From the NCBI GenBank assembly GCA_937925685.1, contig CALAMI010000010.1, positions 62,001 to 126,000 on the forward strand: a stretch of 64,000 nucleotides of DNA, in the 5' to 3' direction. Source of the stretch: Candidatus Binatia bacterium (GTDB lineage: Bacteria; Desulfobacterota; Binatia; HRBIN30). Below are positions 1 through 64,000 of the stretch, piece by piece. Every line of letters starts with the position of its first letter. The first letter of the stretch is position 1. The position numbers were made by a program, and so were the translations under genes. The notes under the pieces were generated by a model. That model saw nothing but the letters and a program-made list of their open reading frames with translations. It made no database searches and was not told where the DNA came from.

Positions 1-471
1 ATCCTCCCAATCTAGGATTTGAGTAATCACGGCCAGGTCCTCGTAGCTGAAGTCCGTACCAACAAAGCTTTCTCGTTTTGCCGCGCCGCTGATTTGACGA
101 ATCTTCCCGAGCTCCGGCAAGTAAAGCCACTGCTCATCCTTGCCTTTGGGGTCTGCCCACTGGAGCATGCCTACGCCACGAACATCCTCAGGTGCCGAGA
201 AGAAGACGATCGAGCGGGTTCGATCGTCTTCATACTTCTTGATCTTAATGACCAAGGCCCGGGATCTCTCGCCCCCGCGGCGATCGATGATTTTGAGTTT
301 GAGTTCTTGCGTACGATCGTTCCACCTGCGCTCCCCGTCAGCCAACCTCCGGGCCGCTTCGACGATGGCCCGAGCGCGATCCACGTCTTCAGCCAAGGTG
401 GCGATCGGAAGGCATGCGGGTCCCAAAATCATCAGCAACCACCAATGAAGCGACAGAGCTTTGTTCGTCAT
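1..471 (-). CDS. LolA-like outer membrane lipoprotein-sorting family protein (3' end cut off)
   Basis: I translated this by hand from the complement of the window's left edge; the gene runs off the window, so only about 157 N-terminal residues are visible. It opens with a signal peptide (hydrophobic LHWWLLMILGPACLPIATLA) and then a mature part containing GMLQWADPKGKDEQWLYLP and ending near GTDFSYEDLA, which is the hallmark of the LolA-like family (PF17131). These periplasmic proteins have a lipid-binding half-barrel fold and often sit beside RND-type exporters. The ATG at 469-471 overlaps the stop of the upstream phosphatidyltransferase gene as ATGA, and an AGGA box lies just before it, so the two are probably translated together. 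The exact cargo is unknown. Confidence 0.82.
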   Translation of the reverse strand, partial: MTNKALSLHWWLLMILGPACLPIATLAEDVDRARAIVEAARRLADGERRWNDRTQELKLKIIDRRGGERSRALVIKIKKYEDDRTRSIVFFSAPEDVRGVGMLQWADPKGKDEQWLYLPELGKIRQISGAAKRESFVGTDFSYEDLAVITQILDWED

Positions 472-1043
472 CGTTCCTCAGCACAACCTTCTTTCTCACC
501 ACTGCCATACCCTTGCACCCACAGCAATCCGGTGTACGCGTAGTGCAATCCAGAGGCTGTGGTTGTCGCGGCCGTCACGTACCACAGAGCTTGATTGACC
601 AGTGCCATTGGCAAGTCGGGGCGGGCAAGCGTGAGTAAAGCGAATCCGATGGTTACCATGCCGAAAAATGTATTGACCTTGCTGATGCCCGACGGGGCAA
701 CTTCCATCGGTTTAGCGAAGAAGTAGAGCGCAAGGTACCCAGCAAGGATGACCACGTCGCGAGTAGCCACAAGGATGAATAGCCAAACGGGGAGGACACC
801 GTACCAGGTGAGACTTAAGAAAGAACTCACAACCAACAGTTTGTCCGCAAGCGGATCCAAGCTGGCACCCACGGCACTCTTACTGTTCAGTGCGCGAGCG
901 AGCGCCCCATCCACCGCGTCGGTCATGCCGGCGAGAAGAAAAAGGGCTAGCGCTTCGGCATAGTGCCCGCCGGTCAGGAAAATGAGGAAGGCAGGCACCG
1001 CGACAATTCGCGCCAGAGTGAGAAAGTTCGGCAAAGTCAGCAT
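468..1043 (-). CDS. CDP-alcohol phosphatidyltransferase (PgsA-like)
   Basis: A 191-residue integral membrane enzyme. The CDP-alcohol phosphotransferase signature D-x2-DG-x2-AR-x8-G-x3-D-x3-D is complete in DAVDGALARALNSKSAVG followed by ASLDPLADK (residues about 41-68). The N-terminal LPNFLTLARI is typical of PgsA, which makes phosphatidylglycerol phosphate from CDP-diacylglycerol and glycerol-3-phosphate. Several hydrophobic segments follow the motif, and the length matches PgsA. Related enzymes use other alcohols, so the substrate is inferred. It is the first gene of a leftward pair with the LolA-like gene (4-nt ATGA overlap). Confidence 0.85.
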   Translation of the reverse strand: MLTLPNFLTLARIVAVPAFLIFLTGGHYAEALALFLLAGMTDAVDGALARALNSKSAVGASLDPLADKLLVVSSFLSLTWYGVLPVWLFILVATRDVVILAGYLALYFFAKPMEVAPSGISKVNTFFGMVTIGFALLTLARPDLPMALVNQALWYVTAATTTASGLHYAYTGLLWVQGYGSGEKEGCAEER

Positions 1044-1152
1044 CGTGGGGCGACGTGTCCACTATCCTTGCGGAGACCCTGCTGCAAGGCGGCTGAATGA
1101 GCCCCGGTCTCTCTTGAGGATGGGATCGGTGGAGCGCTAAAAGGCAAGCCTC

Positions 1153-1179
1153 TTCGACGATCCCTGCTGCTCTTATACT
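1153..1179 (+). promoter_or_regulatory. possible promoter of the response regulator gene
   Basis: TATACT (1174-1179) is a good -10 hexamer lying 23 nt before the GTG start of the response regulator. A weak -35 candidate TTCGAC (1153-1158) is only 15 nt upstream, so the -35 part is doubtful. The region lies between divergent genes. Confidence 0.3.
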
Positions 1180-1202
1180 GTTGCTCTCAAGAGGAGGAAC
1201 TC

Positions 1203-1658
1203 GTGTCTGAAGAAGGCACAAAGCAGCACTTACGCCCGGCGCGAATTCTGTTGGTGGAAGACAACCCAGATGATGTGGAATTAGTCAAACGGGTTTTCCA
1301 CCGTGGGCATGTGGACAATTCCTTGACCGTGATGGCTAATGGTCGCGAGGTCCTCGAGCTCCTTGTGCGAGAGGCCAACCGGCTCGACCGCTCGCCGTTT
1401 GATCTTTTGTTACTCGATCTGACGCTACCAGGGTTGGACGGCAGGGTTTTGCTGCAAGAAATCCAGGCGGACAAGCGGTTGCGTCGGATGCCTGTAATAG
1501 TTCTGACAGGCTCGGCCCGCGAGGAGGATTGGATTCGTGCGTACAAAACCGGGGCGGTCGCGTTTTTGCAGAAGCCGTTCACTCTCGAACGCTTTCTTGC
1601 GACTGTCGGGGATTTGTACGGTTACCGGATCGTGATCGTGAAGGACGAAGCCCTGTAG
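1203..1658 (+). CDS. single-domain response regulator (Rcp1-like REC protein)
   Basis: A 151-residue protein made of one receiver domain and nothing else. The acidic pocket is at E19-D20 (LLVEDNPDDVELV), the phospho-acceptor is D72 (LLLLDLTLPG), the switch Thr is T102 (VLTGS) and the conserved Lys is K124 (LQKPF), so it should be phosphorylatable. The ED-NPDDVELV opening is typical of the Rcp1-like family that partners phytochrome-type or hybrid kinases. The GTG start at 1203 is supported by AGGAGG just upstream. It converges on the hybrid pseudo-kinase gene, whose own REC domain is of the same type, so the two may share a phosphorelay; this is inference. Confidence 0.88.
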   Translation: MSEEGTKQHLRPARILLVEDNPDDVELVKRVFHRGHVDNSLTVMANGREVLELLVREANRLDRSPFDLLLLDLTLPGLDGRVLLQEIQADKRLRRMPVIVLTGSAREEDWIRAYKTGAVAFLQKPFTLERFLATVGDLYGYRIVIVKDEAL

Positions 1659-1767
1659 GAAAGGCTTCCTTCGAAGGGCACACTATAAAGCCACGGAGTG
1701 ACAATTCCATTTGGTTGAGATCTCCATCCGGGCGACACACCTCTGAACAACACGTGAATTTTGAGTG

Positions 1768-2946
1768 CTACCGGGCAGCTTGGTTGCAGCGTGTCCAGAA
1801 TACTATGGCCGAATGTAAGCATTCGGCGTAACACTGAAAATCCGTGGGCTTGATGATAAATGCGTTCGCCCCTGCCTCATAAGCAGCGCGAACGTCAGCC
1901 GGGTCGTTTGACGAGCTGAGAACGATTGCGGGCAGGTGACGAAGCTCAGCTTCCTCACGGAGCTTACGGACGAAGGCAACCCCGTCCAAACCAGGCATCC
2001 GTAAGTCGACGAAGATGGCGGCGGGCAAACGAAGATCAACCTCGGAGTTGCCAGCGACTATGTTTTGGAGTCGGACGAGTGCGGCCCGACTGTCGCGGTA
2101 CCACTCGAGCGCGCGTTCCAATCCCGTGTCTTCTAGAACGAGCTTGACTAATTCCCATTCAGCCGGATCGTCGTCTACGAACATGATAGGCTCTTGTTGC
2201 TCCGTGCGTAGCAGTGTTGCGGGCGGAGGTGGGAGGGGAGCGGCGTGGCTGCCTGTCTTCGCAGCTGCAGGCATCGGCTGGTCGGATGATTCGCTATGAT
2301 CATGACCCGCGGCTGCTAAGCCCAGACGCAAGCGAAGCGCCCACGGTTTGTGCACTTCGAGGCGAGCTGAGGGGTAGTGACTGAGAACCGCACGTACAAT
2401 ACCCAGCTCGATTGCAGCTTGCCCAAATTGATGGGCCGATGCATCGACCGGGTCAACGTTCTCGATGTCGAGAAACCACTCCAGAATCAACTCCCCTGGT
2501 GCCGAGCGCCTCTGGAAACGAACGTGTCGCAAGTCTGTATTCAAGGGAAGGCTTTCCGCGTATCGGCAGAGGGCCTCCAGCAGCAAGCGAACATGCGATG
2601 GGTCCCACCCAGCGAGGTCAACATCCAGTTGCTGATCATCTGCGTAGATGGAACAGGAGTTGCCCAGTGTCGAGATGCGGATCTCACGAAGCAAAGGCGC
2701 CAAGCGAAACGACTCCCGCACGCGAGGCGGTTGCAGGGCGCGTGCTAGGCGCGTTAGCGACTCGCTGTGCGACTCCAGGCGGCAAGCGTTTTCCGCAATG
2801 CGATCGAGGTAGTGCCGGCAGCTTGCTGGCAACGAGCTGTAAGTTTCTTCTCGCAAGGCTTGGCTGAAGCCCGATAACGCCCGCACAGGAGCACGAAGTT
2901 CGTGCACCAAGCCGTGTAACACATCTGCCAGAGACTGCGATTCCAT
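1768..2946 (-). CDS. hybrid protein: degenerate histidine kinase with C-terminal receiver domain
   Basis: 392 residues from the ATG at 2946, chosen because GGGAG lies 5 nt before it; an in-frame TTG at 2973 has no such site. The N-terminal end has a HisKA-type H box (LVHELRAPVRAL, H15). The middle should be the ATP-binding domain, but the N box Asn and the G1 DxGxG motif are missing (LLLEALCRYA; FLDIENVDP), leaving only a trace of the G2 region (ELGIVRAVLSHY). The C-terminal REC domain looks intact: VDDDPAEWELV, phospho-acceptor in FVDLRMPGLDG, LSSS and IIKP. It may therefore act as a phospho-transfer scaffold rather than an active kinase. The gene converges with the lone response regulator. 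Confidence 0.8.
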   Translation of the reverse strand: MESQSLADVLHGLVHELRAPVRALSGFSQALREETYSSLPASCRHYLDRIAENACRLESHSESLTRLARALQPPRVRESFRLAPLLREIRISTLGNSCSIYADDQQLDVDLAGWDPSHVRLLLEALCRYAESLPLNTDLRHVRFQRRSAPGELILEWFLDIENVDPVDASAHQFGQAAIELGIVRAVLSHYPSARLEVHKPWALRLRLGLAAAGHDHSESSDQPMPAAAKTGSHAAPLPPPPATLLRTEQQEPIMFVDDDPAEWELVKLVLEDTGLERALEWYRDSRAALVRLQNIVAGNSEVDLRLPAAIFVDLRMPGLDGVAFVRKLREEAELRHLPAIVLSSSNDPADVRAAYEAGANAFIIKPTDFQCYAECLHSAIVFWTRCNQAAR

Positions 2947-3057
2947 CGCGCTCCCAAAAATCCGGCAAGACAAAGTCGCGGTTCGCCTTTTACTAGGCTG
3001 CCTTGCTTCGTTGCCGTTGGCAACCGAAAAAGTAGTTTCCGAGAGAACTCGGTGAAC

Positions 3058-4410
3058 TCAGAGGCTAAAGGTTTGAGATAGGGCGTGTTTTCGCAGTTGG
3101 CCCGCCAGCCTCGCAGGCACGAACGCACACAGCTCCACGCTTTCGGCCGAATAACGCTCTTCCACGACGCGCCCCAGCTGTTTTGCGCGAGCGACCAAAT
3201 CGCCTCGGTGCAAGGGTAAATGCACCCGCACTTGTTGGAATAGGCCGAGTAACTCGGCCTCGATTCGGTATAGGAGTTGTTCCAGGCCGGTACCTGTGTG
3301 GGCCGATACAAGGGATGCTGTCGAAGGAAAGGGTACAAGTGGTGGGCCGTCGAGCAGGTCCAGTTTGTTGAACACGAGAATGCGCGGTTTGTGGGCGACC
3401 TCGAGTTCGTCGAGGACAGATTCCACGACCGTTTGTTGGTGCTGCATCAACGGGTGACTGGCGTCGATAACGTGCAGTAGCAAGTCTGCCGTTTTGACCT
3501 CTTCGAGCGTGCTCTTAAATGCATCGATGAAGCCGTGTGGGAGCTTGTGGATGAAGCCTACCGTATCGACGACGAGTGCGCTCATGCCTGAGGGGAGGCG
3601 AAGGTGGCGCACCATGGGATCGAGCGTTGCGAACAGTTGGTCAGCCACCAACGCCTGCGCGCTCGTCAAGCGGTTCATCAACGTTGATTTGCCAGCATTC
3701 GTATAACCGACAAGGGCGACCACGGGGAGGGGGACTCCGGCACGACTTTGGCGGTGTATGTACCGGGTCCGAGCAACTTCGCGCAGCCGCCGCCGCAAAA
3801 CGGCCACCCGCTCTCGCACTTTGCGTCGATCTACTTCGAGTTGCGTCTCGCCTGGTCCCCGGGTCCCGACCCCGCCTCCGAGGCGCGACAGGTGTTGCCA
3901 CTGCCTAGTTAAGCGGGGGAGAAGGTATTGGAGCTGCGCGAGTTCCACCTGGAGTTTTCCCTCTAGGCTGCGAGCCCGCTGAGCGAAAATGTCCAAAATT
4001 AGCTGGCTTCGGTCGATGACCTTGAGCCCGAGGGCATTTTCCAAGTTTCTTTGCTGGGCTGGCGCAAGGGATTCGTCAAAGATGACGACTTGCGCCTGAT
4101 TCTCCCAAGCATAGCGCCGTACTTCCTCAACCTTCCCCGAGCCGATGAAGGTAGCCGGTTGCGGGCGCGCTAGCACTTGAAGTACACGACCGACGACTTC
4201 CACACCCGCGCTTTGCGCCAGGCGCTCGAGTTCGTCGAGAGATTCCATGCCGCTCATGGCCTGGCGCTGGTGTTTTTCCACCCCCACCAAAACAGCCCGT
4301 TCTGGGGTTTGTGGAGGCAGTTGCCACCAACGCAGTTGCGGTGCGACCCACGAGGGGCAGCGGTGGCGTTTCCCCTTGCCGACTTTCTGCGATCCGTTGC
4401 GCTGCCTCAC
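3058..4410 (-). CDS. hflX: GTPase HflX
   Basis: A 450-residue HflX. It has the N-terminal HflX domain (FIGSGKVEEV and the VIFDESLAPAQQRNLE stretch), the glycine-rich linker SRLGGGVGTRGPGETQLE, and a TRAFAC G domain with G1 GYTNAGKST, G3 DTVGFI and G4 NKLD. HflX binds the 50S subunit and splits stalled ribosomes. The GTG at 4410 overlaps the dnaE stop as GTGA, so it is the last gene of the guaB-guaA-dnaE-hflX run. The first 30 or so residues are basic and Trp/Pro-rich and are not part of the family core, so a later start cannot be ruled out. Confidence 0.93.
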   Translation of the reverse strand: MRQRNGSQKVGKGKRHRCPSWVAPQLRWWQLPPQTPERAVLVGVEKHQRQAMSGMESLDELERLAQSAGVEVVGRVLQVLARPQPATFIGSGKVEEVRRYAWENQAQVVIFDESLAPAQQRNLENALGLKVIDRSQLILDIFAQRARSLEGKLQVELAQLQYLLPRLTRQWQHLSRLGGGVGTRGPGETQLEVDRRKVRERVAVLRRRLREVARTRYIHRQSRAGVPLPVVALVGYTNAGKSTLMNRLTSAQALVADQLFATLDPMVRHLRLPSGMSALVVDTVGFIHKLPHGFIDAFKSTLEEVKTADLLLHVIDASHPLMQHQQTVVESVLDELEVAHKPRILVFNKLDLLDGPPLVPFPSTASLVSAHTGTGLEQLLYRIEAELLGLFQQVRVHLPLHRGDLVARAKQLGRVVEERYSAESVELCAFVPARLAGQLRKHALSQTFSL

Positions 4411-7400
4411 TGCAAGTGAACCGCGCCCTCCCCTAAAACTTGCTCTACCTCGTGAATGAAGCCTTCGCTAGGTGCCACTCTTAGGTTTGCCGGTAACGCC
4501 AGGATGATTTCACAGTGGCGCTGAGCGAGCCACAAATGGACGAAAGCTTCGCAATTCCCACGGTGACGCGAACACGCCTGCCGCAGGCGCTCTAAAGTGT
4601 CGTCCGTGACCAGCTCCTCCCGCAACGCCAGGCGAACCTGCTTAAAAGCTTTCTGTTGTACCTCTGAGAGTAACGTCACTGTATGTACAATTAATTGGCA
4701 CCGTTCGTCGTCGATCTCAAGTGTCCCCTCTACAACAACCGGTTCTTCTGCGTGGATTGCCGTTTCCCATTGCCGGTAAGTATCGGGCCACGCAACGGCC
4801 TCGACAGTGCCAGATCGGTCCTCCAGGATGAAATGCGCATAACGCTCTCCCTTGCGAGTGTTCTTCATTTTGAGCGTGTGAATCACGCCTCCGAGCCGAA
4901 CCTTCGCGTTCTCCCCACGGGCGCGTACTTCGGCGATCGTGCCATCGGTGATTCGCCGCAACGGCTTCTCCCAACGGTCCAGTGGGTGGCCGGTAATGAA
5001 AAACCCGAGCGCTTCCCGTTCCAGTCGCAGGCGCTCTTTCGAGGGCCACTCGCCTACCCCCGGTAGCGCTGGGGGCGAAGGAGCTGTCGAGGCGAGCGCC
5101 TCGGGAGCGAACAACGTGATTTGGTTACGAGGCGCCACGACTTCTTGTTCCGTTGCAGCCCAGCGTAAAATCGCTTCGAGCCCTTCGACCATGCGCTTTC
5201 GCGGTTCTTGGGTGAAATCGAAGGCCCCGCAATTGATCAAGCTCTCTATCACCCGCTTGTTGACCTGCTGCAAAGGCACACGTTTACAGAAGTCCGCTAG
5301 CGAACGGAAAGACCCCTCTTGCCGCGCTTCCAGAATGGCTTCCACCGCCTTTTGTCCGACGCCCTTAACCGCCCCAAGGCCGAAGCGGATTGCGCGTTTT
5401 CCCCTGGAGTGCCCGCTAGGTGCAACTACCGTGAAGTCCAAAGCACTCTCGTTGACATCTGGCGGCAAGATCTCGATTCCCAGCTCCCGGCAGGCGGCGA
5501 TGTTTTTATACGTTTTCTCCGTGTTGTCCATTTCCAGCGTGAGCAAAGCTGCCATGAACTCTTCTGGGAAATGGGCCTTGAGGTAGGCAGTTTGGTAAGA
5601 GAGAAAGGCGTAAGCGGTCGAGTGGGACTTGTTGAACCCATAAGCTCCAAATGTTTCCATTTGTTCAAAGATCGCTCGCGCCAAGTCCTCTGGCACCCCT
5701 CGCTCAACCGCCCCCTGCACGAAACGCCCCTTTTCCCGCTCCATTTCCTCCTTTTTCTTTTTGCCCATCGCACGGCGGAGATTGTCCGCGTCGCCCAATG
5801 TGTAGCCGGCCAGTGCACGAGCAATCTGCATGACTTGTTCTTGGTACAAAATGACCCCGTGCGTTTCTTCCAAAATCGGCCGGAGCGCTGGGTGGAGGTA
5901 TTGGATCGGCACCTCTCCGTGCTTCCTTTTAATGAACTCTTCCACCATGCCGGAGTCTAAAGGCCCGGGCCGGAACAAGGCGAGTACCGCAATTAGGTCT
6001 TCGAACTTGCTCGGCCGCAGCGAGGTTACAAGTTTGCGCATCCCGCTACTTTCCAGTTGGAAGACTCCAACCGTATCTCCACGGCAGAGCAGTTGATAGG
6101 TGTCTGGGTCATCTAGCGGCAACCGGTCCACGTCAACGTCGATTCCTCGGCCGCTGCGGATACGCTCTACCGTCTTCGCAATCATCGTGAGCGTCTTGAG
6201 GCCGAGAAAGTCGAACTTGATGAGCCCGATGGCGTCCACATCTCCGTAAGGGTACTGGGTCAAAATGGCGCCATCCTTGTCTACGAACAGAGGCAACGTT
6301 TCCATCAAAGGACGGTCACCGATCACAATGCCAGCGGCATGCTTAGAGGCGTGACGCAGGAGTCCCTCGAGACGGAGCGCGTAGTCGAATAGTTGTTGCT
6401 CCCGAGGGCCGCGGTCGCGGATATCGCGCAACCTTGGTTCCATTTGCAGGGCCTCACGCAATGGGAAGTCTTTGCCCTGCTTGGGTGCAGGATAGAGCTT
6501 GGCGATGCGGTCCGTCTCTGCGAAGCTGAACTCCAACACCCGCCCAACATCCTTGATCGCCTGCTTTCCTTTGAGGGTCCCAAAAGTGATGATTTGGGCC
6601 ACGCAATCTTCGCCGTATTTCTGCCGTACGTAGCGGATGACTTCGTCGCGACGTTCAAAGCAGAAGTCCATGTCAATGTCAGGCATGGATTTACGTTCAG
6701 GATTGAGGAAGCGCTCGAACAATAGATGGTAAGGGACAGGATCTACGGTGGTGATTCCGAGCGCGTACGCCACCAAGCTACCTGCGGCCGAGCCTCTTCC
6801 AGGTCCGACAGGGATGCCTTGGTCCTTGGCATAGCGCGTGAAGTCGGCAACAATGAGAAAATACCCGGAAAATCCCATTGCTTGAATGATGCGCAGCTCC
6901 TCATCCAATCGCTCCCAGTACTCTCGCTCTTTTGCACCCGACCAGCCGTTTTCGGAGCGCTTACGCCGTAACCTTTCTTCCAGTCCGCGGCGGGCCAACT
7001 GAGCGAGGTAATCCTCCAAGGTTTCCCCGTTCGGGGTGCGATAGACAGGAAACTGATAACGGCCAAAGCGCATCTCGAACTGACATCTTCGTGCTACTTC
7101 CACGGTGTTGCTGATGGCTTCCGGTAGTTGAGGAAAAGCCCGAGTCATCTCGCTGGGTCCCTTGACGTACAGCTGGTCAGTCTCGAAGCGCCATCGTGAG
7201 GGGTCACTCAGTGTTCTCCCCGTCTGAATACAGAGGAGGACATCGTGAGCTTGGGCGTCGTCGCGGGTTAAGTAGTGGCAGTCATTCGTAGCGACGATGG
7301 GCAAGGAGAGTTCATGAGCAAGGCGAATGAGCTCTGCGTTGGCTCGTTCTTGCTGGGGAAGGCGATTATCTTGGATCTCGACGTAGTACCGGTCGTCAAA

Positions 7401-7904
7401 CATGGTCCGGTACTCTTCCATGACTGCCCGAGCCCGTTCGATTGATCCCGCAGCAATCGCTTCGTTCACCTCGCTAGCAAGGCAACCCGACAGCGCGATG
7501 AGCCCGCCATTGCATTGGCGCAGAAGTTCCTTGTCGATGCGCGGCTTGTAATAGAAGCCTTCTTTGTAACTGAGGGTGACGAGGCGGCAAAGGTTCCGAT
7601 ATCCCTCGTCGTTCATGACGAGAAGGACCAGATGATGATTGCCAGCAGACTCCGAGTCACTTGCTCGCGTTTTTTTTTCGGTGCGGTGCCCAGGAGCCAC
7701 ATACATCTCGCAACCAATAATCGGCTGAATTCCAGCCGCCGTGGCTCTGCGGTAAAATTCGACGGCCCCAAACAAATTGCCGTGATCCGTCATCGCGATC
7801 GCTGGCATTCCCGCGGACTTCACTTTTTGGATGAGGTCCGGGATCTTGTTGGCACCGTCGAGCAAGGAGTATTGAGTATGCACGTGTAGGTGAACGAAAC
7901 TCAT
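4407..7904 (-). CDS. dnaE: DNA polymerase III subunit alpha
   Basis: 1165 residues from the ATG at 7904, which follows GGAGGTG; a start at 7943 would lie inside guaA and has no ribosome site. The protein opens directly with the PHP domain (FVHLHVHTQYSLLDGANK), whose metal ligands look complete (HLHVH, TDHGN, GCEMYVAPG, TNDCHYL), suggesting an active PHP site. The palm carries GPGRGSAAGS and the catalytic PDIDMDF around residues 408-414. The finger region has YGFNKSHS, and an OB fold follows near the C terminus (VRLGGVIHTLKMKNTRKG). It is the replicative polymerase. It lies in an operon with guaA upstream and hflX downstream. Confidence 0.97.
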   Translation of the reverse strand: MSFVHLHVHTQYSLLDGANKIPDLIQKVKSAGMPAIAMTDHGNLFGAVEFYRRATAAGIQPIIGCEMYVAPGHRTEKKTRASDSESAGNHHLVLLVMNDEGYRNLCRLVTLSYKEGFYYKPRIDKELLRQCNGGLIALSGCLASEVNEAIAAGSIERARAVMEEYRTMFDDRYYVEIQDNRLPQQERANAELIRLAHELSLPIVATNDCHYLTRDDAQAHDVLLCIQTGRTLSDPSRWRFETDQLYVKGPSEMTRAFPQLPEAISNTVEVARRCQFEMRFGRYQFPVYRTPNGETLEDYLAQLARRGLEERLRRKRSENGWSGAKEREYWERLDEELRIIQAMGFSGYFLIVADFTRYAKDQGIPVGPGRGSAAGSLVAYALGITTVDPVPYHLLFERFLNPERKSMPDIDMDFCFERRDEVIRYVRQKYGEDCVAQIITFGTLKGKQAIKDVGRVLEFSFAETDRIAKLYPAPKQGKDFPLREALQMEPRLRDIRDRGPREQQLFDYALRLEGLLRHASKHAAGIVIGDRPLMETLPLFVDKDGAILTQYPYGDVDAIGLIKFDFLGLKTLTMIAKTVERIRSGRGIDVDVDRLPLDDPDTYQLLCRGDTVGVFQLESSGMRKLVTSLRPSKFEDLIAVLALFRPGPLDSGMVEEFIKRKHGEVPIQYLHPALRPILEETHGVILYQEQVMQIARALAGYTLGDADNLRRAMGKKKKEEMEREKGRFVQGAVERGVPEDLARAIFEQMETFGAYGFNKSHSTAYAFLSYQTAYLKAHFPEEFMAALLTLEMDNTEKTYKNIAACRELGIEILPPDVNESALDFTVVAPSGHSRGKRAIRFGLGAVKGVGQKAVEAILEARQEGSFRSLADFCKRVPLQQVNKRVIESLINCGAFDFTQEPRKRMVEGLEAILRWAATEQEVVAPRNQITLFAPEALASTAPSPPALPGVGEWPSKERLRLEREALGFFITGHPLDRWEKPLRRITDGTIAEVRARGENAKVRLGGVIHTLKMKNTRKGERYAHFILEDRSGTVEAVAWPDTYRQWETAIHAEEPVVVEGTLEIDDERCQLIVHTVTLLSEVQQKAFKQVRLALREELVTDDTLERLRQACSRHRGNCEAFVHLWLAQRHCEIILALPANLRVAPSEGFIHEVEQVLGEGAVHLQ

Positions 7905-7933
7905 CGACGCGCCCACCTCCTTTAGAGAACTTC

Positions 7934-9463
7934 CTACTCCCATTCGATGGTGGCAGGTGGCTTGGAGGAAATGTCGTAAACCACCCGGTTGATGCCCTGA
8001 ACTTCGTTAATGAGTCGGGACGAGATGCGCGCAAGGACCTCGGCAGGTAACCGTGCCCAATCGGCGGTCATCCCATCTACGCTTTGCACCGCCCGCACGG
8101 CGATCACGTTTTCATACGTACGCGTATCCCCCATGACACCGACGGTTTTAACGGGTAGGAGCACGGCGAAAGCCTGCCAAAGCTGCTCGTACCAGCCTGC
8201 GGCGCGAATTTCTTCGTCTACGATCGCATCTGCTCGTTGGAGAATGGTGATACGCTCCCTAGTGACCGCGCCAATCATGCGGATCGCAAGTCCGGGTCCA
8301 GGAAAGGGATGGCGGTGGACAATTTCGTGAGGGATCCCCAGCACCGTGCCCAGCTCGCGCACCTCGTCCTTGAACAGTTCGCGCAACGGTTCGAGGAGTT
8401 CCAAGTGCATGCGTTCTGGCAAGCCACCCACGTTGTGGTGACTTTTGATCGTTGCCGACGGCCCTTTGAATGACACCGACTCGATCACGTCGGGGTACAA
8501 AGTGCCCTGCGCAAGAAACTGGACATTCGATAAACGCCGCGCCTCACTTTCGAAGACTTCGATGAACGTGTTGCCAATGATTCGTCGTTTTTGTTCTGGG
8601 TCTTCGACTCCTGCGAGGCGGTCGAGGAACAATTGGCTTGCATCCACCCGGCGAATGCAGAAATGGAAGGCGTTGGTCAAAAAGTCCATCACCCGCGTTG
8701 CTTCACGTTGACGCAGTAAGCCATTGTCGACGAACACGCAGGTGAGTTGGTCGCCAACGGCTCGATGAACGAGTGCAGCTGTCACCGTGGAGTCGACCCC
8801 ACCACTCAAGGCGCAAACAACCCCGGCGGAACCAACACGTTTACGGATGCGTCGCACCTCTCGCTCGACAAAGTTTTCCATGTTCCAGTCGGGTGATGCG
8901 GCGCAAATGCGAAAAAGAAAATTGGCCAATATTTCCTTCCCCTGCGGTGTATGGGCCACCTCGGGATGGAACTGAACGCCGAAAAACTTTCCTTCGCGAT
9001 CGCCGAAAGCGGCAATGGGCGAGTTGCTGCTGTGCGCCAGAATGCGAAATCCGGGCGGCAAACTTTCGATACGATCGCCATGGCTCATCCAAACTTGCAG
9101 AGAACTGGTCGCAAGCTGCGCGAACAAGTCAGAATCGTCGCTGATGATAATTTGAGCTGGCCCGTATTCGCGTTCACGGGCGGCCGACACGCGCCCGCCG
9201 AAATGTTGCGCAATCACGCCCATGCCGTAGCAAATGCCGAGAACGGGTACGCCGAGTGCGAACAGTTCGCCGGAAGGGAGCGGAGCTTCCCGATCGTACA
9301 CGCTAGCCGGCCCGCCCGACAGGATGATCCCTTGGGGCCTTCGCCTGAGGATGTCTTCCGCGGGAAGGTTGAACGGATGAATTTCACAGTACACCCGCAG
9401 TTCTCGAATCCGTCGTGCGATCAACTGCGTGTACTGGCTGCCAAAATCCAAAATCAAGATCAT
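7934..9463 (-). CDS. guaA: GMP synthase (glutamine-hydrolysing)
   Basis: 509 residues. The class I glutamine amidotransferase domain has the nucleophile C78 in GICYGMG and the His/Glu pair H166/E168 in QFHPEVAHT. The ATP pyrophosphatase domain has the PP-loop ALSGGVDST (about 218-226), and the C-terminal dimerisation part ends [19 protein letters not shown], the usual GuaA end. It converts XMP to GMP with glutamine and ATP. It follows guaB by 26 nt, so the two steps from IMP to GMP are encoded together, and dnaE follows 29 nt later. Confidence 0.97.
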
Positions 9464-9489
9464 TGCTAGTCGTGCCGACCTGCGATTGC

Positions 9490-10968
<1,479 letters not shown>

Positions 10969-10985
10969 TCAAAGATTCGGCAGCC

Positions 10986-11030
10986 AAAAACGCGCCAGCC
11001 CATCCCCGCGCCGCGAGGATGGGCTGGGCG
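10986..11030 (-). terminator. terminator-like hairpin in the guaB leader
   Basis: On the minus strand a stem of 11 uninterrupted pairs (10995-11005 with 11017-11027), extended by two pairs past a bulge, encloses an 11-nt loop and is followed by CG and five U (AAAAA at 10986-10990 on the plus strand). This is the form of an intrinsic terminator. It ends 29 nt before the guaB ATG and directly precedes its ribosome site. No minus-strand gene lies between it and der, which starts more than 2 kb away, so it is either a read-through stop for der or an attenuator of guaB. Confidence 0.65.
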
Positions 11031-11154
11031 CTAGCAGCACGTCGTCCAAACACCAAACCATACTGACCTGTATCAAACGAGCACCGGCGGCTGCAAGGTA
11101 AGGGCCGTTTTTCCATGCATTGCGCGCCGCGGTAGACTGCAGTACGTGATCCCC

Positions 11155-11673
11155 ATGATCGTACCTTTCGAGGGGAAGACGCCCCGAGTCGATGCCACTG
11201 CTTACGTTCATCCGACTGCGCAGGTGATCGGCGATGTCGTGATTGGTCCGCAAAGTAGCGTGTGGCCCAACACGGTGATCCGAGGGGATGTCCATTACGT
11301 GCGTATTGGTGCGTGCACAAACGTCCAGGACGCAGTCGTAATCCACGTGACCACGGACCGATGGCCAACCGTGGTGGGTGACGAGGTGACAATCGGGCAC
11401 CGTGTCGTTCTACACGGGTGCCGCGTTGGTCACCGCTGCCTCATCGGCATCGGCGCGATCGTCCTTGACGGTGCCGAAGTGGGAGAGGACTGCTTGGTGG
11501 GGGCAGGGGCGTTGATCCCGCCGGAAACGAAAATCCCTCCTGGGCACCTGGTCCTGGGAGTCCCAGGCAGAATCGTACGGCCTCTGACGGAAGCGGAAAA
11601 ACAGGCAAATCGTCACAGCGCTTGGCACTATGTTGCCCACGCTCAGCGCTACCGGGCGGCGGGAACGGACTGA
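11155..11673 (+). CDS. gamma-carbonic anhydrase family protein (left-handed beta-helix)
   Basis: 172 residues from the ATG at 11155; a GTG at 11146 is also possible and neither has a strong ribosome site, but family members begin like MIVPFEGKTPRV. Hexapeptide repeats run through most of the length (VIGDVVIG, VTIGHRVVLHGCRVG, AEVGEDCLVGAGA), forming a left-handed beta-helix. The three zinc-binding His positions of the Cam family fit IHV near residue 63 and GHRVVLHG near 81-86. Such YrdA/PaaY-type proteins may hydrate CO2 or hydrolyse thioesters; the activity here is not certain. Its end overlaps the converging der gene by 25 nt. Confidence 0.85.
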   Translation: MIVPFEGKTPRVDATAYVHPTAQVIGDVVIGPQSSVWPNTVIRGDVHYVRIGACTNVQDAVVIHVTTDRWPTVVGDEVTIGHRVVLHGCRVGHRCLIGIGAIVLDGAEVGEDCLVGAGALIPPETKIPPGHLVLGVPGRIVRPLTEAEKQANRHSAWHYVAHAQRYRAAGTD

Positions 11674-13049
11674 CCCAAACGACGTCGTGGGCGTGCGCGG
11701 AATTCCAACCGAAGCGGGACCCCAAACCACCCGAAGGATTGGCGAAACTGAGCTTCCAGGTAACGCTGGTAAGACGTTGGAACCAATTCAGGATAGTTCG
11801 TGAACAGGGTGAGCGTCGGTGGCACGGTACCTGTTTGCGTCACGTAGTAGAAACGCAACGGCCGGCCTTGTACGGTGGGAGGCGGTTGAGTGCGCGCGGC
11901 CGCTCGAAGACATTCGTTGAGCTTCGACGTCGGCGGTTGTTTGCGGCAACGCGCGTGGAGTACCCGAATCAGGCGGAAGAGTCTTTCGATGCCTTCTCCT
12001 GTCTGCGCAGAAGTGAACGCCACGGGAAAGTTGGCATACGTGGGGTATTGCTCGGCAACTCGTTGCCGGTAGCGCTTCGGGTCACGAGCCTGGAGTGGCA
12101 CAGCGTCCCACTTGTTGAACACCAGCGTTAGGGGCTTTCCACGCTCGATCACACCGCTGGCTAACCGGGCATCCTGGTCTGTCATTCCCTCGAGGGCATC
12201 GAGAAGGAGCAAGACAACGTGGGCGCGATCCACGGCTCGGAAGGCACGCGAGACACTCGCCCGCTCCACTATTTCGCGTACCTTAGGCCGCCGACGGATG
12301 CCGGCAGTGTCGATCAGCACGTAGTATCGGCCATCGCGTTCCAAGATTGAGTCCACAGCATCACGCGTTGTACCGGGCTGAGGGTGGACGATGGCGCGCT
12401 CATAGCCAACGATCTTGTTCAGCAAGGACGACTTCCCCACATTGGGCCGGCCTACGATGGCTACGGCCAGTGGCTCCTGAGCTTGTCCCTTCTCTCTGTT
12501 CATCGGAGCGCCCGCAAGCGCAGTCACCAGCCGCTCCACTAGTTCGCTCATGCCCCGACCGTGCGCGGCAGATGCAGGGATAATGTCCTCAATCCCTAAG
12601 GGGAAAAAATCGGCAATCCCAGTGTCAAGCTTCGGGTCGTCGAGCTTGTTGGCGACGTAAATGACAGGCTTACTCAACCTTCGCAGGCGACGAACCATCT
12701 CTCGATCGAGGGGATTCAGTCCTTCGCGGCCATCGAACAACGCAACGACGACATCTGCTTCTTCTGCGGCCCTCCACGTCTGTTCTTGTACCGCCTTGGA
12801 GATATCTTCTACGGGCCGCTCATCCACACCGCCGGTATCGACCAGGAGAACCTCTCGGTCCCCTATGCGGGCGAGCGCAATGTTGCGGTCGCGGGTCACA
12901 CCTGGTTGCTGGTCGACGATGGCCCGACGCTCCCCCAGAAGACGGTTAAACAAGGTCGATTTCCCGGCGTTGGGCCGGCCGACAATAGCGATGAGCGGTA
13001 ATCGGGCTCGAGAAGAGTTCAATTCCGGTGTGCCGAAGCGAATAGACAT
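11649..13049 (-). CDS. der: ribosome biogenesis GTPase Der (EngA)
   Basis: 466 residues with the tandem G domains unique to Der: first GRPNAGKST, DTGG and NKLD; second GRPNVGKSS, DTAG and NKWD, followed by the C-terminal KH-like domain (VPPTLTLFTNYPELVPTSYQRYLEAQ shape, with the usual QSFGWFGVPLRLEFR end). It acts in assembly of the 50S ribosomal subunit. The ATG is preceded by AGGGGAG. The 3' end overlaps the converging gamma-carbonic anhydrase gene. Confidence 0.96.
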   Translation of the reverse strand: MSIRFGTPELNSSRARLPLIAIVGRPNAGKSTLFNRLLGERRAIVDQQPGVTRDRNIALARIGDREVLLVDTGGVDERPVEDISKAVQEQTWRAAEEADVVVALFDGREGLNPLDREMVRRLRRLSKPVIYVANKLDDPKLDTGIADFFPLGIEDIIPASAAHGRGMSELVERLVTALAGAPMNREKGQAQEPLAVAIVGRPNVGKSSLLNKIVGYERAIVHPQPGTTRDAVDSILERDGRYYVLIDTAGIRRRPKVREIVERASVSRAFRAVDRAHVVLLLLDALEGMTDQDARLASGVIERGKPLTLVFNKWDAVPLQARDPKRYRQRVAEQYPTYANFPVAFTSAQTGEGIERLFRLIRVLHARCRKQPPTSKLNECLRAAARTQPPPTVQGRPLRFYYVTQTGTVPPTLTLFTNYPELVPTSYQRYLEAQFRQSFGWFGVPLRLEFRARPRRRLGQSVPAAR

Positions 13050-13126
13050 GAAAAACTCCCCTGCAACATCCGTATAGCAGTGGTGTGTTGTTCGGATCAG
13101 CCTTAGCCTCGACCTGGCCTCTTCTT

Positions 13127-15397
13127 TTAGGCGTTACCGGCGGTGGTCTTCCGTTCCCTAGTGGCGCTCTGCAAGGGTAGCCAAACTGTAAACGTCGATC
13201 CTTTGCCCACTTGGCTCTGAACACGAATTGTTCCCCCGAGCATTTCCACGAGCCGTAGGGTGATGTAGAGCCCCAGCCCCACGCCCCCATGGGAGCGCGT
13301 AGGAGAACTGTCGACTTGCCAGAAAGGCTCAAAAATGTGCTCTAGGGCTTCGGGAGGGATGCCAACGCCAGTGTCAGAAACCATCAGCTCAATGCCACCA
13401 TCCGCTACCCTTACGGTCAGCGACACGGTACCGACATTTGTGAATTTGATCGCATTGGTCATCAGGTTTTTCACAATCACCGCGATCTTGACTGGATCGG
13501 ATAACAAAGTAGGTAACGCAGAGGTGATCTCTAATCGGACTTGTACTTCTGGCTTCTGCGCGGTTGCGCTTACCTCTTCTACGATTTGTTCGAGAAGGGA
13601 ACGGAGATCGACTGGGTCGCAACGCAAGGTGACTTGTTTCGCTTCGAGCCGGCTGAAATCGAGGGTCATAGTAATTAAATCGAGCAGTTGTTGTGCGCTC
13701 GATTGGATTCGTTCCAACACCTCGCGTTGCTCGGGAGGAAGCGAGCCAAAGGCATCGTCGAGTAGCAGACTCCCATAGCCAAGAATCACGTTGAGGGGAG
13801 TACGCAGCTCATGGGACATGGTGGCGACAAACTCCGATTTCACGCGGCTGGCGCGCTCTAAGTCCTCCATAAGTCGAGCATTCTCCAGAGCAAGTGCTCC
13901 GAGGTGGGCAATGCCCGCAGCAATGCGTTGAATCACGTCGTCGACTGCCAATGAGCGGTCGCGACACCCGGTAGCGAGAATTGCTTGCAATTGGCCCATG
14001 GGTCGCAAGCCGATATCGATCATCTCGAACATTCCAAAGCGCTTCGCGAGCAACTGCCAAGGTTTGGATCCATGCGCGGGAACTCGAAAGTGGACAACAG
14101 GGTTGTCCCTCAGCGCCCGAATGAGCGGAGCGATGTCTCCGGGCCGTGCTTCAAAGGTGCGTAGTTCCTCCATAACTTCCAGGGGCAGCCCAACTCCCGA
14201 TATGAGCTCGAATGCTTGTTTCTCTTCATTCCAGCAGTACGCGACACAAAACTCCGTTCCCAAAATTTCTAGGGTAACGTGACACAAGCGTTTTAGCGTT
14301 TCCGTAATGTCTCGCGTGCCCAGCAAAACCTCTCCTGCGCGGGCGAGTGCCCGCGACACCTGTGCGTCGCGTTGCTGTAGCAGCTCGGCTTGCTTGCGGT
14401 CGGTAACATCCCAAGCCACCCCGATGACGCCATAAATGTTTCCGTTGTCCGACCGGTTAGGTTCGACATGGGCAACGAAATAGCGGCCCTCCCACTGGAA
14501 CTCATACGACGACGGCCGGCCTTGGAGCGCCTCTAAATGTGCACGAAGTGGCGGGAACTGCGGATCGAGGCTGGGCAACAATTTTTGCAACCGTTGGCCC
14601 ACGAGTGGACCCAACTTGCCTATGTCCGGTAATCCAGGCCCCCCTAGGGTCAATGTGATTCGGAGATCTCGGTCGGTCATCCAAAGCCCGATCGGGGAAC
14701 GGCTGATGAGCAGGCGAAGTTGCTGCTCAGCCTCTCGTAGTCGAGCGCCCCGTGCAAAAACCTCTCTGCGAAGACGCTCAGCTAAGAAAGCCCCGGCGAC
14801 CGAAAATACACTGGCGACAAGCGGCCCGCCGATTTGGTGGACGACCGTTTCGGGCTCGATCTCCCTCAGGCCAAGGGCGAGGACCAAGAAGTAAAGGACA
14901 AGGGTGAATGCCGCAGCAATCGCCTGGAAATGCGGTGCCCAGGGGAAGAACAAGGCCGGTGCCAAGATCTTCAAGGACAAAATCAGTGCAGCGCCAGATA
15001 GCGTCGTGCTTGGAACGAGAAACTGACCGATCAAAACACAGGTGAATGTCAGGTCGGCGAGGAGTAACAGCAAAGGAGAGCGATAGGGTGGAACCCAGCG
15101 TCGGGCTCCCCAGAAAAGTAAAGGGATTGAGATCTCAGTAACGTAAAGAGGCAGCGATTCGTAAAAGACAGAGCGTCGGGCGATGAATTCTACGATTCCA
15201 TACAGAGCAACGGCTGTCACCACGATCACGCTTGCGCGCGGAATGACTTGGGCAGCTAGCTCGCCGCGATATTGCTCGAACAGGTGACTGGTTTCCGTCT
15301 CCGGATGGGCACCGGCCACCGGTGGACTCGCAGTCGAGTCGATGCGCTGGTGCGACGTAACGGTTTCTTGGCGGCTTCCTGCTAGCGAGCTTTCCAC
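13127..15397 (-). CDS. membrane sensor histidine kinase with PAS and GAF domains
   Basis: 756 residues. About six hydrophobic segments lie between residues 50 and 220, followed by a PAS domain ending in the PAC-like GVAWDVTDRKQAE, a GAF-like domain (about 345-500), the HisKA dimerisation domain with MSHELRTPLN (H529), and a complete ATPase domain: N box NLMTNAIKF, G1 DTGVGIP, F box IFEPFWQVD and G2 GGVGLGLYI. It should autophosphorylate; no receiver domain is attached and no response regulator is adjacent. The GTG start overlaps the end of the enoyl-CoA hydratase gene by 16 nt, with GGAAACC before it. The stimulus is unknown. Confidence 0.9.
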   Translation of the reverse strand: MESSLAGSRQETVTSHQRIDSTASPPVAGAHPETETSHLFEQYRGELAAQVIPRASVIVVTAVALYGIVEFIARRSVFYESLPLYVTEISIPLLFWGARRWVPPYRSPLLLLLADLTFTCVLIGQFLVPSTTLSGAALILSLKILAPALFFPWAPHFQAIAAAFTLVLYFLVLALGLREIEPETVVHQIGGPLVASVFSVAGAFLAERLRREVFARGARLREAEQQLRLLISRSPIGLWMTDRDLRITLTLGGPGLPDIGKLGPLVGQRLQKLLPSLDPQFPPLRAHLEALQGRPSSYEFQWEGRYFVAHVEPNRSDNGNIYGVIGVAWDVTDRKQAELLQQRDAQVSRALARAGEVLLGTRDITETLKRLCHVTLEILGTEFCVAYCWNEEKQAFELISGVGLPLEVMEELRTFEARPGDIAPLIRALRDNPVVHFRVPAHGSKPWQLLAKRFGMFEMIDIGLRPMGQLQAILATGCRDRSLAVDDVIQRIAAGIAHLGALALENARLMEDLERASRVKSEFVATMSHELRTPLNVILGYGSLLLDDAFGSLPPEQREVLERIQSSAQQLLDLITMTLDFSRLEAKQVTLRCDPVDLRSLLEQIVEEVSATAQKPEVQVRLEITSALPTLLSDPVKIAVIVKNLMTNAIKFTNVGTVSLTVRVADGGIELMVSDTGVGIPPEALEHIFEPFWQVDSSPTRSHGGVGLGLYITLRLVEMLGGTIRVQSQVGKGSTFTVWLPLQSATRERKTTAGNA

Positions 15398-16185
15398 ACC
15401 GGTTTCCGTTTTTCCACGAACGCCCGTGGCCCTTCGCTGTGATCTTCCGATTGCTCAACGATCTCAAGGTAACCCGCAGCAATTTCCTCTGCTTGGGGAA
15501 TGGGTAAGCCGACGCCTTGCAAAATCGCCATCTTGGTGCCCCACACCGCAAGTGGAGCGTTGCTCAAAATCATTTCCGCAACTTCCCGCGCACGCTGCAT
15601 GAGCTGGTCGTGAGCGACCACTTCAGTGACCAAACCGACCTCATAGGCCCGTTGCGCACTCATGCGTTCGCGGCTGCCCAGGAGGGCCATGCGCAAACAT
15701 ACCGCAAGGGGCACGCGACGTGCCATGTTGACCATTTCGTGTGACGACACATAGCCAATGGAAACGTGAGGGTCCACGAAATAAGCTCGCTCTGATGCAA
15801 TGGGGACGTCCGCCTCGGTGACAAGATCGAGCGAGAACCCGGCTGCGACGCCATTGACGGCGGCGATCACAGGTTTGTGCACACGAAGGCGACGGGGAGT
15901 CGGTAACTCGACGATGCCCTCAATCATGGCAAGCTCCCGCCAACGGTCGGGCTTGAGAAAACCCCCAGTTGCGAGCGATTCGACATCGGCCCCGCTTGAA
16001 AACGCATCCCCTGCTCCGGTGACGATAGCTACCCAGATCTCGGGATCTGCCTTGACGCGGCGCCAACATTCCCGCAGCTCGTCCTTCATTTGCTGGTTCA
16101 TCGCGTTCTTGCGTTCGGGGCGGTTTAACGTGATCGTGGCGACCCGATTCTCCACCTCGAAGAGCACCGTTGCAAACTCGTCCAT
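15382..16185 (-). CDS. enoyl-CoA hydratase/isomerase family protein
   Basis: 267 residues from the ATG at 16185 (MDEFATVLFEVENRVATITL), which follows AAGGGGAAGG; earlier in-frame starts would add a non-homologous stretch. Crotonase-fold markers are TLNRPERKNAMN, the CoA/oxyanion loop GAGDAFSSGADVESL and AAVNGVAAGFSLDLVTEAD. The second oxyanion position and the usual acidic residues are partly changed (ISIGYVSSHEMV-like region reads HVSIGYVSSHEMV), so hydratase rather than isomerase activity is not assured. It is followed by the sensor kinase, which probably only shares the transcript. Confidence 0.88.
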   Translation of the reverse strand: MDEFATVLFEVENRVATITLNRPERKNAMNQQMKDELRECWRRVKADPEIWVAIVTGAGDAFSSGADVESLATGGFLKPDRWRELAMIEGIVELPTPRRLRVHKPVIAAVNGVAAGFSLDLVTEADVPIASERAYFVDPHVSIGYVSSHEMVNMARRVPLAVCLRMALLGSRERMSAQRAYEVGLVTEVVAHDQLMQRAREVAEMILSNAPLAVWGTKMAILQGVGLPIPQAEEIAAGYLEIVEQSEDHSEGPRAFVEKRKPVWKAR

Positions 16186-16573
16186 GGCCCTTCCCCTTTT
16201 GGTTAACGTTTTATCCAACCACGTGTCATCATCATCCGCTGGGAAGCTTGTGTTGTACTTTAACGACCGCATCGGGGAAAGTGGAAGTGTCGAAGCAAAA
16301 CAAGCTTGAGACGGGCAATTGGTTTCCCTAGCTAACTTGCCGAGCGAGGGTTTTTGAAGGATTTTGCTCCGCACTTTCGCGCCCTAGCTCCACACGTCGC
16401 CGCGTTCGTGGTTTGCGCCGCGATGCCTTTCTTTTCTTCATGCTTTGTACTAAACGAGGTGAACTATGAGTTCAGACGGACCGAGTAGTTTCTTGTTGTT
16501 GTTCGAACAGCAGTAGGTCCCGTCTTCGTCCGGTCGCGCCGCTGCCCGGGCAAGGCGGGCAGGAGGTGTGACC
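16186..16573. other. 388-nt intergenic region between divergent echA-like gene and mgtE
   Basis: No coding region is supported here. It separates divergent genes and so should hold both promoters, but I could not pick convincing -35/-10 pairs. The only clear structure is the small hairpin that touches the mgtE ribosome site (16542-16566). I looked for the conserved parts of an M-box magnesium riboswitch and did not see them. Confidence 0.5.
16542..16566 (+). promoter_or_regulatory. mgtE: hairpin overlapping the mgtE ribosome binding site
   Basis: CTGCCC (16542-16547) pairs with GGGCAG (16557-16562) around a 9-nt loop. The last two bases of the stem are the first two of the AGGAGG ribosome site (16561-16566), which lies 7 nt before the ATG at 16574. 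The stem could affect ribosome access, but six pairs are a weak case. Confidence 0.35.
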
Positions 16574-17956
16574 ATGGCTTCCGCAATGACCGGCCCACAG
16601 CTTTCAAATGGCCCGAGTACAGTGCCGAATCATGCTCCGGATCTGGTGGGGGAAGACTTAGACGCAAAAGAACTCTTGGCGGCGTGGCCGGTTCTGGCTG
16701 CCGACGACCGTCGTCGCGCCTTCGCGCTGCTCCCACGCCCGGAAGCAGAAGATCTTTTCTTGGCGCTTCCAACTCGCGATCAAGCTGAACTAATTTTAGC
16801 CCTGCCCATTGCAGAGCGTCGATCTTGGATCCGCTTGTTGCCACCCGACGACGCTGCCGACCTGATCCAGCACGTGCCCAAGGAAGAGCGCGAAGTTTTG
16901 TTGTCGTTACTCGACGACGTTACCCGCTCGCAAGTAAGCGGTTTGTTAGCTTACGCCGAGGATGCTGCCGGTGGCCTCATGAACCCCCATTACGCTCGGT
17001 TGCGTCCGGACATGACGGTCACCGAGGCGATCACGTACTTACGGAAATATGCCGCCGAGCACCGCGACACCACGTATTACGCATACGTTTTGGATGACGA
17101 GCAGCGTCTCCTCGGAGTGCTGTCGTTTCGCGAGTTGTTTGCGGCTGGACCCAATCAGCGCGTGGCAGACTGCATGCGCACGGACGTGGTGTCCATTACC
17201 GAAGACCAAGATCAAGAAGCGGTAAGCCGGTTGTTTCAGCAACATCATCTCCTCGCGTTGCCCGTCGTGGACCGCACCGGGAGAATGAAAGGTGTAGTCA
17301 CCATCGACGACATCGTTGACGTGCTGCAAGAAGAAGCAACCGAAGACATTCAAAAAATTGGTGGTAGTGAGGCGCTCGATGCTCCTTACTGGGAGACCAA
17401 GTTTGCCACCTTGATCCGCAAACGCGGCATGTGGCTCTCGGTCCTGTTTCTCGGTGAAATGTTCACGGCCACGGCAATGGGTTACTTCGAGGAGGAAATT
17501 GCAAGAGCGGTGGTCCTTGCGCTGTTCGTGCCTTTGATCATCAGTAGCGGGGGCAACTCTGGGTCCCAAGCCTCGACCCTGGTCATCCGGGCCATGGCCT
17601 TGGGTGAAGTGCGGCTGCGGGATTGGATGCGCGTGTTGTTACGAGAACTCGCATCGGGAGTTGCACTCGGGGCAATCCTTGCGGCCATCGGGGTTCTCCG
17701 CATTGTAGTTTGGCAATCGCTGTTTGGCATTTACGGGGATCATTGGGGGATGATTGCAGTGACGGTAGGATTGAGCCTGATTGGGGTGGTGACTTGGGGG
17801 ACCCTCATGGGCTCGATGCTGCCCTTTATTTTAAGATTCCTAGGGTTTGACCCAGCTAGCGCATCCGCACCTTTCGTAGCCACGGTTGTGGACGTCACTG
17901 GTTTGATCATCTACTTCACTATCGCGAGCGTGATTCTGCGTGGCACTCTTCTCTAA
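16574..17956 (+). CDS. mgtE: magnesium transporter MgtE
   Basis: 460 residues from the ATG at 16574, 7 nt after a perfect AGGAGG; the GTG at 16568 is too close. The order is that of MgtE: an N-terminal helical domain (about 40-150) with repeated short leucine-rich helices, a CBS pair (about 155-270, including VADCMRTDVVSI and DIVDVLQEEATEDIQKIGG), then five membrane helices. The pore-lining signature PLIISSGGNSGSQAST is intact, as is the C-terminal ATVVDVTGLIIYF. It is a homodimeric Mg2+ channel gated by Mg2+ binding to the cytoplasmic domains. Confidence 0.96.
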   Translation: MASAMTGPQLSNGPSTVPNHAPDLVGEDLDAKELLAAWPVLAADDRRRAFALLPRPEAEDLFLALPTRDQAELILALPIAERRSWIRLLPPDDAADLIQHVPKEEREVLLSLLDDVTRSQVSGLLAYAEDAAGGLMNPHYARLRPDMTVTEAITYLRKYAAEHRDTTYYAYVLDDEQRLLGVLSFRELFAAGPNQRVADCMRTDVVSITEDQDQEAVSRLFQQHHLLALPVVDRTGRMKGVVTIDDIVDVLQEEATEDIQKIGGSEALDAPYWETKFATLIRKRGMWLSVLFLGEMFTATAMGYFEEEIARAVVLALFVPLIISSGGNSGSQASTLVIRAMALGEVRLRDWMRVLLRELASGVALGAILAAIGVLRIVVWQSLFGIYGDHWGMIAVTVGLSLIGVVTWGTLMGSMLPFILRFLGFDPASASAPFVATVVDVTGLIIYFTIASVILRGTLL

Positions 17957-18144
17957 TGGCGTAAAGAGGGTTTCGGGAAAAGCTGGGAGGGGTTCAGCGG
18001 CGCAGAGATGGGCAGCGTTTTCCCCGAGGGTGTCCCGGCCGAGAAGCTCGTGCCTTGCTGGCGAGAGGGTCGTAGATTTCTTAGGGAGAGTGGCGGCGGG
18101 AGGCTTCCTCCGTCTGACACGTCGGACGGAGTGATAAGGTGCGG

Positions 18145-18218
18145 TGCCCTCGGCGCGATTCGAACGCGCGACCCCAGGATTAGGAATCCTGTGCTCTATC
18201 CACCTGAGCTACGAGGGC
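18145..18218 (-). tRNA. tRNA-Arg (anticodon CCT)
   Basis: A 74-nt cloverleaf on the minus strand. The acceptor arms GCCCTCG and CGAGGGC pair fully, with A as discriminator. The D stem is GCTC/GAGC, the anticodon stem CAGGA/TCCTG around the loop TTCCTAA (anticodon CCT), the variable loop GGGTC, and the T arm GCGCG-TTCGAAT-CGCGC. CCA is not encoded: the next bases are CCG. It reads the rare AGG codon. Confidence 0.96.
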
Positions 18219-18603
18219 ACGCACGCGCAAACCAATAACATAACCGGCCTGAGTTCCGTCAACGGGGATCGTCAGCGCGAGCGCAACCATAGCCGAAGTC
18301 GTTTCTGCTGAAGTCGCACGGAAGCAAATCTCGACCGGCGAGTTCCTTCGTGGAACGGGGTTTAGGTTGTGCCAAGTATGGGTGCGTCCATCTCCGCCTG
18401 CGCCGCCGCACAGTGTTGCCGAAGAGCCGAAGAGAAGGCGAAGCAAAGCAAGACCGGGAAGTTTGGCGAACGGTGTTGACCTTGGGGGCGAGTTGCCGCC
18501 ATTCTTGGGTTCCATGCGTTCGCTGGTAAGAGCAAAGCCCAATGGCGACCAGGCTACGGCAAAAGCACGAGTCAACCAATGCCAAGCTCTCCATCAGTGG
18601 CGC
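18219..18603. other. 385-nt region between the tRNA and the beta-helix protein gene
   Basis: The left end should hold the tRNA promoter. The right part is open in the frame of the downstream exported protein back to 18367, but the translated stretch is basic and not like a signal peptide, and no ribosome site is visible, so I treat it as non-coding leader. In-frame ATG at 18514 is an alternative start of the next gene. Confidence 0.4.
18237..18262 (-). promoter_or_regulatory. possible tRNA-Arg promoter
   Basis: Reading leftward, TTGACG (18257-18262) resembles a -35 box and TATGTT (18237-18242) a -10 box, separated by 14 nt, with the tRNA beginning at 18218. The spacing is short, so the exact -10 is uncertain. 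Confidence 0.35.
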
Positions 18604-20580
18604 ATGTCATGGGGAATCATCCTCACGGTGGCGGCGGCGCTTTACCTTTCCCCCGTAGCTGCATACGGACTCACCTTTTTGGTCGACTCGGCTCTAGATC
18701 TGCCAGATGCCAATCCGGGCGATGGCCTCTGCTCTGCCGGTGCACCCGATGTCTGTACCTTGCGTGCTGCGATCCAAGAGGCAAACGCAAATGTCGAAGA
18801 GGACACAATTCGTCTGCCAAGTACCGCGCCGCGCTTTCGCTTGACCACTCATGGATCGGATGAGGACGATGGTGCTCTAGGTGACCTCGACATCTTGGGG
18901 AACCTGATCATTGAAGGAATCGGACCTGGTGTTGTAACGATCGACGGAGACCGAGCGGATCGCATTTTCGACATTTACCCACCGGCGCAAGTAACCATTC
19001 GGAACTTGGTTTTACAGCAAGGGCAGGCGCAAGCAGCCGGTGGTGCAATCCGAAATCGGAGCGTCTTGCAACTGGAGGGCGTGACCTTTCGGGACAATGC
19101 TGTCATGGCTGGTTCTGGGGGGGCCTTGGCAAATTTGCCGGAAGCTGTGGCAGTGGTGAGAAACTGTACGTTTTTTAACAATGTTGCAGCTCCGAACGGT
19201 CAAGGGGGAGCTGTGGCGAACTTGTCAGGCGCGACGTTGGACCTCGACAGCGTGACTCTCAGTACGAACGGGGCGACGGCTGGAGGTGCGATTCACAACC
19301 TTGGGAGGGCAGGCATCCACAATTCCATTGTGGCGGCAAGTACGCTGGGCGCAAACTGTGCTGGGGTGCCACTCGTATCGCGCGGCTACAATTTGGACAC
19401 CGGAACCTCGTGCTTGTTGGATCAGGTTGGGGACCTAAACAATGCCGACCCTCGGCTGGCGGGTCTAGCCTTTAACGGGGGGCTAAGTCTGACCATGGCC
19501 CTCCAGCGAGGCAGCGATGCCATTGATCGTGGTGACGCAGAAGCGTGCCCTCAGCAGGACCAGCGAGGGTTCCCTCGGCCGGCCGACGGCAACGGCGACG
19601 GATTCAGCGTCTGTGATATCGGGGCGTTTGAAGTCAACCCACCGACACCGACACCGACAATCAGCCGCACGCCGACGCCCACGGTGCCAAGCGCGACGGC
19701 CACGCCAACGCCTAAGAACACGCTGTCGCCAACGATCCCTTCCTCTACAGCGACGAGCGTGGTTGAACCAAGTGCAACTGCGTCTTTTTCACCCACCATC
19801 TCTCGAGAGACTGCCTCCCCTACTCCCACGCCGACAAGCTTCACGGGCACCCCGACAGCTTCGGCCACGCCTGTTTGGGTGGTCCTCGAGGTTACGACGG
19901 TAATGGCTATTCCGGGTGCGCGCGTGCCTGTAGCCATACGTTTGCATACGGGTGGACAGCCGGTGGTGGCAGTCCAAGCCGAGGTGTCCTTCGACCCCGA
20001 ATATGCACCAATTGCGCCTCGCCGAGATGGCTTGCCGGATTGCACCCCTAATCTGGATCTCGGCAAGTCGTTCGAAGTGGCTTATCGACCCTTGTCTTGT
20101 GTCGGACAAGAATGCCGAAGTGTTTATGCCTTCTTATTTTCGCAAGCTGCACCTGTGAGTCTTCTTCCCGATGATGTGGTGCTTTGGACGTGTATGGTAG
20201 CCGTCGCCCCGTCGGCCAGCGAAGGCGCGTATACCCTAACAATTACGAAGGAGTTTATTGCTGACGACGAAGGTGATCGTGTGGGCACGGTACGCTTGAG
20301 TCATGGCGCCGTGATCGTTGCACTTCCGACACCGTCCCCAACCCCCACAGCAAGAGCGACGAGTACTGCTTCACCTACCGCCACAGTGACGAGCTACTGC
20401 GAAGGCGATTGTGATGGCAACCGTATGGTGACCATCGAAGAACTCGTAACGATGGTGGCCATTGCGTTAGAGTTGCGTCCGGCAATCGATTGTATGGCTG
20501 GAGACCGTGACGGAAATGGCGCGATTACCGTAGATGAAATCGTCGCTGCAGTTAGTCGTGTGCTCTCTGGGTGTATATAA
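18604..20580 (+). CDS. exported beta-helix protein with CSLREA, cohesin-like and dockerin-like regions
   Basis: 658 residues from the ATG at 18604, chosen because a signal peptide starts there (MSWGIILTVAAALYLSPVAA); no ribosome site supports this or the ATG at 18514. Next comes a CSLREA-type region (FLVDSALDLPDANPGDGLC then TLRAAIQEANA), then a right-handed beta-helix of short repeats (about 60-300) with IDRGDAEACPQQDQRGFPRP, the choice-of-anchor signature. A Pro/Thr linker (19638-19872) leads to a cohesin-like beta-sandwich (AIPGARVPVAIRL, VQAEVSFDPEY). The C terminus has two EF-hand-like loops, DCDGNRMVTIEEL and DRDGNGAITVDEI, as in type I dockerins. It is probably a surface or secreted protein that binds Ca2+. 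No partner is visible nearby. Confidence 0.78.
   Translation: MSWGIILTVAAALYLSPVAAYGLTFLVDSALDLPDANPGDGLCSAGAPDVCTLRAAIQEANANVEEDTIRLPSTAPRFRLTTHGSDEDDGALGDLDILGNLIIEGIGPGVVTIDGDRADRIFDIYPPAQVTIRNLVLQQGQAQAAGGAIRNRSVLQLEGVTFRDNAVMAGSGGALANLPEAVAVVRNCTFFNNVAAPNGQGGAVANLSGATLDLDSVTLSTNGATAGGAIHNLGRAGIHNSIVAASTLGANCAGVPLVSRGYNLDTGTSCLLDQVGDLNNADPRLAGLAFNGGLSLTMALQRGSDAIDRGDAEACPQQDQRGFPRPADGNGDGFSVCDIGAFEVNPPTPTPTISRTPTPTVPSATATPTPKNTLSPTIPSSTATSVVEPSATASFSPTISRETASPTPTPTSFTGTPTASATPVWVVLEVTTVMAIPGARVPVAIRLHTGGQPVVAVQAEVSFDPEYAPIAPRRDGLPDCTPNLDLGKSFEVAYRPLSCVGQECRSVYAFLFSQAAPVSLLPDDVVLWTCMVAVAPSASEGAYTLTITKEFIADDEGDRVGTVRLSHGAVIVALPTPSPTPTARATSTASPTATVTSYCEGDCDGNRMVTIEELVTMVAIALELRPAIDCMAGDRDGNGAITVDEIVAAVSRVLSGCI
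19638..19872 (+). repeat. Pro/Thr/Ser-rich low-complexity linker
   Basis: About 78 codons of short PT, TPT and SAT units (for example PTPTPTISRTPTPTVPSATAT) inside the beta-helix/dockerin-like protein. The DNA is a run of imperfect ACN-CCN hexamers. Such linkers separate extracellular domains and are often glycosylated. A shorter stretch of the same kind (PTPSPTPTARATST) lies before the dockerin-like end. Confidence 0.85.
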
Positions 20581-20603
20581 CCGGCAGAGTCAAGGAGGAA
20601 ATG

Positions 20604-21026
20604 ATGGCCAGTGTGTTTACCCGGATTATCCAGGGCGAGTTACCAGCCCGCTTTGTTTGGAAGGATCAACACTGCGTGGCCTTTTTGTCCATCCATCCGC
20701 TCCGGCGGGGGCACACTCTTGTGGTTCCCCGCGAGCAGATTGATCATTGGTTGGACTTGCCAACACCGCTGTTGACACATCTTACGATCGTTGCCCAGAA
20801 CATTGGACGGGGCCTTCAGAAAGCTTTTAGGCCCACGAAAGTCGGCCTCATGCTTGCCGGCCTCGAGGTTCCCCACGTGCACTTCCATGTGGTCCCGATC
20901 GACTCTGTGCATGATTTGGACTTTGCTCGCCAGGACCTGAACCCGCGCGCCGAAGATTTGGATAGCGCTGCCGAAGCCATCCGGGCAGCGCTGCGTGATC
21001 TAGGTTTCATCGAAGTGGTGAGGTAA
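20604..21026 (+). CDS. HIT family protein
   Basis: 140 residues from the ATG at 20604, 5 nt after AGGAGG; another ATG lies one codon before. The histidine-triad motif H-x-H-x-H is complete in VPHVHFHVVPI near residue 92-101, and the fold markers FTRIIQGELPARFVWKD and FLSIHPLRRGHTLVVPR are present. HIT proteins hydrolyse dinucleoside polyphosphates or nucleoside phosphoramidates; the substrate cannot be read from sequence. It lies 23 nt after the beta-helix gene and 76 nt before yceI. Confidence 0.92.
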   Translation: MASVFTRIIQGELPARFVWKDQHCVAFLSIHPLRRGHTLVVPREQIDHWLDLPTPLLTHLTIVAQNIGRGLQKAFRPTKVGLMLAGLEVPHVHFHVVPIDSVHDLDFARQDLNPRAEDLDSAAEAIRAALRDLGFIEVVR

Positions 21027-21102
21027 TCGCTTGGGCTTTACGAGTTCGAGCGATTACGCGGGCAAAATCCATTGGGTAACTCAGGGAGGAGAAGGTGTCA
21101 GT

Positions 21103-21705
21103 GTGAGCCGAAGCAGACTGTGCAAAGTCCTGATGTCCTGGTGCTTCGCTGCGAGTGTCGGATCGGCGTACGCCGAACAGGTGTATGAGATTGATCCTGC
21201 TCATACCGCAGCCCACTTCGCGGTACGCCACATGATGGTCTCTACGGTCCGGGGACGGATGGGCAAGGTCACCGGAACGGTGTTTCTGGAGGAAGACGAC
21301 GTCACCCGCTCGCGTGTGGAAGCGATGATCGATGCTTCTGAAATTGATACGGGTGAGCCGAAACGCGACCAACACCTCCGCTCTGCGGATTTTCTCGACA
21401 CCTCGAAGTACTCGTCGATTAGTTTTCGATCGAAACGAGTGCGGAAGCTCGCTGGCGACAAATACGAAGTCGTTGGAGACCTGACAATGAAGGGGATCAC
21501 CAAGGAAGTGACACTTGACGTCGAGGGAGTGCCGCGGCCTTTTATAGACCCCTTTGGCAAGGAGCGGATGGGCGGCACGGTTAGGACGAAAATCAACCGG
21601 CAAGACTTTGGTGTCAATTTCCATAAGGTGATGGACAACGGCGGACTGCTAGTTGGGAATGATGTTGAGATCACTATCGATGTCGAAGTTGTTCGCCGAG
21701 AGTAA
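21103..21705 (+). CDS. YceI family periplasmic lipid-binding protein
   Basis: 200 residues from a GTG at 21103, about 11 nt after GGGAGGAG. This start gives a signal peptide (MSRSRLCKVLMSWCFAAS then VGSAYA/EQ). The mature part is a YceI beta-barrel: YEIDPAHTAAHFAVRHMMVSTVRG, GEPKRDQHLRSADFLDTSKY and VVGDLTMKGITKEVTLDVE are all family landmarks. These lipocalin-like proteins bind polyisoprenoids or fatty acids in the periplasm. It may be co-transcribed with the HIT gene. Confidence 0.92.
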   Translation: MSRSRLCKVLMSWCFAASVGSAYAEQVYEIDPAHTAAHFAVRHMMVSTVRGRMGKVTGTVFLEEDDVTRSRVEAMIDASEIDTGEPKRDQHLRSADFLDTSKYSSISFRSKRVRKLAGDKYEVVGDLTMKGITKEVTLDVEGVPRPFIDPFGKERMGGTVRTKINRQDFGVNFHKVMDNGGLLVGNDVEITIDVEVVRRE

Positions 21706-22042
21706 GCGACGCCGCTAAGAGGCTGGTTGTTCGGCGCCGCCTCCTTGTACCCGTGCAGACTTGGAGGAAACGGCTCTGTTGCGAATCGCTAGCGTGGTTA
21801 CGTGCGGTGTCTCTGACGGTAGCAGGGTTCGTGGACAGCACGGGATTTGGCAACGATTGCAAGCTTGGGGAGCCGCTGTTGGAATCAAGTGCCGATCGGC
21901 GCTTTGCGCGAAATAGATCCCCTCGTGCTTTCCCCTTTGAGAAACTAGGCAGTGTTGGGCCGACGCTTGGTTAGAATTGTGCATGATCCGTGCTCGAGAC
22001 GGAATGGTTCTTTGCGTGCTGCCCCTTTGTCCGAGGGAGTTT
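21706..22042. other. 337-nt intergenic region between converging yceI and DUF1329 genes
   Basis: No gene is supported. Short open frames occur on both strands but have neither ribosome sites nor recognisable content. A GC-rich stem (21706-21714 with 21732-21740, one mismatch) follows the yceI stop but has no T run, so it is not a standard terminator. Confidence 0.5.
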
Positions 22043-23407
22043 TCACTTGCCGTAGCGTGTAAGGGTCATTGGATCGAACAAGCTGGGATCGAGGGGAACT
22101 CGCCTTTGGGCTGGCGCTTGGGGGTCTGCTCGAAGACCGCCCAAAGTGGCACGGTCCAGCTTGACGTTCTCCGCACATGCCCAAATAATGCTACTAGCGG
22201 GTAACCACTCCGGGTCCTGCGCGTCACCCGCCATATGGTTAACCCGCGCTTGCATTTGGTAATTGTGCACGAGTTCTCCCCTCCAGCTAAACTTCCGGTT
22301 CCAAGCGCCATCCCACGTTTCCGCATCGATCCATAGCTCGATTCGCCCGTAGAGGTAGTACTTGTCTCTGGGGACAGCCTCTACGATCCACATTGGCCGC
22401 TTGGCCAGCGCGGAGTCCGTCGGTGCCCACGGCACGCCTTTCCACCCTGGCAGCCAGAATCCCGCGGTTGGCGGGTTGAGGTCGGTCACAATATTCCAGC
22501 CCCCACCGGGAACAGGGGTGATGGGAATAGGGCCGCTGACGGCCGCAGGATCGACGATGCGTAAGGCATCGCGTTTTCCAATGAGTTTGAACTGAAAATC
22601 CTCTGGTTTCCCATCAAAAAAAAATCCGTCGTCTCCGCTGATATCGGACCCGAGATAGCCATCGGACCGGTTTGCTGGACTCACGGCCCGTACTCTCCGT
22701 AATGCGGGTACGTAGGCCCACACCGAATCGCGCTTGTCGGGATCGCGGTAACGCCAAGTGAGCGACGAGGTTCCCTGTAAGTCGGCTGGTGATTTGGTGA
22801 CACCGAGAAATTGGCTTTGGAGACGATTTGGGTTGGGCTGTCGATATTTCGGCGGTACGCCGTCATAGAAATTAAACCACCCATCGGCAACAATTCCGCG
22901 GTCGAGCCCGCGGCGACTCAACATGGCGACTAAGGTACGGTTGTAACTTGAACCGCCGTACCAATACGCCAGGAACTGATTCCAGACAATCTTTACGCCT
23001 GCTTTCGGGTCGTTCGGATCGATATGAGGGAAAGGAATGCCGTAGTAAAAATCGGGTTGTCTCCCGGTGGATTTGTCCACGATGGTTCCGCGCTCGTCCA
23101 CGTCGAGGGTCGTAGCGTTTTTTTCCGTGGCCTCGAGAAAAGACCGTTCCCACTTTGCCGTGCCAAGAGGGTACGAAACAATTCGGTTGCGGTACTCGCC
23201 TTTTTCGTAGTGTTTGAGGATCTCTGGTGGCAGTAGGTCTTTGGCGAGGTGGGCATTGGTCTGATCGAGATAGTCCCCTACGCGTAAGCCCGCTGCGACC
23301 TCTAGGTTTTCCTGCGTTTGCGCATGCGCCTGCAGTGGCACGGCGACGCCAAACACGGCAAAAAGAACCAAACTCCCTGTTTGCGAACGTAATATTCTCC
23401 CGTGCAT
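22043..23407 (-). CDS. DUF1329 domain-containing exported protein
   Basis: 454 residues from the ATG at 23407, which begins a signal peptide (MHGRILRSQTGSLVLFAVFG, cleaved after AHA). The rest matches DUF1329 (PF07044): SLTWRYRDPDKRDSVWAYVP, RRVRAVSPANRSD, a DGFFFDGKPEDFQFKLIG stretch and YGRIELWIDAETW. DUF1329 proteins are LolA/LppX-like outer-membrane-associated proteins of proteobacteria, often beside RND or hydrocarbon/steroid degradation genes, and are thought to bind hydrophobic ligands. It diverges from the DUF35/thiolase block and shares its control region, including the TetR-type palindrome, so it may help take up the substrate. Confidence 0.88.
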   Translation of the reverse strand: MHGRILRSQTGSLVLFAVFGVAVPLQAHAQTQENLEVAAGLRVGDYLDQTNAHLAKDLLPPEILKHYEKGEYRNRIVSYPLGTAKWERSFLEATEKNATTLDVDERGTIVDKSTGRQPDFYYGIPFPHIDPNDPKAGVKIVWNQFLAYWYGGSSYNRTLVAMLSRRGLDRGIVADGWFNFYDGVPPKYRQPNPNRLQSQFLGVTKSPADLQGTSSLTWRYRDPDKRDSVWAYVPALRRVRAVSPANRSDGYLGSDISGDDGFFFDGKPEDFQFKLIGKRDALRIVDPAAVSGPIPITPVPGGGWNIVTDLNPPTAGFWLPGWKGVPWAPTDSALAKRPMWIVEAVPRDKYYLYGRIELWIDAETWDGAWNRKFSWRGELVHNYQMQARVNHMAGDAQDPEWLPASSIIWACAENVKLDRATLGGLRADPQAPAQRRVPLDPSLFDPMTLTRYGK

Positions 23408-23501
23408 CCCATCCCTTCCCTTTCTGCCCAGAATTTTGCGACCTTGTTTCTTTGATTCTTTTCCGAAGGAAATTAGCGCCATGTCTGTAGCACCGAGTTG
23501 C

Positions 23502-23530
23502 TTGACAAACAAACGTTCGTTGGCGTACAT
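23502..23530 (+). promoter_or_regulatory. promoter with TetR-type operator, DUF35/thiolase block
   Basis: TTGACA (23502-23507) is a perfect -35 box and GTACAT (23525-23530) a plausible -10 at 17-nt spacing. Between them, 23508-23521 reads AACAAACGTTCGTT, a palindrome with one mismatch. The same 22-nt stretch, differing at one base, precedes the tetR gene at 29411. The position between -35 and -10 suits repression by a TetR protein. The site may also act on the divergent DUF1329 gene. Confidence 0.7.
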
Positions 23531-23539
23531 GCGCAAGCC

Positions 23540-24010
23540 ATGCGGTTGGGAGACATGGTAATCGAGCCCATGACGCAACGCCAAGTCATGGAGTTTCCTT
23601 ACAAGCACTCGACGGGCCCGATTGTTGGCCGATTTCTTGCCGCTTTGAAGGAACAGCGGCAAATTTGGGGGCAAAGGGTTTCTGGCGGGGCGGTGATCGT
23701 GCCACCGCAGGGGTATTCGGAGTGGGATGGCAGTGCTGGAACAGAGTGGGTACCGGTGGAAGACCAAGGAGTCGTAGTGGCGGTGGCCAAGGTGTGGCAA
23801 CCGGTCGAGCGACTCCACCCGTTTCCCGAGCCGTTCGCCTACGTTTTAGTCAGGCTTGAGGGGGCAGACACGGCCTTGCTGCACGTGGTAAAGACGGACT
23901 TCGATCACGTCCGCATTGGTTCGCGGGTGCGCGCGGAGTGGCTGCCCGATGGGGAACGACGTGGCTCCATTTGGGATATCCGCGAGTTCCGCTTGCTGCC
24001 TGCCGCGTAA
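23540..24010 (+). CDS. DUF35-type OB-fold protein without zinc cysteines
   Basis: 156 residues from the ATG at 23540; ATG at 23555 is an alternative and the promoter boxes exclude earlier starts. The shape is that of DUF35 (ChsH2 DUF35-domain-like) proteins: an N-terminal helix FLAALKEQRQIWGQR, a zinc-ribbon position, VIVPPQGYSEW, then an OB fold (VEDQGVVVAVAKVW, FAYVLVRLEGADTALLHVV, IGSRVRAEWLPDG). All four cysteines of the rubredoxin-like ribbon are missing. DUF35 proteins pair with thiolase-fold enzymes; two such enzymes lie downstream. It heads the rightward block after the TetR-type operator. Confidence 0.78.
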   Translation: MRLGDMVIEPMTQRQVMEFPYKHSTGPIVGRFLAALKEQRQIWGQRVSGGAVIVPPQGYSEWDGSAGTEWVPVEDQGVVVAVAKVWQPVERLHPFPEPFAYVLVRLEGADTALLHVVKTDFDHVRIGSRVRAEWLPDGERRGSIWDIREFRLLPAA

Positions 24011-24048
24011 CCGACCCATTAGGCGCGTGGGTTGCAGGAGGTATTAAA

Positions 24049-24549
24049 ATGAAGTGTTCAGCCCCACCCGAGACACCGGTGAAATACGTTGAGGCAGTGG
24101 TGTGGTTGCCGTACCACTATGTTGCCGGAGACTACCGAGCAGTGTACTTGCGGGCCTTGAAGGACAAGAAAATTTTAGGATCGCGCTGCGATGTCACGAA
24201 GAAGGTTTTCGTACCCCCGGTGATCAACTCGCCGGAAAGCTTTGCGCCGTGCTCCGAACTCGTGCAGGTGAGTGACCAGGGCAGGATCACGACGTTTTGC
24301 ATTGTGAACATTCCGGTCATCGGTCGGAATTTAGAACTGCCTTATGTGGCTGCCTCGGTGCTCCTGGACGGAGCCGATATCCCGATCTTTGCCCTAATCC
24401 AGGAGTGTCGGACGGAAGACGTGCACATGGGCATGCGCGTCGAGGCAGTATGGAAGCCGGATGGGCAGAGGCAGGGTGATCATGAAGATATTTTGTATTT
24501 TCGCCCGAGCCAGAGCTCGTCTTCGGGGGAATGGCCGCGTCCGATCTAA
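24049..24549 (+). CDS. DUF35-type OB-fold protein with partial zinc ribbon
   Basis: 166 residues from the ATG at 24049, 7 nt after AGGAGG. It has the same layout as the preceding gene: YLRALKDKKILGSRC, VFVPPVINSPESFAPC, then the OB fold (VSDQGRITTFCIVNIPV, YVAASVLLDGADIPIFALIQ, MGMRVEAVWKPDGQRQG). Only two of the ribbon cysteines remain, each without its CxxC partner, so zinc binding is doubtful. Two DUF35 proteins beside two thiolase-fold proteins suggest a hetero-oligomer as in the ChsH2-Ltp2 retro-aldolase. The Cys/PP pattern identifies the family even though the metal site has decayed. Confidence 0.78.
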   Translation: MKCSAPPETPVKYVEAVVWLPYHYVAGDYRAVYLRALKDKKILGSRCDVTKKVFVPPVINSPESFAPCSELVQVSDQGRITTFCIVNIPVIGRNLELPYVAASVLLDGADIPIFALIQECRTEDVHMGMRVEAVWKPDGQRQGDHEDILYFRPSQSSSSGEWPRPI

Positions 24550-24561
24550 GAGGGGAAGGTC

Positions 24562-25683
24562 ATGCCACAATTACGGAATGTTGCCATAGTGGCCTTTGCC
24601 CAGTTGCCGGTGGTGGCACGCGATGAACATCGGACAGCCACGGAAATGCTTTATCTTGCTGTGCGACAAGCACTGGAGCAGTGCCAGGCGAGACGGGACG
24701 ACATTGATTACCAGATCGCGGGGTCGACGGATTACATGGACGGTCGCCCCTTTGGCTTCGTTACGGCGCTCGAGTCGCTTGGTTCCTGGCCGCCGCGCCA
24801 GGACTTGCACTTGGAGATGGACGGGACGTTTTGTGCTTACTACGCCTGGCTGCGCATGCAGGCGGGCGACTGTGAAACTGCGCTGGTAGTCGCCCATGGC
24901 AAGGTATCGGAGGGAGATCCGCGGAGGGTGACGAACTTGCAGATGGACCCTTACTACCACGCTCCACTCGGCATCGACGCCATCGCATCGTCTGCCTTGC
25001 AGGCAAGCATGTATATGGCACGCACGGGTGTCGGGGATCACGAACTTGCTCGCGTGGCGGCACGAAACCGTGCCCACGGGGCCCGCAATCCGGATAACCA
25101 GGTGCGTGCGGTGGCTACCGCAGAGGAATTGCAAAGTACCCCCTTCGTGGTGGAGCCGTTGCGGCAGGGGTACTTGGCTCCTGTAGGCGAAACCGCCACC
25201 TGTCTTATTCTGGCCGTTGAAGGCAAGGCTGAGCGAATGTGCGATCGACCTGTTTGGATTCACGGCGTGGACCACCGCTCCGAACTTCAGACCTTAGGCG
25301 CCCGCGACTTGTCGCGGAGCGCCGGGGCACGGTTGGCGAGTGAGAGAGCATTGGCTCTGGCTGGGCTAGACCGTGCTGACCAAGTGGACTTGGCAGAACT
25401 AGCCGCCACCAACCCTGCTGAGGAAATGGTGCTATGTGATGCTTTGGGGCTGGACCCGTTTGCCTCGCGCCCTGTGTTAAATCCCTCTGGAGGTCCTCTA
25501 TGTGCGGACCCAGTGATGAGCACCGGGCTCATTCGCTTGGGAGAGGCCTTTCGCCAGTTGGCTGGGCGTGCTGGTGAGCGGACGGTGAGCGGCGCTGAGA
25601 TGGCGCTGGTGCACGGCCAACAAGGGCACTGCCTGCAAACAAATATCGTATGGATCTGCGGGACGAGGAGGAGATGGTCATGA
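24562..25683 (+). CDS. thiolase-fold protein (lipid-transfer/Ltp2-like), first of pair
   Basis: 373 residues, ATG preceded by GAGGGGAAGG. Thiolase-superfamily landmarks are VAIVAFAQLPV, ALVVAHGKVSEGD, ATCLILAVEG, ELAATNPAEEMVLCDALGL and NPSGGPLCADPV. At the place of the nucleophilic Cys the protein reads LEMDGTFCAYY, so the Cys is replaced by Thr in my alignment, and the catalytic GHP motif reads ADP. It is therefore unlikely to be a classical thiolase. Ltp2-type retro-aldolases of steroid side-chain degradation have the same fold, lack thiolase catalysis and work with DUF35 partners. It overlaps the next gene by ATGA. Confidence 0.8.
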   Translation: MPQLRNVAIVAFAQLPVVARDEHRTATEMLYLAVRQALEQCQARRDDIDYQIAGSTDYMDGRPFGFVTALESLGSWPPRQDLHLEMDGTFCAYYAWLRMQAGDCETALVVAHGKVSEGDPRRVTNLQMDPYYHAPLGIDAIASSALQASMYMARTGVGDHELARVAARNRAHGARNPDNQVRAVATAEELQSTPFVVEPLRQGYLAPVGETATCLILAVEGKAERMCDRPVWIHGVDHRSELQTLGARDLSRSAGARLASERALALAGLDRADQVDLAELAATNPAEEMVLCDALGLDPFASRPVLNPSGGPLCADPVMSTGLIRLGEAFRQLAGRAGERTVSGAEMALVHGQQGHCLQTNIVWICGTRRRWS

Positions 25684-26831
25684 AGCGGCCGGTTGCGGTC
25701 GTGGGTGTCGGGCAGACCCATCACGCATCCCGTCGCTCTGACGTGAGCATCGCTGGACTTGTCCGGGAGGCTGTCGACCGCGCCCTCCTGGATGCAGGTT
25801 TGGAGCACAAGGACATCGATGCCGTGATTATCGGCAAGGCTCCGGATATGCTCGAGGGAGTGGCGCAGCCAGAGCAATATCTGGTTGGCGCTGTCGGTGC
25901 TCATATGAAGCCGATGTTGCGTGTGCACACTGCAGGTTCGGTGGGGGCGTCAACCGCCATTACCGCGGCAACGCATGTGGCTTCCGGGCTGTATAATCGA
26001 GTGTTGACCGTGGCCTTCGAAAAACAGTCCGAGGGAAACACCATGTGGGCACTCTCCCCGAATTTACCGTTTACCGCCCCACTGGTTGCGGGTGCTGGCG
26101 GGTACTTCGCGCCGTACTGCCGGGAATACATCGCCCGCACTAAGGCCCCGCTCCACATTGGCCCGCTGACGATGGTGTATGCGCGGGAGAACGGAGCGCG
26201 AAACGAGTACGCACATTTGCGGGAGCCGGTTACGGTCGAGCAAGTGATGGAGACCCCTATGCTGTGGGATCCAATTCGTTTCGGTGAAACTTGTCCCGCT
26301 TCGGACGGTGCGGCAGCAATGATTTTGGCGTGCGAAGAGTTGGCGAAAAAGGGGCCGCGGCGACCTGCATGGATCAAGGCTGCTTACACCTTCGCGGAGG
26401 CCATGTGGGTTCCGAACCGCGACCAGGTGAGCCCCAAGGCGGGGCAAATTTGCGCCGGCAAGGTGTACGAGGCAGCAGGAATCACGGATCCCTGGAAGGA
26501 AATCGATACCGCTGAGCTCTACGTGCCCTTTTCCTGGTTTCAAGCCATGTGGTTAGAGAACTTAGGGTTTTGTGCCGAAGGTGAGGGGTGGAAGGCGATC
26601 GACCGGGGCGACACCCGCTTCGGTGGCCGGCTGCCCATCGACCCCTCCGGGGGCGTTCTATGTACCAACCCGATCGGAGCTTCTGGTATGTTGCGCTTGG
26701 CGGAGGCGGCTCTGCAAGTGATGGGGAGAGCCGGATCGCATCAGGTCGAAGGAGCGAAAACGGCACTGGGGCATGCGTATGGAGGCGGTGCGCAGTACTT
26801 CGCCATGTGGGTGGTGAGCAGCGAGCTGTAA
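25680..26831 (+). CDS. thiolase-fold protein (lipid-transfer/Ltp2-like), second of pair
   Basis: 383 residues from the ATG at 25680, which overlaps the preceding stop as ATGA and has AGGAGG 8 nt upstream. Landmarks are VAVVGVGQT, RVHTAGSVGASTAI, NRVLTVAFEKQSEG, GAAAMILACEELA and DPSGGVLCTNPIGASGMLRLAEAA. The thiolase Cys position reads Gly (TAGSVG) and GHP reads TNP. A late His is kept in GHAYGGGAQYF. It probably forms a heterodimer with the preceding protein, together with the DUF35 pair, and cleaves a beta-hydroxyacyl-CoA by retro-aldol reaction. The reaction is inferred. Confidence 0.82.
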   Translation: MKRPVAVVGVGQTHHASRRSDVSIAGLVREAVDRALLDAGLEHKDIDAVIIGKAPDMLEGVAQPEQYLVGAVGAHMKPMLRVHTAGSVGASTAITAATHVASGLYNRVLTVAFEKQSEGNTMWALSPNLPFTAPLVAGAGGYFAPYCREYIARTKAPLHIGPLTMVYARENGARNEYAHLREPVTVEQVMETPMLWDPIRFGETCPASDGAAAMILACEELAKKGPRRPAWIKAAYTFAEAMWVPNRDQVSPKAGQICAGKVYEAAGITDPWKEIDTAELYVPFSWFQAMWLENLGFCAEGEGWKAIDRGDTRFGGRLPIDPSGGVLCTNPIGASGMLRLAEAALQVMGRAGSHQVEGAKTALGHAYGGGAQYFAMWVVSSEL

Positions 26832-26865
26832 TGGCAATGACCTTGCAGTTTTCGAGGAGGAACCT

Positions 26866-27684
26866 GTGAGCACACAGCAACCAGCCGTTTTGTTCGAGCA
26901 GCGTGACGGTGTGGCTGTCGTCACGATGAACCGTCCGGAGGTTCGCAATGCGATCAACCCGGAAATGTTGTGTCGCTTGGCGGATGCATGGGACAGGATT
27001 AATCAGGAACCTAGCATCCGGGTAGCTATTCTCACCGCAGCAGGGGACAAGGCCTTCTGTGCTGGTGCCGACCTCAACAAACTCGTCCGAATGATGCAAG
27101 GGTTGCGCCCTCCGGAGAATGAATTCGACGAGCGAATCAAGAATGATGTCAGCATCATTTACAAGGGGCTGTTACGCAATTACCGTGTGAACAAGCCTTT
27201 GATTGCTGCGGTGCGGGGTTTCTGTGTAGCGGGGGGCACAGAGCTACTTACAGCGACCGACATTCGCGTTGCCAGCGATGATGCCTGGTTTGGGCTTGCA
27301 GAGGTCAAGTGGAGCTTGTTTCCCATGGGGGGGTCTACGGTGCGCTTGCCACGGCAAATCCCGTTGTGTTTCGCTATGGAAATTTTGCTAACTGGCGAGC
27401 AGATTGCGGCTGCGGACGCCTTGCGGATGGGCTTGATCAACAAGGTGGTTCCCAGCGACCAAGTCATGTCGGAGGCGTGGCGTTACGCAGAGATCATCCG
27501 GGACAACGGCCCGCTCGCAGTTCAAGCAGTAAAGCGCTCGGTACTAGACGGGCTTGACTTACCTACGGAAAAAGCCCTGGAGCACGAGCTGGAGTTAGGC
27601 ATTCCGGTATCCTTATCTGAAGACTGCCGAGAAGGAACTCGGGCGTTCAACGAAAAGCGCAAGCCAGTGTTTCAAGGTCGCTAG
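26866..27684 (+). CDS. enoyl-CoA hydratase/isomerase family protein
   Basis: 272 residues from a GTG preceded by GAGGAGG. Crotonase-fold markers are TMNRPEVRNAINPE, the oxyanion loop AGDKAFCAGADLNKLV, AAVRGFCVAGGTELLTATDI and GLAEVKWSLFPMGGSTVRLPRQI, where the Glu corresponds to the first catalytic acid of hydratases. It should hydrate an enoyl-CoA, producing the beta-hydroxyacyl-CoA that a retro-aldolase would cleave, which fits its place right after the thiolase-fold pair and before a CoA ligase. Confidence 0.93.
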   Translation: MSTQQPAVLFEQRDGVAVVTMNRPEVRNAINPEMLCRLADAWDRINQEPSIRVAILTAAGDKAFCAGADLNKLVRMMQGLRPPENEFDERIKNDVSIIYKGLLRNYRVNKPLIAAVRGFCVAGGTELLTATDIRVASDDAWFGLAEVKWSLFPMGGSTVRLPRQIPLCFAMEILLTGEQIAAADALRMGLINKVVPSDQVMSEAWRYAEIIRDNGPLAVQAVKRSVLDGLDLPTEKALEHELELGIPVSLSEDCREGTRAFNEKRKPVFQGR

Positions 27685-27686
27685 GT

Positions 27687-29372
27687 ATGCTGGTGCACCT
27701 GGCCCGAATCTTTGACTTGATCGCCAATGAAATCGGTGATCGTGATGCGCTGATTTGGCGTGGCTGTTGCCTCTCGTACCGGGAGCTGGCATCACGGAGC
27801 AAGCGATTTGCCAATGCTTTGCTCGAGAGGGGACTCGGTTGCCGTCGGGAGCGTGTGGGATTAGAAGCGTGGGAATCAGGCCAAGACCACGTTGCCTTGT
27901 ACCTGTACAATGGCAATGAGTACCTAGAAGCCGCCTATGGTGCGTATTTCGCCCGCGCCGTCCCTATCAACGTCAATTACCGCTATGTCGAGGACGAACT
28001 CTTCTACGTGCTGGATAACAGTCGAGCGAAAGCGATCGTTTACCATGCTCGGTTTGCCTCTCGCCTGGCGGCAGTGCGGCACAGGCTCCCACAGCTTCGG
28101 TTCTTCATCCAAGTGGCTGACGACTCGAACGAGCCGTTGTTACCTGGGGCCGTTGAATACGAGGCGCTGTTAGCGGCTCAGTCGCCGGAGTTGCCCGCGC
28201 TGCCCTACTCTCCCGACGACTTGTACATTCTCTATACCGGCGGGACAACGGGATTACCCAAGGGGGTCCTGTGGCGCCAGGAAGATGTCTTTTACGCAGG
28301 GTTGGGAGGCCATTTGCCCGGCTTTCCACGGGTGGAGAGTGACGAGCAACTTTTGGGGTTGGCACGCTCTGCTCTGGGTGGGCGGCCAGTAGTTGCGGCT
28401 CCTTTCATGCATGGGGCTGGACATTGGACGTGTTTCAACACGTTTCATCGTGGGGGAACAGTGATCTTGCCGGAGGAAACCCGGCGTTTCGACCCTCATG
28501 CTGTTTGGCGAGCTGTAGAAGAACATCGCGCGGATACTTTGGGGCTGATTGGTGACGCTTTTGCCCGACCTCTTCTCGATGCGCTGAAACAACACCGCTA
28601 CGATACCTCCTCCCTCCGTGTGCTGGTCAGCACTGCGGCGGTGCTTTCACCAGCAGTTCGCGAAGAGTTAATGCGCTGCTTAGGCGATGGTGTCTTCGTG
28701 ATCGAGAACATTGGAGCAAGCGAGGCCGGCCTGCAAGCAATGAGCTTTGACACTCGCACGCAGTACCAAGGGATTCCTGGATATCAGTTGCGGGACAATA
28801 GCGTGCTCTTGAATGCGGACCGTACCGCCGTCCTCGACCCGAGCGGTGCCCGGCCTGGCCCTGACGGGGATGTTGGGTGGGTAGCTACCAGAGGAGACAT
28901 TCCTCTTGGCTACCTGGAAGACCCGGAGAAAACGCGAGAGACCTTCCCGGTGATTGGAGGGGTCCGGTACTTCGTAGGCGGCGACCGAGCGTGCTACGCG
29001 GAAGACGGGCGCGTGCTCTTCTTAGGCCGGGAAAGCTTTTGCATCAATAGCGGTGGCGAAAAAGTTTACGTGGAGGAAGTGGAAAGGGTGCTAAAGAGCC
29101 ATCCCGCGATTTACGATGGTTTGGTCGTGGGCGTACCCGACCCGCGCTGGGGTCAGCGTGTTACCGCTGTCATCGTACTTGCCCCTGGATGGTCTGCGCC
29201 GTCGTTGGAGGAGATTCGTACTCACTGTAGTGCCCACCTGGCCGGCTATAAGATTCCGCGCGCCCTGGTGGTGGCCGACCAAATCGTACGGAGCCCGAGC
29301 GGAAAACCGGATTATCGTTGGGCGCAGAAGTACGCGCTGGAGCACAGCCTAGGGAGGCTTCCGGCGGCGTGA
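27687..29372 (+). CDS. acyl-CoA synthetase, FadD19-like
   Basis: 561 residues, starting 2 nt after the preceding stop. The adenylate-forming signature is YTGGTTGLPKGVLWRQED; the hinge and C-terminal part have INSGGEKVYVEEVERVLKSHP and the catalytic Lys in SPSGKPDYRWA. The wording of these motifs, LYLYNGNEYLEA and VNVNYRYVEDELFYVLDN-like stretches matches the FadD19/FadD17 ligases that load CoA on steroid side chains in actinobacteria. It makes an acyl-CoA from a carboxylate, ATP and CoA. A paralogue is at 41233-42897. Confidence 0.92.
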   Translation: MLVHLARIFDLIANEIGDRDALIWRGCCLSYRELASRSKRFANALLERGLGCRRERVGLEAWESGQDHVALYLYNGNEYLEAAYGAYFARAVPINVNYRYVEDELFYVLDNSRAKAIVYHARFASRLAAVRHRLPQLRFFIQVADDSNEPLLPGAVEYEALLAAQSPELPALPYSPDDLYILYTGGTTGLPKGVLWRQEDVFYAGLGGHLPGFPRVESDEQLLGLARSALGGRPVVAAPFMHGAGHWTCFNTFHRGGTVILPEETRRFDPHAVWRAVEEHRADTLGLIGDAFARPLLDALKQHRYDTSSLRVLVSTAAVLSPAVREELMRCLGDGVFVIENIGASEAGLQAMSFDTRTQYQGIPGYQLRDNSVLLNADRTAVLDPSGARPGPDGDVGWVATRGDIPLGYLEDPEKTRETFPVIGGVRYFVGGDRACYAEDGRVLFLGRESFCINSGGEKVYVEEVERVLKSHPAIYDGLVVGVPDPRWGQRVTAVIVLAPGWSAPSLEEIRTHCSAHLAGYKIPRALVVADQIVRSPSGKPDYRWAQKYALEHSLGRLPAA

Positions 29373-29410
29373 TGGCCCCCGGGAAAACCTCTAGATCGGG
29401 GTGGAACTAT

Positions 29411-29439
29411 TTGACAAACAAACGTTTGTTGGATTAAGG
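29411..29439 (+). promoter_or_regulatory. tetR promoter with perfect 14-bp palindromic operator
   Basis: TTGACA (29411-29416) is a perfect -35 box and TTAAGG (29434-29439) a weak -10 at 17-nt spacing; TAGTAC just after it is an alternative. The spacer contains AACAAACGTTTGTT (29417-29430), a perfect 14-bp palindrome. It matches the site at 23508-23521 in 13 of 14 bases, and the flanking TTGACA and GG are also shared. Autoregulation by the adjacent TetR protein is the obvious reading. Confidence 0.75.
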
Positions 29440-29446
29440 TAGTACT

Positions 29447-30139
29447 ATGGCGCGGAGGCAAGGTGCACGGAATGCGGAGGGAAAGTCAACCCGCGAACAA
29501 ATCCTTGACGTCGCGGAGCGGCGATTTGCAGAGCGCGGCTTTCGCGGGGTTTCGGTGCGCGAAATTGCTGCGGAGGCGGGGCTTAAAAATCAGGCCAGCC
29601 TGTATCATTACTTCCGCAACAAGCGCGCACTGTATGAGGCGGTACTCTCCCGAGGGGTGTCGGCGCTTGTGGAGTTGGTTGCCGGTGGAGCGCCCCCGGC
29701 GAAGCCGACGATCAACTATCGCGAGATCGTCGAGGAGACCATCGACCGGCTGGTCGATTACTTGTTGGAACACCCCCACTTACCCCGGCTGATTCAAAGG
29801 GCTGGGATGGACGACGTACCGCTCTTTCGGCATACACTGGTTCGGTTGTTACGCCCCTTGTTCCAGCAGGGCTTGGGAGTGCTTGCGGTTGCCGGTGTCC
29901 CGTGGCGTCGCGAAGAGCTGCCGCACTTGGCAGCAGGTATTTACCACCTAGTGTTTGGCTACTTTGCCAATACCGAATTGCTCTCTTTGGTCAGTCAAAG
30001 CGAGTGGCTGGACCCGCGTGCGATTGCCCGTCAGCGCAAATTTCTGAAAGCGGCAATTGGGGAGTTGCTCGGCTTTCGAGCACTTAGCGGGCTACGAGTA
30101 TTGAGTGTAGTGCCGACGGCCCGTGTCGGCAATGAGTAA
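29447..30139 (+). CDS. TetR/AcrR family transcriptional regulator
   Basis: 230 residues. The N-terminal HTH domain is standard: STREQILDVAERRFAERG, GVSVREIAAEAGLKNQASLY and HYFRNKRALYEAVL (about residues 15-65). The rest is the variable ligand-binding part. Its start codon lies 16 nt after the palindromic operator also found before the DUF35/thiolase block. It therefore probably represses itself and that block, with a CoA ester or steroid-like acid as a likely inducer; the ligand is a guess. It ends 13 nt before the P450 gene. Confidence 0.93.
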   Translation: MARRQGARNAEGKSTREQILDVAERRFAERGFRGVSVREIAAEAGLKNQASLYHYFRNKRALYEAVLSRGVSALVELVAGGAPPAKPTINYREIVEETIDRLVDYLLEHPHLPRLIQRAGMDDVPLFRHTLVRLLRPLFQQGLGVLAVAGVPWRREELPHLAAGIYHLVFGYFANTELLSLVSQSEWLDPRAIARQRKFLKAAIGELLGFRALSGLRVLSVVPTARVGNE

Positions 30140-30152
30140 CATGGGAGGTCGG

Positions 30153-31388
30153 ATGATGAAGCTCGATGAAGTCAATTTGTGCGACTTAGACATCTGGGAG
30201 CAACGTGTACCGCACGAGATGTTCGCGTTACTGCGACAGGAGGCACCCGTATTTTGGCACAAGGAGCCCCAAGGAGGGCCTGGTTTCTGGGCGGTGACGA
30301 AATACGCGGATGTCGTCCACGTGTCCAAACATCCAAAGATTTTTTCCTCATGGCGTGGGGGAACGAACATTTTCGACTTGCCTGCGGAAGAACTGGCGCA
30401 AGTGCGGATGATGATGGTGAACATGGACCCCCCGCAGCACACCAAATATCGGCGGTTAGTCAGCCATGGATTTACGCCCAGACGGATCGCTGAGCTCGAA
30501 CCCCACGTCCGCGAGCTCGCTCGGCAGATCGTCGATCAGATCGCGGGAAAGGGGGAGTGCGATTTCGTCACCGAGGTCGCCGCAGAACTGCCCTTACAAG
30601 TTATCGCCGAACTCTTGGGAATCCCCTTGGGGGACCGCCACTTGGTGTTCGAATGGAGCAACCGACTGATTGGATTCGATGACCCCGAGTTTCAGACCTC
30701 CATGGAAGATGGCAAGCGCGCTGCGGCGGAAATGTGGGCGTACGCACACACCCTTGCGGAAAAGCGTAAACGCGACCCGCGTAACGACCTTGTGTCGCGG
30801 CTCGTCCATTCCGAGGTCGACGGAGAGCGCTTGAGCGAGCTCGAGTTCGATTTCTTCTTCCTCCTGTTGGCTGTGGCAGGGAACGAGACAACCCGAAATT
30901 TGATTTCCGGGGGAATGCTTGCGCTGTTTGAACATCCGGAGCAAAAAGACAAACTGCTTGCTCATCCCGAACTTCTGCCTACCGCAGTGGAAGAAATGTT
31001 GCGCTGGGTCTCACCAGTGATTTGTTTCCGCCGGACAGCGACTACCGATACCGAGATCCGCGGGCAGCGCATTCGGGAGGGCGACAAAGTGGTCATTTTT
31101 TACATCTCAGCCAACCGCGACGAAGAAGTCTTTGAACATCCTGACCGGTTCGACATTGCGCGCTCGCCGAACGATCACCTGGCCTTCGGGATCGGGGAGC
31201 ATTACTGCTTGGGAGCGAATTTGGCTCGAATGGAAATTCGGGTCATGTTCGAGGAAATTTTGCGCCGCTTGCCGGATATCGAACTGGCAGGCGCTCCCCG
31301 CCGACTGCGCTCCAACTTCATCTCAGGGATCAAATCCATGCCAGTGCGTTTCACTCCGGAACGGCGCCGAGTTGCTGCTCGTGCCTGA
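30153..31388 (+). CDS. cytochrome P450, CYP125-like
   Basis: 411 residues from the ATG at 30153; GGAGG is 4 nt upstream, and ATG at 30156 is equally possible. P450 landmarks are the I-helix AGNETTRN, the K-helix EEMLRW, and the haem loop FGIGEHYCLGANLARM with the ligand Cys at about C352. Stretches such as MDPPQHTKYRRLVSHGFTPR, ELPLQVIAELLGIP and FFFLLLAVAGNETTRN resemble CYP125/CYP142, which oxidise the terminal methyl of the cholesterol side chain. A ferredoxin follows and should supply electrons. It lies after the tetR gene and presumably is in its regulon. Other hydrophobic substrates are possible. Confidence 0.93.
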   Translation: MMKLDEVNLCDLDIWEQRVPHEMFALLRQEAPVFWHKEPQGGPGFWAVTKYADVVHVSKHPKIFSSWRGGTNIFDLPAEELAQVRMMMVNMDPPQHTKYRRLVSHGFTPRRIAELEPHVRELARQIVDQIAGKGECDFVTEVAAELPLQVIAELLGIPLGDRHLVFEWSNRLIGFDDPEFQTSMEDGKRAAAEMWAYAHTLAEKRKRDPRNDLVSRLVHSEVDGERLSELEFDFFFLLLAVAGNETTRNLISGGMLALFEHPEQKDKLLAHPELLPTAVEEMLRWVSPVICFRRTATTDTEIRGQRIREGDKVVIFYISANRDEEVFEHPDRFDIARSPNDHLAFGIGEHYCLGANLARMEIRVMFEEILRRLPDIELAGAPRRLRSNFISGIKSMPVRFTPERRRVAARA

Positions 31389-31455
31389 CCGATACGGGTT
31401 GACCCTGCGAGAAGTTCGGTGCAAGTTGCCTTGGCAATGCGAGGAGTAGCGTGCC

Positions 31456-31647
31456 ATGAAAATTGTGATTGATTACGACCTGTGCGAAGGAAATGCCGTG
31501 TGCATGAAAGTCGCTCCAGAGGTGTTCGTCGTGGGGGAAGACGATCGCGCCCGTCTTCTCATTGCTAACCCACCAGAAGAACTGCGAGCGAAGGTGGAGC
31601 TTGCCGTGAAGCGCTGTCCGAGGCAGGCCTTGTCCATCGTCGATTAG
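31456..31647 (+). CDS. ferredoxin, three-cysteine type, P450 partner
   Basis: 63 residues with cysteines C10, C16 and C54 (CEGNAVC and KRCPRQAL), the CX5C-Xn-CP pattern of ferredoxins that serve bacterial P450s and usually hold a [3Fe-4S] cluster. APEVF and ALSIVD are typical of the family. The fourth Cys of [4Fe-4S] ferredoxins is absent. It lies 67 nt after the P450 gene, so electron transfer to that P450 is very likely. No ferredoxin reductase was seen in the window. Confidence 0.92.
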   Translation: MKIVIDYDLCEGNAVCMKVAPEVFVVGEDDRARLLIANPPEELRAKVELAVKRCPRQALSIVD

Positions 31648-31705
31648 AGCAGGCACGACTACTGCCCTCGGTCGAACGCCAAACCGTGCCTTCGCTGTGA
31701 GTGCC

Positions 31706-32623
31706 ATGGAGCGGGTCCGGCAACTTGGACGAGAACTGAGTAATTGGGGACGTTGGGGGACGGACGATCAAAGGGGGACGCTAAATTTCGTGACGCCCCA
31801 GGTCATACAGCGTGCCACGAGTTCCGCTCGTAAGGGCCGCGTCTTTAGCCTAGGCCTGGCCCTAGGTTCAGATGGCCCGCAAATTGGCCAAGGGGGCCGG
31901 GTCAATCCACTTCACTTCGTGACAGCGCTGCACGTCGGTTACGGGGCGGCCAACGGCTTTCGCTACAACGACGATGCACTGTTGCTGCCACTGCAGGCTG
32001 CAACGCAGTGGGATAGCTTGGCGCACGTCTATTATGACGACACCCTCTACAACGGAGTGCCGGCGACCATGGTTACGTCCGCTGGGGCGGCACGGAACGC
32101 GATCGATGCGGTGGGTGAAGGCGTATTGACCCGGGGCGTCTTGCTTGACATTGCAAGGCTCGAAGGGGTTGAACGGTTGCCGCCGGGATTCGTCATCCGG
32201 CCGGAACACCTCGAAGCCGCAGAGAAAGCCCAACAGGTGTGCGTGCGAACGGGAGATGCATTGCTTGTGCGCACCGGGCATATCACGGTGTTTACTAGGG
32301 ATCAGAACCGCGAAGCGTATATGCGCCAGATGCCGGGACTGGGGCTCGACTGTGCGCGATGGCTTTACGAGCGGGAGGTGGCCGCCGTGGCTACCGACAC
32401 TAACGCCGTCGAGGTCATTCCTTTCGAAGACCCGGGCATACCCCTACCCTTACATCTGGTATGCATTCGCGACATCGGATTAATCTTGGGTGAAATGTTT
32501 TACTTGGAAGAATTGGCTGCAGATTGTACCCGGGATGGTCAGTGGGACTTTCTTTTAGCTGCGCCAGCACTGAAGGTTCGTGGCGGCCTCGGCACACCTC
32601 TCAACCCGCTCGCTGTGAAGTAG
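31706..32623 (+). CDS. cyclase family protein (kynurenine formamidase-like)
   Basis: 305 residues from the ATG at 31706; GTG at 31697 is an alternative and neither has a clear ribosome site. It matches the cyclase family (PF04199): WGTDDQRGTLNFVTP, a DALLLPLQAATQWDSLAHV stretch, GVLLDIARLEGVERLPP and VRTGDALLVRTGH. In this subgroup HxGTHxD is replaced by ATQWDSLAH, where Asp and His may still bind metal. Members hydrolyse cyclic amides or esters. Its end overlaps the converging tetR-like gene by 23 nt. The substrate is unknown. Confidence 0.85.
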   Translation: MERVRQLGRELSNWGRWGTDDQRGTLNFVTPQVIQRATSSARKGRVFSLGLALGSDGPQIGQGGRVNPLHFVTALHVGYGAANGFRYNDDALLLPLQAATQWDSLAHVYYDDTLYNGVPATMVTSAGAARNAIDAVGEGVLTRGVLLDIARLEGVERLPPGFVIRPEHLEAAEKAQQVCVRTGDALLVRTGHITVFTRDQNREAYMRQMPGLGLDCARWLYEREVAAVATDTNAVEVIPFEDPGIPLPLHLVCIRDIGLILGEMFYLEELAADCTRDGQWDFLLAAPALKVRGGLGTPLNPLAVK

Positions 32624-33275
32624 TTTGGCGACCAGACTGCGCTCTTTGCTCCTTCCACAGCAGCCGCTTCACCCACCGTTCAACTTCGGCGAGAAATTGC
32701 TCGGTGGTGAGCCTCATGCCTCGTTCCATCCAGTCTGCAAGCAAGGTTTGGTGAACGGCACTGAATAACCGAGCCAGCAGAAGGGGCTCCGCCTGTACGA
32801 AGTTCCCCTCCTGGATCCCGCGGGCTAAGAGGTCAGCTTGCAGTCGCTGAATTTGAGCCCAAACCGCGGCTCGTTTGCCGGCCCCGTTCTCGGGACTGTG
32901 CATCCACGCCGCTCCCAGTCGCAGGTGCATGCGCAAAAAATGCGGGTGAGTCGAAAAGTACGTGACGTAATCGCGAACGAGGTCTAAGAATGCAGCGGTG
33001 GCAGGGGCAGTTCGGGCAACGGCTCGGCGAACAAGCTCCAAGAGTTCCGTACCTCGTAATTCCAAAAGCGCCTGGAGTACCTCTTCCTTGCTCCGAAACA
33101 CCGAATAGATAGTTCCCATCGAGACTCCGGCACGGCGTCCAATTTCCTGCATGGAAGCAGCAGTGAAGCCTTTTTGGGCGAAGACCTGCTCTGCAGCCTC
33201 CAAAATGTGATGGCGATACACGGCCAGCCGTGCTTGACGAAGGTGCTCCCGAGGCGTTCGCGTCGGTCTTTTCAT
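32601..33275 (-). CDS. TetR/AcrR family transcriptional regulator, second
   Basis: 224 residues from the ATG at 33275, with GGAAG 6 nt before it; earlier in-frame ATGs at 33305 and 33350 have no such site. The HTH domain is clear: RHHILEAAEQVFAQKG, AASMQEIGRRAGVSMGTIYS and VFRSKEEVLQALL. The rest, including VRDYVTYFSTHPHFLRM, is ligand-binding. It diverges from the 33391 monooxygenase gene across 115 bp holding a 13-bp palindrome, so it likely controls that rightward run. It differs from the first TetR and need not use the same operator. Confidence 0.9.
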   Translation of the reverse strand: MKRPTRTPREHLRQARLAVYRHHILEAAEQVFAQKGFTAASMQEIGRRAGVSMGTIYSVFRSKEEVLQALLELRGTELLELVRRAVARTAPATAAFLDLVRDYVTYFSTHPHFLRMHLRLGAAWMHSPENGAGKRAAVWAQIQRLQADLLARGIQEGNFVQAEPLLLARLFSAVHQTLLADWMERGMRLTTEQFLAEVERWVKRLLWKEQRAQSGRQTTSQRAG

Positions 33276-33301
33276 GAGTGCTTCCGTACCATCGTGAATC
33301 G

Positions 33302-33314
33302 GCATTGACAATGC
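33302..33314. promoter_or_regulatory. palindrome overlapping a TTGACA box between divergent tetR and monooxygenase genes
   Basis: GCATTG-A-CAATGC is a perfect 6+1+6 inverted repeat. It contains TTGACA (33305-33310), a perfect -35 hexamer for the rightward monooxygenase gene. The -10 is not clear (TAGTTC at 33329-33334 is poor). A regulator bound here would block polymerase; the divergent TetR is the candidate. Confidence 0.45.
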
Positions 33315-33390
33315 GCGTCTGCGAATGGTAGTTCGGTATCCTGAAATCAATATTCGTACCGGTGAAAATCACGTCTAGGAGGGCTGAGCG

Positions 33391-34515
33391 ATGGAATTTG
33401 GAATTTTTTCGCAGATGCACGTGCCGCCGTGGGACGATGAACACTCACGTTTTCTGCGAGAGCTGGAAGTGGCAGAGGCTGTGGAAGCCGCGGGATTTAA
33501 GTACGACTGGGCTCCTGAGCATCACTTCCTCCTCCACTACTCGCATCAGCCCGCTCCTGAGGTTTTTTTGAGCTGGGTGGCGGCCCGTACGAAGCGCATC
33601 CATATCGGCACGGCGATCACGAACATCACGGCACCGGTGAATCACCCGGTGCGGGTCGCGGAGCGCATCGCCACCATGGACCACTTGTCCGAGGGCCGTG
33701 TGGAATTTGGTACCGGTCGTGGTTCCTCCACCGCCGAGTGGGCTGGCTTTTGTATCCCCTCGGCTGCAGAAACGAAGCCAATGTGGCGCGAGTCGCTCGA
33801 GCAAATTCCGCGCATGTGGCAAGACGGAATTTACGAATACGAGGGCAAGTACTTCCGTGTTCCGCCTCGCAACATTCTACCAAAACCGTTCACAAAGCCG
33901 CATCCGCCGCTTTGGCTGGCATGTTCGAGTCCGCAAACTTTCGCTGAGGCCGGCGAACTCGGGTTGGGGGCGCTGTGTTTTACCTTTGGGACCCCGGCGG
34001 AGATTGCTCATTTGGTTCGGTCTTACAAGGAGGCCATTCAGCGGTGCACGAACCCCATAGGGGGCTACGTCAACAATAACATAGCGGTAACGACAAACAT
34101 GTTTTGCCTGCCGGATGGGGACGAAGCCCGATACTTGTATGCCAACGCCAAGGTGGAACGTTTTACCGAGTATTTCTTCCAATGGCTTGACTCGATCCCT
34201 CGGCCTAAGGGGTTACCGAAGGAAGGGCCCATTGGTCCCCTGCCGCCGACGACGCCCGAGCAGTTGAAAGCAGGTTTGGCTGCTGGCGGGCGCCAGGTCG
34301 GTGCGCCCGAGGAAATTATCCCAGTGATTCAAATGTACGAAGAGCTTGGCGTGGATCAGCTGATTTATGCGCCGCTAACGTTGACCTTGGATCAGAAACA
34401 CGTGTTGCGTTCCATTGAAACCTTCGGAAAGTACGTGTTGCCGAAATTCGATAAGGACCCCACACATAGCACGCTTAGACAGCGAGAGGAGCAACTGAAA
34501 GCTCAAGCGGCCTGA
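33391..34515 (+). CDS. LLM class flavin-dependent oxidoreductase
   Basis: 374 residues, ATG 8 nt after AGGAGG. It is a luciferase-like TIM barrel: MEFGIFSQMHVPPWDDEHSR, WAPEHHFLLHYSHQPAPEVF, RIHIGTAITNITAPVNHPVRVAERIATMDHLS-type stretches and VEFGTGRGSS. These markers are shared by bacterial luciferase-like monooxygenases using FMNH2 or F420H2. The substrate cannot be told. It is the first gene of a rightward run with an aldehyde dehydrogenase, an alcohol dehydrogenase and hydrolases. A related gene lies at 60230-61309. Confidence 0.92.
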   Translation: MEFGIFSQMHVPPWDDEHSRFLRELEVAEAVEAAGFKYDWAPEHHFLLHYSHQPAPEVFLSWVAARTKRIHIGTAITNITAPVNHPVRVAERIATMDHLSEGRVEFGTGRGSSTAEWAGFCIPSAAETKPMWRESLEQIPRMWQDGIYEYEGKYFRVPPRNILPKPFTKPHPPLWLACSSPQTFAEAGELGLGALCFTFGTPAEIAHLVRSYKEAIQRCTNPIGGYVNNNIAVTTNMFCLPDGDEARYLYANAKVERFTEYFFQWLDSIPRPKGLPKEGPIGPLPPTTPEQLKAGLAAGGRQVGAPEEIIPVIQMYEELGVDQLIYAPLTLTLDQKHVLRSIETFGKYVLPKFDKDPTHSTLRQREEQLKAQAA

Positions 34516-34528
34516 GAGGGGATCGAAC

Positions 34529-36016
34529 GTGCGTGACAGTCGACCGCCGCTAGGCAATGTCGTTCGCATCGACTCGGTGCTCATCGGCGGCCAATGGACC
34601 CCGGCCGATCGAGGCGTGTATCCGATCACAGATCCCGCCACTGAGGCTGTTGTGGGCTATGCCCCATACGCTAGCGCTGCACAGGTGCAAGAGGCGGTGG
34701 CAGCCGCTCGAGAGGCATTCGACGCTGGCTCTTGGCCACGGCTTCTCCCCTCCGAGCGGTCGAAGCTACTTCGCCAGGCGGCAGCAGCATTTCGAGTTCG
34801 CAGCGAAGATTTGGTTGACTTGGTGATCGCCGAAACAGGCGCCCTGCGTCCGGTGGCTGTCGCGCAGCAGATAGGCGCAGCCGTGGCTCGACTCGAGCGA
34901 TACGCAGAACTTGCCGCAGAATCTCCAGAAACAGCATTCCCCCCGCGCCCAAACAAGACTCAGCAAGGGGAACGGCTCGCTGCTGGAATCGCGGTGCGTG
35001 AGCCTGTCGGAGTGGTGGCCGCGATAACACCCTTCAACTTTCCCATGACGAATTGCGCTGGAAAGATCGGTCCAGCGTTGGCGTGTGGTAACACGGTTGT
35101 GGTCAAGCCATCTCCAGTCAACCCGCTTGCGGTGGCGGAAATGTGCCGAGTGATCGCAGCGGAGTTGCCTCCCGGGGTTCTGAACTTTGTCTGCGGACCT
35201 TATCCCGAAACCGGCGAAGCCTTATGCGCGGACCCTCGCGTAGACATGATTTCGTTTACCGGAAGCACGACTGTGGGAAGGGCCATTCAGGAGAAGGTGG
35301 CTCCTCAGATGAAACGAGTGCTGCTCGAGCTGGGAGGTAAGTCGGCGTGCATTGTTTTTGCGGACGCCGACCTGGACGCGGCACTTGCTGGGGCCATGCA
35401 AACGTGGACCTTTCATTGCGGCCAGATCTGTATCGCGGGCACGCGCCTTTTAATCGAACGCGGAATCTACCCGAGGTTCGTTGACGGTTTGGTCAACGCC
35501 GCCAAAGAACTTACTATTGGCGATCCACGGGATCCAGCAACGGTTGTCGGTCCTTTGGTGTCGGCTGCGCAGCGGCAGAGGGTGGAACACTGGATCGCCG
35601 TAGCGTTGCGCGACGGAGCCCGGGTAGCATGCGGCGGCAAGCGGCCACCACACTTGCCGAAGGGATTTTTCGTGGAGCCAACACTGTTGGTCGATGTCGA
35701 CAACCGGATGCCCGCGGCTCGCGAGGAGATTTTTGGCCCGGTGCTTGTGGCGATTCCCTTTGATCGCGAGGAAGACGCGGTGAATATCGCTAACGACTCG
35801 CCGTACGGCCTCTACGGGTATGTGTGGACGCGCGATATGGTGCGTGCCTTACGAGTGGCGAGAGCGTTGCGCACGGGTACAGTACAAATTAACGGAGCAC
35901 CGCCAAACCCCGAGGCTCCCTTTGGCGGCTTTAAACAAAGCGGAATAGGTCGAGATGGCGGGCGCTACGCCCTGAGCGCCTATTCGGAACTGAAGTACAT
36001 TGGCTGGACCCTGTGA
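34529..36016 (+). CDS. aldehyde dehydrogenase family protein
   Basis: 495 residues from a GTG that follows GAGAGGGGA. The NAD(P) site and active site are complete: ITPFNFPM, FTGSTTVGRAI, general base Glu in LLELGGKSA, nucleophile Cys in GQICIAGTR and EIFGPVL. It oxidises an aldehyde to the acid. It lies 13 nt after the monooxygenase gene and 25 nt before an alcohol dehydrogenase, suggesting an alcohol-aldehyde-acid route ending with the CoA ligases downstream. Confidence 0.95.
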   Translation: MRDSRPPLGNVVRIDSVLIGGQWTPADRGVYPITDPATEAVVGYAPYASAAQVQEAVAAAREAFDAGSWPRLLPSERSKLLRQAAAAFRVRSEDLVDLVIAETGALRPVAVAQQIGAAVARLERYAELAAESPETAFPPRPNKTQQGERLAAGIAVREPVGVVAAITPFNFPMTNCAGKIGPALACGNTVVVKPSPVNPLAVAEMCRVIAAELPPGVLNFVCGPYPETGEALCADPRVDMISFTGSTTVGRAIQEKVAPQMKRVLLELGGKSACIVFADADLDAALAGAMQTWTFHCGQICIAGTRLLIERGIYPRFVDGLVNAAKELTIGDPRDPATVVGPLVSAAQRQRVEHWIAVALRDGARVACGGKRPPHLPKGFFVEPTLLVDVDNRMPAAREEIFGPVLVAIPFDREEDAVNIANDSPYGLYGYVWTRDMVRALRVARALRTGTVQINGAPPNPEAPFGGFKQSGIGRDGGRYALSAYSELKYIGWTL

Positions 36017-36041
36017 GTGACAAGTGACTGGAAAGACTTGT

Positions 36042-37121
36042 ATGGTGCGCGTGGTTGCAGCAGTTCTGAAAAAGCCTGGGACGGCGGTGGAAATACGTGA
36101 GGTTGGGTTGCGCGATCCCGGCCCAGGGGAGGTGCGTGTCCGCGTCAAGGCGGCAGGACTTTGCCACTCCGACCTGAGCGTCATCGATGGCTCGATTCCC
36201 TATCCCATGCCCGTGATTTTAGGTCATGAGGGCGCTGGCATTGTGGAGGCGGTGGGCGTCGGGGTACGCAGCGTACGGGAGGGGGATCCCGTGATTATTT
36301 CGACTCTGGCGCACTGCGGACGCTGCGCTGCGTGCGAGTCCGGCAAACCAACCCAGTGCTGCAACGCCCCAAGTCCAAGAGAGTGTCGTCCCTTCGTTGT
36401 CGACGGAGAAGAGGCCTATCAGTTTGCCCATGCATCGGTGTTTGCGGAGGCCACTGTCGTTCGTGAAGAAGGTGCCATTCCCATCGACCCTGCTGTTCCA
36501 CTGGAGCGGGCCTGCTTGATTGGCTGTGGAATTGTTACTGGCTACGGGGCAGTGGTTAACCGGGCCAAAGTCGAAACGGGCGCGACCATGGCCGTTTTTG
36601 GTGCTGGTGGGATAGGCCTCAATTGCATTCAAGCCGGGGTGCTTACAGGGGCGAGCGTAATCGCAGCGGTGGATGTCGTGCCTCAGAAGCTGCATTGGGC
36701 CAAGGTCTTTGGCGCGACTCATGTGGTCGATGCAAGCAGAGAAGATCCAGTGCAAGCTATTCGCCAGATCTGCGGTGGCGTCGATTATGCCTTCGAGGCG
36801 GTTGGGGCAATTCCGGTAATCCAGCAAGCCTTGGAATCCCTTGCTCCGGGTGGTGTCCTGACGGTTGTTGGTGTGCCGCCCGTGGGCAGCCAGTTTTCGT
36901 TCGTTGTCCACCAGCTTTACCAAAACAAGGGTGTTCTCGGTTGCCGCTACGGGGCCGCCCGGCCGCGAGTGGACTTTCCTCTTCTCGGGCGGCTTTACTT
37001 AAACGGGCGGCTGAAAATTGACGAGTTGGTCACCAAAGAATACCGCCTCGACGAGTTTGCCGAGGCCCTCGCTGACCTCAAAGCCGGCGCGTTAGCCCGG
37101 GGGGTCTTCCGGTTCGATTGA
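36042..37121 (+). CDS. zinc-dependent alcohol dehydrogenase (MDR family)
   Basis: 359 residues from the ATG at 36042, 6 nt after GGAAAG; an upstream GTG at 36024 is less likely. Catalytic zinc ligands are in GLCHSD and LGHEGAGIVE; structural zinc cysteines are in HCGRCAACESGKPTQC. The Rossmann motif is GAGGIGL. The sequence resembles class III-like and NDMA-dependent alcohol dehydrogenases of actinobacteria. It should interconvert an alcohol and an aldehyde for the neighbouring aldehyde dehydrogenase. Confidence 0.94.
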   Translation: MVRVVAAVLKKPGTAVEIREVGLRDPGPGEVRVRVKAAGLCHSDLSVIDGSIPYPMPVILGHEGAGIVEAVGVGVRSVREGDPVIISTLAHCGRCAACESGKPTQCCNAPSPRECRPFVVDGEEAYQFAHASVFAEATVVREEGAIPIDPAVPLERACLIGCGIVTGYGAVVNRAKVETGATMAVFGAGGIGLNCIQAGVLTGASVIAAVDVVPQKLHWAKVFGATHVVDASREDPVQAIRQICGGVDYAFEAVGAIPVIQQALESLAPGGVLTVVGVPPVGSQFSFVVHQLYQNKGVLGCRYGAARPRVDFPLLGRLYLNGRLKIDELVTKEYRLDEFAEALADLKAGALARGVFRFD

Positions 37122-37165
37122 GCTAGTTCGCCAAAAGATAACTATGAAGGGAAAGGGAGGACGAC

Positions 37166-38236
37166 ATGGGCCGGTACGGCTACTACGTGATTGACGCTGA
37201 TGGTCACGGCGGTGATCTACCAAATTGGTGGGAGCGCTTGCCGAGCCAATACCGCGACAAGTGGGAGCAGCGAAGGGAACGCTTGCAAAAACATTTTGCT
37301 AATCTTCCAGGCGTTGGCGTACGTAAGACCCGAGGAACAGCCAAAATCGATAGCTTAGAGCGCGCAGGTATGACTGATCCGAAGGCTCGCCTGGAGGACA
37401 TGGACCTCGAGGGGATCGATCGCACGGTGATGTTTCCTGGGGGGGCTGGGGAGGAATGGGCTGGGCTCGACCGTGACTTTGCCATCGCGGTGTGCCGGAC
37501 CCTGAACGATGCGAGGGCCGAATTTCTCCAGTACAATCCACAGCGGCTCATGTCTGTGGCTAAACTGCCTATGATCGATCCAGAGGCTGCTGCTCAGGAG
37601 TTGCGGCGCTGCGTGACGCAGCACGGAATGGTCGGCATGGTGACGCCCCAACATATCCGGGAGAAAAATCTCGACCACCCGAGTTTGGACCCGATTTGGG
37701 CAGAAGCTGAACGCCTGGGTGTGGCCGTGTGTGTTCACGGAGGAGGCCAGGCGCTGGACCAAATTCCTATCGGAATCGACCGCTTCTCGACTCGGCTGGA
37801 AACCCATGCCTTTACTCACCCCGTGGGTCAAATGTTGGCGGTGATGAATTTTACGGTAGGTGGCATTCTGCACAAATTTCCGAAACTGCGAGTGGCCTTC
37901 CTGGAAGCCAACGTGGGTTGGCTGCCGTTTTGGTTGGAGAGACTCGACGAACACTGGGAACTCACACCGGAGCAAGCGCCCGTGATCGACCGCAAACCAA
38001 GTGAGTACTTCTTGTCCGGAAACTGCTTTATCGGCTGCGACCCAGACGAATCGACTATCCCTGCTGTGACCAACGCCCTCGGCGAGGATATCGTGGTCTA
38101 CGCCTCGGATTACTGTCACTGGGACTGCCGCTTCCCGGATACAGTAAAAATCATCGTGGAACGAAACGACTTATCTCGTTCTGCCAAGGAAAAGATCCTG
38201 TCGAAGAATCCAGCTCGGCTGTACAACTTGAACTGA
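37166..38236 (+). CDS. amidohydrolase family protein (PF04909-like)
   Basis: 356 residues, ATG 4 nt after GGAGGA. It has the amidohydrolase-2 features: an N-terminal metal site in YVIDADGHGG, a middle His in VCVHGGGQ, FLEANVGWLPFWLERLDEH and a late Asp in YASDYCHWD. The family includes decarboxylases and hydrolases of ring-cleavage and keto-acid products. A similar gene is at 51760-52833. It lies between the alcohol dehydrogenase and an isochorismatase-like gene, so a role in the same catabolic run is likely. Confidence 0.9.
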   Translation: MGRYGYYVIDADGHGGDLPNWWERLPSQYRDKWEQRRERLQKHFANLPGVGVRKTRGTAKIDSLERAGMTDPKARLEDMDLEGIDRTVMFPGGAGEEWAGLDRDFAIAVCRTLNDARAEFLQYNPQRLMSVAKLPMIDPEAAAQELRRCVTQHGMVGMVTPQHIREKNLDHPSLDPIWAEAERLGVAVCVHGGGQALDQIPIGIDRFSTRLETHAFTHPVGQMLAVMNFTVGGILHKFPKLRVAFLEANVGWLPFWLERLDEHWELTPEQAPVIDRKPSEYFLSGNCFIGCDPDESTIPAVTNALGEDIVVYASDYCHWDCRFPDTVKIIVERNDLSRSAKEKILSKNPARLYNLN

Positions 38237-38250
38237 GGCAGCGGACCACG

Positions 38251-38883
38251 ATGGTTCCCCCTCTTTCCGACCTGCTTGAACCGATACACAGCGCACTCTT
38301 GGTCATGGAGTGTCAACGGGCCATCTTAGATCCGGCGGGTGGTCGGTTCCGCCAACTTGCGGACGCTGTAGCGCAAAACGGGACAGTGGGAAAAATCCGG
38401 CGCCTGATCGACGCGGCACGGAAAAAGCGGATACCTGTGGTCTACTTGACTGCGTCGCGGCGCTCCGACCGTGCTGGCTCCTCCGCGAACTGCCCTCTAT
38501 TGGCTGCTGCCGATGATGGGGAAGCGATGAGTCCTGGGAGCGAAGGCCACGCGATGGTTCCTGGTCTTGAGCCCACGGCGAATGACTTCGTGGTCAACCG
38601 GATGCACGGAGTCTCCCCTTTTCACGGCACGGAACTGGACTCGTTGCTGCGCAACCTCGGGGTTCGGACTGTCGTCGCGGCCGGGGTCTCGGTGAACGTT
38701 GGAATCCTGGGGCTGGTCGTTGAGGCGGTGAACTGCGGCTACTACGTCGTCTTGCCACGGGATGCGGTTGCCGGGGTGCCGGAAAGCTACGTGGAGCAAG
38801 TGTTTAAGTTCACATTTCGTTGGCTTGCAACGATCTCGACGGTCGACGAGGTCGTGGAGCACTGGCTGCAAATAAGACCGTGA
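38251..38883 (+). CDS. isochorismatase-family protein with altered catalytic residues
   Basis: 210 residues. The cysteine hydrolase fold is evident from SALLVMECQRAILDP, KKRIPVVYLTA, NRMHGVSPFHGTELDSLLRNLG, TVVAAGVSVNVGI and EAVNCGYYVVLPRDAVAG. The usual Asp of the first strand reads Glu-Cys-Gln (MECQ), the Lys region reads RMHG, and the nucleophile Cys position reads Asn in GVSVNVGI. It may be inactive as a hydrolase or use other chemistry. It lies 14 nt after the amidohydrolase and 11 nt before the SDR gene. Confidence 0.85.
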   Translation: MVPPLSDLLEPIHSALLVMECQRAILDPAGGRFRQLADAVAQNGTVGKIRRLIDAARKKRIPVVYLTASRRSDRAGSSANCPLLAAADDGEAMSPGSEGHAMVPGLEPTANDFVVNRMHGVSPFHGTELDSLLRNLGVRTVVAAGVSVNVGILGLVVEAVNCGYYVVLPRDAVAGVPESYVEQVFKFTFRWLATISTVDEVVEHWLQIRP

Positions 38884-38894
38884 GGGAGGAGAGG

Positions 38895-39653
38895 TTGGAG
38901 CGCTTTGCCAACAAAGTTGTGTTTGTAACGGGCGCAGGCTCCGGGATAGGGCGGGCTACGGTAGAACGCTTTGCGAGAGAAGGGGCTCAAGTTGTTGGCG
39001 TCGACGTTGCTTCGGAGCGGCTCGCGGAAACGGAACGGTCAGTGGTGCAATTGGGCGGAAAGATACTGGCGCTCGAAGGCGATGTGACCAGTGAAGTAGC
39101 GGTTCGCCGCGTTGTGGATCAAGTTGTGGCCCGTTTCACGGCGATCGATGTTTTGGTGAATGCCGCGGGTATCGGCCGCGCAGTTCGCTTCGAGGAGCTC
39201 GCCTTTGTCGAATGGGAACAAATCCTACGGGTGAATTTGTCGGGTCCGTTTCTAGTCACCCGATCTGCTCTGCCCTTCATGTTAAACCGCCCCGGGGCAA
39301 ATATTGTCAATGTCTCCTCCATCGCTGGTCTACGTGGCCAAGCATACAATACAGCATATTGCGCTTCAAAAGCGGGACTTCTCAATTTCACTCGCTCGCT
39401 GGCTTTAGAGTTCGCAACCCGCGGTTTGCGAGCTAACTGCGTTTGCCCGGGAGGTGTTAAAACGCCTTTAGTGAAAAACTTCGTGCCCGATGCGGGTATG
39501 GAGTCCCACCTGTTGGCGTACGCCATGCCGCCGGTACCGGGAAAGTGGGGGAAACCAGAGGACGTTGCGGCCGCGATCGCCTTCCTGGCCAGTGACGAGG
39601 CGCGAATGATCAATGGTGCGGCTCTTGTCGTGGACTTCGGTGTCCTCGCCTGA
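38895..39653 (+). CDS. SDR family oxidoreductase
   Basis: 252 residues from a TTG at 38895, right after GGGAGGAG; this gives the usual short lead into LERFANKVVFVTG. The cofactor motif is TGAGSGIGR, the catalytic Ser is in VNVSSIAG, and YxxxK reads YCASK. CPGGVKTPL is the usual post-active-site loop. It is a NAD(P)-dependent alcohol/ketone oxidoreductase. The tight spacing with its neighbours (11 nt before, 12 nt after) places it in the operon. Confidence 0.93.
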   Translation: MERFANKVVFVTGAGSGIGRATVERFAREGAQVVGVDVASERLAETERSVVQLGGKILALEGDVTSEVAVRRVVDQVVARFTAIDVLVNAAGIGRAVRFEELAFVEWEQILRVNLSGPFLVTRSALPFMLNRPGANIVNVSSIAGLRGQAYNTAYCASKAGLLNFTRSLALEFATRGLRANCVCPGGVKTPLVKNFVPDAGMESHLLAYAMPPVPGKWGKPEDVAAAIAFLASDEARMINGAALVVDFGVLA

Positions 39654-39665
39654 GGAGTCCTAAAC

Positions 39666-41177
39666 ATGGAACTCATCACCGAACTGGTTGCCCGAAGGGC
39701 GCGAGAACAAGGAGACAAGGTCTTTCTCTATCACGAAGGGATGCCTTGCTCTTACAGCTTGTTTCATCGTTGGAGTAACCGCTTCGCGCACGTGTTGCTG
39801 GAGCTCGGGGTGGAGAAAGGCGACCGGGTGACCCTCGCTATGACCAATACCCTCGAGTACGTCGTGGCCGCATTCGGAATTTTGAAAGCCGGCGCGATTC
39901 TTCACCCGGTGAACCCAGCTTTGGGGGGTCGTGAGTTATCCTATTTATTGCGACATGCTCACCCGAAACTTGTGGTGACCGATGTGCAGAGCCTAAAGCG
40001 GATGGCCGCGCTCCAGTCGAAGGTGGAAGGAGGACTACGTTGGAGCTGCTTTGGCGAGGCGCCGGCTGCAGTCGACCTAAGGCCATTGGTGGAAGCGGCT
40101 TCCGAGGGCAGTGTCCCTGTCTCAATAGAACCAGAAGACGCCTCTACACTATTGTACACTTCGGGGACAACAGGGATCCCGAAAGGAGTATTGTTTCGGC
40201 ATCGTGCCACCGGAGCAGCGGGACAGCACTTTGTCGAGGTTCTTGGTATTCGGCCCGTGGACGTCATCTTGGCTGTTACTCCATTATTTCATGGCAACGC
40301 TTGGGGAGCAGTGGTTACAGCGCTCCAGGCTGGGGGCACAGTGGCGTTCCCCAAAGTGTTTTCTGCATCCCAGTTTTGGCCTCTGGTACACGCTGCGCGT
40401 GCGACGGTGTTGTACACCCTGGGTACGATCCTGGCGATCCTGTTGAACCAGCCTCCGAGCCCGCTCGAGCGGACCAGTCAGTTGCGCATAATTCTGGGTC
40501 TTGGAAGCGCCCCAATTCGGGAGCCGGTTCGGCAACGGTTTGGTGTTGATGACGTTGTCGAATGCTTCGGTTCGACCGACGCTGGGATTGTAACCATTCA
40601 GCCGGTTGGAGCAGCTTTGCGGCCAGGTTCGTGCGGAAAGCCCGTGCCTGGAGTGGAGGTTCGCATCGTAGATGAGGAGGGACGAACGCTGCCTCCACGT
40701 CAGGTAGGAGAGATTGCAGTGCGATCTCCTCACTGCCTAGCGGAGTACTTCCGTGATCCGGAGCAAACCCGCGCAGCGCTAAGGGAAGGGTGGTTTTTTA
40801 CGGGCGACTTGGGGTTCCTCGATGAGGATGGATGGCTCTACTTTGTCGATCGGAAGCGCGACGTAATTCGCCGCGGCGGGGAGAATGTTTCCAGTGTGTA
40901 CGTCGAAAAAGTCTTGCGGGAGCATCCGGCGGTAGCCGAAGTTGCCGTCATTGGAGTTCCCGACCCGATTCTCGGCCAGGAGATTAAGGCATTTGTCGTT
41001 CCCTCAGGACCGGTAACGGAAGACGAATTGCAAGCTTTCGCTGCACAGCGCCTAGCGAAGTTTCAAGTGCCTCGGTACTGGGAGTTTCGCACCACATTAC
41101 CAAAGACCGCGACGCAGCGAGTGGAAAAGTACAAACTGCGTGCGGAATGCGGACCACACCGGCCGATGCTCGGATAA
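39666..41177 (+). CDS. AMP-binding CoA ligase
   Basis: 503 residues. Adenylate-forming motifs are LLYTSGTTGIPKGVLF, GSTDAG, YFRDPEQTRAALREGWFFTGDLGFLD-type core, DRKRDVIRRGGENVSS and the catalytic Lys near the end (TATQRVEKYKL). The pattern, including RGGENVSSVYVEKVL, resembles CaiC/long-chain-type ligases rather than the FadD19-like pair in this window. It activates an unknown carboxylic acid. It lies 12 nt after the SDR gene. Confidence 0.93.
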   Translation: MELITELVARRAREQGDKVFLYHEGMPCSYSLFHRWSNRFAHVLLELGVEKGDRVTLAMTNTLEYVVAAFGILKAGAILHPVNPALGGRELSYLLRHAHPKLVVTDVQSLKRMAALQSKVEGGLRWSCFGEAPAAVDLRPLVEAASEGSVPVSIEPEDASTLLYTSGTTGIPKGVLFRHRATGAAGQHFVEVLGIRPVDVILAVTPLFHGNAWGAVVTALQAGGTVAFPKVFSASQFWPLVHAARATVLYTLGTILAILLNQPPSPLERTSQLRIILGLGSAPIREPVRQRFGVDDVVECFGSTDAGIVTIQPVGAALRPGSCGKPVPGVEVRIVDEEGRTLPPRQVGEIAVRSPHCLAEYFRDPEQTRAALREGWFFTGDLGFLDEDGWLYFVDRKRDVIRRGGENVSSVYVEKVLREHPAVAEVAVIGVPDPILGQEIKAFVVPSGPVTEDELQAFAAQRLAKFQVPRYWEFRTTLPKTATQRVEKYKLRAECGPHRPMLG

Positions 41178-41232
41178 AGCACCGTGGCCTCCGGCTTGAC
41201 ACCGGAACAGAGCAACGGAAAAGTAACTGGTA

Positions 41233-42897
41233 ATGAGTTTCACATTGCCGGAAATCCACGACCGAATTGCAGCCAGAATTCCTCAGCAAGACGCAATTGT
41301 CACGCCACACAAGCGGCTGCCTTGGAGTGAGTTCCTTCGTCGGTCGAAAAAGCTTGCATGGGTGCTGCATCGACGGGGGCTCGGGTGTTACCGCAGCCGG
41401 GCCGAGCTGCCTCCATGGGAGTCGGGACAAGACCACTTAGGAATTTATCTTTACAACTGTCCGGAATATTTAGAAGCGATGGCGGCAGCCTTTCGGGCTC
41501 GGGTGGCTCCATTTAACGTTAACTACCGCTACGTGGAGCAAGAACTGCTTTACCTGTTTCGCGACGCCCGCGTCCGGGCGATTGTGTACCATGCATCGTT
41601 TGCCCCGCGACTGGCCCATGTTTTGCCGCAGCTCCCTGACGTGGCGCTCCTGCTGCAAGTTGCCGACGGTAGCGAGGAGCCTTTGTTGCCTGGAGCGATA
41701 GATTACGAAGCTGCCTTGGCCGAAGCGCCAGACGATCCCCTGCCCCTTCAGCCTGACCCAAACGATTTGTACATTGTTTACACGGGAGGCACGACGGGCC
41801 ATCCGAAGGGCGTTTTGTGGCGTCAAGAGGACATTTTCTTTGCCGCCCTGGGTGGCCGAGTTCCCGGTGGCGCACCGGTTGGCTCGCTCGATGAATTACT
41901 CGAGCGGGTGCCGTATGGGGCCTTCATGAGACTTTTGCCGGCCCCCCCGTTTATGCACGGGGCCGGTCACTGGACGGCGTTTATGATTCTTCACCAAGGT
42001 GGCACCGTGGTCTTACCGAAGGAGGTGCGCCGCTTGGATCCCGACGATATTTGGCAGACCGTAGAGAGGGAAAGAGTCTTTTCCCTTTCCATTGTGGGCG
42101 ACGCGTTTGCCATCCCCCTGCTCGATCAATTGAAGCGAAGGGACTATGATCTGTCGTCGCTGCGCGTAATTGGCTCCGGGGGAGCATTGTTGTCTCCTTC
42201 GGTGAAGGCTGCGCTTCTGGAGAGACTGCCTGGCGTTACCGTGGTTGATGGCTTTGGCTCCTCGGAGACCGGTGCTCAGGGCGCCGCTGCGGCCGCAAAC
42301 GCAGCTGATGTACGACCACGCTTCCACATGGACTCGGACACGGTCTTGTTAGACGAACTTCGCCAACGAGTACTTAGACCGGACGAGCGGGAAGTTGGCT
42401 GGGTTGCACGCCGAGGATACATCCCCTTGGGGTATCTCGGGGACCGCGAGAAAACGGAGCGAACGTTCGTCACCGTTGACGCCGTGCGCTATGCGGTGCC
42501 TGGCGATCGCGCGTGCTACGGAGAGGACGGCTCGGTGATGGTCTTGGGGCGCGATTCCGTGTGTATCAACACTGGAGGGGAGAAAGTTTACGCTGAAGAA
42601 GTGGAGCAGGTGTTAAAAAAGCACCCAGCGGTTTACGACGTGGTCGTAACCGGTACTCCTAGCAAGCGGTGGGGGGAGCAAGTTGCGGCGGTGGTGTCTC
42701 TTCGGCCACAGACGCAAGTAAGCGCCGAGGAATTGCAGGAGTTTGCGGCTAGGGAACTCGCCCGTTACAAACTCCCTCGGGTCGTGGTTTTTGTTGACGC
42801 CGTGGTGCGGAGCCCGACGGGAAAGCCAGATTATCGTTGGGCACGTGAGATGGCGCGGAGCCATGTCGAGGCTGGAGAGAGCCAAGATGACGGTTAA
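41233..42897 (+). CDS. acyl-CoA synthetase, FadD19-like paralogue
   Basis: 554 residues. It is clearly a paralogue of the ligase at 27687-29372: both share WESGQDH, FNVNYRYVEQEL-type lines, EEPLLPGAIDYEA, YTGGTTGHPKGVLWRQED, GGEKVYAEEVEQVLKKHPAVYD and SPTGKPDYRWA. Here the ATP-binding loop, the hinge and the C-terminal Lys are intact. A specific extra stretch GAQGAAAAANAADVRPRF distinguishes it. It is the last intact catabolic gene of the rightward run and may act on a related, perhaps shorter, side-chain acid. Confidence 0.92.
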   Translation: MSFTLPEIHDRIAARIPQQDAIVTPHKRLPWSEFLRRSKKLAWVLHRRGLGCYRSRAELPPWESGQDHLGIYLYNCPEYLEAMAAAFRARVAPFNVNYRYVEQELLYLFRDARVRAIVYHASFAPRLAHVLPQLPDVALLLQVADGSEEPLLPGAIDYEAALAEAPDDPLPLQPDPNDLYIVYTGGTTGHPKGVLWRQEDIFFAALGGRVPGGAPVGSLDELLERVPYGAFMRLLPAPPFMHGAGHWTAFMILHQGGTVVLPKEVRRLDPDDIWQTVERERVFSLSIVGDAFAIPLLDQLKRRDYDLSSLRVIGSGGALLSPSVKAALLERLPGVTVVDGFGSSETGAQGAAAAANAADVRPRFHMDSDTVLLDELRQRVLRPDEREVGWVARRGYIPLGYLGDREKTERTFVTVDAVRYAVPGDRACYGEDGSVMVLGRDSVCINTGGEKVYAEEVEQVLKKHPAVYDVVVTGTPSKRWGEQVAAVVSLRPQTQVSAEELQEFAARELARYKLPRVVVFVDAVVRSPTGKPDYRWAREMARSHVEAGESQDDG

Positions 42898-43186
42898 GAT
42901 GCAACTGAGTTCGGCCCGGAATGGGCGCTGAGCGACTCGAGCGTTTGGCTCCCCCGTTTGACGGTTCTGTGGACTTTCGTTCTGCCTGGGCCGCCAATGG
43001 TTCAGACAAGCTGTTTAGGTCCTGCGTTGCTCCCCGAGAGGTTGACCTCGACGATTACAGCTCGTCTCAGTGGAAGTCGGAGAAATATCTTCAGCGCTCT
43101 ACAATGCTGTCTATCGTGTGACGAGCGCCTTGCTTCGCGTTCAAGCTACTGCGTTAATGCGGATGACAAGAGCTGGAGGAGCGCAT

Positions 43187-43900
43187 ATGTTAAGCTGTGG
43201 ATCAACACGAGGCGTGGTCGTTAGTATCGGCGCAATTGCACTCGTTGTCGGAGGGTGTGCGGCTTATGAAGGAGCCCCACGGACGGTGAAAGGTGCCGGA
43301 ATTGGTGCTGCAGCGGGGGCCGCCACAGGAGCAGCTGTGGGTGCTGTTGTGGGTGGCGGCAAGGCAGCCGGGAAAGGCGCCGCAATTGGCGCAGTGTTGG
43401 GAGCTCTTGGGGGTGGATTGATTGGCAATTACCTCGATCAGCAAGCGAAGGAGATGCAGGCGATTCTGGCGGAGCAAGACCGACTGCGACGGGAGCAAGA
43501 GCGCCTGGACATTGCGCTTTCGAGCGACGTCCTCTTCGCTTCTGGGAGTGCGAGTCTGCAGCCGGGGGCGCGTGAGAAAATTCGGCAGCTCGCTGGGGTG
43601 CTGAATCGTTATCCCCGTACTACAGTGCAAGTGGTTGGTCATACCGACAATCGGGGTTCGGAGGCAGCCAACCTGGAGCTGTCGCGGCGACGAGCGCAGG
43701 CAGTGGCTGAGGAGTTGGTTCTCGCGGGTGTGTCGAGTACGCGGATCACGACTTTTGGCCGGGGAGCATCGAGTCCAGTGGCAGGCAATGACACACCAGA
43801 GGGGCGCGCGATGAACCGCCGCGTCGAGATCATTATCCAGCCCGACGAAGGACTTCGACGGGAACAGGGACAAGGCGACTCATACGAAGAGCCGCGTTGA
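43187..43900 (+). CDS. OmpA family lipoprotein with glycine zipper
   Basis: 237 residues from the ATG at 43187, 5 nt after GGAGGAG; longer in-frame starts have no ribosome site. The signal peptide ends in a probable lipobox (VVGGC). A glycine-zipper follows (GIGAAAGAATGAAVGAVVGG and GAVLGALGGGLIG), then a short coiled stretch, then the OmpA C-terminal peptidoglycan-binding domain with VLFASGSASLQPGA, VVGHTDNRGSEAAN and LSRRRAQAV and the end NRRVEIII. It probably anchors the outer membrane to peptidoglycan. It precedes a broken CoA-ligase gene by 3 nt. Confidence 0.92.
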   Translation: MLSCGSTRGVVVSIGAIALVVGGCAAYEGAPRTVKGAGIGAAAGAATGAAVGAVVGGGKAAGKGAAIGAVLGALGGGLIGNYLDQQAKEMQAILAEQDRLRREQERLDIALSSDVLFASGSASLQPGAREKIRQLAGVLNRYPRTTVQVVGHTDNRGSEAANLELSRRRAQAVAEELVLAGVSSTRITTFGRGASSPVAGNDTPEGRAMNRRVEIIIQPDEGLRREQGQGDSYEEPR

Positions 43901-43903
43901 ACG

Positions 43904-45491
43904 ATGCCAGAAGAGCGTCGACTTCCCGGAGTGGAGCCGCTTCCTGACTTAGTGGGATTTTGGCGCCAGCGAGCGGGATCGGCGATTGCGATTGGTGGTC
44001 TGCATGAAGCAGTCACCTTTGCCGAGCTAGACGCTGAGGCGAGCCGTTGGGCTAGCGCTTTACGACAAGCCGGTTTGGAGCCGGGAGAACGTGTTGCCCT
44101 TTGGGGCGAGAATAGTTCACGGTGGCTTGCTCGCGCTTCGGGAACATGGAAGGTGGGCTTGACACTGCTTCCATTGTCAACGTTTGCAACACCTCGAGAG
44201 CTGAGCGAGCTCTTGGACAACGCTTGGCCACAGATTCTGTTGCCGACTGGGGGTGCGGGATCGAGACTTTGCGCCCCTTTTTTGCCAACTCTGCCTCCCT
44301 CCTAGTTTGTGCCCGGTCGTGTCCGACGCTCGCCGGCTCACGGATCTACAGCCCGAGGCGAACTTCCTAGAACGTCAGAGCGTTTGCTGGAAACCTGGGG
44401 GATTGAGCCGGCCGGAAGACCTCGCTTCGATTCTTTACACTTCTGGAACAACAGGTGGACCCCAGGGAGTTCAGCTCCGGCACAAAGCAATACTTAGCGC
44501 AGTGCGGCCAACGATTGTGCGCGGCGGATTGCTTCCGGGAGACCGAGTGGTTTCGAGTTTGCCGTTGTTCCGGGTGGCAGGCCTTTTCATACGGGCCTTG
44601 CCGACGCTGGGAAGTGGTAGCGCCCTGCTCTTGATGGAAACCTTTCAGTCAGGAGAGCTCATAGAACCGCTTAGGCGATGGCAACCGAACGGATTGCATT
44701 TGCGTCCACCCCAGGTTGGTGCCTTGCTCTCTCATCAAGAATTCACCGCGGAGCTGTTGGAACGTATAAGAAGGCGCGGCGGGCGTAACGCTTGATATGC
44801 ACCGTACCTCCAGCGCACCCGTTTGATTACGGGCTACGGAATGACCGAAATGTCTGGTTACGTTACTGCCTTAAGCTGGCGTGATACGGGTGAGAAACGA
44901 GCTTCCAGCTTAGGGAAAGTGCTGGCGGAGATTGCGGTAAAAATTGTGGCAAAAAACGGCCACGCCTGTGCCCCAGGGGTTACAGGAGAAATTCGGGTTC
45001 GCGGCCTCGGAATGTTTGACGGTTGCGAGGGTGAACCCGTCAGAGTTGGGATTGATGAAGCCGGCTACTTTTGCATAGGCGACCTCGGGTTCCCCGATGA
45101 AGCAGGCCAGCTTCATTTCGTGGGGCGTAGGAAAGACTTGTTGCGCTGCAAAGGCGTCAACGTCTCCCCGCTCGAAGTGGAAGCAGTTTTAGGCGCCCAC
45201 CCTACCGCGGAGGCCGCCTTCGTGGTTGGTTTACCGCCAGACGCTTCGGACCAGCGCTTGGTAGCTCTCGTGGTTTCCCGCGATGGGCAAGGCCATGAAC
45301 AGGAATGGTGCGAATGGTGTGAAAGGATGTTGTCCACTTACAAGCGGCGGGCGGCGTTCGTTGTTGTGCAGCCTGGTGAGCTCCCCTTCGGTCCGACCAG
45401 TAAACCGCAGCGTGACCAACTGGCGTTGCTAGCTTTGGCGCGCTTGTCCGGTGCGGAGCCGAAAGGTCCACTTGCCCCAGGCTGCGCCTGA
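43904..45491 (+). pseudogene. AMP-binding CoA ligase broken by several frameshifts
   Basis: Three reading pieces together form one adenylate-forming ligase. From the ATG at 43904 one frame carries VTFAELDAEASRWASALRQA and LWGENSSRWLA to about 44300. The frame one base further carries SLCPVVSDARRLTDL and ILYTSGTTGGPQGVQLRHKA to a TGA at 44793-44795. Between about 44768 and 44805 the family-like GAAGVTLDMHR is found in the first frame again. From 44800 the second frame resumes with RLITGYGMTEMSGY, LGFPDEAGQLHFVGRRKDLLRCKGVNVSPLE-type text and ends at 45491. So at least three indels are needed. It is either a decaying gene or a badly sequenced stretch; the C-terminal catalytic Lys region (SKPQRDQ) is still there. 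Confidence 0.85.
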
Positions 45492-45691
45492 AAAGCTGCG
45501 TTCAGAGACTGCGCGAGACTATGGGGCACGGTCGCGTTGCATCTCCACAACGAGGCCGTTCGGTGAAGTGTAGGAAATGGATCTCGCGCTGCTGTTGCGC
45601 GTGCCGTTAGGAACGTCTTGCGCCCTTCCTTCGTCGGTCGTTCCCATGATAACTAACCTCTAGTTCCCCTTTGCTCAGTGGGAGTTTAGCC

Positions 45692-47324
45692 GTGAACGAA
45701 TTCCGCGAGGCTTGCTCTGGGCCGCAGAAGACGCTCGCGAACAGGAGTGACTTTCTCGCCTTGTATGCATTCGAGCGTCCGCCGCAAGCGAAGCCGGTTG
45801 AAAACTTTCTCGACGAGCTTCGGACGTTAATTCGAAAACACGTGGTCTCTAGTGATCTTGCGGAGGCGTTAAAGTACGGGGGCGTGGATCGCGAAGGGAT
45901 GCGCCGCTGGGTTAAGGAGTACTACCAGTTCATTCGCCTGGATGCCCAAGGGAGCGCGGCGATGATTGCGCGATGTCCTCGGCGCGGCTTGTTTTTGGCA
46001 CTGAGTCCGATCGTCAACCGCAAGACGCGGTTTCTATCAAGTTACGGTGCCACCGCGGGATTTGTTTGTGCGCTTCGCGGAGGCCTTAGGTGTTTCGTTC
46101 TCCGAACTCGAGCAACATTACCCATGCCCGGAGACGCTGCAAGCAAAGTACGCGCGGTTACAGTTCCAGTTCGATACGTTTAGTGCCGGTTTTTCTGTGA
46201 CCGTGCTGGGAGCCGAGGGGGTTCTAGTAGACGTCGTGCGAGATGAGCGCCCGTGGTTGGGCCAGAGAGGAATTGCCGAGTATATGAAACGGGCTTTTGG
46301 CCTGAGTGACGACGCGGTGGCGTACTGGCGAGCCTATGAAGACTTCCGCAGCTTTGCCTGCGAACCAGTTTGGGAAATCGCTGCCGAGTTTGCGCGTGAC
46401 GGTAGCGAACAGCAAACAATTCAAAGTGCACTCCACCATTGGTTGCTGTTGTACGGCAACATGCATCGAGCTTGGGCGGAAATCGTTCGCGGTGAGTGCA
46501 CCTTTCCAGAAATTGTCTGGCCACCTCCGCCGTCGAGGTTTCAGACTGGCGTACAACAAACACACGAGGAAATGGACGAAGAACTCGGCGAGTTTTGCCT
46601 GGCGCTTCCGCAACCCGAAGAAACCGCCTTCGGTTTCCTGCTCGCGGGTAAAGCTACCCTGCTAGCCGCGAAAGAGCTGATCAAGGACTTTATCCACATG
46701 GATGCTACACGAAATATTGCGGGACAGTGCAGTCGCATTGCGCATGGGAGAGCGTTACGGGCGATCAGTCAGGCCTTCGCGACGGAATCCGGGGGTTACT
46801 CGACCCGGAACCACATGGAAATCTGGGCTGACTTTGCCGAACGTGCGTGCGGTATCACGCGGCGCGAACTGTTCGAGTGGCTGCCGCTTACGGAAACTCT
46901 CGGCAGCGGCTACGTCACGAAGTGGTTCCTCCTCCATTGTCCTGCAGAGGAAGCGATTGCGGCTTTCCATCTCGGCCCGCCACCGGCGGCGAAGGCGAAG
47001 TTAGGAAAGCGGGCACTCGGGATCGGACAAGGAGGAGCGGCTGGTGAAGGGTTACTCGAGGCACGTCCGGGTAGGCACCCGTTAACCGTGGCATTCGAGC
47101 AGCTGGGTCTCGATGCCGACCTCGCCGACTACTTCTTTCGCCTCCATCGAGAAATCGAACCATTGGAGCAAGAGGAAGGTTGGGAGTACGTTCCAGAGGT
47201 TGTTCGCACGCACGAACAAAGGCAACGCTTCAAACGGGCTTATATAGAGAAGATTCTGGCTGAGTCGCGTAAGGATGAAGCCTTGCTCCGCCGAATGAAG
47301 CAGCTCTCTGGGGCGTCAGGGTGA
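45692..47324 (+). pseudogene. TenA/PqqC-like (haem-oxygenase-fold) tandem protein, one frameshift
   Basis: Start is the GTG at 45692, 7 nt after GGGAG. The first frame reads through MRRWVKEYYQFIRLDAQGSA and GLFLALSPIVNRKTRF, then loses sense near 46031-46038 (TTTCTATC). The frame one base further continues at once with QVTVPPRDLFVRFAEALGVS and runs to 47324. One inserted base would explain it. The joined protein of about 543 residues seems to have two helical haem-oxygenase-like halves; the second has NHMEIWADFAERACGI and LTETLGSGYVTKWF. Iron-containing redox enzymes (CADD, UndA, PqqC) share this fold. The function is unknown. It ends overlapping the converging membrane protein gene by 9 nt. 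Confidence 0.75.
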
Positions 47325-50219
47325 ACCCGCGTACACCTCACGAGCGTGGACGTCAAGCTCGATCCGCCGGAGTACTTCGATTTCGTTATCTCGGGTCCAT
47401 GCCGCGAGGTCTCCGTTGATTACGAAGCGTCGAAAGCCGAAACCATGGAAAGGCTTCCCCTCGCGAGTGAATACCCACGGGGCTTTTGAGTGCGGGTGGT
47501 ACAAGAGTGCTCCGGCAGGGCTGTAGACTGGACGCCCTCGTTTCCATTGCAGGATGTACAAGTTCTGATCACCGTCACAATTAAGTTCAGACTCCCACCA
47601 GACATGGGGAACTGCCTTGGAGCTGAGAAGCTGGCCAGTCGGGCTGTAAGACAACAGCTCCGCAAGTGTGGCATCGAGTACGTAGATGCGGTTGTGGCAA
47701 CGCTCGACAGCAACCGGCCGAGGTAACGGGCGGCCGAAACGGTCCAACAGGAAGATCTCTTCTCCGGTTTCGAGCCACAGACGAGCATCGCCACAGAGCG
47801 CCGTGAGGGGGCCACTGCTTTTGGCAATCTGTCTGACTGCGCATGGCAGTGGGAAAACTGCGAGCAACTCGTCATCCTTCCAGCGGTGCCAGTTCCCGTC
47901 CCGGCCGACGATATCGACGCCGTCCGTTGTGCATCGCAGAGAAGGGTCGGGCGCGACGACGGTGGTTAATGCGGTGGTGTGACCGGACAGCACATCAATC
48001 CGGTAAAGGTGCTGCCCGATCAGCACGAAGAGGTTGTGATCCGGACAAAACGCCATGTCCCAAATTTGGCCTGGTAAAGGGACCGTTCGATTGACACTCC
48101 ACTCGAAAACAGCCTGGTGAGCAGGAGGAGCGAGATGGCTCCTCAACAGTGAATTGGCCTCCGCTTCGGTAACGGCGATGAGATAGTGGTCTAGCGCTTC
48201 CCAGCCTAAGCCAAAACGACGGACCTGCCAGCCAGTCCAACTCCATCCTTGCCATGGAAGCTCGACGGGATGATACCCTCGGTCTAAATACAGTAGGCCG
48301 CTGAGCGGAACGGATTGGTGAAGGGTTGCTGGCGCATCTCCGGGCACCAACCTTCTAAATTCGTAAAGTCCTGGTTCGGGTGCCCAAAACAAGGCGTCTG
48401 TGAAAAAAAGCCTATCGCTCGAGGCGAAGCGTCGTTGCAGCGCCGTGGACGGGATTCGGATGTCAAGCGCCAGAAGGGTGGGCTCGGGGTCGTTCCATGG
48501 AGGGGGCGCAAAAAGTTCGCTCCTCGTGGTGCCAGGATAAAGGGCTTGCCAACTTGGCAACAATCGTTGCTCGATGTGGATCGATGGTGGAACGATCAGA
48601 CGCAGCGGCTGGCCAGGGATGAATTGAACTGGGGCAAACAATATTGAGTCCGAGTACACACGTCCCAGCCCGTGGAGCCAACGATAGCTGGGCAGATGGA
48701 CACCGAGCAAAAGGGCTTCCTCTTCGAAGTCGCGCCCAGGTTCGCCCGCTGGTACGGCGCAGGTTCCGTCTCGGATGCAGCTTTGCCAGTGGGGAAGCAA
48801 AAGGAAAGCAAGCCCTTGCGGATGTCGGGGAGAACGAAACATCGTGTAAGCCCAAATGCGAAAGAATCGCTCCACACTGGCGAAGCCGAAATAGCCCCAC
48901 GCCAGGATGAAGAGTGCTAAGGTAGCCCATCCTAAAAAACGGGCACGTTGCTGGGAGACGCTTAGCAAGGTGGCGAATCCGGTCCCTGCGAAGAGAAACA
49001 ACGGGAGGAAAATAGCAATAACATAGAACTCGTTAGCTATGGCGATCAGCAGCCCGAGGAGATTGACTGCGAACAGAACCAAGAGAGTTAACGACGAGAC
49101 TTCTCGCCGAGCCCGACGGAGGATGATACCAAAACCAAGGAGGGCACCGCCACGGAGGAGGTAATCGAGCACCGCTGGCGGCACGTTGGCGTTGCCGCCG
49201 GCTGAGAACAGGGCTTTACCGAGGAAGGCGGCGTTGTGGAGAAGTTTTTCCAGCAATGTTTCTGCACCTACGCGCACGGGACGTAGGCCCGCACTTACGT
49301 ACGAGAGTCCCTCCGGCGCGCGTGCCACCGCCACAATTGCGGGTAAACTAAGGAGAACGGTCAGAATTGCCGCACCAATGGCAGGCCGACGAACCTCTTG
49401 CCATTCCTTTGGGTGTGTCCACGCAAAAAACAGCATAAGCAGCGCGGCAAACGGAGGTAGGAGGTAGAGCGCCCAATAAGCGTGCAGTCCCCCGGCGATC
49501 CCAACCGCCGCAATCCAGAACCCATACCTGTCCTTGTCGCGCAAACCCTTCACGAGCCCACCCACTGCGATCGCTTGGAAAAAAGGCGTTAAAAACTGGT
49601 GATAACCGTTGCGAGTGGCCCAAACGTGCCACCATGAAGTGGCAACCAAGGCGGTGGTAATCCACGCGGCCCTCGCTCCGAACAACACCCACGCGCACCA
49701 AGCCACCGCTGTGGCCGTCGCCAGGCTGATGAGAATTTGCGCGACTCGGAGCGCTGTTAGCGGATCGTGGACGAAAATTCTCACCGTGGCAATCACGTAA
49801 GAGAACAACGTGTGCGCGTACCACGCATAAGGCTCGTACGGAAAACCTCGAGCACGTAAGTATTCGGCGAAATTGACGAAATTCAGCACCTCTCCGAGGT
49901 AGCCAGCGGGGACGGTCTGCCAATAACAGAGCCGGAACCACGTCGTCACAACTAGTGCTGCAGTGAGTCCCAGCCACACCTCCGAACGCCCACAAGAGAT
50001 CGTTGTCGCCTCGTGGGGAAGAGCGACAGCGCTTAGAGTAATGGCAGCGATTGCCAGAAGGGCCGAAGCCCAAAAAACGTTCACCATCGGAGAAACGCTT
50101 ACCGCTGCCGCAAGGAGTGCGATCCAGAGTCCTAACAATCTAAACATCGTATCGCGCCACCTTCGAGATCGTTCCGCGACGGTTACCAAGCCGCCTTGCT
50201 TCGCCTCGGTCGCCTGCAC
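47316..50219 (-). CDS. large membrane protein: GT-C-like N-terminal half with beta-propeller-like C-terminal half
   Basis: 967 residues from a GTG at 50219; an ATG at the MFRLLGLW position (about residue 25) is a plausible later start. Roughly the first 450 residues hold about ten hydrophobic segments in the pattern of family 39-type glycosyltransferases: a first loop with VPAGYLGEVLNF, a YEPYAWYAHTLFSYV stretch and RNGYHQFLTPFF. The rest is soluble, with an extracytoplasmic middle (about 470-680) and a tail of strand-rich repeats (WDMAFCPDHNLFVLIG, RIYVLDATLAELLSYSP, LYILQWKRGRPVYSPAG) like NHL propellers. It may transfer lipid-linked sugars; neither substrate nor tail role can be read. No glycan cluster is adjacent. 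Confidence 0.7.
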   Translation of the reverse strand: MQATEAKQGGLVTVAERSRRWRDTMFRLLGLWIALLAAAVSVSPMVNVFWASALLAIAAITLSAVALPHEATTISCGRSEVWLGLTAALVVTTWFRLCYWQTVPAGYLGEVLNFVNFAEYLRARGFPYEPYAWYAHTLFSYVIATVRIFVHDPLTALRVAQILISLATATAVAWCAWVLFGARAAWITTALVATSWWHVWATRNGYHQFLTPFFQAIAVGGLVKGLRDKDRYGFWIAAVGIAGGLHAYWALYLLPPFAALLMLFFAWTHPKEWQEVRRPAIGAAILTVLLSLPAIVAVARAPEGLSYVSAGLRPVRVGAETLLEKLLHNAAFLGKALFSAGGNANVPPAVLDYLLRGGALLGFGIILRRARREVSSLTLLVLFAVNLLGLLIAIANEFYVIAIFLPLFLFAGTGFATLLSVSQQRARFLGWATLALFILAWGYFGFASVERFFRIWAYTMFRSPRHPQGLAFLLLPHWQSCIRDGTCAVPAGEPGRDFEEEALLLGVHLPSYRWLHGLGRVYSDSILFAPVQFIPGQPLRLIVPPSIHIEQRLLPSWQALYPGTTRSELFAPPPWNDPEPTLLALDIRIPSTALQRRFASSDRLFFTDALFWAPEPGLYEFRRLVPGDAPATLHQSVPLSGLLYLDRGYHPVELPWQGWSWTGWQVRRFGLGWEALDHYLIAVTEAEANSLLRSHLAPPAHQAVFEWSVNRTVPLPGQIWDMAFCPDHNLFVLIGQHLYRIDVLSGHTTALTTVVAPDPSLRCTTDGVDIVGRDGNWHRWKDDELLAVFPLPCAVRQIAKSSGPLTALCGDARLWLETGEEIFLLDRFGRPLPRPVAVERCHNRIYVLDATLAELLSYSPTGQLLSSKAVPHVWWESELNCDGDQNLYILQWKRGRPVYSPAGALLYHPHSKAPWVFTREGKPFHGFGFRRFVINGDLAAWTRDNEIEVLRRIELDVHAREVYAGSP

Positions 50220-50305
50220 CTGATGTTGAGCGCTGCCGTTCCGTCAACCAGGAGCTGCTAGGACCAAACGAAGGAGGTTGCAATCAATTGTTCAGGCAAA
50301 AGCGG

Positions 50306-50920
50306 CTACGGAGTTTGTGCTGCGGGCGGACGAAAGTAGTATTCCCGATAAAAGCGCAACTCCTCGATGGACTCTTTAATATCGCTCAAGGCGAGGTGTG
50401 CCTTGCGTTTAGCCGGCGGCAGTGGTCCTCCGGAATACCAGCGTCGTACCAACTCTTTCACCGTGCTCACGTCGATGACCCGGTAGTGGAAGTGTTGTTC
50501 GAGCTGCGGCATGTGGCGTGCAAGAAAGCGCCGATCTTGCCACACCGAGTTTCCACACAACGGTGCCGACCGCGGCTCGCAATACTCTCGAACAAATGCC
50601 AGTGTTTGTTCTTCCGCCTCACGGACAGTCACCGGCGATGTCCGGCAGCGCATCAGTAGGCCGGATTTACTGTGGTGGTCGCGGTTCCAGCTATCCATCG
50701 CGGTAAGGACTTGTTCTGGCTGATGAATGGCGAGAACGGGTCCCTCGGCGACAACGTTCAAACCATTGTCGGTGACCAAGGTGGCAATTTCCAGGATGTG
50801 ATCGCGCTCGGGGTCCAACCCGGTCATCTCCAAGTCAATCCAAACGAGCAAGTCACGGCGCGGCGTGGTCACTTCCGTGCCGTTATCACGATCCGAGGGG
50901 CGCAACAACTCTCGCTTCAC
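50306..50920 (-). CDS. orn: oligoribonuclease
   Basis: 204 residues. The DEDDh exonuclease motifs are all present: [10 protein letters not shown] (Asp and Glu), [11 protein letters not shown] (Asp), and [14 protein letters not shown] (His and Asp), with the Orn-specific [18 protein letters not shown] and [14 protein letters not shown]. It degrades 2- to 5-nt RNAs and pGpG at the end of RNA and cyclic-di-GMP turnover. The start is uncertain: the GTG at 50920 has no clear ribosome site, and another GTG (50872) lies closer to the conserved part. Confidence 0.95.
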
Positions 50921-50950
50921 ACTGCAGCCCGTGGCTGACTCCCCTGAGCG

Positions 50951-51742
50951 TTAGAGACTCGGTGGCGGAAACGGCCAATTCGAGCTTTCAGTGCCGCCAT
51001 CAACTTCGAACACTTTCCCTGTGATCCAACTCGATGCCGGGGAAACGAGGTACAGAGCAGCGAGCGCGACATCCTCCACGGAGCCGAGACGCCGCATGGG
51101 CGTGAGCGCTTCCATCTTTGCACGGGTGTCCTCATTCAGGAAGGGAATCAGCGCCGAGGTTTCGGTTGCACCGACTGCGATGGCATTCACCCGTACCTTC
51201 GGGGCGAACTCATGTCCCAGCACACGAGTCATGTGGGACAACGCGGCCTTCGCTGTGCTGTAGGCAACGAAGCCGACGAGCGGAAAGCGACCGGCCGCAG
51301 AAGAGATGTTGAGAATCACGCCTCCACCGGCAGTCCGAAGCATTTGGGGCACCGCAAGGCGAGTAAGGACAAAAGCGGAGATCACGTTGAACTGAAAGGC
51401 CTCAAGGAACATTTTTTCGCTGGTGTAAAGTGCCTCGCAAGGGGGCGTGCCGCCGGCGTTGTTTACCAGGATGTCGATTCGGCCGAAGTGACGCAGTGTG
51501 GCTTCGAGGAGTTGCTCGAGGTCCGCGCGTCGATTGACGTCGCAGCGGACCGCAATAGCATCGGCGCCGAGGCTGCGAGCTTGGTTCGCAGTATCCTCAA
51601 TTTGCTCTTCGGTCCGCGCTGCGCAGACGACGTTGGCCCCCACCTCCGCGAATGCCAGCGCACAACCGCGCCCAATCCCGCGCCCGGCGCCCGTAATCAA
51701 GGCAACTTTGCCTGTGAGCTTGAAGCGATCCAGCAAAGCCAC
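50951..51742 (-). CDS. SDR family oxidoreductase
   Basis: 263 residues from a GTG at 51742 (ALLDRFKLTGKVALITG), which follows AGGAAGAAAGG; a start further upstream would overlap the amidohydrolase gene. Motifs are TGAGRGIGRG, NNAGG, ISSAAGR and YSTAK, and the C-terminal ITGKVFEVDGGTE. It is a 3-ketoacyl reductase-like oxidoreductase. It lies 17 nt after the amidohydrolase gene, so the two are probably one operon. Confidence 0.93.
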   Translation of the reverse strand: MALLDRFKLTGKVALITGAGRGIGRGCALAFAEVGANVVCAARTEEQIEDTANQARSLGADAIAVRCDVNRRADLEQLLEATLRHFGRIDILVNNAGGTPPCEALYTSEKMFLEAFQFNVISAFVLTRLAVPQMLRTAGGGVILNISSAAGRFPLVGFVAYSTAKAALSHMTRVLGHEFAPKVRVNAIAVGATETSALIPFLNEDTRAKMEALTPMRRLGSVEDVALAALYLVSPASSWITGKVFEVDGGTESSNWPFPPPSL

Positions 51743-51759
51743 GGGTTTTGCCTTTCTTC

Positions 51760-52833
51760 CTATGCAGGGAGGCCGTAAAACCGCGTGGCGTTGACGCCAA
51801 AAATCTTTTCTTTCACCGCGGCCGAGAGATCGCTTCGCTGGCGGAGCGGACGGGTCGACTCCGGCCATTCGCTGTCCCAGTGCGGGTAATCACTGGCGTA
51901 CAGAATAAAATCCGGGCCGAGCTGCTCCACCGCCAAAGGTATCGCGCACTCTCCTGCTTCGCAGCTCACGTACAGCTGCCCTCGGGCGATATACTCTTTC
52001 GGCTCGTGTTTGCATTCCGGGGTTAGACGACCGCGTTTTTCCAAATGCTCTTCAATCCGTTCCATGAAATATGGTACCCAACCAACTCCCGACTCGAGCA
52101 ACGCTACCCGCAATCGTGGGTGCCTCTCAAGGACGCCGCCGAGGATGAGGGCAGTGGAAGCGACCATCATATCGAAGGGGAAGCTAATGACGTGCACTTT
52201 GAGGTAGTTATCGAATCGCTCTGTCCCCAGTTTCGGCAGATGTATACCAGGGGCTCCGTGAATGCCGAGAGGCATGTCGAGCTCTTCCGCAGCGGAGTAA
52301 AAAGGGTCGAGATCAGGGTGGTCGAGGTTTCGCTCTCGCAGCACGGCCGGGATCATGGTAACAACCAAGCCAAGAGCTTTGGCCTCGCTCATGATTTCAA
52401 CAGAAGCCTCTATGTCCTCGATGGGCACGAGGGCAGCACCGTAGAATCGGCCCCTGCCCTGCTTGCAATATTGGACAAGCCAGCGGTTGTACGTACGGGC
52501 AAACTCGGCAGCGAACTTGGTATCGATGAAACCAGGCAGCCCCAGCGCTGCGCTTGGGAAGAACACCAAGCGATCGATCCCATCCTTATCGGCGTCGGCT
52601 AGTACACCCTCGGGCGTGAAAGGGTTAGCCCCCCGGTCCAGGCACATGCCTTCCTCGGCGCGACAACCTGCACCTGGTCCCTGGGACTGGGGATAGGGCC
52701 GACCCTCGATGAAGAGAGCGGTCTCTCGATCGCCGGGGGCACTAAAACGAATTTTGTCCGGAAACCGCTCGATGAGTTCCTGAATCAGTTCGCGTCCCTC
52801 CACGACGTGCGCATCGGCATCGACAACCTGCAT
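51760..52833 (-). CDS. amidohydrolase family protein (PF04909-like)
   Basis: 357 residues. Amidohydrolase-2 features are VVDADAHVVEG (first metal site), LGIHGAPGIH, LLESGVGWVPYFMERIEEH and YASDYPHWDSEWP. It resembles the protein at 37166-38236 in length and motif layout, in particular the (E/D)xGVGW and YASDY-HWD stretches, so the two are paralogues. It may hydrolyse or decarboxylate a ring-derived acid. The ATG lies opposite the upstream end of the divergent caspase-like gene. Confidence 0.9.
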   Translation of the reverse strand: MQVVDADAHVVEGRELIQELIERFPDKIRFSAPGDRETALFIEGRPYPQSQGPGAGCRAEEGMCLDRGANPFTPEGVLADADKDGIDRLVFFPSAALGLPGFIDTKFAAEFARTYNRWLVQYCKQGRGRFYGAALVPIEDIEASVEIMSEAKALGLVVTMIPAVLRERNLDHPDLDPFYSAAEELDMPLGIHGAPGIHLPKLGTERFDNYLKVHVISFPFDMMVASTALILGGVLERHPRLRVALLESGVGWVPYFMERIEEHLEKRGRLTPECKHEPKEYIARGQLYVSCEAGECAIPLAVEQLGPDFILYASDYPHWDSEWPESTRPLRQRSDLSAAVKEKIFGVNATRFYGLPA

Positions 52834-52969
52834 GGCCCTCCTCCAAACAAGACGCTTGCAAGCAACTTTTGGCGCAGCGGCTCGGGCAGATCAAGGTAGG
52901 CGGACCGTGAGTCAGTTGTCGGACTTTCCTTGTCGTGCACTGTCACTCGTGTCTGCTAGCGTGCGATCG

Positions 52970-55336
52970 GTGTTAGTCGAGAGATTAGGCGTTGTTTCGC
53001 GGGAGGGGCCTAAGCATGTGATCGGTGTCCTCGTCTGCACTGTGTTGCTCCTGGCATGTCGCGGCACACTGGTGGAACCGGGGGTGCAAGCAGTGCCTGC
53101 CGGGCGCTTGGAAAGTCCTTTGGACCAGGCGCGACTGCACGTGCTCATGTTGAACGGCGGTGGGAGGAAGGAGCAAAATTACCGCTCCCATCTGCTTCAC
53201 TTGGCGCATGCGGCGCAGCTTCTGCAAGCGGCCGGGGTGCCTTTGGAAAATTTCGCCGTCTTCAGTGGTGATGGGGAGAACCCGGAACCTGATTTGGCCG
53301 TGCGGCAGCGTCAACCGCGGGGTAAACACTTCTGGCTGGTCGAGGGCACTCCGGCTTTAGCGTGGTTGCGGGCGCCAGTGGAGTACCAGAACACCACCCT
53401 TGCACCATTTAAAATCATGCCTGCAACCCGTGAAGCCTTGGCCGAGTGGTTCACTGCGGCGAAGCTTCGCCTCAAGCCTGGTGATACGTTGTTCTTGTTC
53501 GTCACGGACCACGGAACCAAAAACGACAAAGATCCGGGAAATAACTTCATCATGCTTTGGGGCCATCAAGCGCAGCTTTCAGTGGACGAACTTCGCGCCT
53601 GGTTACTGGAACTTGATCCAGAAGTGAGGGTAGTGATGCTAATGTCCCAGTGCTTTTCTGGAGCGTTCGCCAGGCTGACGTGGACGCGCACCGAGAGAGA
53701 CGAGCCCGCGGGCAACGTCTGTGGGTTCTTTGCCTCTACCTCAGAGCGCCGCGCTTACGGTTGCTACCCTGAAAACCTCGGGAGAAACAATGTGGGCCAC
53801 GCCTTCCACATGCTTCGAGGGTGGGTGCACGACCGCAGCTTATACCGTGCTCATGACAGGGTGTTGTCCGCAGACGATACGCCGGACGTACCCATTCGCA
53901 CCTCTGACCTTTACCTGGAGTCGTTGCTACGGCGGTATGCGGAGGCGAAGCGGATAAGCATCGACGACGCCGCTGATGCTCTGTTGCACGAAGCATGGCT
54001 GGCGAAGGAACGCTGGGAGTCCGATCTTCGCCTACTCGACAGCATTGGCCAGGCGTATGGCATGTTTTCTGCCCGCTCTTTAGCGGAATTAGCCCAGCGG
54101 AGCGTTCGACTTACGGAGGTTGCCGATCAGCTGCGAAACGTGAGTCGCTCTTGGAGGGGTGCCTGGCACGACGCCAATAGAGCAAACTGGCAGCGCTTCC
54201 TCGAACGTCACCCGCAGTGGCGCTCCCGTCTGGCTGCTCTCGATCCAGCGAAGCTGAGCAGCGAGGAGCGAGATTCCCTTGCCAAGGAGCTGTTGCCTGC
54301 GCTGCAAGCCGACACCAAACGACAACCCAAGCAGTGGGAGCGACTGCGCCGCTTGTGGTTAAACACTCGCGCGGCTGAGAGCACGAGCTACAGAATGGAA
54401 GTCAGGCAGGCAGCCTTGCTTCGGATGAGATCCATTTTATTGCGGGTCGCGGGTTTCCACTACCTCGAGGCTTACGGTTCGCCTGAAGAACGAGGAGCGC
54501 ATCGGTCACTGGTTCGTTGCGAGGATTTGGCCTTGCCTTCCGGCGAGTTTCCTGAGCCGGGAGTACGTTTGAGTCCCCCCTTCCCCGCCTTCGACGAGGA
54601 TGTTGCTCGCGCCCAAGCTGCGTTACCTGCATGGCTGGGTATCCAATTTCGGCCACCGAACGAAGACCTCGTGCGAGCCAAACGCTTGCCCGAAGGAGCC
54701 GCAACAGTGGTAACTGTGTATCCCGGTTCTCCAGCGCAAGCTGCCGGCTTGGAGCCAGGCGACATTGTCTTAGGTATTCCAGGGCAGCCATTCTTGGAAA
54801 AGGGCGAGGTTCGTAGTTGGGTCATGCTTTCGACGCCGGGAGAGGCGCTCGAGTTGGAGATTTTCCGTCAGGAGCAGCGCCGAACGGTGAGGGTGGTTGC
54901 GGGAGCGTATCCGCTACGCTGGCCGTCGCTGCCGGGGCCACCGAAGGTTGGAAGTATGGCCCCGCCACTTGAGGTTGTCGCCTATCGCGGCAACGTCCCT
55001 CAGCAGCTCGGCTCTGGTCGCAGCTATTTGCTGTTTTTCTGGGCTACCTGGTGCGGGGCCTGTAAAGCGTCACTGGAGCAGGTGCTGGCATTTGCCGAGA
55101 AAACTGGAACCGAGGTGGTGGCCATCACTGACGAATCCCGCACGCAGGTAGACGCTTTTTTCCAACGGTATCAAGGTGCGTTTCCGTCGATTGTTGCGAT
55201 TGATGAATTTCGCAAGGCGTTTGTGGCTTACGGTGTGAGCGGTACGCCGACATTCGTCGTCATTGACGGGGACGGGCGGGTACAGGGTACGTACGTTGGC
55301 TACGATGCAAAGCGCGGCCTTCCGTTCGGGAGATAG
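52970..55336 (+). CDS. lipoprotein fusing caspase-like, PDZ and thioredoxin (TlpA-like) domains
   Basis: 788 residues from the GTG at 52970, chosen because it gives a basic n-region before a lipobox (VLLLAC, C30). A GTG at 53018 follows GGGAGGGG but leaves no charge before the hydrophobic part. Residues 55-260 look like a clan CD (caspase/legumain-type) peptidase: LHVLMLNGGG, FLFVTDHGTKND (His H181) and VMLMSQCFSGAF (Cys C228). After a helical middle comes a PDZ domain (about 570-640: VVTVYPGSPAQAAGLEPGDIV and LGIPGQPFLEKGEV). The end is a TlpA/ResA-like thioredoxin with WCGAC (C695, C698) and the cis-Pro SGTPTF. It should be anchored in the periplasm or outer membrane. I know of no named family with this order. 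Confidence 0.78.
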   Translation: MLVERLGVVSREGPKHVIGVLVCTVLLLACRGTLVEPGVQAVPAGRLESPLDQARLHVLMLNGGGRKEQNYRSHLLHLAHAAQLLQAAGVPLENFAVFSGDGENPEPDLAVRQRQPRGKHFWLVEGTPALAWLRAPVEYQNTTLAPFKIMPATREALAEWFTAAKLRLKPGDTLFLFVTDHGTKNDKDPGNNFIMLWGHQAQLSVDELRAWLLELDPEVRVVMLMSQCFSGAFARLTWTRTERDEPAGNVCGFFASTSERRAYGCYPENLGRNNVGHAFHMLRGWVHDRSLYRAHDRVLSADDTPDVPIRTSDLYLESLLRRYAEAKRISIDDAADALLHEAWLAKERWESDLRLLDSIGQAYGMFSARSLAELAQRSVRLTEVADQLRNVSRSWRGAWHDANRANWQRFLERHPQWRSRLAALDPAKLSSEERDSLAKELLPALQADTKRQPKQWERLRRLWLNTRAAESTSYRMEVRQAALLRMRSILLRVAGFHYLEAYGSPEERGAHRSLVRCEDLALPSGEFPEPGVRLSPPFPAFDEDVARAQAALPAWLGIQFRPPNEDLVRAKRLPEGAATVVTVYPGSPAQAAGLEPGDIVLGIPGQPFLEKGEVRSWVMLSTPGEALELEIFRQEQRRTVRVVAGAYPLRWPSLPGPPKVGSMAPPLEVVAYRGNVPQQLGSGRSYLLFFWATWCGACKASLEQVLAFAEKTGTEVVAITDESRTQVDAFFQRYQGAFPSIVAIDEFRKAFVAYGVSGTPTFVVIDGDGRVQGTYVGYDAKRGLPFGR

Positions 55337-55341
55337 GCCTG

Positions 55342-56319
55342 GTGTTGCTGAACGATCGCACTACGGTTCGAACGGGTTCGACGGAACAATTTGGTGTGCC
55401 CTCGGGGACCGAGCGTGCCGGCATTCTTTACGCGTTGCTCTGTGCAGTGAATGGTGCCTTCGTTCCCGCTGTGGCTAAATTGACCACTCGTGCTGGGGAT
55501 CCCTGGGGGGTCACAGTGGTCACGATTTGGTTCGCTGCCGCGACTGCCCTTGCGGTGCTCACGCTTCGGGGTGGCTTGGTGCGCCTTTTTCAACCGGGCC
55601 AGTTGGCCGCTTTAGTTTTGCTTGGTGCGCTGGGTACGGCTCTCGCGTTTACTCTCTTTTTTGCTGGCGCAGCTCGTGCCACGGCGATCGAAACTGTTCT
55701 CTGCCTGCAGATCGAACCGATCTACGCGCTCCTGCTAAGTTGGGTCGTGCTAAAGATTCGGCCTGGCATGGAGCGGCTGAGTGCGACGGTGATGATCCTT
55801 AGCGGGCTACTGGTCGCCCTTGGAGTCGAGGGATTTGTGCTTGGGGCTGGCAGTTGGTACCTACTTGCAACCCCATTGTGTTGGCAGCTTTCCCATTTGG
55901 TGGCGTTGCGCTGGCTGCGAGGCACACCGCCCGAGGTGTTGACAGCGGCGCGTTATGTGTGGGGTGGCGTTGTGCTGACCATCATAGCGGGGAGAAATGT
56001 GTTGGAGCCATTGGAAAGGGTCGGTACGGTGCTGTTTCCGTGGGGTTGGGTGGCCTTGCAAGGGATTGTATTGAGCTACGGCGGCACCATGCTGTGGTAT
56101 TCTGCAGTGACGCGAATCGACCTTGCGCGGGCTACGGTCTTGGTGGTGCCGACCGTACCTTTGCTCTCGTTGGTAGTCAGTTTTGCCCTTGTCGGCGAAG
56201 TTCCCTCAATGCGGCAGTTGTTGGGTGTCTTACTGGCTGCAGGCGGGGTGTATGTGTTCGCTCGCAAAGGTGCTGGCCCCGATCGGCTTGCAGGTGACGA
56301 CCCACGCGCCGCATCGTAA
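55342..56319 (+). CDS. EamA/DMT family transporter
   Basis: 325 residues, GTG start 5 nt after the preceding stop with no strong ribosome site. It has about ten membrane segments in two EamA repeats: first AGILYALLCAVNGAFVPAV through VLALGVEG, second SWYLLATPLCWQLSHLVAL through GVYVFARKG. Features such as AIETVLCLQIEPIYALLLSW and PTVPLLSLVVSF are typical of the 10-TMS drug/metabolite exporters. The substrate is unknown. Confidence 0.88.
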   Translation: MLLNDRTTVRTGSTEQFGVPSGTERAGILYALLCAVNGAFVPAVAKLTTRAGDPWGVTVVTIWFAAATALAVLTLRGGLVRLFQPGQLAALVLLGALGTALAFTLFFAGAARATAIETVLCLQIEPIYALLLSWVVLKIRPGMERLSATVMILSGLLVALGVEGFVLGAGSWYLLATPLCWQLSHLVALRWLRGTPPEVLTAARYVWGGVVLTIIAGRNVLEPLERVGTVLFPWGWVALQGIVLSYGGTMLWYSAVTRIDLARATVLVVPTVPLLSLVVSFALVGEVPSMRQLLGVLLAAGGVYVFARKGAGPDRLAGDDPRAAS

Positions 56320-56345
56320 AATGGAACTGATTCTCGCACTGGATG

Positions 56346-57830
56346 TCACGCAAGGCTAACGAAGACATTCTTAACCTGGGTGTACTCGAAGAGCGCTTCC
56401 CGCCCAGCCTCGCGTCCCCAACCACTGTCTTTGAATCCTCCGAAAGGAACAGTGTACGGAAGATTGCCGTAGCTGTTCACCCATACGACCCCCGCCTGCA
56501 GACGTGCGGCTGTCCGGTGCGCACGCGCAAGGTCGGTGGTCCAGACCCCGGCTGCGAGGCCGTAGCGAGTAGAATTCGCGAGAGCCACCGCTTCCTCCTC
56601 GTCGTGGAAGGCAAATACGGCTAGAACCGGTCCGAAGATTTCTTCTTGGGCAAGGCGCGACTCAGGTGGGACATCGGCGACAATGGTTGGTGATAAAAAG
56701 AAACCGCTGGCAAGCTCTGCCTGGCCACGCTCGCCTCGGCACAAGAAGGTTGCCCCTTCGCTTTCGGCCAATCGAATATAGCCTTCGACGCGTTCTCGGT
56801 GCTCTTTTGAAATTAGCGGGCCAAGGAACGTAGAAGGAGAAAGGGGGTCGCCGAGAGGAAGACCCCGGCAAAAGGCGACGAGGCGTTCTACGAACGCATC
56901 GTAGATGCTTCGATGCACGAGGATCCGTGTTCCGGCTGCGCAAGCTTGTCCTGACAGCGCCAGCCCACCCAAGGCCACTCCGGCCACTGCTCGTTCGAGC
57001 GGAGCATCAGGAAAGACGAGTTGTGGGGATTTTCCGCCCAACTCCAATGTGATCTTTTTCAGACCTCTCCCCGCAATCTCGGCAACGCGCCTGCCCGTCG
57101 CACACCCTCCCGTAAACGAGATTTTATCCACGGCGGGATGTTCGACGAGCGCCTGGCCCGTGTTGGCCGCACCGGTGATGACATTAATGATCCCTGGGGG
57201 AACGTCGGCTTCTTCACACAAGGACGCGAAACGCAGACTCGAGGCGGAACCCAGTTCCGATGCTTTCACCACAACCGTATTCCCTGTGGCCAAGGCAGGC
57301 CCCAATTTCGAACCGAGAAACACCAGTGGGGTGTTCCAGGCAATGATCGCGGCCACCACGCCATAAGGCTCGCGCTGCGAGTAATCGAAGGCAGGGTCCT
57401 TCCCCGGCAGTGGGACTACCGACCCGTACATTTTGTCACACCACGACCCATAGTACTCGAGATTGCGGACCAGTGCTCTCACTCCGAAGCTGCGCGCCAC
57501 GGTTTGCACCATGCCAACGTCGAGCGATTCTAGGGTAGCCAGTTCGTCGCGATGAGCTTCGACGACCTGAGCCAGGCGCTGTAACACGTGACGCCGCTCC
57601 GAGGGAGATGCATGGCCCCAGTGTCGCTCGTACGCTGCGCGAGCGGCTCTAACTGCACGATCGACGTCTTCTTCATTGGCAACTGCAATTTCTCCCCATA
57701 CTTCTGCTGTGGTCGGATCCTGCACTCCAATTCGCTCGCTACCGTGGGGGGCTTGCCACTTGCCGCCGATGAACAAACGTGGAGCGGGTAGGAATGGGAG
57801 TGCTGCCCGTATGCTGGCGTGATCGATCAT
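56346..57830 (-). CDS. aldehyde dehydrogenase family protein
   Basis: 494 residues. Motifs: IIAWNTPLVF, FTGGCATGRRVA, LELGGKSPQ (general base Glu), SGQACAAGTRI (nucleophile Cys), EEIFGPVLAV and PFGGFKDSGWGRE. It oxidises an aldehyde to an acid with NAD(P). Its ATG overlaps the stop of the alcohol dehydrogenase gene as ATGA (57827-57830), so alcohol and aldehyde oxidation are probably made together. It is not closely alike to the protein at 34529-36016. Confidence 0.95.
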   Translation of the reverse strand: MIDHASIRAALPFLPAPRLFIGGKWQAPHGSERIGVQDPTTAEVWGEIAVANEEDVDRAVRAARAAYERHWGHASPSERRHVLQRLAQVVEAHRDELATLESLDVGMVQTVARSFGVRALVRNLEYYGSWCDKMYGSVVPLPGKDPAFDYSQREPYGVVAAIIAWNTPLVFLGSKLGPALATGNTVVVKASELGSASSLRFASLCEEADVPPGIINVITGAANTGQALVEHPAVDKISFTGGCATGRRVAEIAGRGLKKITLELGGKSPQLVFPDAPLERAVAGVALGGLALSGQACAAGTRILVHRSIYDAFVERLVAFCRGLPLGDPLSPSTFLGPLISKEHRERVEGYIRLAESEGATFLCRGERGQAELASGFFLSPTIVADVPPESRLAQEEIFGPVLAVFAFHDEEEAVALANSTRYGLAAGVWTTDLARAHRTAARLQAGVVWVNSYGNLPYTVPFGGFKDSGWGREAGREALFEYTQVKNVFVSLA

Positions 57831-58966
57831 GAGTAAGACTCCTGCCCTTGCGGTCGAACCCCGACGCGAGTGTATAAGTCTTTACCGGCTGACGCTGTTG
57901 CCGCGGTCGCAAAAGCTTTGTCCAGTTCCTCGAGCGGGAAGACATGAGCTGCGAGCTGATGAAAGGGATAACGATCGCGACCGCGTTGCAGAAAGCGGAC
58001 AGCCTCGAGTAACGACCGCGGTGGGTAAAGTGACACCCCAAAGATCGTGCGGTTCGGTCCAATCAAGAGCGATGGGTCGGCGGCAAATGTTTTACCGGGA
58101 ACGACGCTGCCCAGAGCCAAATAGCGACCTCCCCGTGCCAGCATACGGATCCCTTCCGGATAAGGATCGGGCAGGCCGGCTACTTCGACAACGACATCAG
58201 CTCCCCAACCACCGGTCAAACGGTGGACCTCTGCCGTGCGGCTGCGCGGGTCCGGTTGCTCCTGAAGCGAGATAGCTGCATCCGCACCAAGAAGCTGGGC
58301 AAACCTCAAGCGGTGCAAGCTTGCATCGATCACGATGATAGGGCTGGCTCCCAGGTCCTTCGCTACAGCGACTGCGTACAACCCGAGTCCGCCTGCCCCC
58401 TGGATGACAACGGACTCGCCCCACTGAAGGCCGACACGCTTGAACCCGAACAGCACCTGAGCAAGGGCACAGTTGGCACCTGCCAGTTCCTCATCACGGA
58501 GTTCGGTTGGTGCGCGAAACCGCACTTGTTGAGCGCGGACCACATAGTAGTCGCCAAAGCCCCCGACGAAGTGTGGTGGCAGTTCGCAGGGGCGGTGCAC
58601 CGTCACCAAGCTTGTGGCGCAAGCGTGCACTTCCCCACGCAAACACACAGGGCATTGGCCACAGGGAACATAGTACGCCCACACCAGGCGGTCCCCCTCT
58701 TGCAAAGCTACACCGCTGGAATCAATTTCCGCTCCGGGACCGAGTTTCACGACCACGCCGGTAGCTTCGTGGCCTAGAACCGTGGGGGGAAGACGGCCCA
58801 TCCGTTCCATTTCGCCACGCCAGAGGTGAACGTCCGAGCCGCAGATGTTGGCTTGCCGAATACGCACGACAATTTCTCCGGGACCGGGGTCTGGCAACGG
58901 ATACTCCCGCAATTCAAAGGGACGCCCCGGCCCAACGAACACAGCCACACGTCCCCTCTCACTCAT
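57827..58966 (-). CDS. zinc-dependent alcohol dehydrogenase (MDR family)
   Basis: 379 residues. Catalytic zinc ligands are in ICGSDVH and LGHEATGVV; structural zinc cysteines are in VPCGQCPVCLRGEVHAC; the cofactor loop is GAGGLGLYA. An insertion CELPPHFVGGFGDYYVVR marks a subgroup seen in L-threonine/sorbitol dehydrogenase-like proteins, some of which act on aromatic or terpene alcohols. It leads the pair with the aldehyde dehydrogenase that overlaps it. Confidence 0.92.
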   Translation of the reverse strand: MSERGRVAVFVGPGRPFELREYPLPDPGPGEIVVRIRQANICGSDVHLWRGEMERMGRLPPTVLGHEATGVVVKLGPGAEIDSSGVALQEGDRLVWAYYVPCGQCPVCLRGEVHACATSLVTVHRPCELPPHFVGGFGDYYVVRAQQVRFRAPTELRDEELAGANCALAQVLFGFKRVGLQWGESVVIQGAGGLGLYAVAVAKDLGASPIIVIDASLHRLRFAQLLGADAAISLQEQPDPRSRTAEVHRLTGGWGADVVVEVAGLPDPYPEGIRMLARGGRYLALGSVVPGKTFAADPSLLIGPNRTIFGVSLYPPRSLLEAVRFLQRGRDRYPFHQLAAHVFPLEELDKAFATAATASAGKDLYTRVGVRPQGQESYS

Positions 58967-59020
58967 CGTCAGACCTCCGCCTGTTGAGAGATCAAGTGAT
59001 TCATAGCTCGAGTTGTTTGC

Positions 59021-60211
59021 TCAGCCCTCACCCAGGCCAGTCAACTGCCGTGCGATAATGCGCCGCTGGATTTGCCCCGTGCCTTCGACGATATCCATCG
59101 CCTTGACGTCACGGAACCACTTTTCCACGAGCGCGTCTTTGGCCACGCCAGTGTCCGATAGAATTTCCATCGCAAGGCTCGTGGCTTCTTGGGCAATTTG
59201 CGGGCAGTAAGCCTTTGCCATAGATGCTTCCGTAATATTGGGCTGCCGCATGTCGGCTAAATATGCTGCGCGCCAACAGAGCCAGCGCCCGCAGGAGATT
59301 TTGCGCTCCATCCAGGCGAGCTTATCCAAGATGCGGCGGTACCGAGGGATCGGACGGTGTTGCATATAGGCCGTGCGCACGAACTCTTTAGCTTGGTCAT
59401 AGGCTGCACGAGCAATGCCAATCGCCATGGCGGCAACGATGGGCCGTGTGGCATTGAAACTTTGCATAGCTCCCTTGAAGCCGGCGCGCTCACGATACAC
59501 CTCTTCGCCGCCGAGCAAATTGGCTGCAGGTACGCGACAGTTCTCGAAGACAAGAGAAGCACTTTCGTAAGCTACGAGACCCATTTTGTCCTCAATTCGT
59601 GTGACTTGAAACCCGGGTGTGCCCCGCTCCACGACAAAGGCACGATGTCCATCGCGGCCGAGAGCAGGATCGACAGTTGCCCAGACGACAACCCAATCAG
59701 CCCGGGCCCCGTTGGAGCAAAACATCTTTTCCCCATTCAGCATCCAATCGTCTCCATCGCGCCGCGCGCGGGTGCGAATGGCAGCGACATCGGAACCGGC
59801 TCCTGGTTCGGTCATGGCGAAAGCACCCCAGTGCGGCCGGTCTGGATCGTTAAAGATGGCAAAAAATCGCTGCTTCTGCTCGGCCGTTCCCAGAAGCGTG
59901 ATCGGCGGCCCGCCGAGCCCAGGGCCAGGTAATGACACCGCAACCCCCCGATCCCAGTAGGACATCTCTTCGGCTAGCACCACTCCGCGCCTGGTTGTCG
60001 TGCGGGGGGTGGCGGTGTTGGGCTGCTCTTCTGCCCACCCACGACGGCCAATTCCCAGGTCCCAGACGCGTTTGTAGAATGAATGGTCAGCCGGGATCGG
60101 CTGGTGGATGCGGTCAGCCTCGAGACCCAACGGGCGCATGTACTCGCGCCCGAGCCAACGAATCACCTCGAGAAGTTGGCTGGTTTCCGGGTCGATCTCG
60201 AACTGGAGCAT
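59021..60211 (-). CDS. acyl-CoA dehydrogenase
   Basis: 396 residues. FAD-binding and active-site features: MTEPGAGSDVAAIRTRA, MLNGEKMFCSNGARAD, AYDQAKEFVRTAY and the catalytic Glu in DIVEGTGQIQRRI near residue 378. It oxidises an acyl-CoA to the enoyl-CoA. It lies 18 nt after the luciferase-like gene and is followed, after 54 nt, by the alcohol/aldehyde dehydrogenase pair. A second dehydrogenase of the same superfamily is at 61312-62406 but lacks the Glu. Confidence 0.94.
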   Translation of the reverse strand: MLQFEIDPETSQLLEVIRWLGREYMRPLGLEADRIHQPIPADHSFYKRVWDLGIGRRGWAEEQPNTATPRTTTRRGVVLAEEMSYWDRGVAVSLPGPGLGGPPITLLGTAEQKQRFFAIFNDPDRPHWGAFAMTEPGAGSDVAAIRTRARRDGDDWMLNGEKMFCSNGARADWVVVWATVDPALGRDGHRAFVVERGTPGFQVTRIEDKMGLVAYESASLVFENCRVPAANLLGGEEVYRERAGFKGAMQSFNATRPIVAAMAIGIARAAYDQAKEFVRTAYMQHRPIPRYRRILDKLAWMERKISCGRWLCWRAAYLADMRQPNITEASMAKAYCPQIAQEATSLAMEILSDTGVAKDALVEKWFRDVKAMDIVEGTGQIQRRIIARQLTGLGEG

Positions 60212-60229
60212 GGCCGACGGCTGACCCTT

Positions 60230-61309
60230 TTAGGCTACAGCTTTTTGGGGCTGTAAGGGGCGTAACTCGGGAATGACGTAGCGTTGCATGAGTTCCATGC
60301 TACGGATTACCTTGCGATGATCGAGGCCGCCCAGGCGTGTCCAACACAGCAGCGTAGTGAAGCCGAATAGATCGTGAAGTTGCCGAATGCGTTCCACGCA
60401 CTCCGGGGGAGAGCCGCAAACAACGGCGCCAGCCATTTGAAGCTGTTCCCATGTCACTTGAGCGGCCATATCGCGTACGCCCGTGTACGGTTCATAAGTC
60501 TTAATAGGTGCCTCGCCCGGTGGCGGTGCAATATACTTGGCAAAGGTACGGTAGTACCAGAGCACGGGGTCGGCAAAATCACGCGCGGCTTGGGCAGCGC
60601 TCTCCGCCACATACACCATGATTAACGCCCCGATTTCCTTCTGTGCACTGTCATGGCCGTGCACGCGCAACGCCTCGCGATATGCTGCAAGATTTTCCAC
60701 CCCGGATCGACCTCCGAAACCGAACACCGGGGCACACAGTAGATTAAAGCCTCTTTGGCCCGCAGTGACGAAGCTTTCCGGGCTCAGGGCTGCCATCCAT
60801 ACCGGAGGGTGGGGCTTTTGCAGGGGCTTTGGCCGGACCGGCAAGTCGTGCACCTGGTAGTGCTGTCCGGAGAAGGTGACGCGTTCGCGGGTCCACGCTT
60901 GCAAAATGATTTCCAAGGCCTCTGCGAACATTGATCGGGACTGTGACTGATCGATGCCGTATCCCCGAAACTCATGAGGCTGATACCCGCGACCGATGCC
61001 GAAATCGACTCGGCCGTCGCTCATCAGGTCGAGCAATGCGAATTCCTCGGCCACGCGTACCGGGTGGTGAAATGGTAAGATCACAATCCCCGTGCCCAGT
61101 CGAATCCGCCGGGTTACAGGCACTAAAGCAGCCAGCATGAGTGCCGTAGAGACGCAATAACCATACTCGGAAAAGTGGTGTTCAGCTGGCCATACCGAGT
61201 CAAAGCCGAGGGCTTCGGCAGCTTGCAGGATCTCAAGCTGCTCATGGACTACCTCGTACTCGCTTTTCCCGATCGGGTTCTCCAAAAGATGGAGCATCCC
61301 AAATTTCAT
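60230..61309 (-). CDS. LLM class flavin-dependent oxidoreductase
   Basis: 359 residues, ATG 7 nt after GGAGG. Luciferase-like TIM-barrel features are MKFGMLHLLENP, VWPAEHHFSEYGYCVSTALML, RIRLGTGIVILPFHHPVRVAEE and GRVDFGIGRGYQPHEF. It is a monooxygenase using FMNH2 or F420H2. It starts 2 nt before the end of the preceding dehydrogenase gene region, in one operon with two acyl-CoA dehydrogenases and the XRE-cupin regulator. It is related to, but distinct from, the protein at 33391-34515. Confidence 0.93.
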   Translation of the reverse strand: MKFGMLHLLENPIGKSEYEVVHEQLEILQAAEALGFDSVWPAEHHFSEYGYCVSTALMLAALVPVTRRIRLGTGIVILPFHHPVRVAEEFALLDLMSDGRVDFGIGRGYQPHEFRGYGIDQSQSRSMFAEALEIILQAWTRERVTFSGQHYQVHDLPVRPKPLQKPHPPVWMAALSPESFVTAGQRGFNLLCAPVFGFGGRSGVENLAAYREALRVHGHDSAQKEIGALIMVYVAESAAQAARDFADPVLWYYRTFAKYIAPPPGEAPIKTYEPYTGVRDMAAQVTWEQLQMAGAVVCGSPPECVERIRQLHDLFGFTTLLCWTRLGGLDHRKVIRSMELMQRYVIPELRPLQPQKAVA

Positions 61310-61311
61310 CC

Positions 61312-62406
61312 TTAGTCCTCCTTTCCGCCCGTATCAGCAGCAAGTGTACGTGGCGTTATTTCCCCTTCCTTCCAATAAAGAAGGTCTTCGCTGGCCATGT
61401 CACGGCCCCCGCAGAGCAATGTCAGAACCCGGGCATCGCGCATCCACTTTTCCACCAAATGGTCGCGTAGAAACCCGTGCCCACCGAGCAATTGGACTGC
61501 ATCACGAGTACAACTGAGCGCGCACTCCGCTCCCTCGAGGAAGGCATAGGCTGCCCAACGGGCAGTGTCGCCTGCACCCAGGTCGTAGGCCTTCGCAGCG
61601 TACCACGTTGCCAAGCGGGCCGCTTCAATGCTCGTGCGCATATCTGCCAGTAGGAATGCCGGGCCTTGATGTTGCGCTACTGGCCGACCAAACACGTTGC
61701 GGGTGCGGGTATACTCCACCGCATATTCAAGAGCGGCTCGCGCCACCCCGACAAACATCGCTGTCAAGGCAATTCGGGCACGCGACCAGAGACGTTCAAC
61801 GTGCGTCGGATCCGTGACGCTCCAAAACGAGCTGCTTTTGTCGAGCCGAAGGCGACTCCCTCCGGCGGCCTCCAGGCCACCGGGTTCAACCGGCTCCCTT
61901 TGAAAAGTCTCCGATCGAAGGAGGAACGCAGACGATGTTGTGCGAAGGAGCAACCATGTCGGTTCCGCCGCGGGAACAAAAGGCAAATGACCACTGACGC
62001 GCCCGTCTTGGACCTGGAGGGAAAGATCGCGCCCATCTGCAACGATCACTCTTGTGGCTGGCTGATGTTGAAACTCCGTCACGATAGCCCGGGCGTCCTC
62101 CTCCCTCATCATGGCAAGCACCGGTTGTAGCCAGGATAGGTTGTCTAGGGTGAAGGCTGCTGCCGCATCACCCCAGGCGAGTTCCTCGAGAGTAAGGACC
62201 TTTGCCAAGAGTCCCTGCCCTAAGCCTTCTAACGAGACAGGAAGCTCCATGCGGTCAAAGCCCAGCGACCAATATCGCTGAAACAGCTCAACGGGAACGC
62301 CGCTCCGTTCATGCGCACGGGATGCGGGTCGCAACACCTCCCGCGCAAACGAGTTCGCGGTTTGCTGCACCAATTTTTCTTCGGGCTCGAAGCCAAAGTG
62401 GAACAT
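61312..62406 (-). CDS. acyl-CoA dehydrogenase-like protein lacking the usual catalytic Glu
   Basis: 364 residues from the ATG at 62406 (MFHFGFEPEEKLVQQTANSF), with AAGG just before it; a start further upstream would overlap the XRE-cupin gene. The fold is that of acyl-CoA dehydrogenases: ELPVSLEGLGQG, LEELAWGDAAAAF, ALEYAVEYTRTRNVFGRP and QLLGGHGFLRDHLVEKWMRDARVL. At the position of the catalytic Glu (IVEGTGQ in the partner) it reads LLCGGRDM. Some family members place the base elsewhere, and others are not dehydrogenases. Also, the N-terminal FAD loop (TEPGAGSD) is not recognisable. It may pair with the protein at 59021-60211. Confidence 0.85.
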   Translation of the reverse strand: MFHFGFEPEEKLVQQTANSFAREVLRPASRAHERSGVPVELFQRYWSLGFDRMELPVSLEGLGQGLLAKVLTLEELAWGDAAAAFTLDNLSWLQPVLAMMREEDARAIVTEFQHQPATRVIVADGRDLSLQVQDGRVSGHLPFVPAAEPTWLLLRTTSSAFLLRSETFQREPVEPGGLEAAGGSRLRLDKSSSFWSVTDPTHVERLWSRARIALTAMFVGVARAALEYAVEYTRTRNVFGRPVAQHQGPAFLLADMRTSIEAARLATWYAAKAYDLGAGDTARWAAYAFLEGAECALSCTRDAVQLLGGHGFLRDHLVEKWMRDARVLTLLCGGRDMASEDLLYWKEGEITPRTLAADTGGKED

Positions 62407-62411
62407 GGACC

Positions 62412-63020
62412 TTATCGCTCGTACGAGAAGGCACAGATCATGTACATCTCCGACTCGCCCGGCGCGGCGTTCTCCCAAAAGTGAGGAATGTCACCCTTGA
62501 AGTGGAGGACGTCTCCGGGACCAAGGACATAATGCTGCCCACGGACCTCAAAGCGAACGCGCCCCTTGAGACCAATGACGATTTCTTCTCCTCGATACGC
62601 GATGGGCACTTCCCTTCCGCTTTTGGCTCCCCGACCTAGGCGGATGAGGAAACCTTCCATGCGGGGATGCATTAATCTCTCTGCGATATGTTCGATGGTG
62701 ATGGGCGCACCTTTGATCTCGCTGACTCGTGCTTGCCCCTGGGGCGTGAAGCGCAAGTCGGACGGCGGGTCATCCGTCTCAGCAAAATAGCTGATCGGCC
62801 GACCCAGTGCTTCAGCCAGCCGAATGCAAACGGCTAGCGATGGCACCAACTTGCTGTTTTCGATCTTAAGGATAGTGCTCGGTGCCAGGCCGGCCCGTTC
62901 CCCGAGCTCCCGCAGTGTTAGACCAGCTTCTTCCCGGGCACGTCGAAACTTCTCGGCAGCTTGCCTTAGTGAGGTTCGCAGTCGCTCTTCACGTGACCGT
63001 TTCCATGCTTTCTCGTTCAT
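62412..63020 (-). CDS. XRE family regulator with C-terminal cupin domain
   Basis: 202 residues. The XRE-type HTH is at about 20-75 (FRRAREEAGLTLRELGERAG, APSTILKIENSKLVPSL, CIRLAEALGRPISYF). The cupin follows at about 130-195: GEEIVIGLKGRVRFEVRG and LGPGDVLHFKGDIPHFWENA. Such proteins bind a small effector in the cupin and control the next operon. It lies first in a leftward run with an acyl-CoA dehydrogenase, a luciferase-like monooxygenase and another dehydrogenase, so it is probably their regulator. Confidence 0.93.
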   Translation of the reverse strand: MNEKAWKRSREERLRTSLRQAAEKFRRAREEAGLTLRELGERAGLAPSTILKIENSKLVPSLAVCIRLAEALGRPISYFAETDDPPSDLRFTPQGQARVSEIKGAPITIEHIAERLMHPRMEGFLIRLGRGAKSGREVPIAYRGEEIVIGLKGRVRFEVRGQHYVLGPGDVLHFKGDIPHFWENAAPGESEMYMICAFSYER

Positions 63021-63146
63021 CGCTTTTAAGCATGCACTATAGGCAACTCTGTTGTCAATAGGAAACAGAGAAACTGCTGTGTGCTGCGAAGTGGCGAAGC
63101 GTGTTTCCCTTCAGTACAAGTGCAGCCAGGTGACAGAGGAGGAGTG

Positions 63147-64000
63147 GTGACGCACCGTGCGGAGAACATGGGGGAGCTGTTCGTGGTCGTGAATCCGGTT
63201 GCTGGCGCTGGGAAAACCCGGCGGCGATGGCCGGCTCTGGCCGCGGAGCTGGAAGAACGTGGTTTTCGACTGCAACCTTACTTTACGGAGGGCCCAGGTA
63301 TGGCCACGGTCAAGGTTCGAGAGTGGCTGCAGCGCGGCGTACGGCATGTCGTGGCGGTGGGCGGCGATGGAACCGTGAACGAAGTTGCAAACGGCTTTTT
63401 TTGTAATGGGCAACCGGTGGCTGGAGAGGCGGTGCTTTCGGTGATCCCGTGCGGCACCGGGCATGATTTCGCTCGAAGTGTAGGGGTCGGAACGGTGAGC
63501 GACGCACTCAATGCGCTGGCCCACGGTAACGTTCGCTCCATTGATGCTGCTTTGGCGGCTTTCTACCAAGGAGGCCAGCGGGTGACGCGCTTTTTCTTCA
63601 ATGCGGCCGATGTGGGTCTGGGTGCGGCCGCGGCCGCTGCGGTGAATCGATCTCGCAAGCTCATCGGGGGGTTGTGGACCTACGTGGCGGGCACGGTACG
63701 TGCTTTGTGGTCGTTTCGCTGTGTGGCCACGGAAGTTGTCGTTGACGGACAGCCATTAAGTTCCGGGCCCACGGAAATGGTCCTGGTTGCGAACGGTGGT
63801 TTTCACGCTGGGGGGATGCGCATGGCACCCATGGCCGATCCGAGCGATGGTTTGCTGGAGGTTTTGGTGCTGCGACAGGTCTCCCGTGTGAATTTGCTTT
63901 TTTCCCTGTTGCCGCGGGTATTGAACGGACGCCACCTAGGTCACCCGGCGCTAGCGCACACTCGGGGCCGCAGGGTTGTGGTGTGCAGCGCCCAACCGCT
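63147..64000 (+). CDS. diacylglycerol kinase-like lipid kinase (3' end cut off)
   Basis: I translated this by hand. The GTG at 63147 follows AGAGGAGGAG; the gene runs past the window's right edge, so 284 codons are visible. The first 8 residues may be dropped if ATG at 63168 is used. The DAGK catalytic domain begins GELFVVVNPVAGAGKTRRRW and contains the diagnostic VAVGGDGTVNEVANG near residue 75 and IPCGTGHDFARS. It then carries FNAADVGLGAAAAA and MRMAPMADPSDGLLEVLVLR, typical of YegS/DgkB-type lipid kinases. It phosphorylates diacylglycerol or a related lipid with ATP. It diverges from the XRE-cupin gene. Confidence 0.92.
   Translation, partial: MTHRAENMGELFVVVNPVAGAGKTRRRWPALAAELEERGFRLQPYFTEGPGMATVKVREWLQRGVRHVVAVGGDGTVNEVANGFFCNGQPVAGEAVLSVIPCGTGHDFARSVGVGTVSDALNALAHGNVRSIDAALAAFYQGGQRVTRFFFNAADVGLGAAAAAAVNRSRKLIGGLWTYVAGTVRALWSFRCVATEVVVDGQPLSSGPTEMVLVANGGFHAGGMRMAPMADPSDGLLEVLVLRQVSRVNLLFSLLPRVLNGRHLGHPALAHTRGRRVVVCSAQP

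Follow-up and report, generated by a model that had tools for sequence, protein, structure and literature searches.

The window, that is, the whole 64,000-nucleotide stretch of DNA that was analyzed, carries on its forward strand a real open reading frame at positions 52970-55336, which encodes a protein of 788 residues when read from the GTG codon at 52970. The gene has the following features:

52970-55336, forward strand: whole gene, encoding a predicted lipoprotein composed of a C13-like peptidase, a helical arm, a PDZ domain and a thioredoxin domain (Pfam, dN/dS)
52970-53059, forward strand: signal peptide with lipobox L-L-A-C and the lipid-anchor residue Cys30 (sequence; start at GTG 52970 or GTG 53018)
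53123-54004, forward strand: C13/legumain-like peptidase, residues 52-345, in which N70, H181 and C228 correspond to legumain Asn42, His148 and Cys189 (Pfam, profile alignment, AlphaFold)
53510-53515, forward strand: catalytic His181-Gly182 (invariant in 47 of 47 members; aligned with legumain His148)
53651-53662, forward strand: nucleophile motif C228-F-S-G (C228 invariant in 47 of 47 members and 16 of 16 unfused relatives)
53720-53764, forward strand: C251 to C265 segment (CGFFASTSERRAYGC), aligned with the S1/S3 pocket region of legumain (both cysteines in 47 of 47 members and 16 of 16 unfused relatives)
54005-54523, forward strand: helical arm, residues 346-518 (all-helical from about residue 311), ending in C517-E518 (model; no Pfam family)
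54635-54895, forward strand: HtrA-type PDZ domain, residues 556-642 (Pfam PDZ_2 and PDZ_6; DegP/MucD matches)
54932-55315, forward strand: TlpA/ResA/DsbE-type thioredoxin, residues 655-782, with W-C-G-A-C at 694-698 and cis-proline P760 (Pfam Redoxin/AhpC-TSA, structures)

The GTG at 53018, which has GGGAGGGG ahead of it, is an alternative start codon, and an in-frame ATG lies further upstream at 52832, but abuts the start of a divergent amidohydrolase gene. We are therefore unsure of the exact N-terminus of the protein; the domains are unaffected by the choice of start codon. An earlier note made from the DNA sequence had described a signal peptide with a lipobox, and this was borne out, the lipobox LLAC being residues 27-30. 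The Cys30 column holds cysteine in 23 of 37 family members (the remaining members have other N-termini), and the protein is predicted to be exported and, across the family, mostly lipid-anchored. The gene is under purifying selection, with a dN/dS of 0.06 against the same-genus homologue L027, a comparison in which dS is saturated. The host is represented by a 3.7-Mb draft genome. Judged by this gene its closest named relative is bacterium HR30 (70% identity across the C-terminal part); HRbin30 we take to be a member of the Binatia. Elsewhere in the window the reverse strand (47316-50219) encodes a 967-residue protein, rich in apparent membrane segments and with an extended C-terminal part, that has no Pfam match.

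The N-terminal domain had been assigned in the earlier note to the caspase/legumain clan, and this assignment can be sharpened to a C13/legumain-like peptidase. Peptidase_C13 (PF01650) matches residues 63-275 with an E value of 2.6e-8 (34.2 bits against a gathering score of 22.8), and all 12 of the family members scanned match it at E values of 0.01 or less. The top PDB match for the family profile was human legumain (E 1.5e-4), and in this alignment N70 falls on Asn42, H181 on His148 and C228 on Cys189, such that H181 and C228 align with the legumain catalytic dyad. These are the three residues of the legumain triad (PMC9604545), and all three are invariant in 47 of 47 members. An AlphaFold model of residues 40-788, built from a 12-sequence alignment, had a mean pLDDT of 87.6. 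Its N-terminal part superimposed on prolegumain 4nok with a Z score of 20.6 (224 residues, rmsd 3.0); the next structural matches after the legumains were metacaspases and the GPI transamidase subunit (Z 18.7), with plant ligases at Z about 20. Hence, the model and the alignments place the N-terminal domain in the clan CD fold and make it C13/legumain-like. Of the two checks that the earlier note had put forward, the fold thus favors its assignment directly, and the alignment with the legumain dyad favors indirectly that H181 and C228 lie close together. The intact Asn-His-Cys triad, taken with the predicted fold, predicts a C13-type cysteine peptidase. H181-G182, C228-F-S-G, CGAC at 695-698 and cis-proline P760 were all found where the note had placed them.

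The relationship to legumain (asparaginyl endopeptidase, MEROPS C13) thus comprises the fold, the triad and the T-D-H-G motif, together with a cysteine beside the substrate pockets, since C265 aligns with the cysteine of the YAC motif of the human enzyme. The two proteins differ in their S1 pockets. Glu187 and Asp231 of human legumain, which we take to be the equivalents of plant Glu217 and Asp269, are replaced by Ser226 and His277, and this replacement is conserved family-wide. In plant legumain Glu217 and Asp269 make up the acidic S1 pocket (PMC5995516). The absence of these acidic residues makes asparagine specificity unlikely, so that P1 is probably a residue other than asparagine. The proteins also differ in that the one described here is a bacterial lipoprotein, and probably in the C-terminal region, where legumain has a prodomain: the PF01650 match stops at residue 275, beyond which lie a helical arm having no clear PDB or Pfam match, the PDZ domain and the thioredoxin. 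One homologue, L188 (1897-4311, reverse strand), has glutamine in place of the catalytic His181, with SSQG where the histidine motif should be and a normal thioredoxin CxxC, and is possibly a pseudoenzyme.

The arm, about 200 residues between peptidase and PDZ domain, was absent from the earlier note, as were C251, C265 and C517. It is confidently modeled (pLDDT 90.9 for residues 309-535), and searches for relatives found neither a Pfam family nor a convincing PDB match. We claim no kinship to a known fold, since the best Foldseek E value was 0.2 and VIA-align Z scores were at most 8.3, the chance range for helical bundles. Within the arm only C517 and E518 are invariant (26 aligned members), and the Cys-Glu motif is present in every complete protein among the 93 homologues collected. 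C251 and C265 are invariant in 47 of 47 members, and C517 is present in every member that reaches its column. Following the lipid-bearing Cys30 the protein has exactly six thiols (C228, C251, C265, C517 and the CGAC pair), all conserved family-wide, and 38 of 45 members have no cysteine of the mature part outside these six columns. Because no protein has just one of C251 and C265, even where the thioredoxin is lacking, the simplest guess is a disulfide between C251 and C265, or between one of these and C517.

The PDZ domain and the TlpA-like thioredoxin reported in the earlier note were both recovered above curated cut-offs, PDZ_2 at residues 556-642 (E 3.9e-10) and Redoxin at residues 678-780 (E 3.8e-12), and the thioredoxin part of the model matched DsbE 3gl3 (Z 17.1) and ResA (Z 16.0). 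The domain is a TlpA/ResA-type thioredoxin by sequence and model, with CxxC and cis-proline, and is predicted to have reductase activity. It shares fold, WCxxC and cis-proline with the periplasmic thioredoxins TlpA, ResA and DsbE and differs from them in being fused to a peptidase and in its very variable CxxC dipeptide: 64 of 65 domains retain CxxC, yet its two inner residues vary freely to give 24 different motifs (CGPC, CAPC, CVIC and others). The thioredoxin domain of L171 (3489-6005, forward strand) contains no cysteine at all; the four peptidase cysteines of this protein are intact. The PDZ type, export and envelope location are shared with the HtrA/DegP envelope proteases, whereas DegP belongs to the serine proteases, has a different fold and lacks a thioredoxin. 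By their family name, the Trx7/PDZ (seleno)proteins (NF041199) likewise combine thioredoxin and PDZ in a single chain; neither the name nor the model length points to a peptidase, and the match covers only the PDZ domain and scored 18.8 bits against a cut-off of 300.

The order peptidase-arm-PDZ-thioredoxin is common, being complete in 64 of the 93 homologues, from Binatia-like and Myxococcota genomes. These full-length homologues rule out a one-off fusion or an assembly artefact. Strong matches were found in 39 of 148 genomes of the class, and a small deep lineage ("Myxococcota" in its records) of only five genomes has at least three matches in each. In another phylum, reached via a record labeled Myxococcales, a sample of 379 genomes gave matches in 82, of which about 25 were strong. 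Four early weak matches (L055-L058) were set aside as other caspase-like or C13-like proteins that lack the family features. Searches for plasmid copies gave no match and no viral contig was confirmed, so a mobile element origin was rejected, as was a defense system (no PADLOC match). A fused copy at L176:3088-9999 (reverse strand, G643) lies in an open frame approaching 3000 codons, putatively a single protein whose N-terminal part is long, repetitive and of low complexity. The earlier note knew of no described family with this domain order, and we likewise found no paper describing a C13/PDZ/thioredoxin protein in the open-licence PMC literature; each module is known, and in those papers we found no description of the combined family, its four-cysteine relatives or the arm.

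Sixteen distant relatives from Myxococcota-type genomes (L191-L206) are lipoproteins that have the peptidase domain and no detectable PDZ or thioredoxin, and their chains end just past the Cys-Glu motif (Leu-x-x-Cys-Glu type). Sequence identity to the fused proteins is low (two of five scanned matched PF01650 weakly, below the cut-off, and the other three not at all), but C228, C251, C265 and C517 are all kept, and most of these proteins hold no further cysteine. In a tree of fused and unfused homologues, made by a quick method that gave a warning on one long branch, a strongly supported branch separates L191-L206 from every PDZ/thioredoxin form, which fits a single acquisition. Thus, the four-cysteine peptidase with its arm is probably the older unit, which the PDZ-thioredoxin part joined once. 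Alternatively, the unfused group may have undergone one loss of PDZ and thioredoxin, as the root of the tree is not independently fixed.

Within the fused group the thioredoxin was lost in a clade of six (L046, L109-L112 and L167), five of which form one clade at 100/98 in a careful tree, and it is absent or degraded in L178, L186 and L187. L021 has lost the PDZ domain and kept a complete thioredoxin. The homologue L027 lacks a thioredoxin solely because its contig ends, and is not a loss. By these sequences the thioredoxin has been lost at least two times and the PDZ domain once, with the four cysteines kept throughout. C251, C265 and C517 persist both in the unfused relatives and in members that lack the thioredoxin. 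We therefore rejected the idea that these residues arose to serve the thioredoxin; the cysteines can be of use in its absence.

Genes for a VKOR-DsbA fusion, further DsbA and a DsbD are present in the window genome, and thus both oxidizing and reducing power exist in the envelope. The VKOR and DsbA domains lie within a single 406-residue open frame (G000:C16:111360-112502; L122, L123). CcmH was present in 134 and DsbD in 140 of the 148 genomes of the class, regardless of whether the C13 gene was there. Their presence therefore tells nothing, and co-occurrence of the C13 gene with either was discarded as uninformative.

The conserved cysteines suggest an extracytoplasmic protease under redox control. 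The explanation that we consider best, at a little under an even chance, is that a tethered thioredoxin recharged by DsbD reduces C228 and thereby keeps the peptidase active or turns it on, with the PDZ domain recruiting substrates. In such a scheme the oxidizing envelope (VKOR-DsbA) would oxidize the peptidase thiols, and C228 would be held inactive or trapped in a disulfide or another oxidized form. DsbD would then recharge the tethered thioredoxin, which would reduce C228, and the PDZ domain would recruit substrate termini or exposed segments; the thioredoxin would be an in-cis helper added to an older four-cysteine peptidase. In favor of this explanation are the C13 assignment with its triad, the conservation of all six thiols, the CxxC in 64 of 65 domains, the encoding of both oxidase and reductant, the probable single acquisition of PDZ and thioredoxin and the TlpA/CcmH neighbors in four of the five deep-lineage genomes. 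There are also precedents: a redox-sensitive disulfide lines the S3 pocket of plant legumain (PMC5995516), and S-nitrosylated caspase-3, of the same clan, is reactivated by thioredoxin (PMC9598160). Against it are at least two losses of the thioredoxin, the cysteine-free L171 domain and the unfused relatives with the same four cysteines. As the thioredoxin has been lost repeatedly it is not obligatory, which argues against strict dependence. Of the proposals in the earlier note, reduction of the peptidase cysteine by the thioredoxin is plausible, and a self-contained redox-gated protease is possible. A more specific form, in which oxidized C228 would be locked to C265 or C517 and released by the protein's own DsbD-charged thioredoxin, we regard as unlikely.

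The main rival to redox activation, which we hold to be somewhat unlikely, is quality control by a reduce-and-cut reaction: the PDZ domain would catch mis-oxidized envelope proteins, the thioredoxin would act on the substrate by opening its disulfides and the C13 domain would cleave it. A PDZ of HtrA type, as in envelope quality-control proteases, is consistent with this, as is the joint appearance of PDZ and thioredoxin at the root of the fused group, and loss of thioredoxin from proteins with an intact peptidase suits a substrate-specific helper better than an obligatory activator. However, L021 lacks the PDZ domain yet has a complete thioredoxin.

Gene order in the deep lineage raises another alternative. 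In L012, L014, L015 and L018 genes for an adenosine deaminase, a TlpA/CcmG-like thioredoxin and a CcmH-like protein precede the C13 gene on one strand (L014 and L015 are near-duplicates, such that these are three distinct sublineages, in four of the five genomes). The protein could thus be an envelope thiol-redox factor, for example in cytochrome c maturation, whose peptidase trims or clears one dedicated client. We find this very unlikely given that no TlpA/CcmH cluster was seen in the window, at other Binatia-like loci or at further Myxococcota loci, and that CcmH is near-universal in the class regardless of the C13 gene; moreover, the CcmH-like proteins carry CC rather than CxxC. No ccm genes lie near 52970-55336 in the window, and a conserved operon around the gene was rejected, none extending beyond the genus. 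The CcmH-like proteins encoded between the TlpA-like and C13 genes (L012:5906-7479, L018:5949-7574 and L014:6284-7477) have their adjacent cysteines in the sequence SPCCWTQPVS.

Some C13 proteins (GPI8/PIG-K, plant ligases) make, not merely break, peptide bonds. A transpeptidase or ligase, or a largely scaffolding protein, would accord with the fold shared with the GPI transamidase subunit and plant ligases, the S1 pocket unlike that of hydrolytic legumain and the His181 to Gln change of L188, but is the least probable of the readings, as all copies but one keep the catalytic histidine and cysteine and the analysis turned up neither a ligase-type recognition signal nor a client.

How clan CD thiol proteases such as caspases, legumain and gingipains stay active in oxidizing compartments is a general question. 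Here a reductase is tied to the protease in many genomes and has been removed in a few, with the four cysteines of the peptidase always kept. If the redox lock were real, the protein would be a bacterial clan CD protease carrying its own reductase, and its origin would lie in an older family of four-cysteine C13 lipoproteins. The natural variants (with or without thioredoxin, with a cysteine-free thioredoxin or without PDZ) lend themselves to testing redox control directly. Just downstream of the thioredoxin-less L046 lies L113, a putative short frame for a thioredoxin-fold, [2Fe-2S] ferredoxin-like protein, which starts right past the stop codon.
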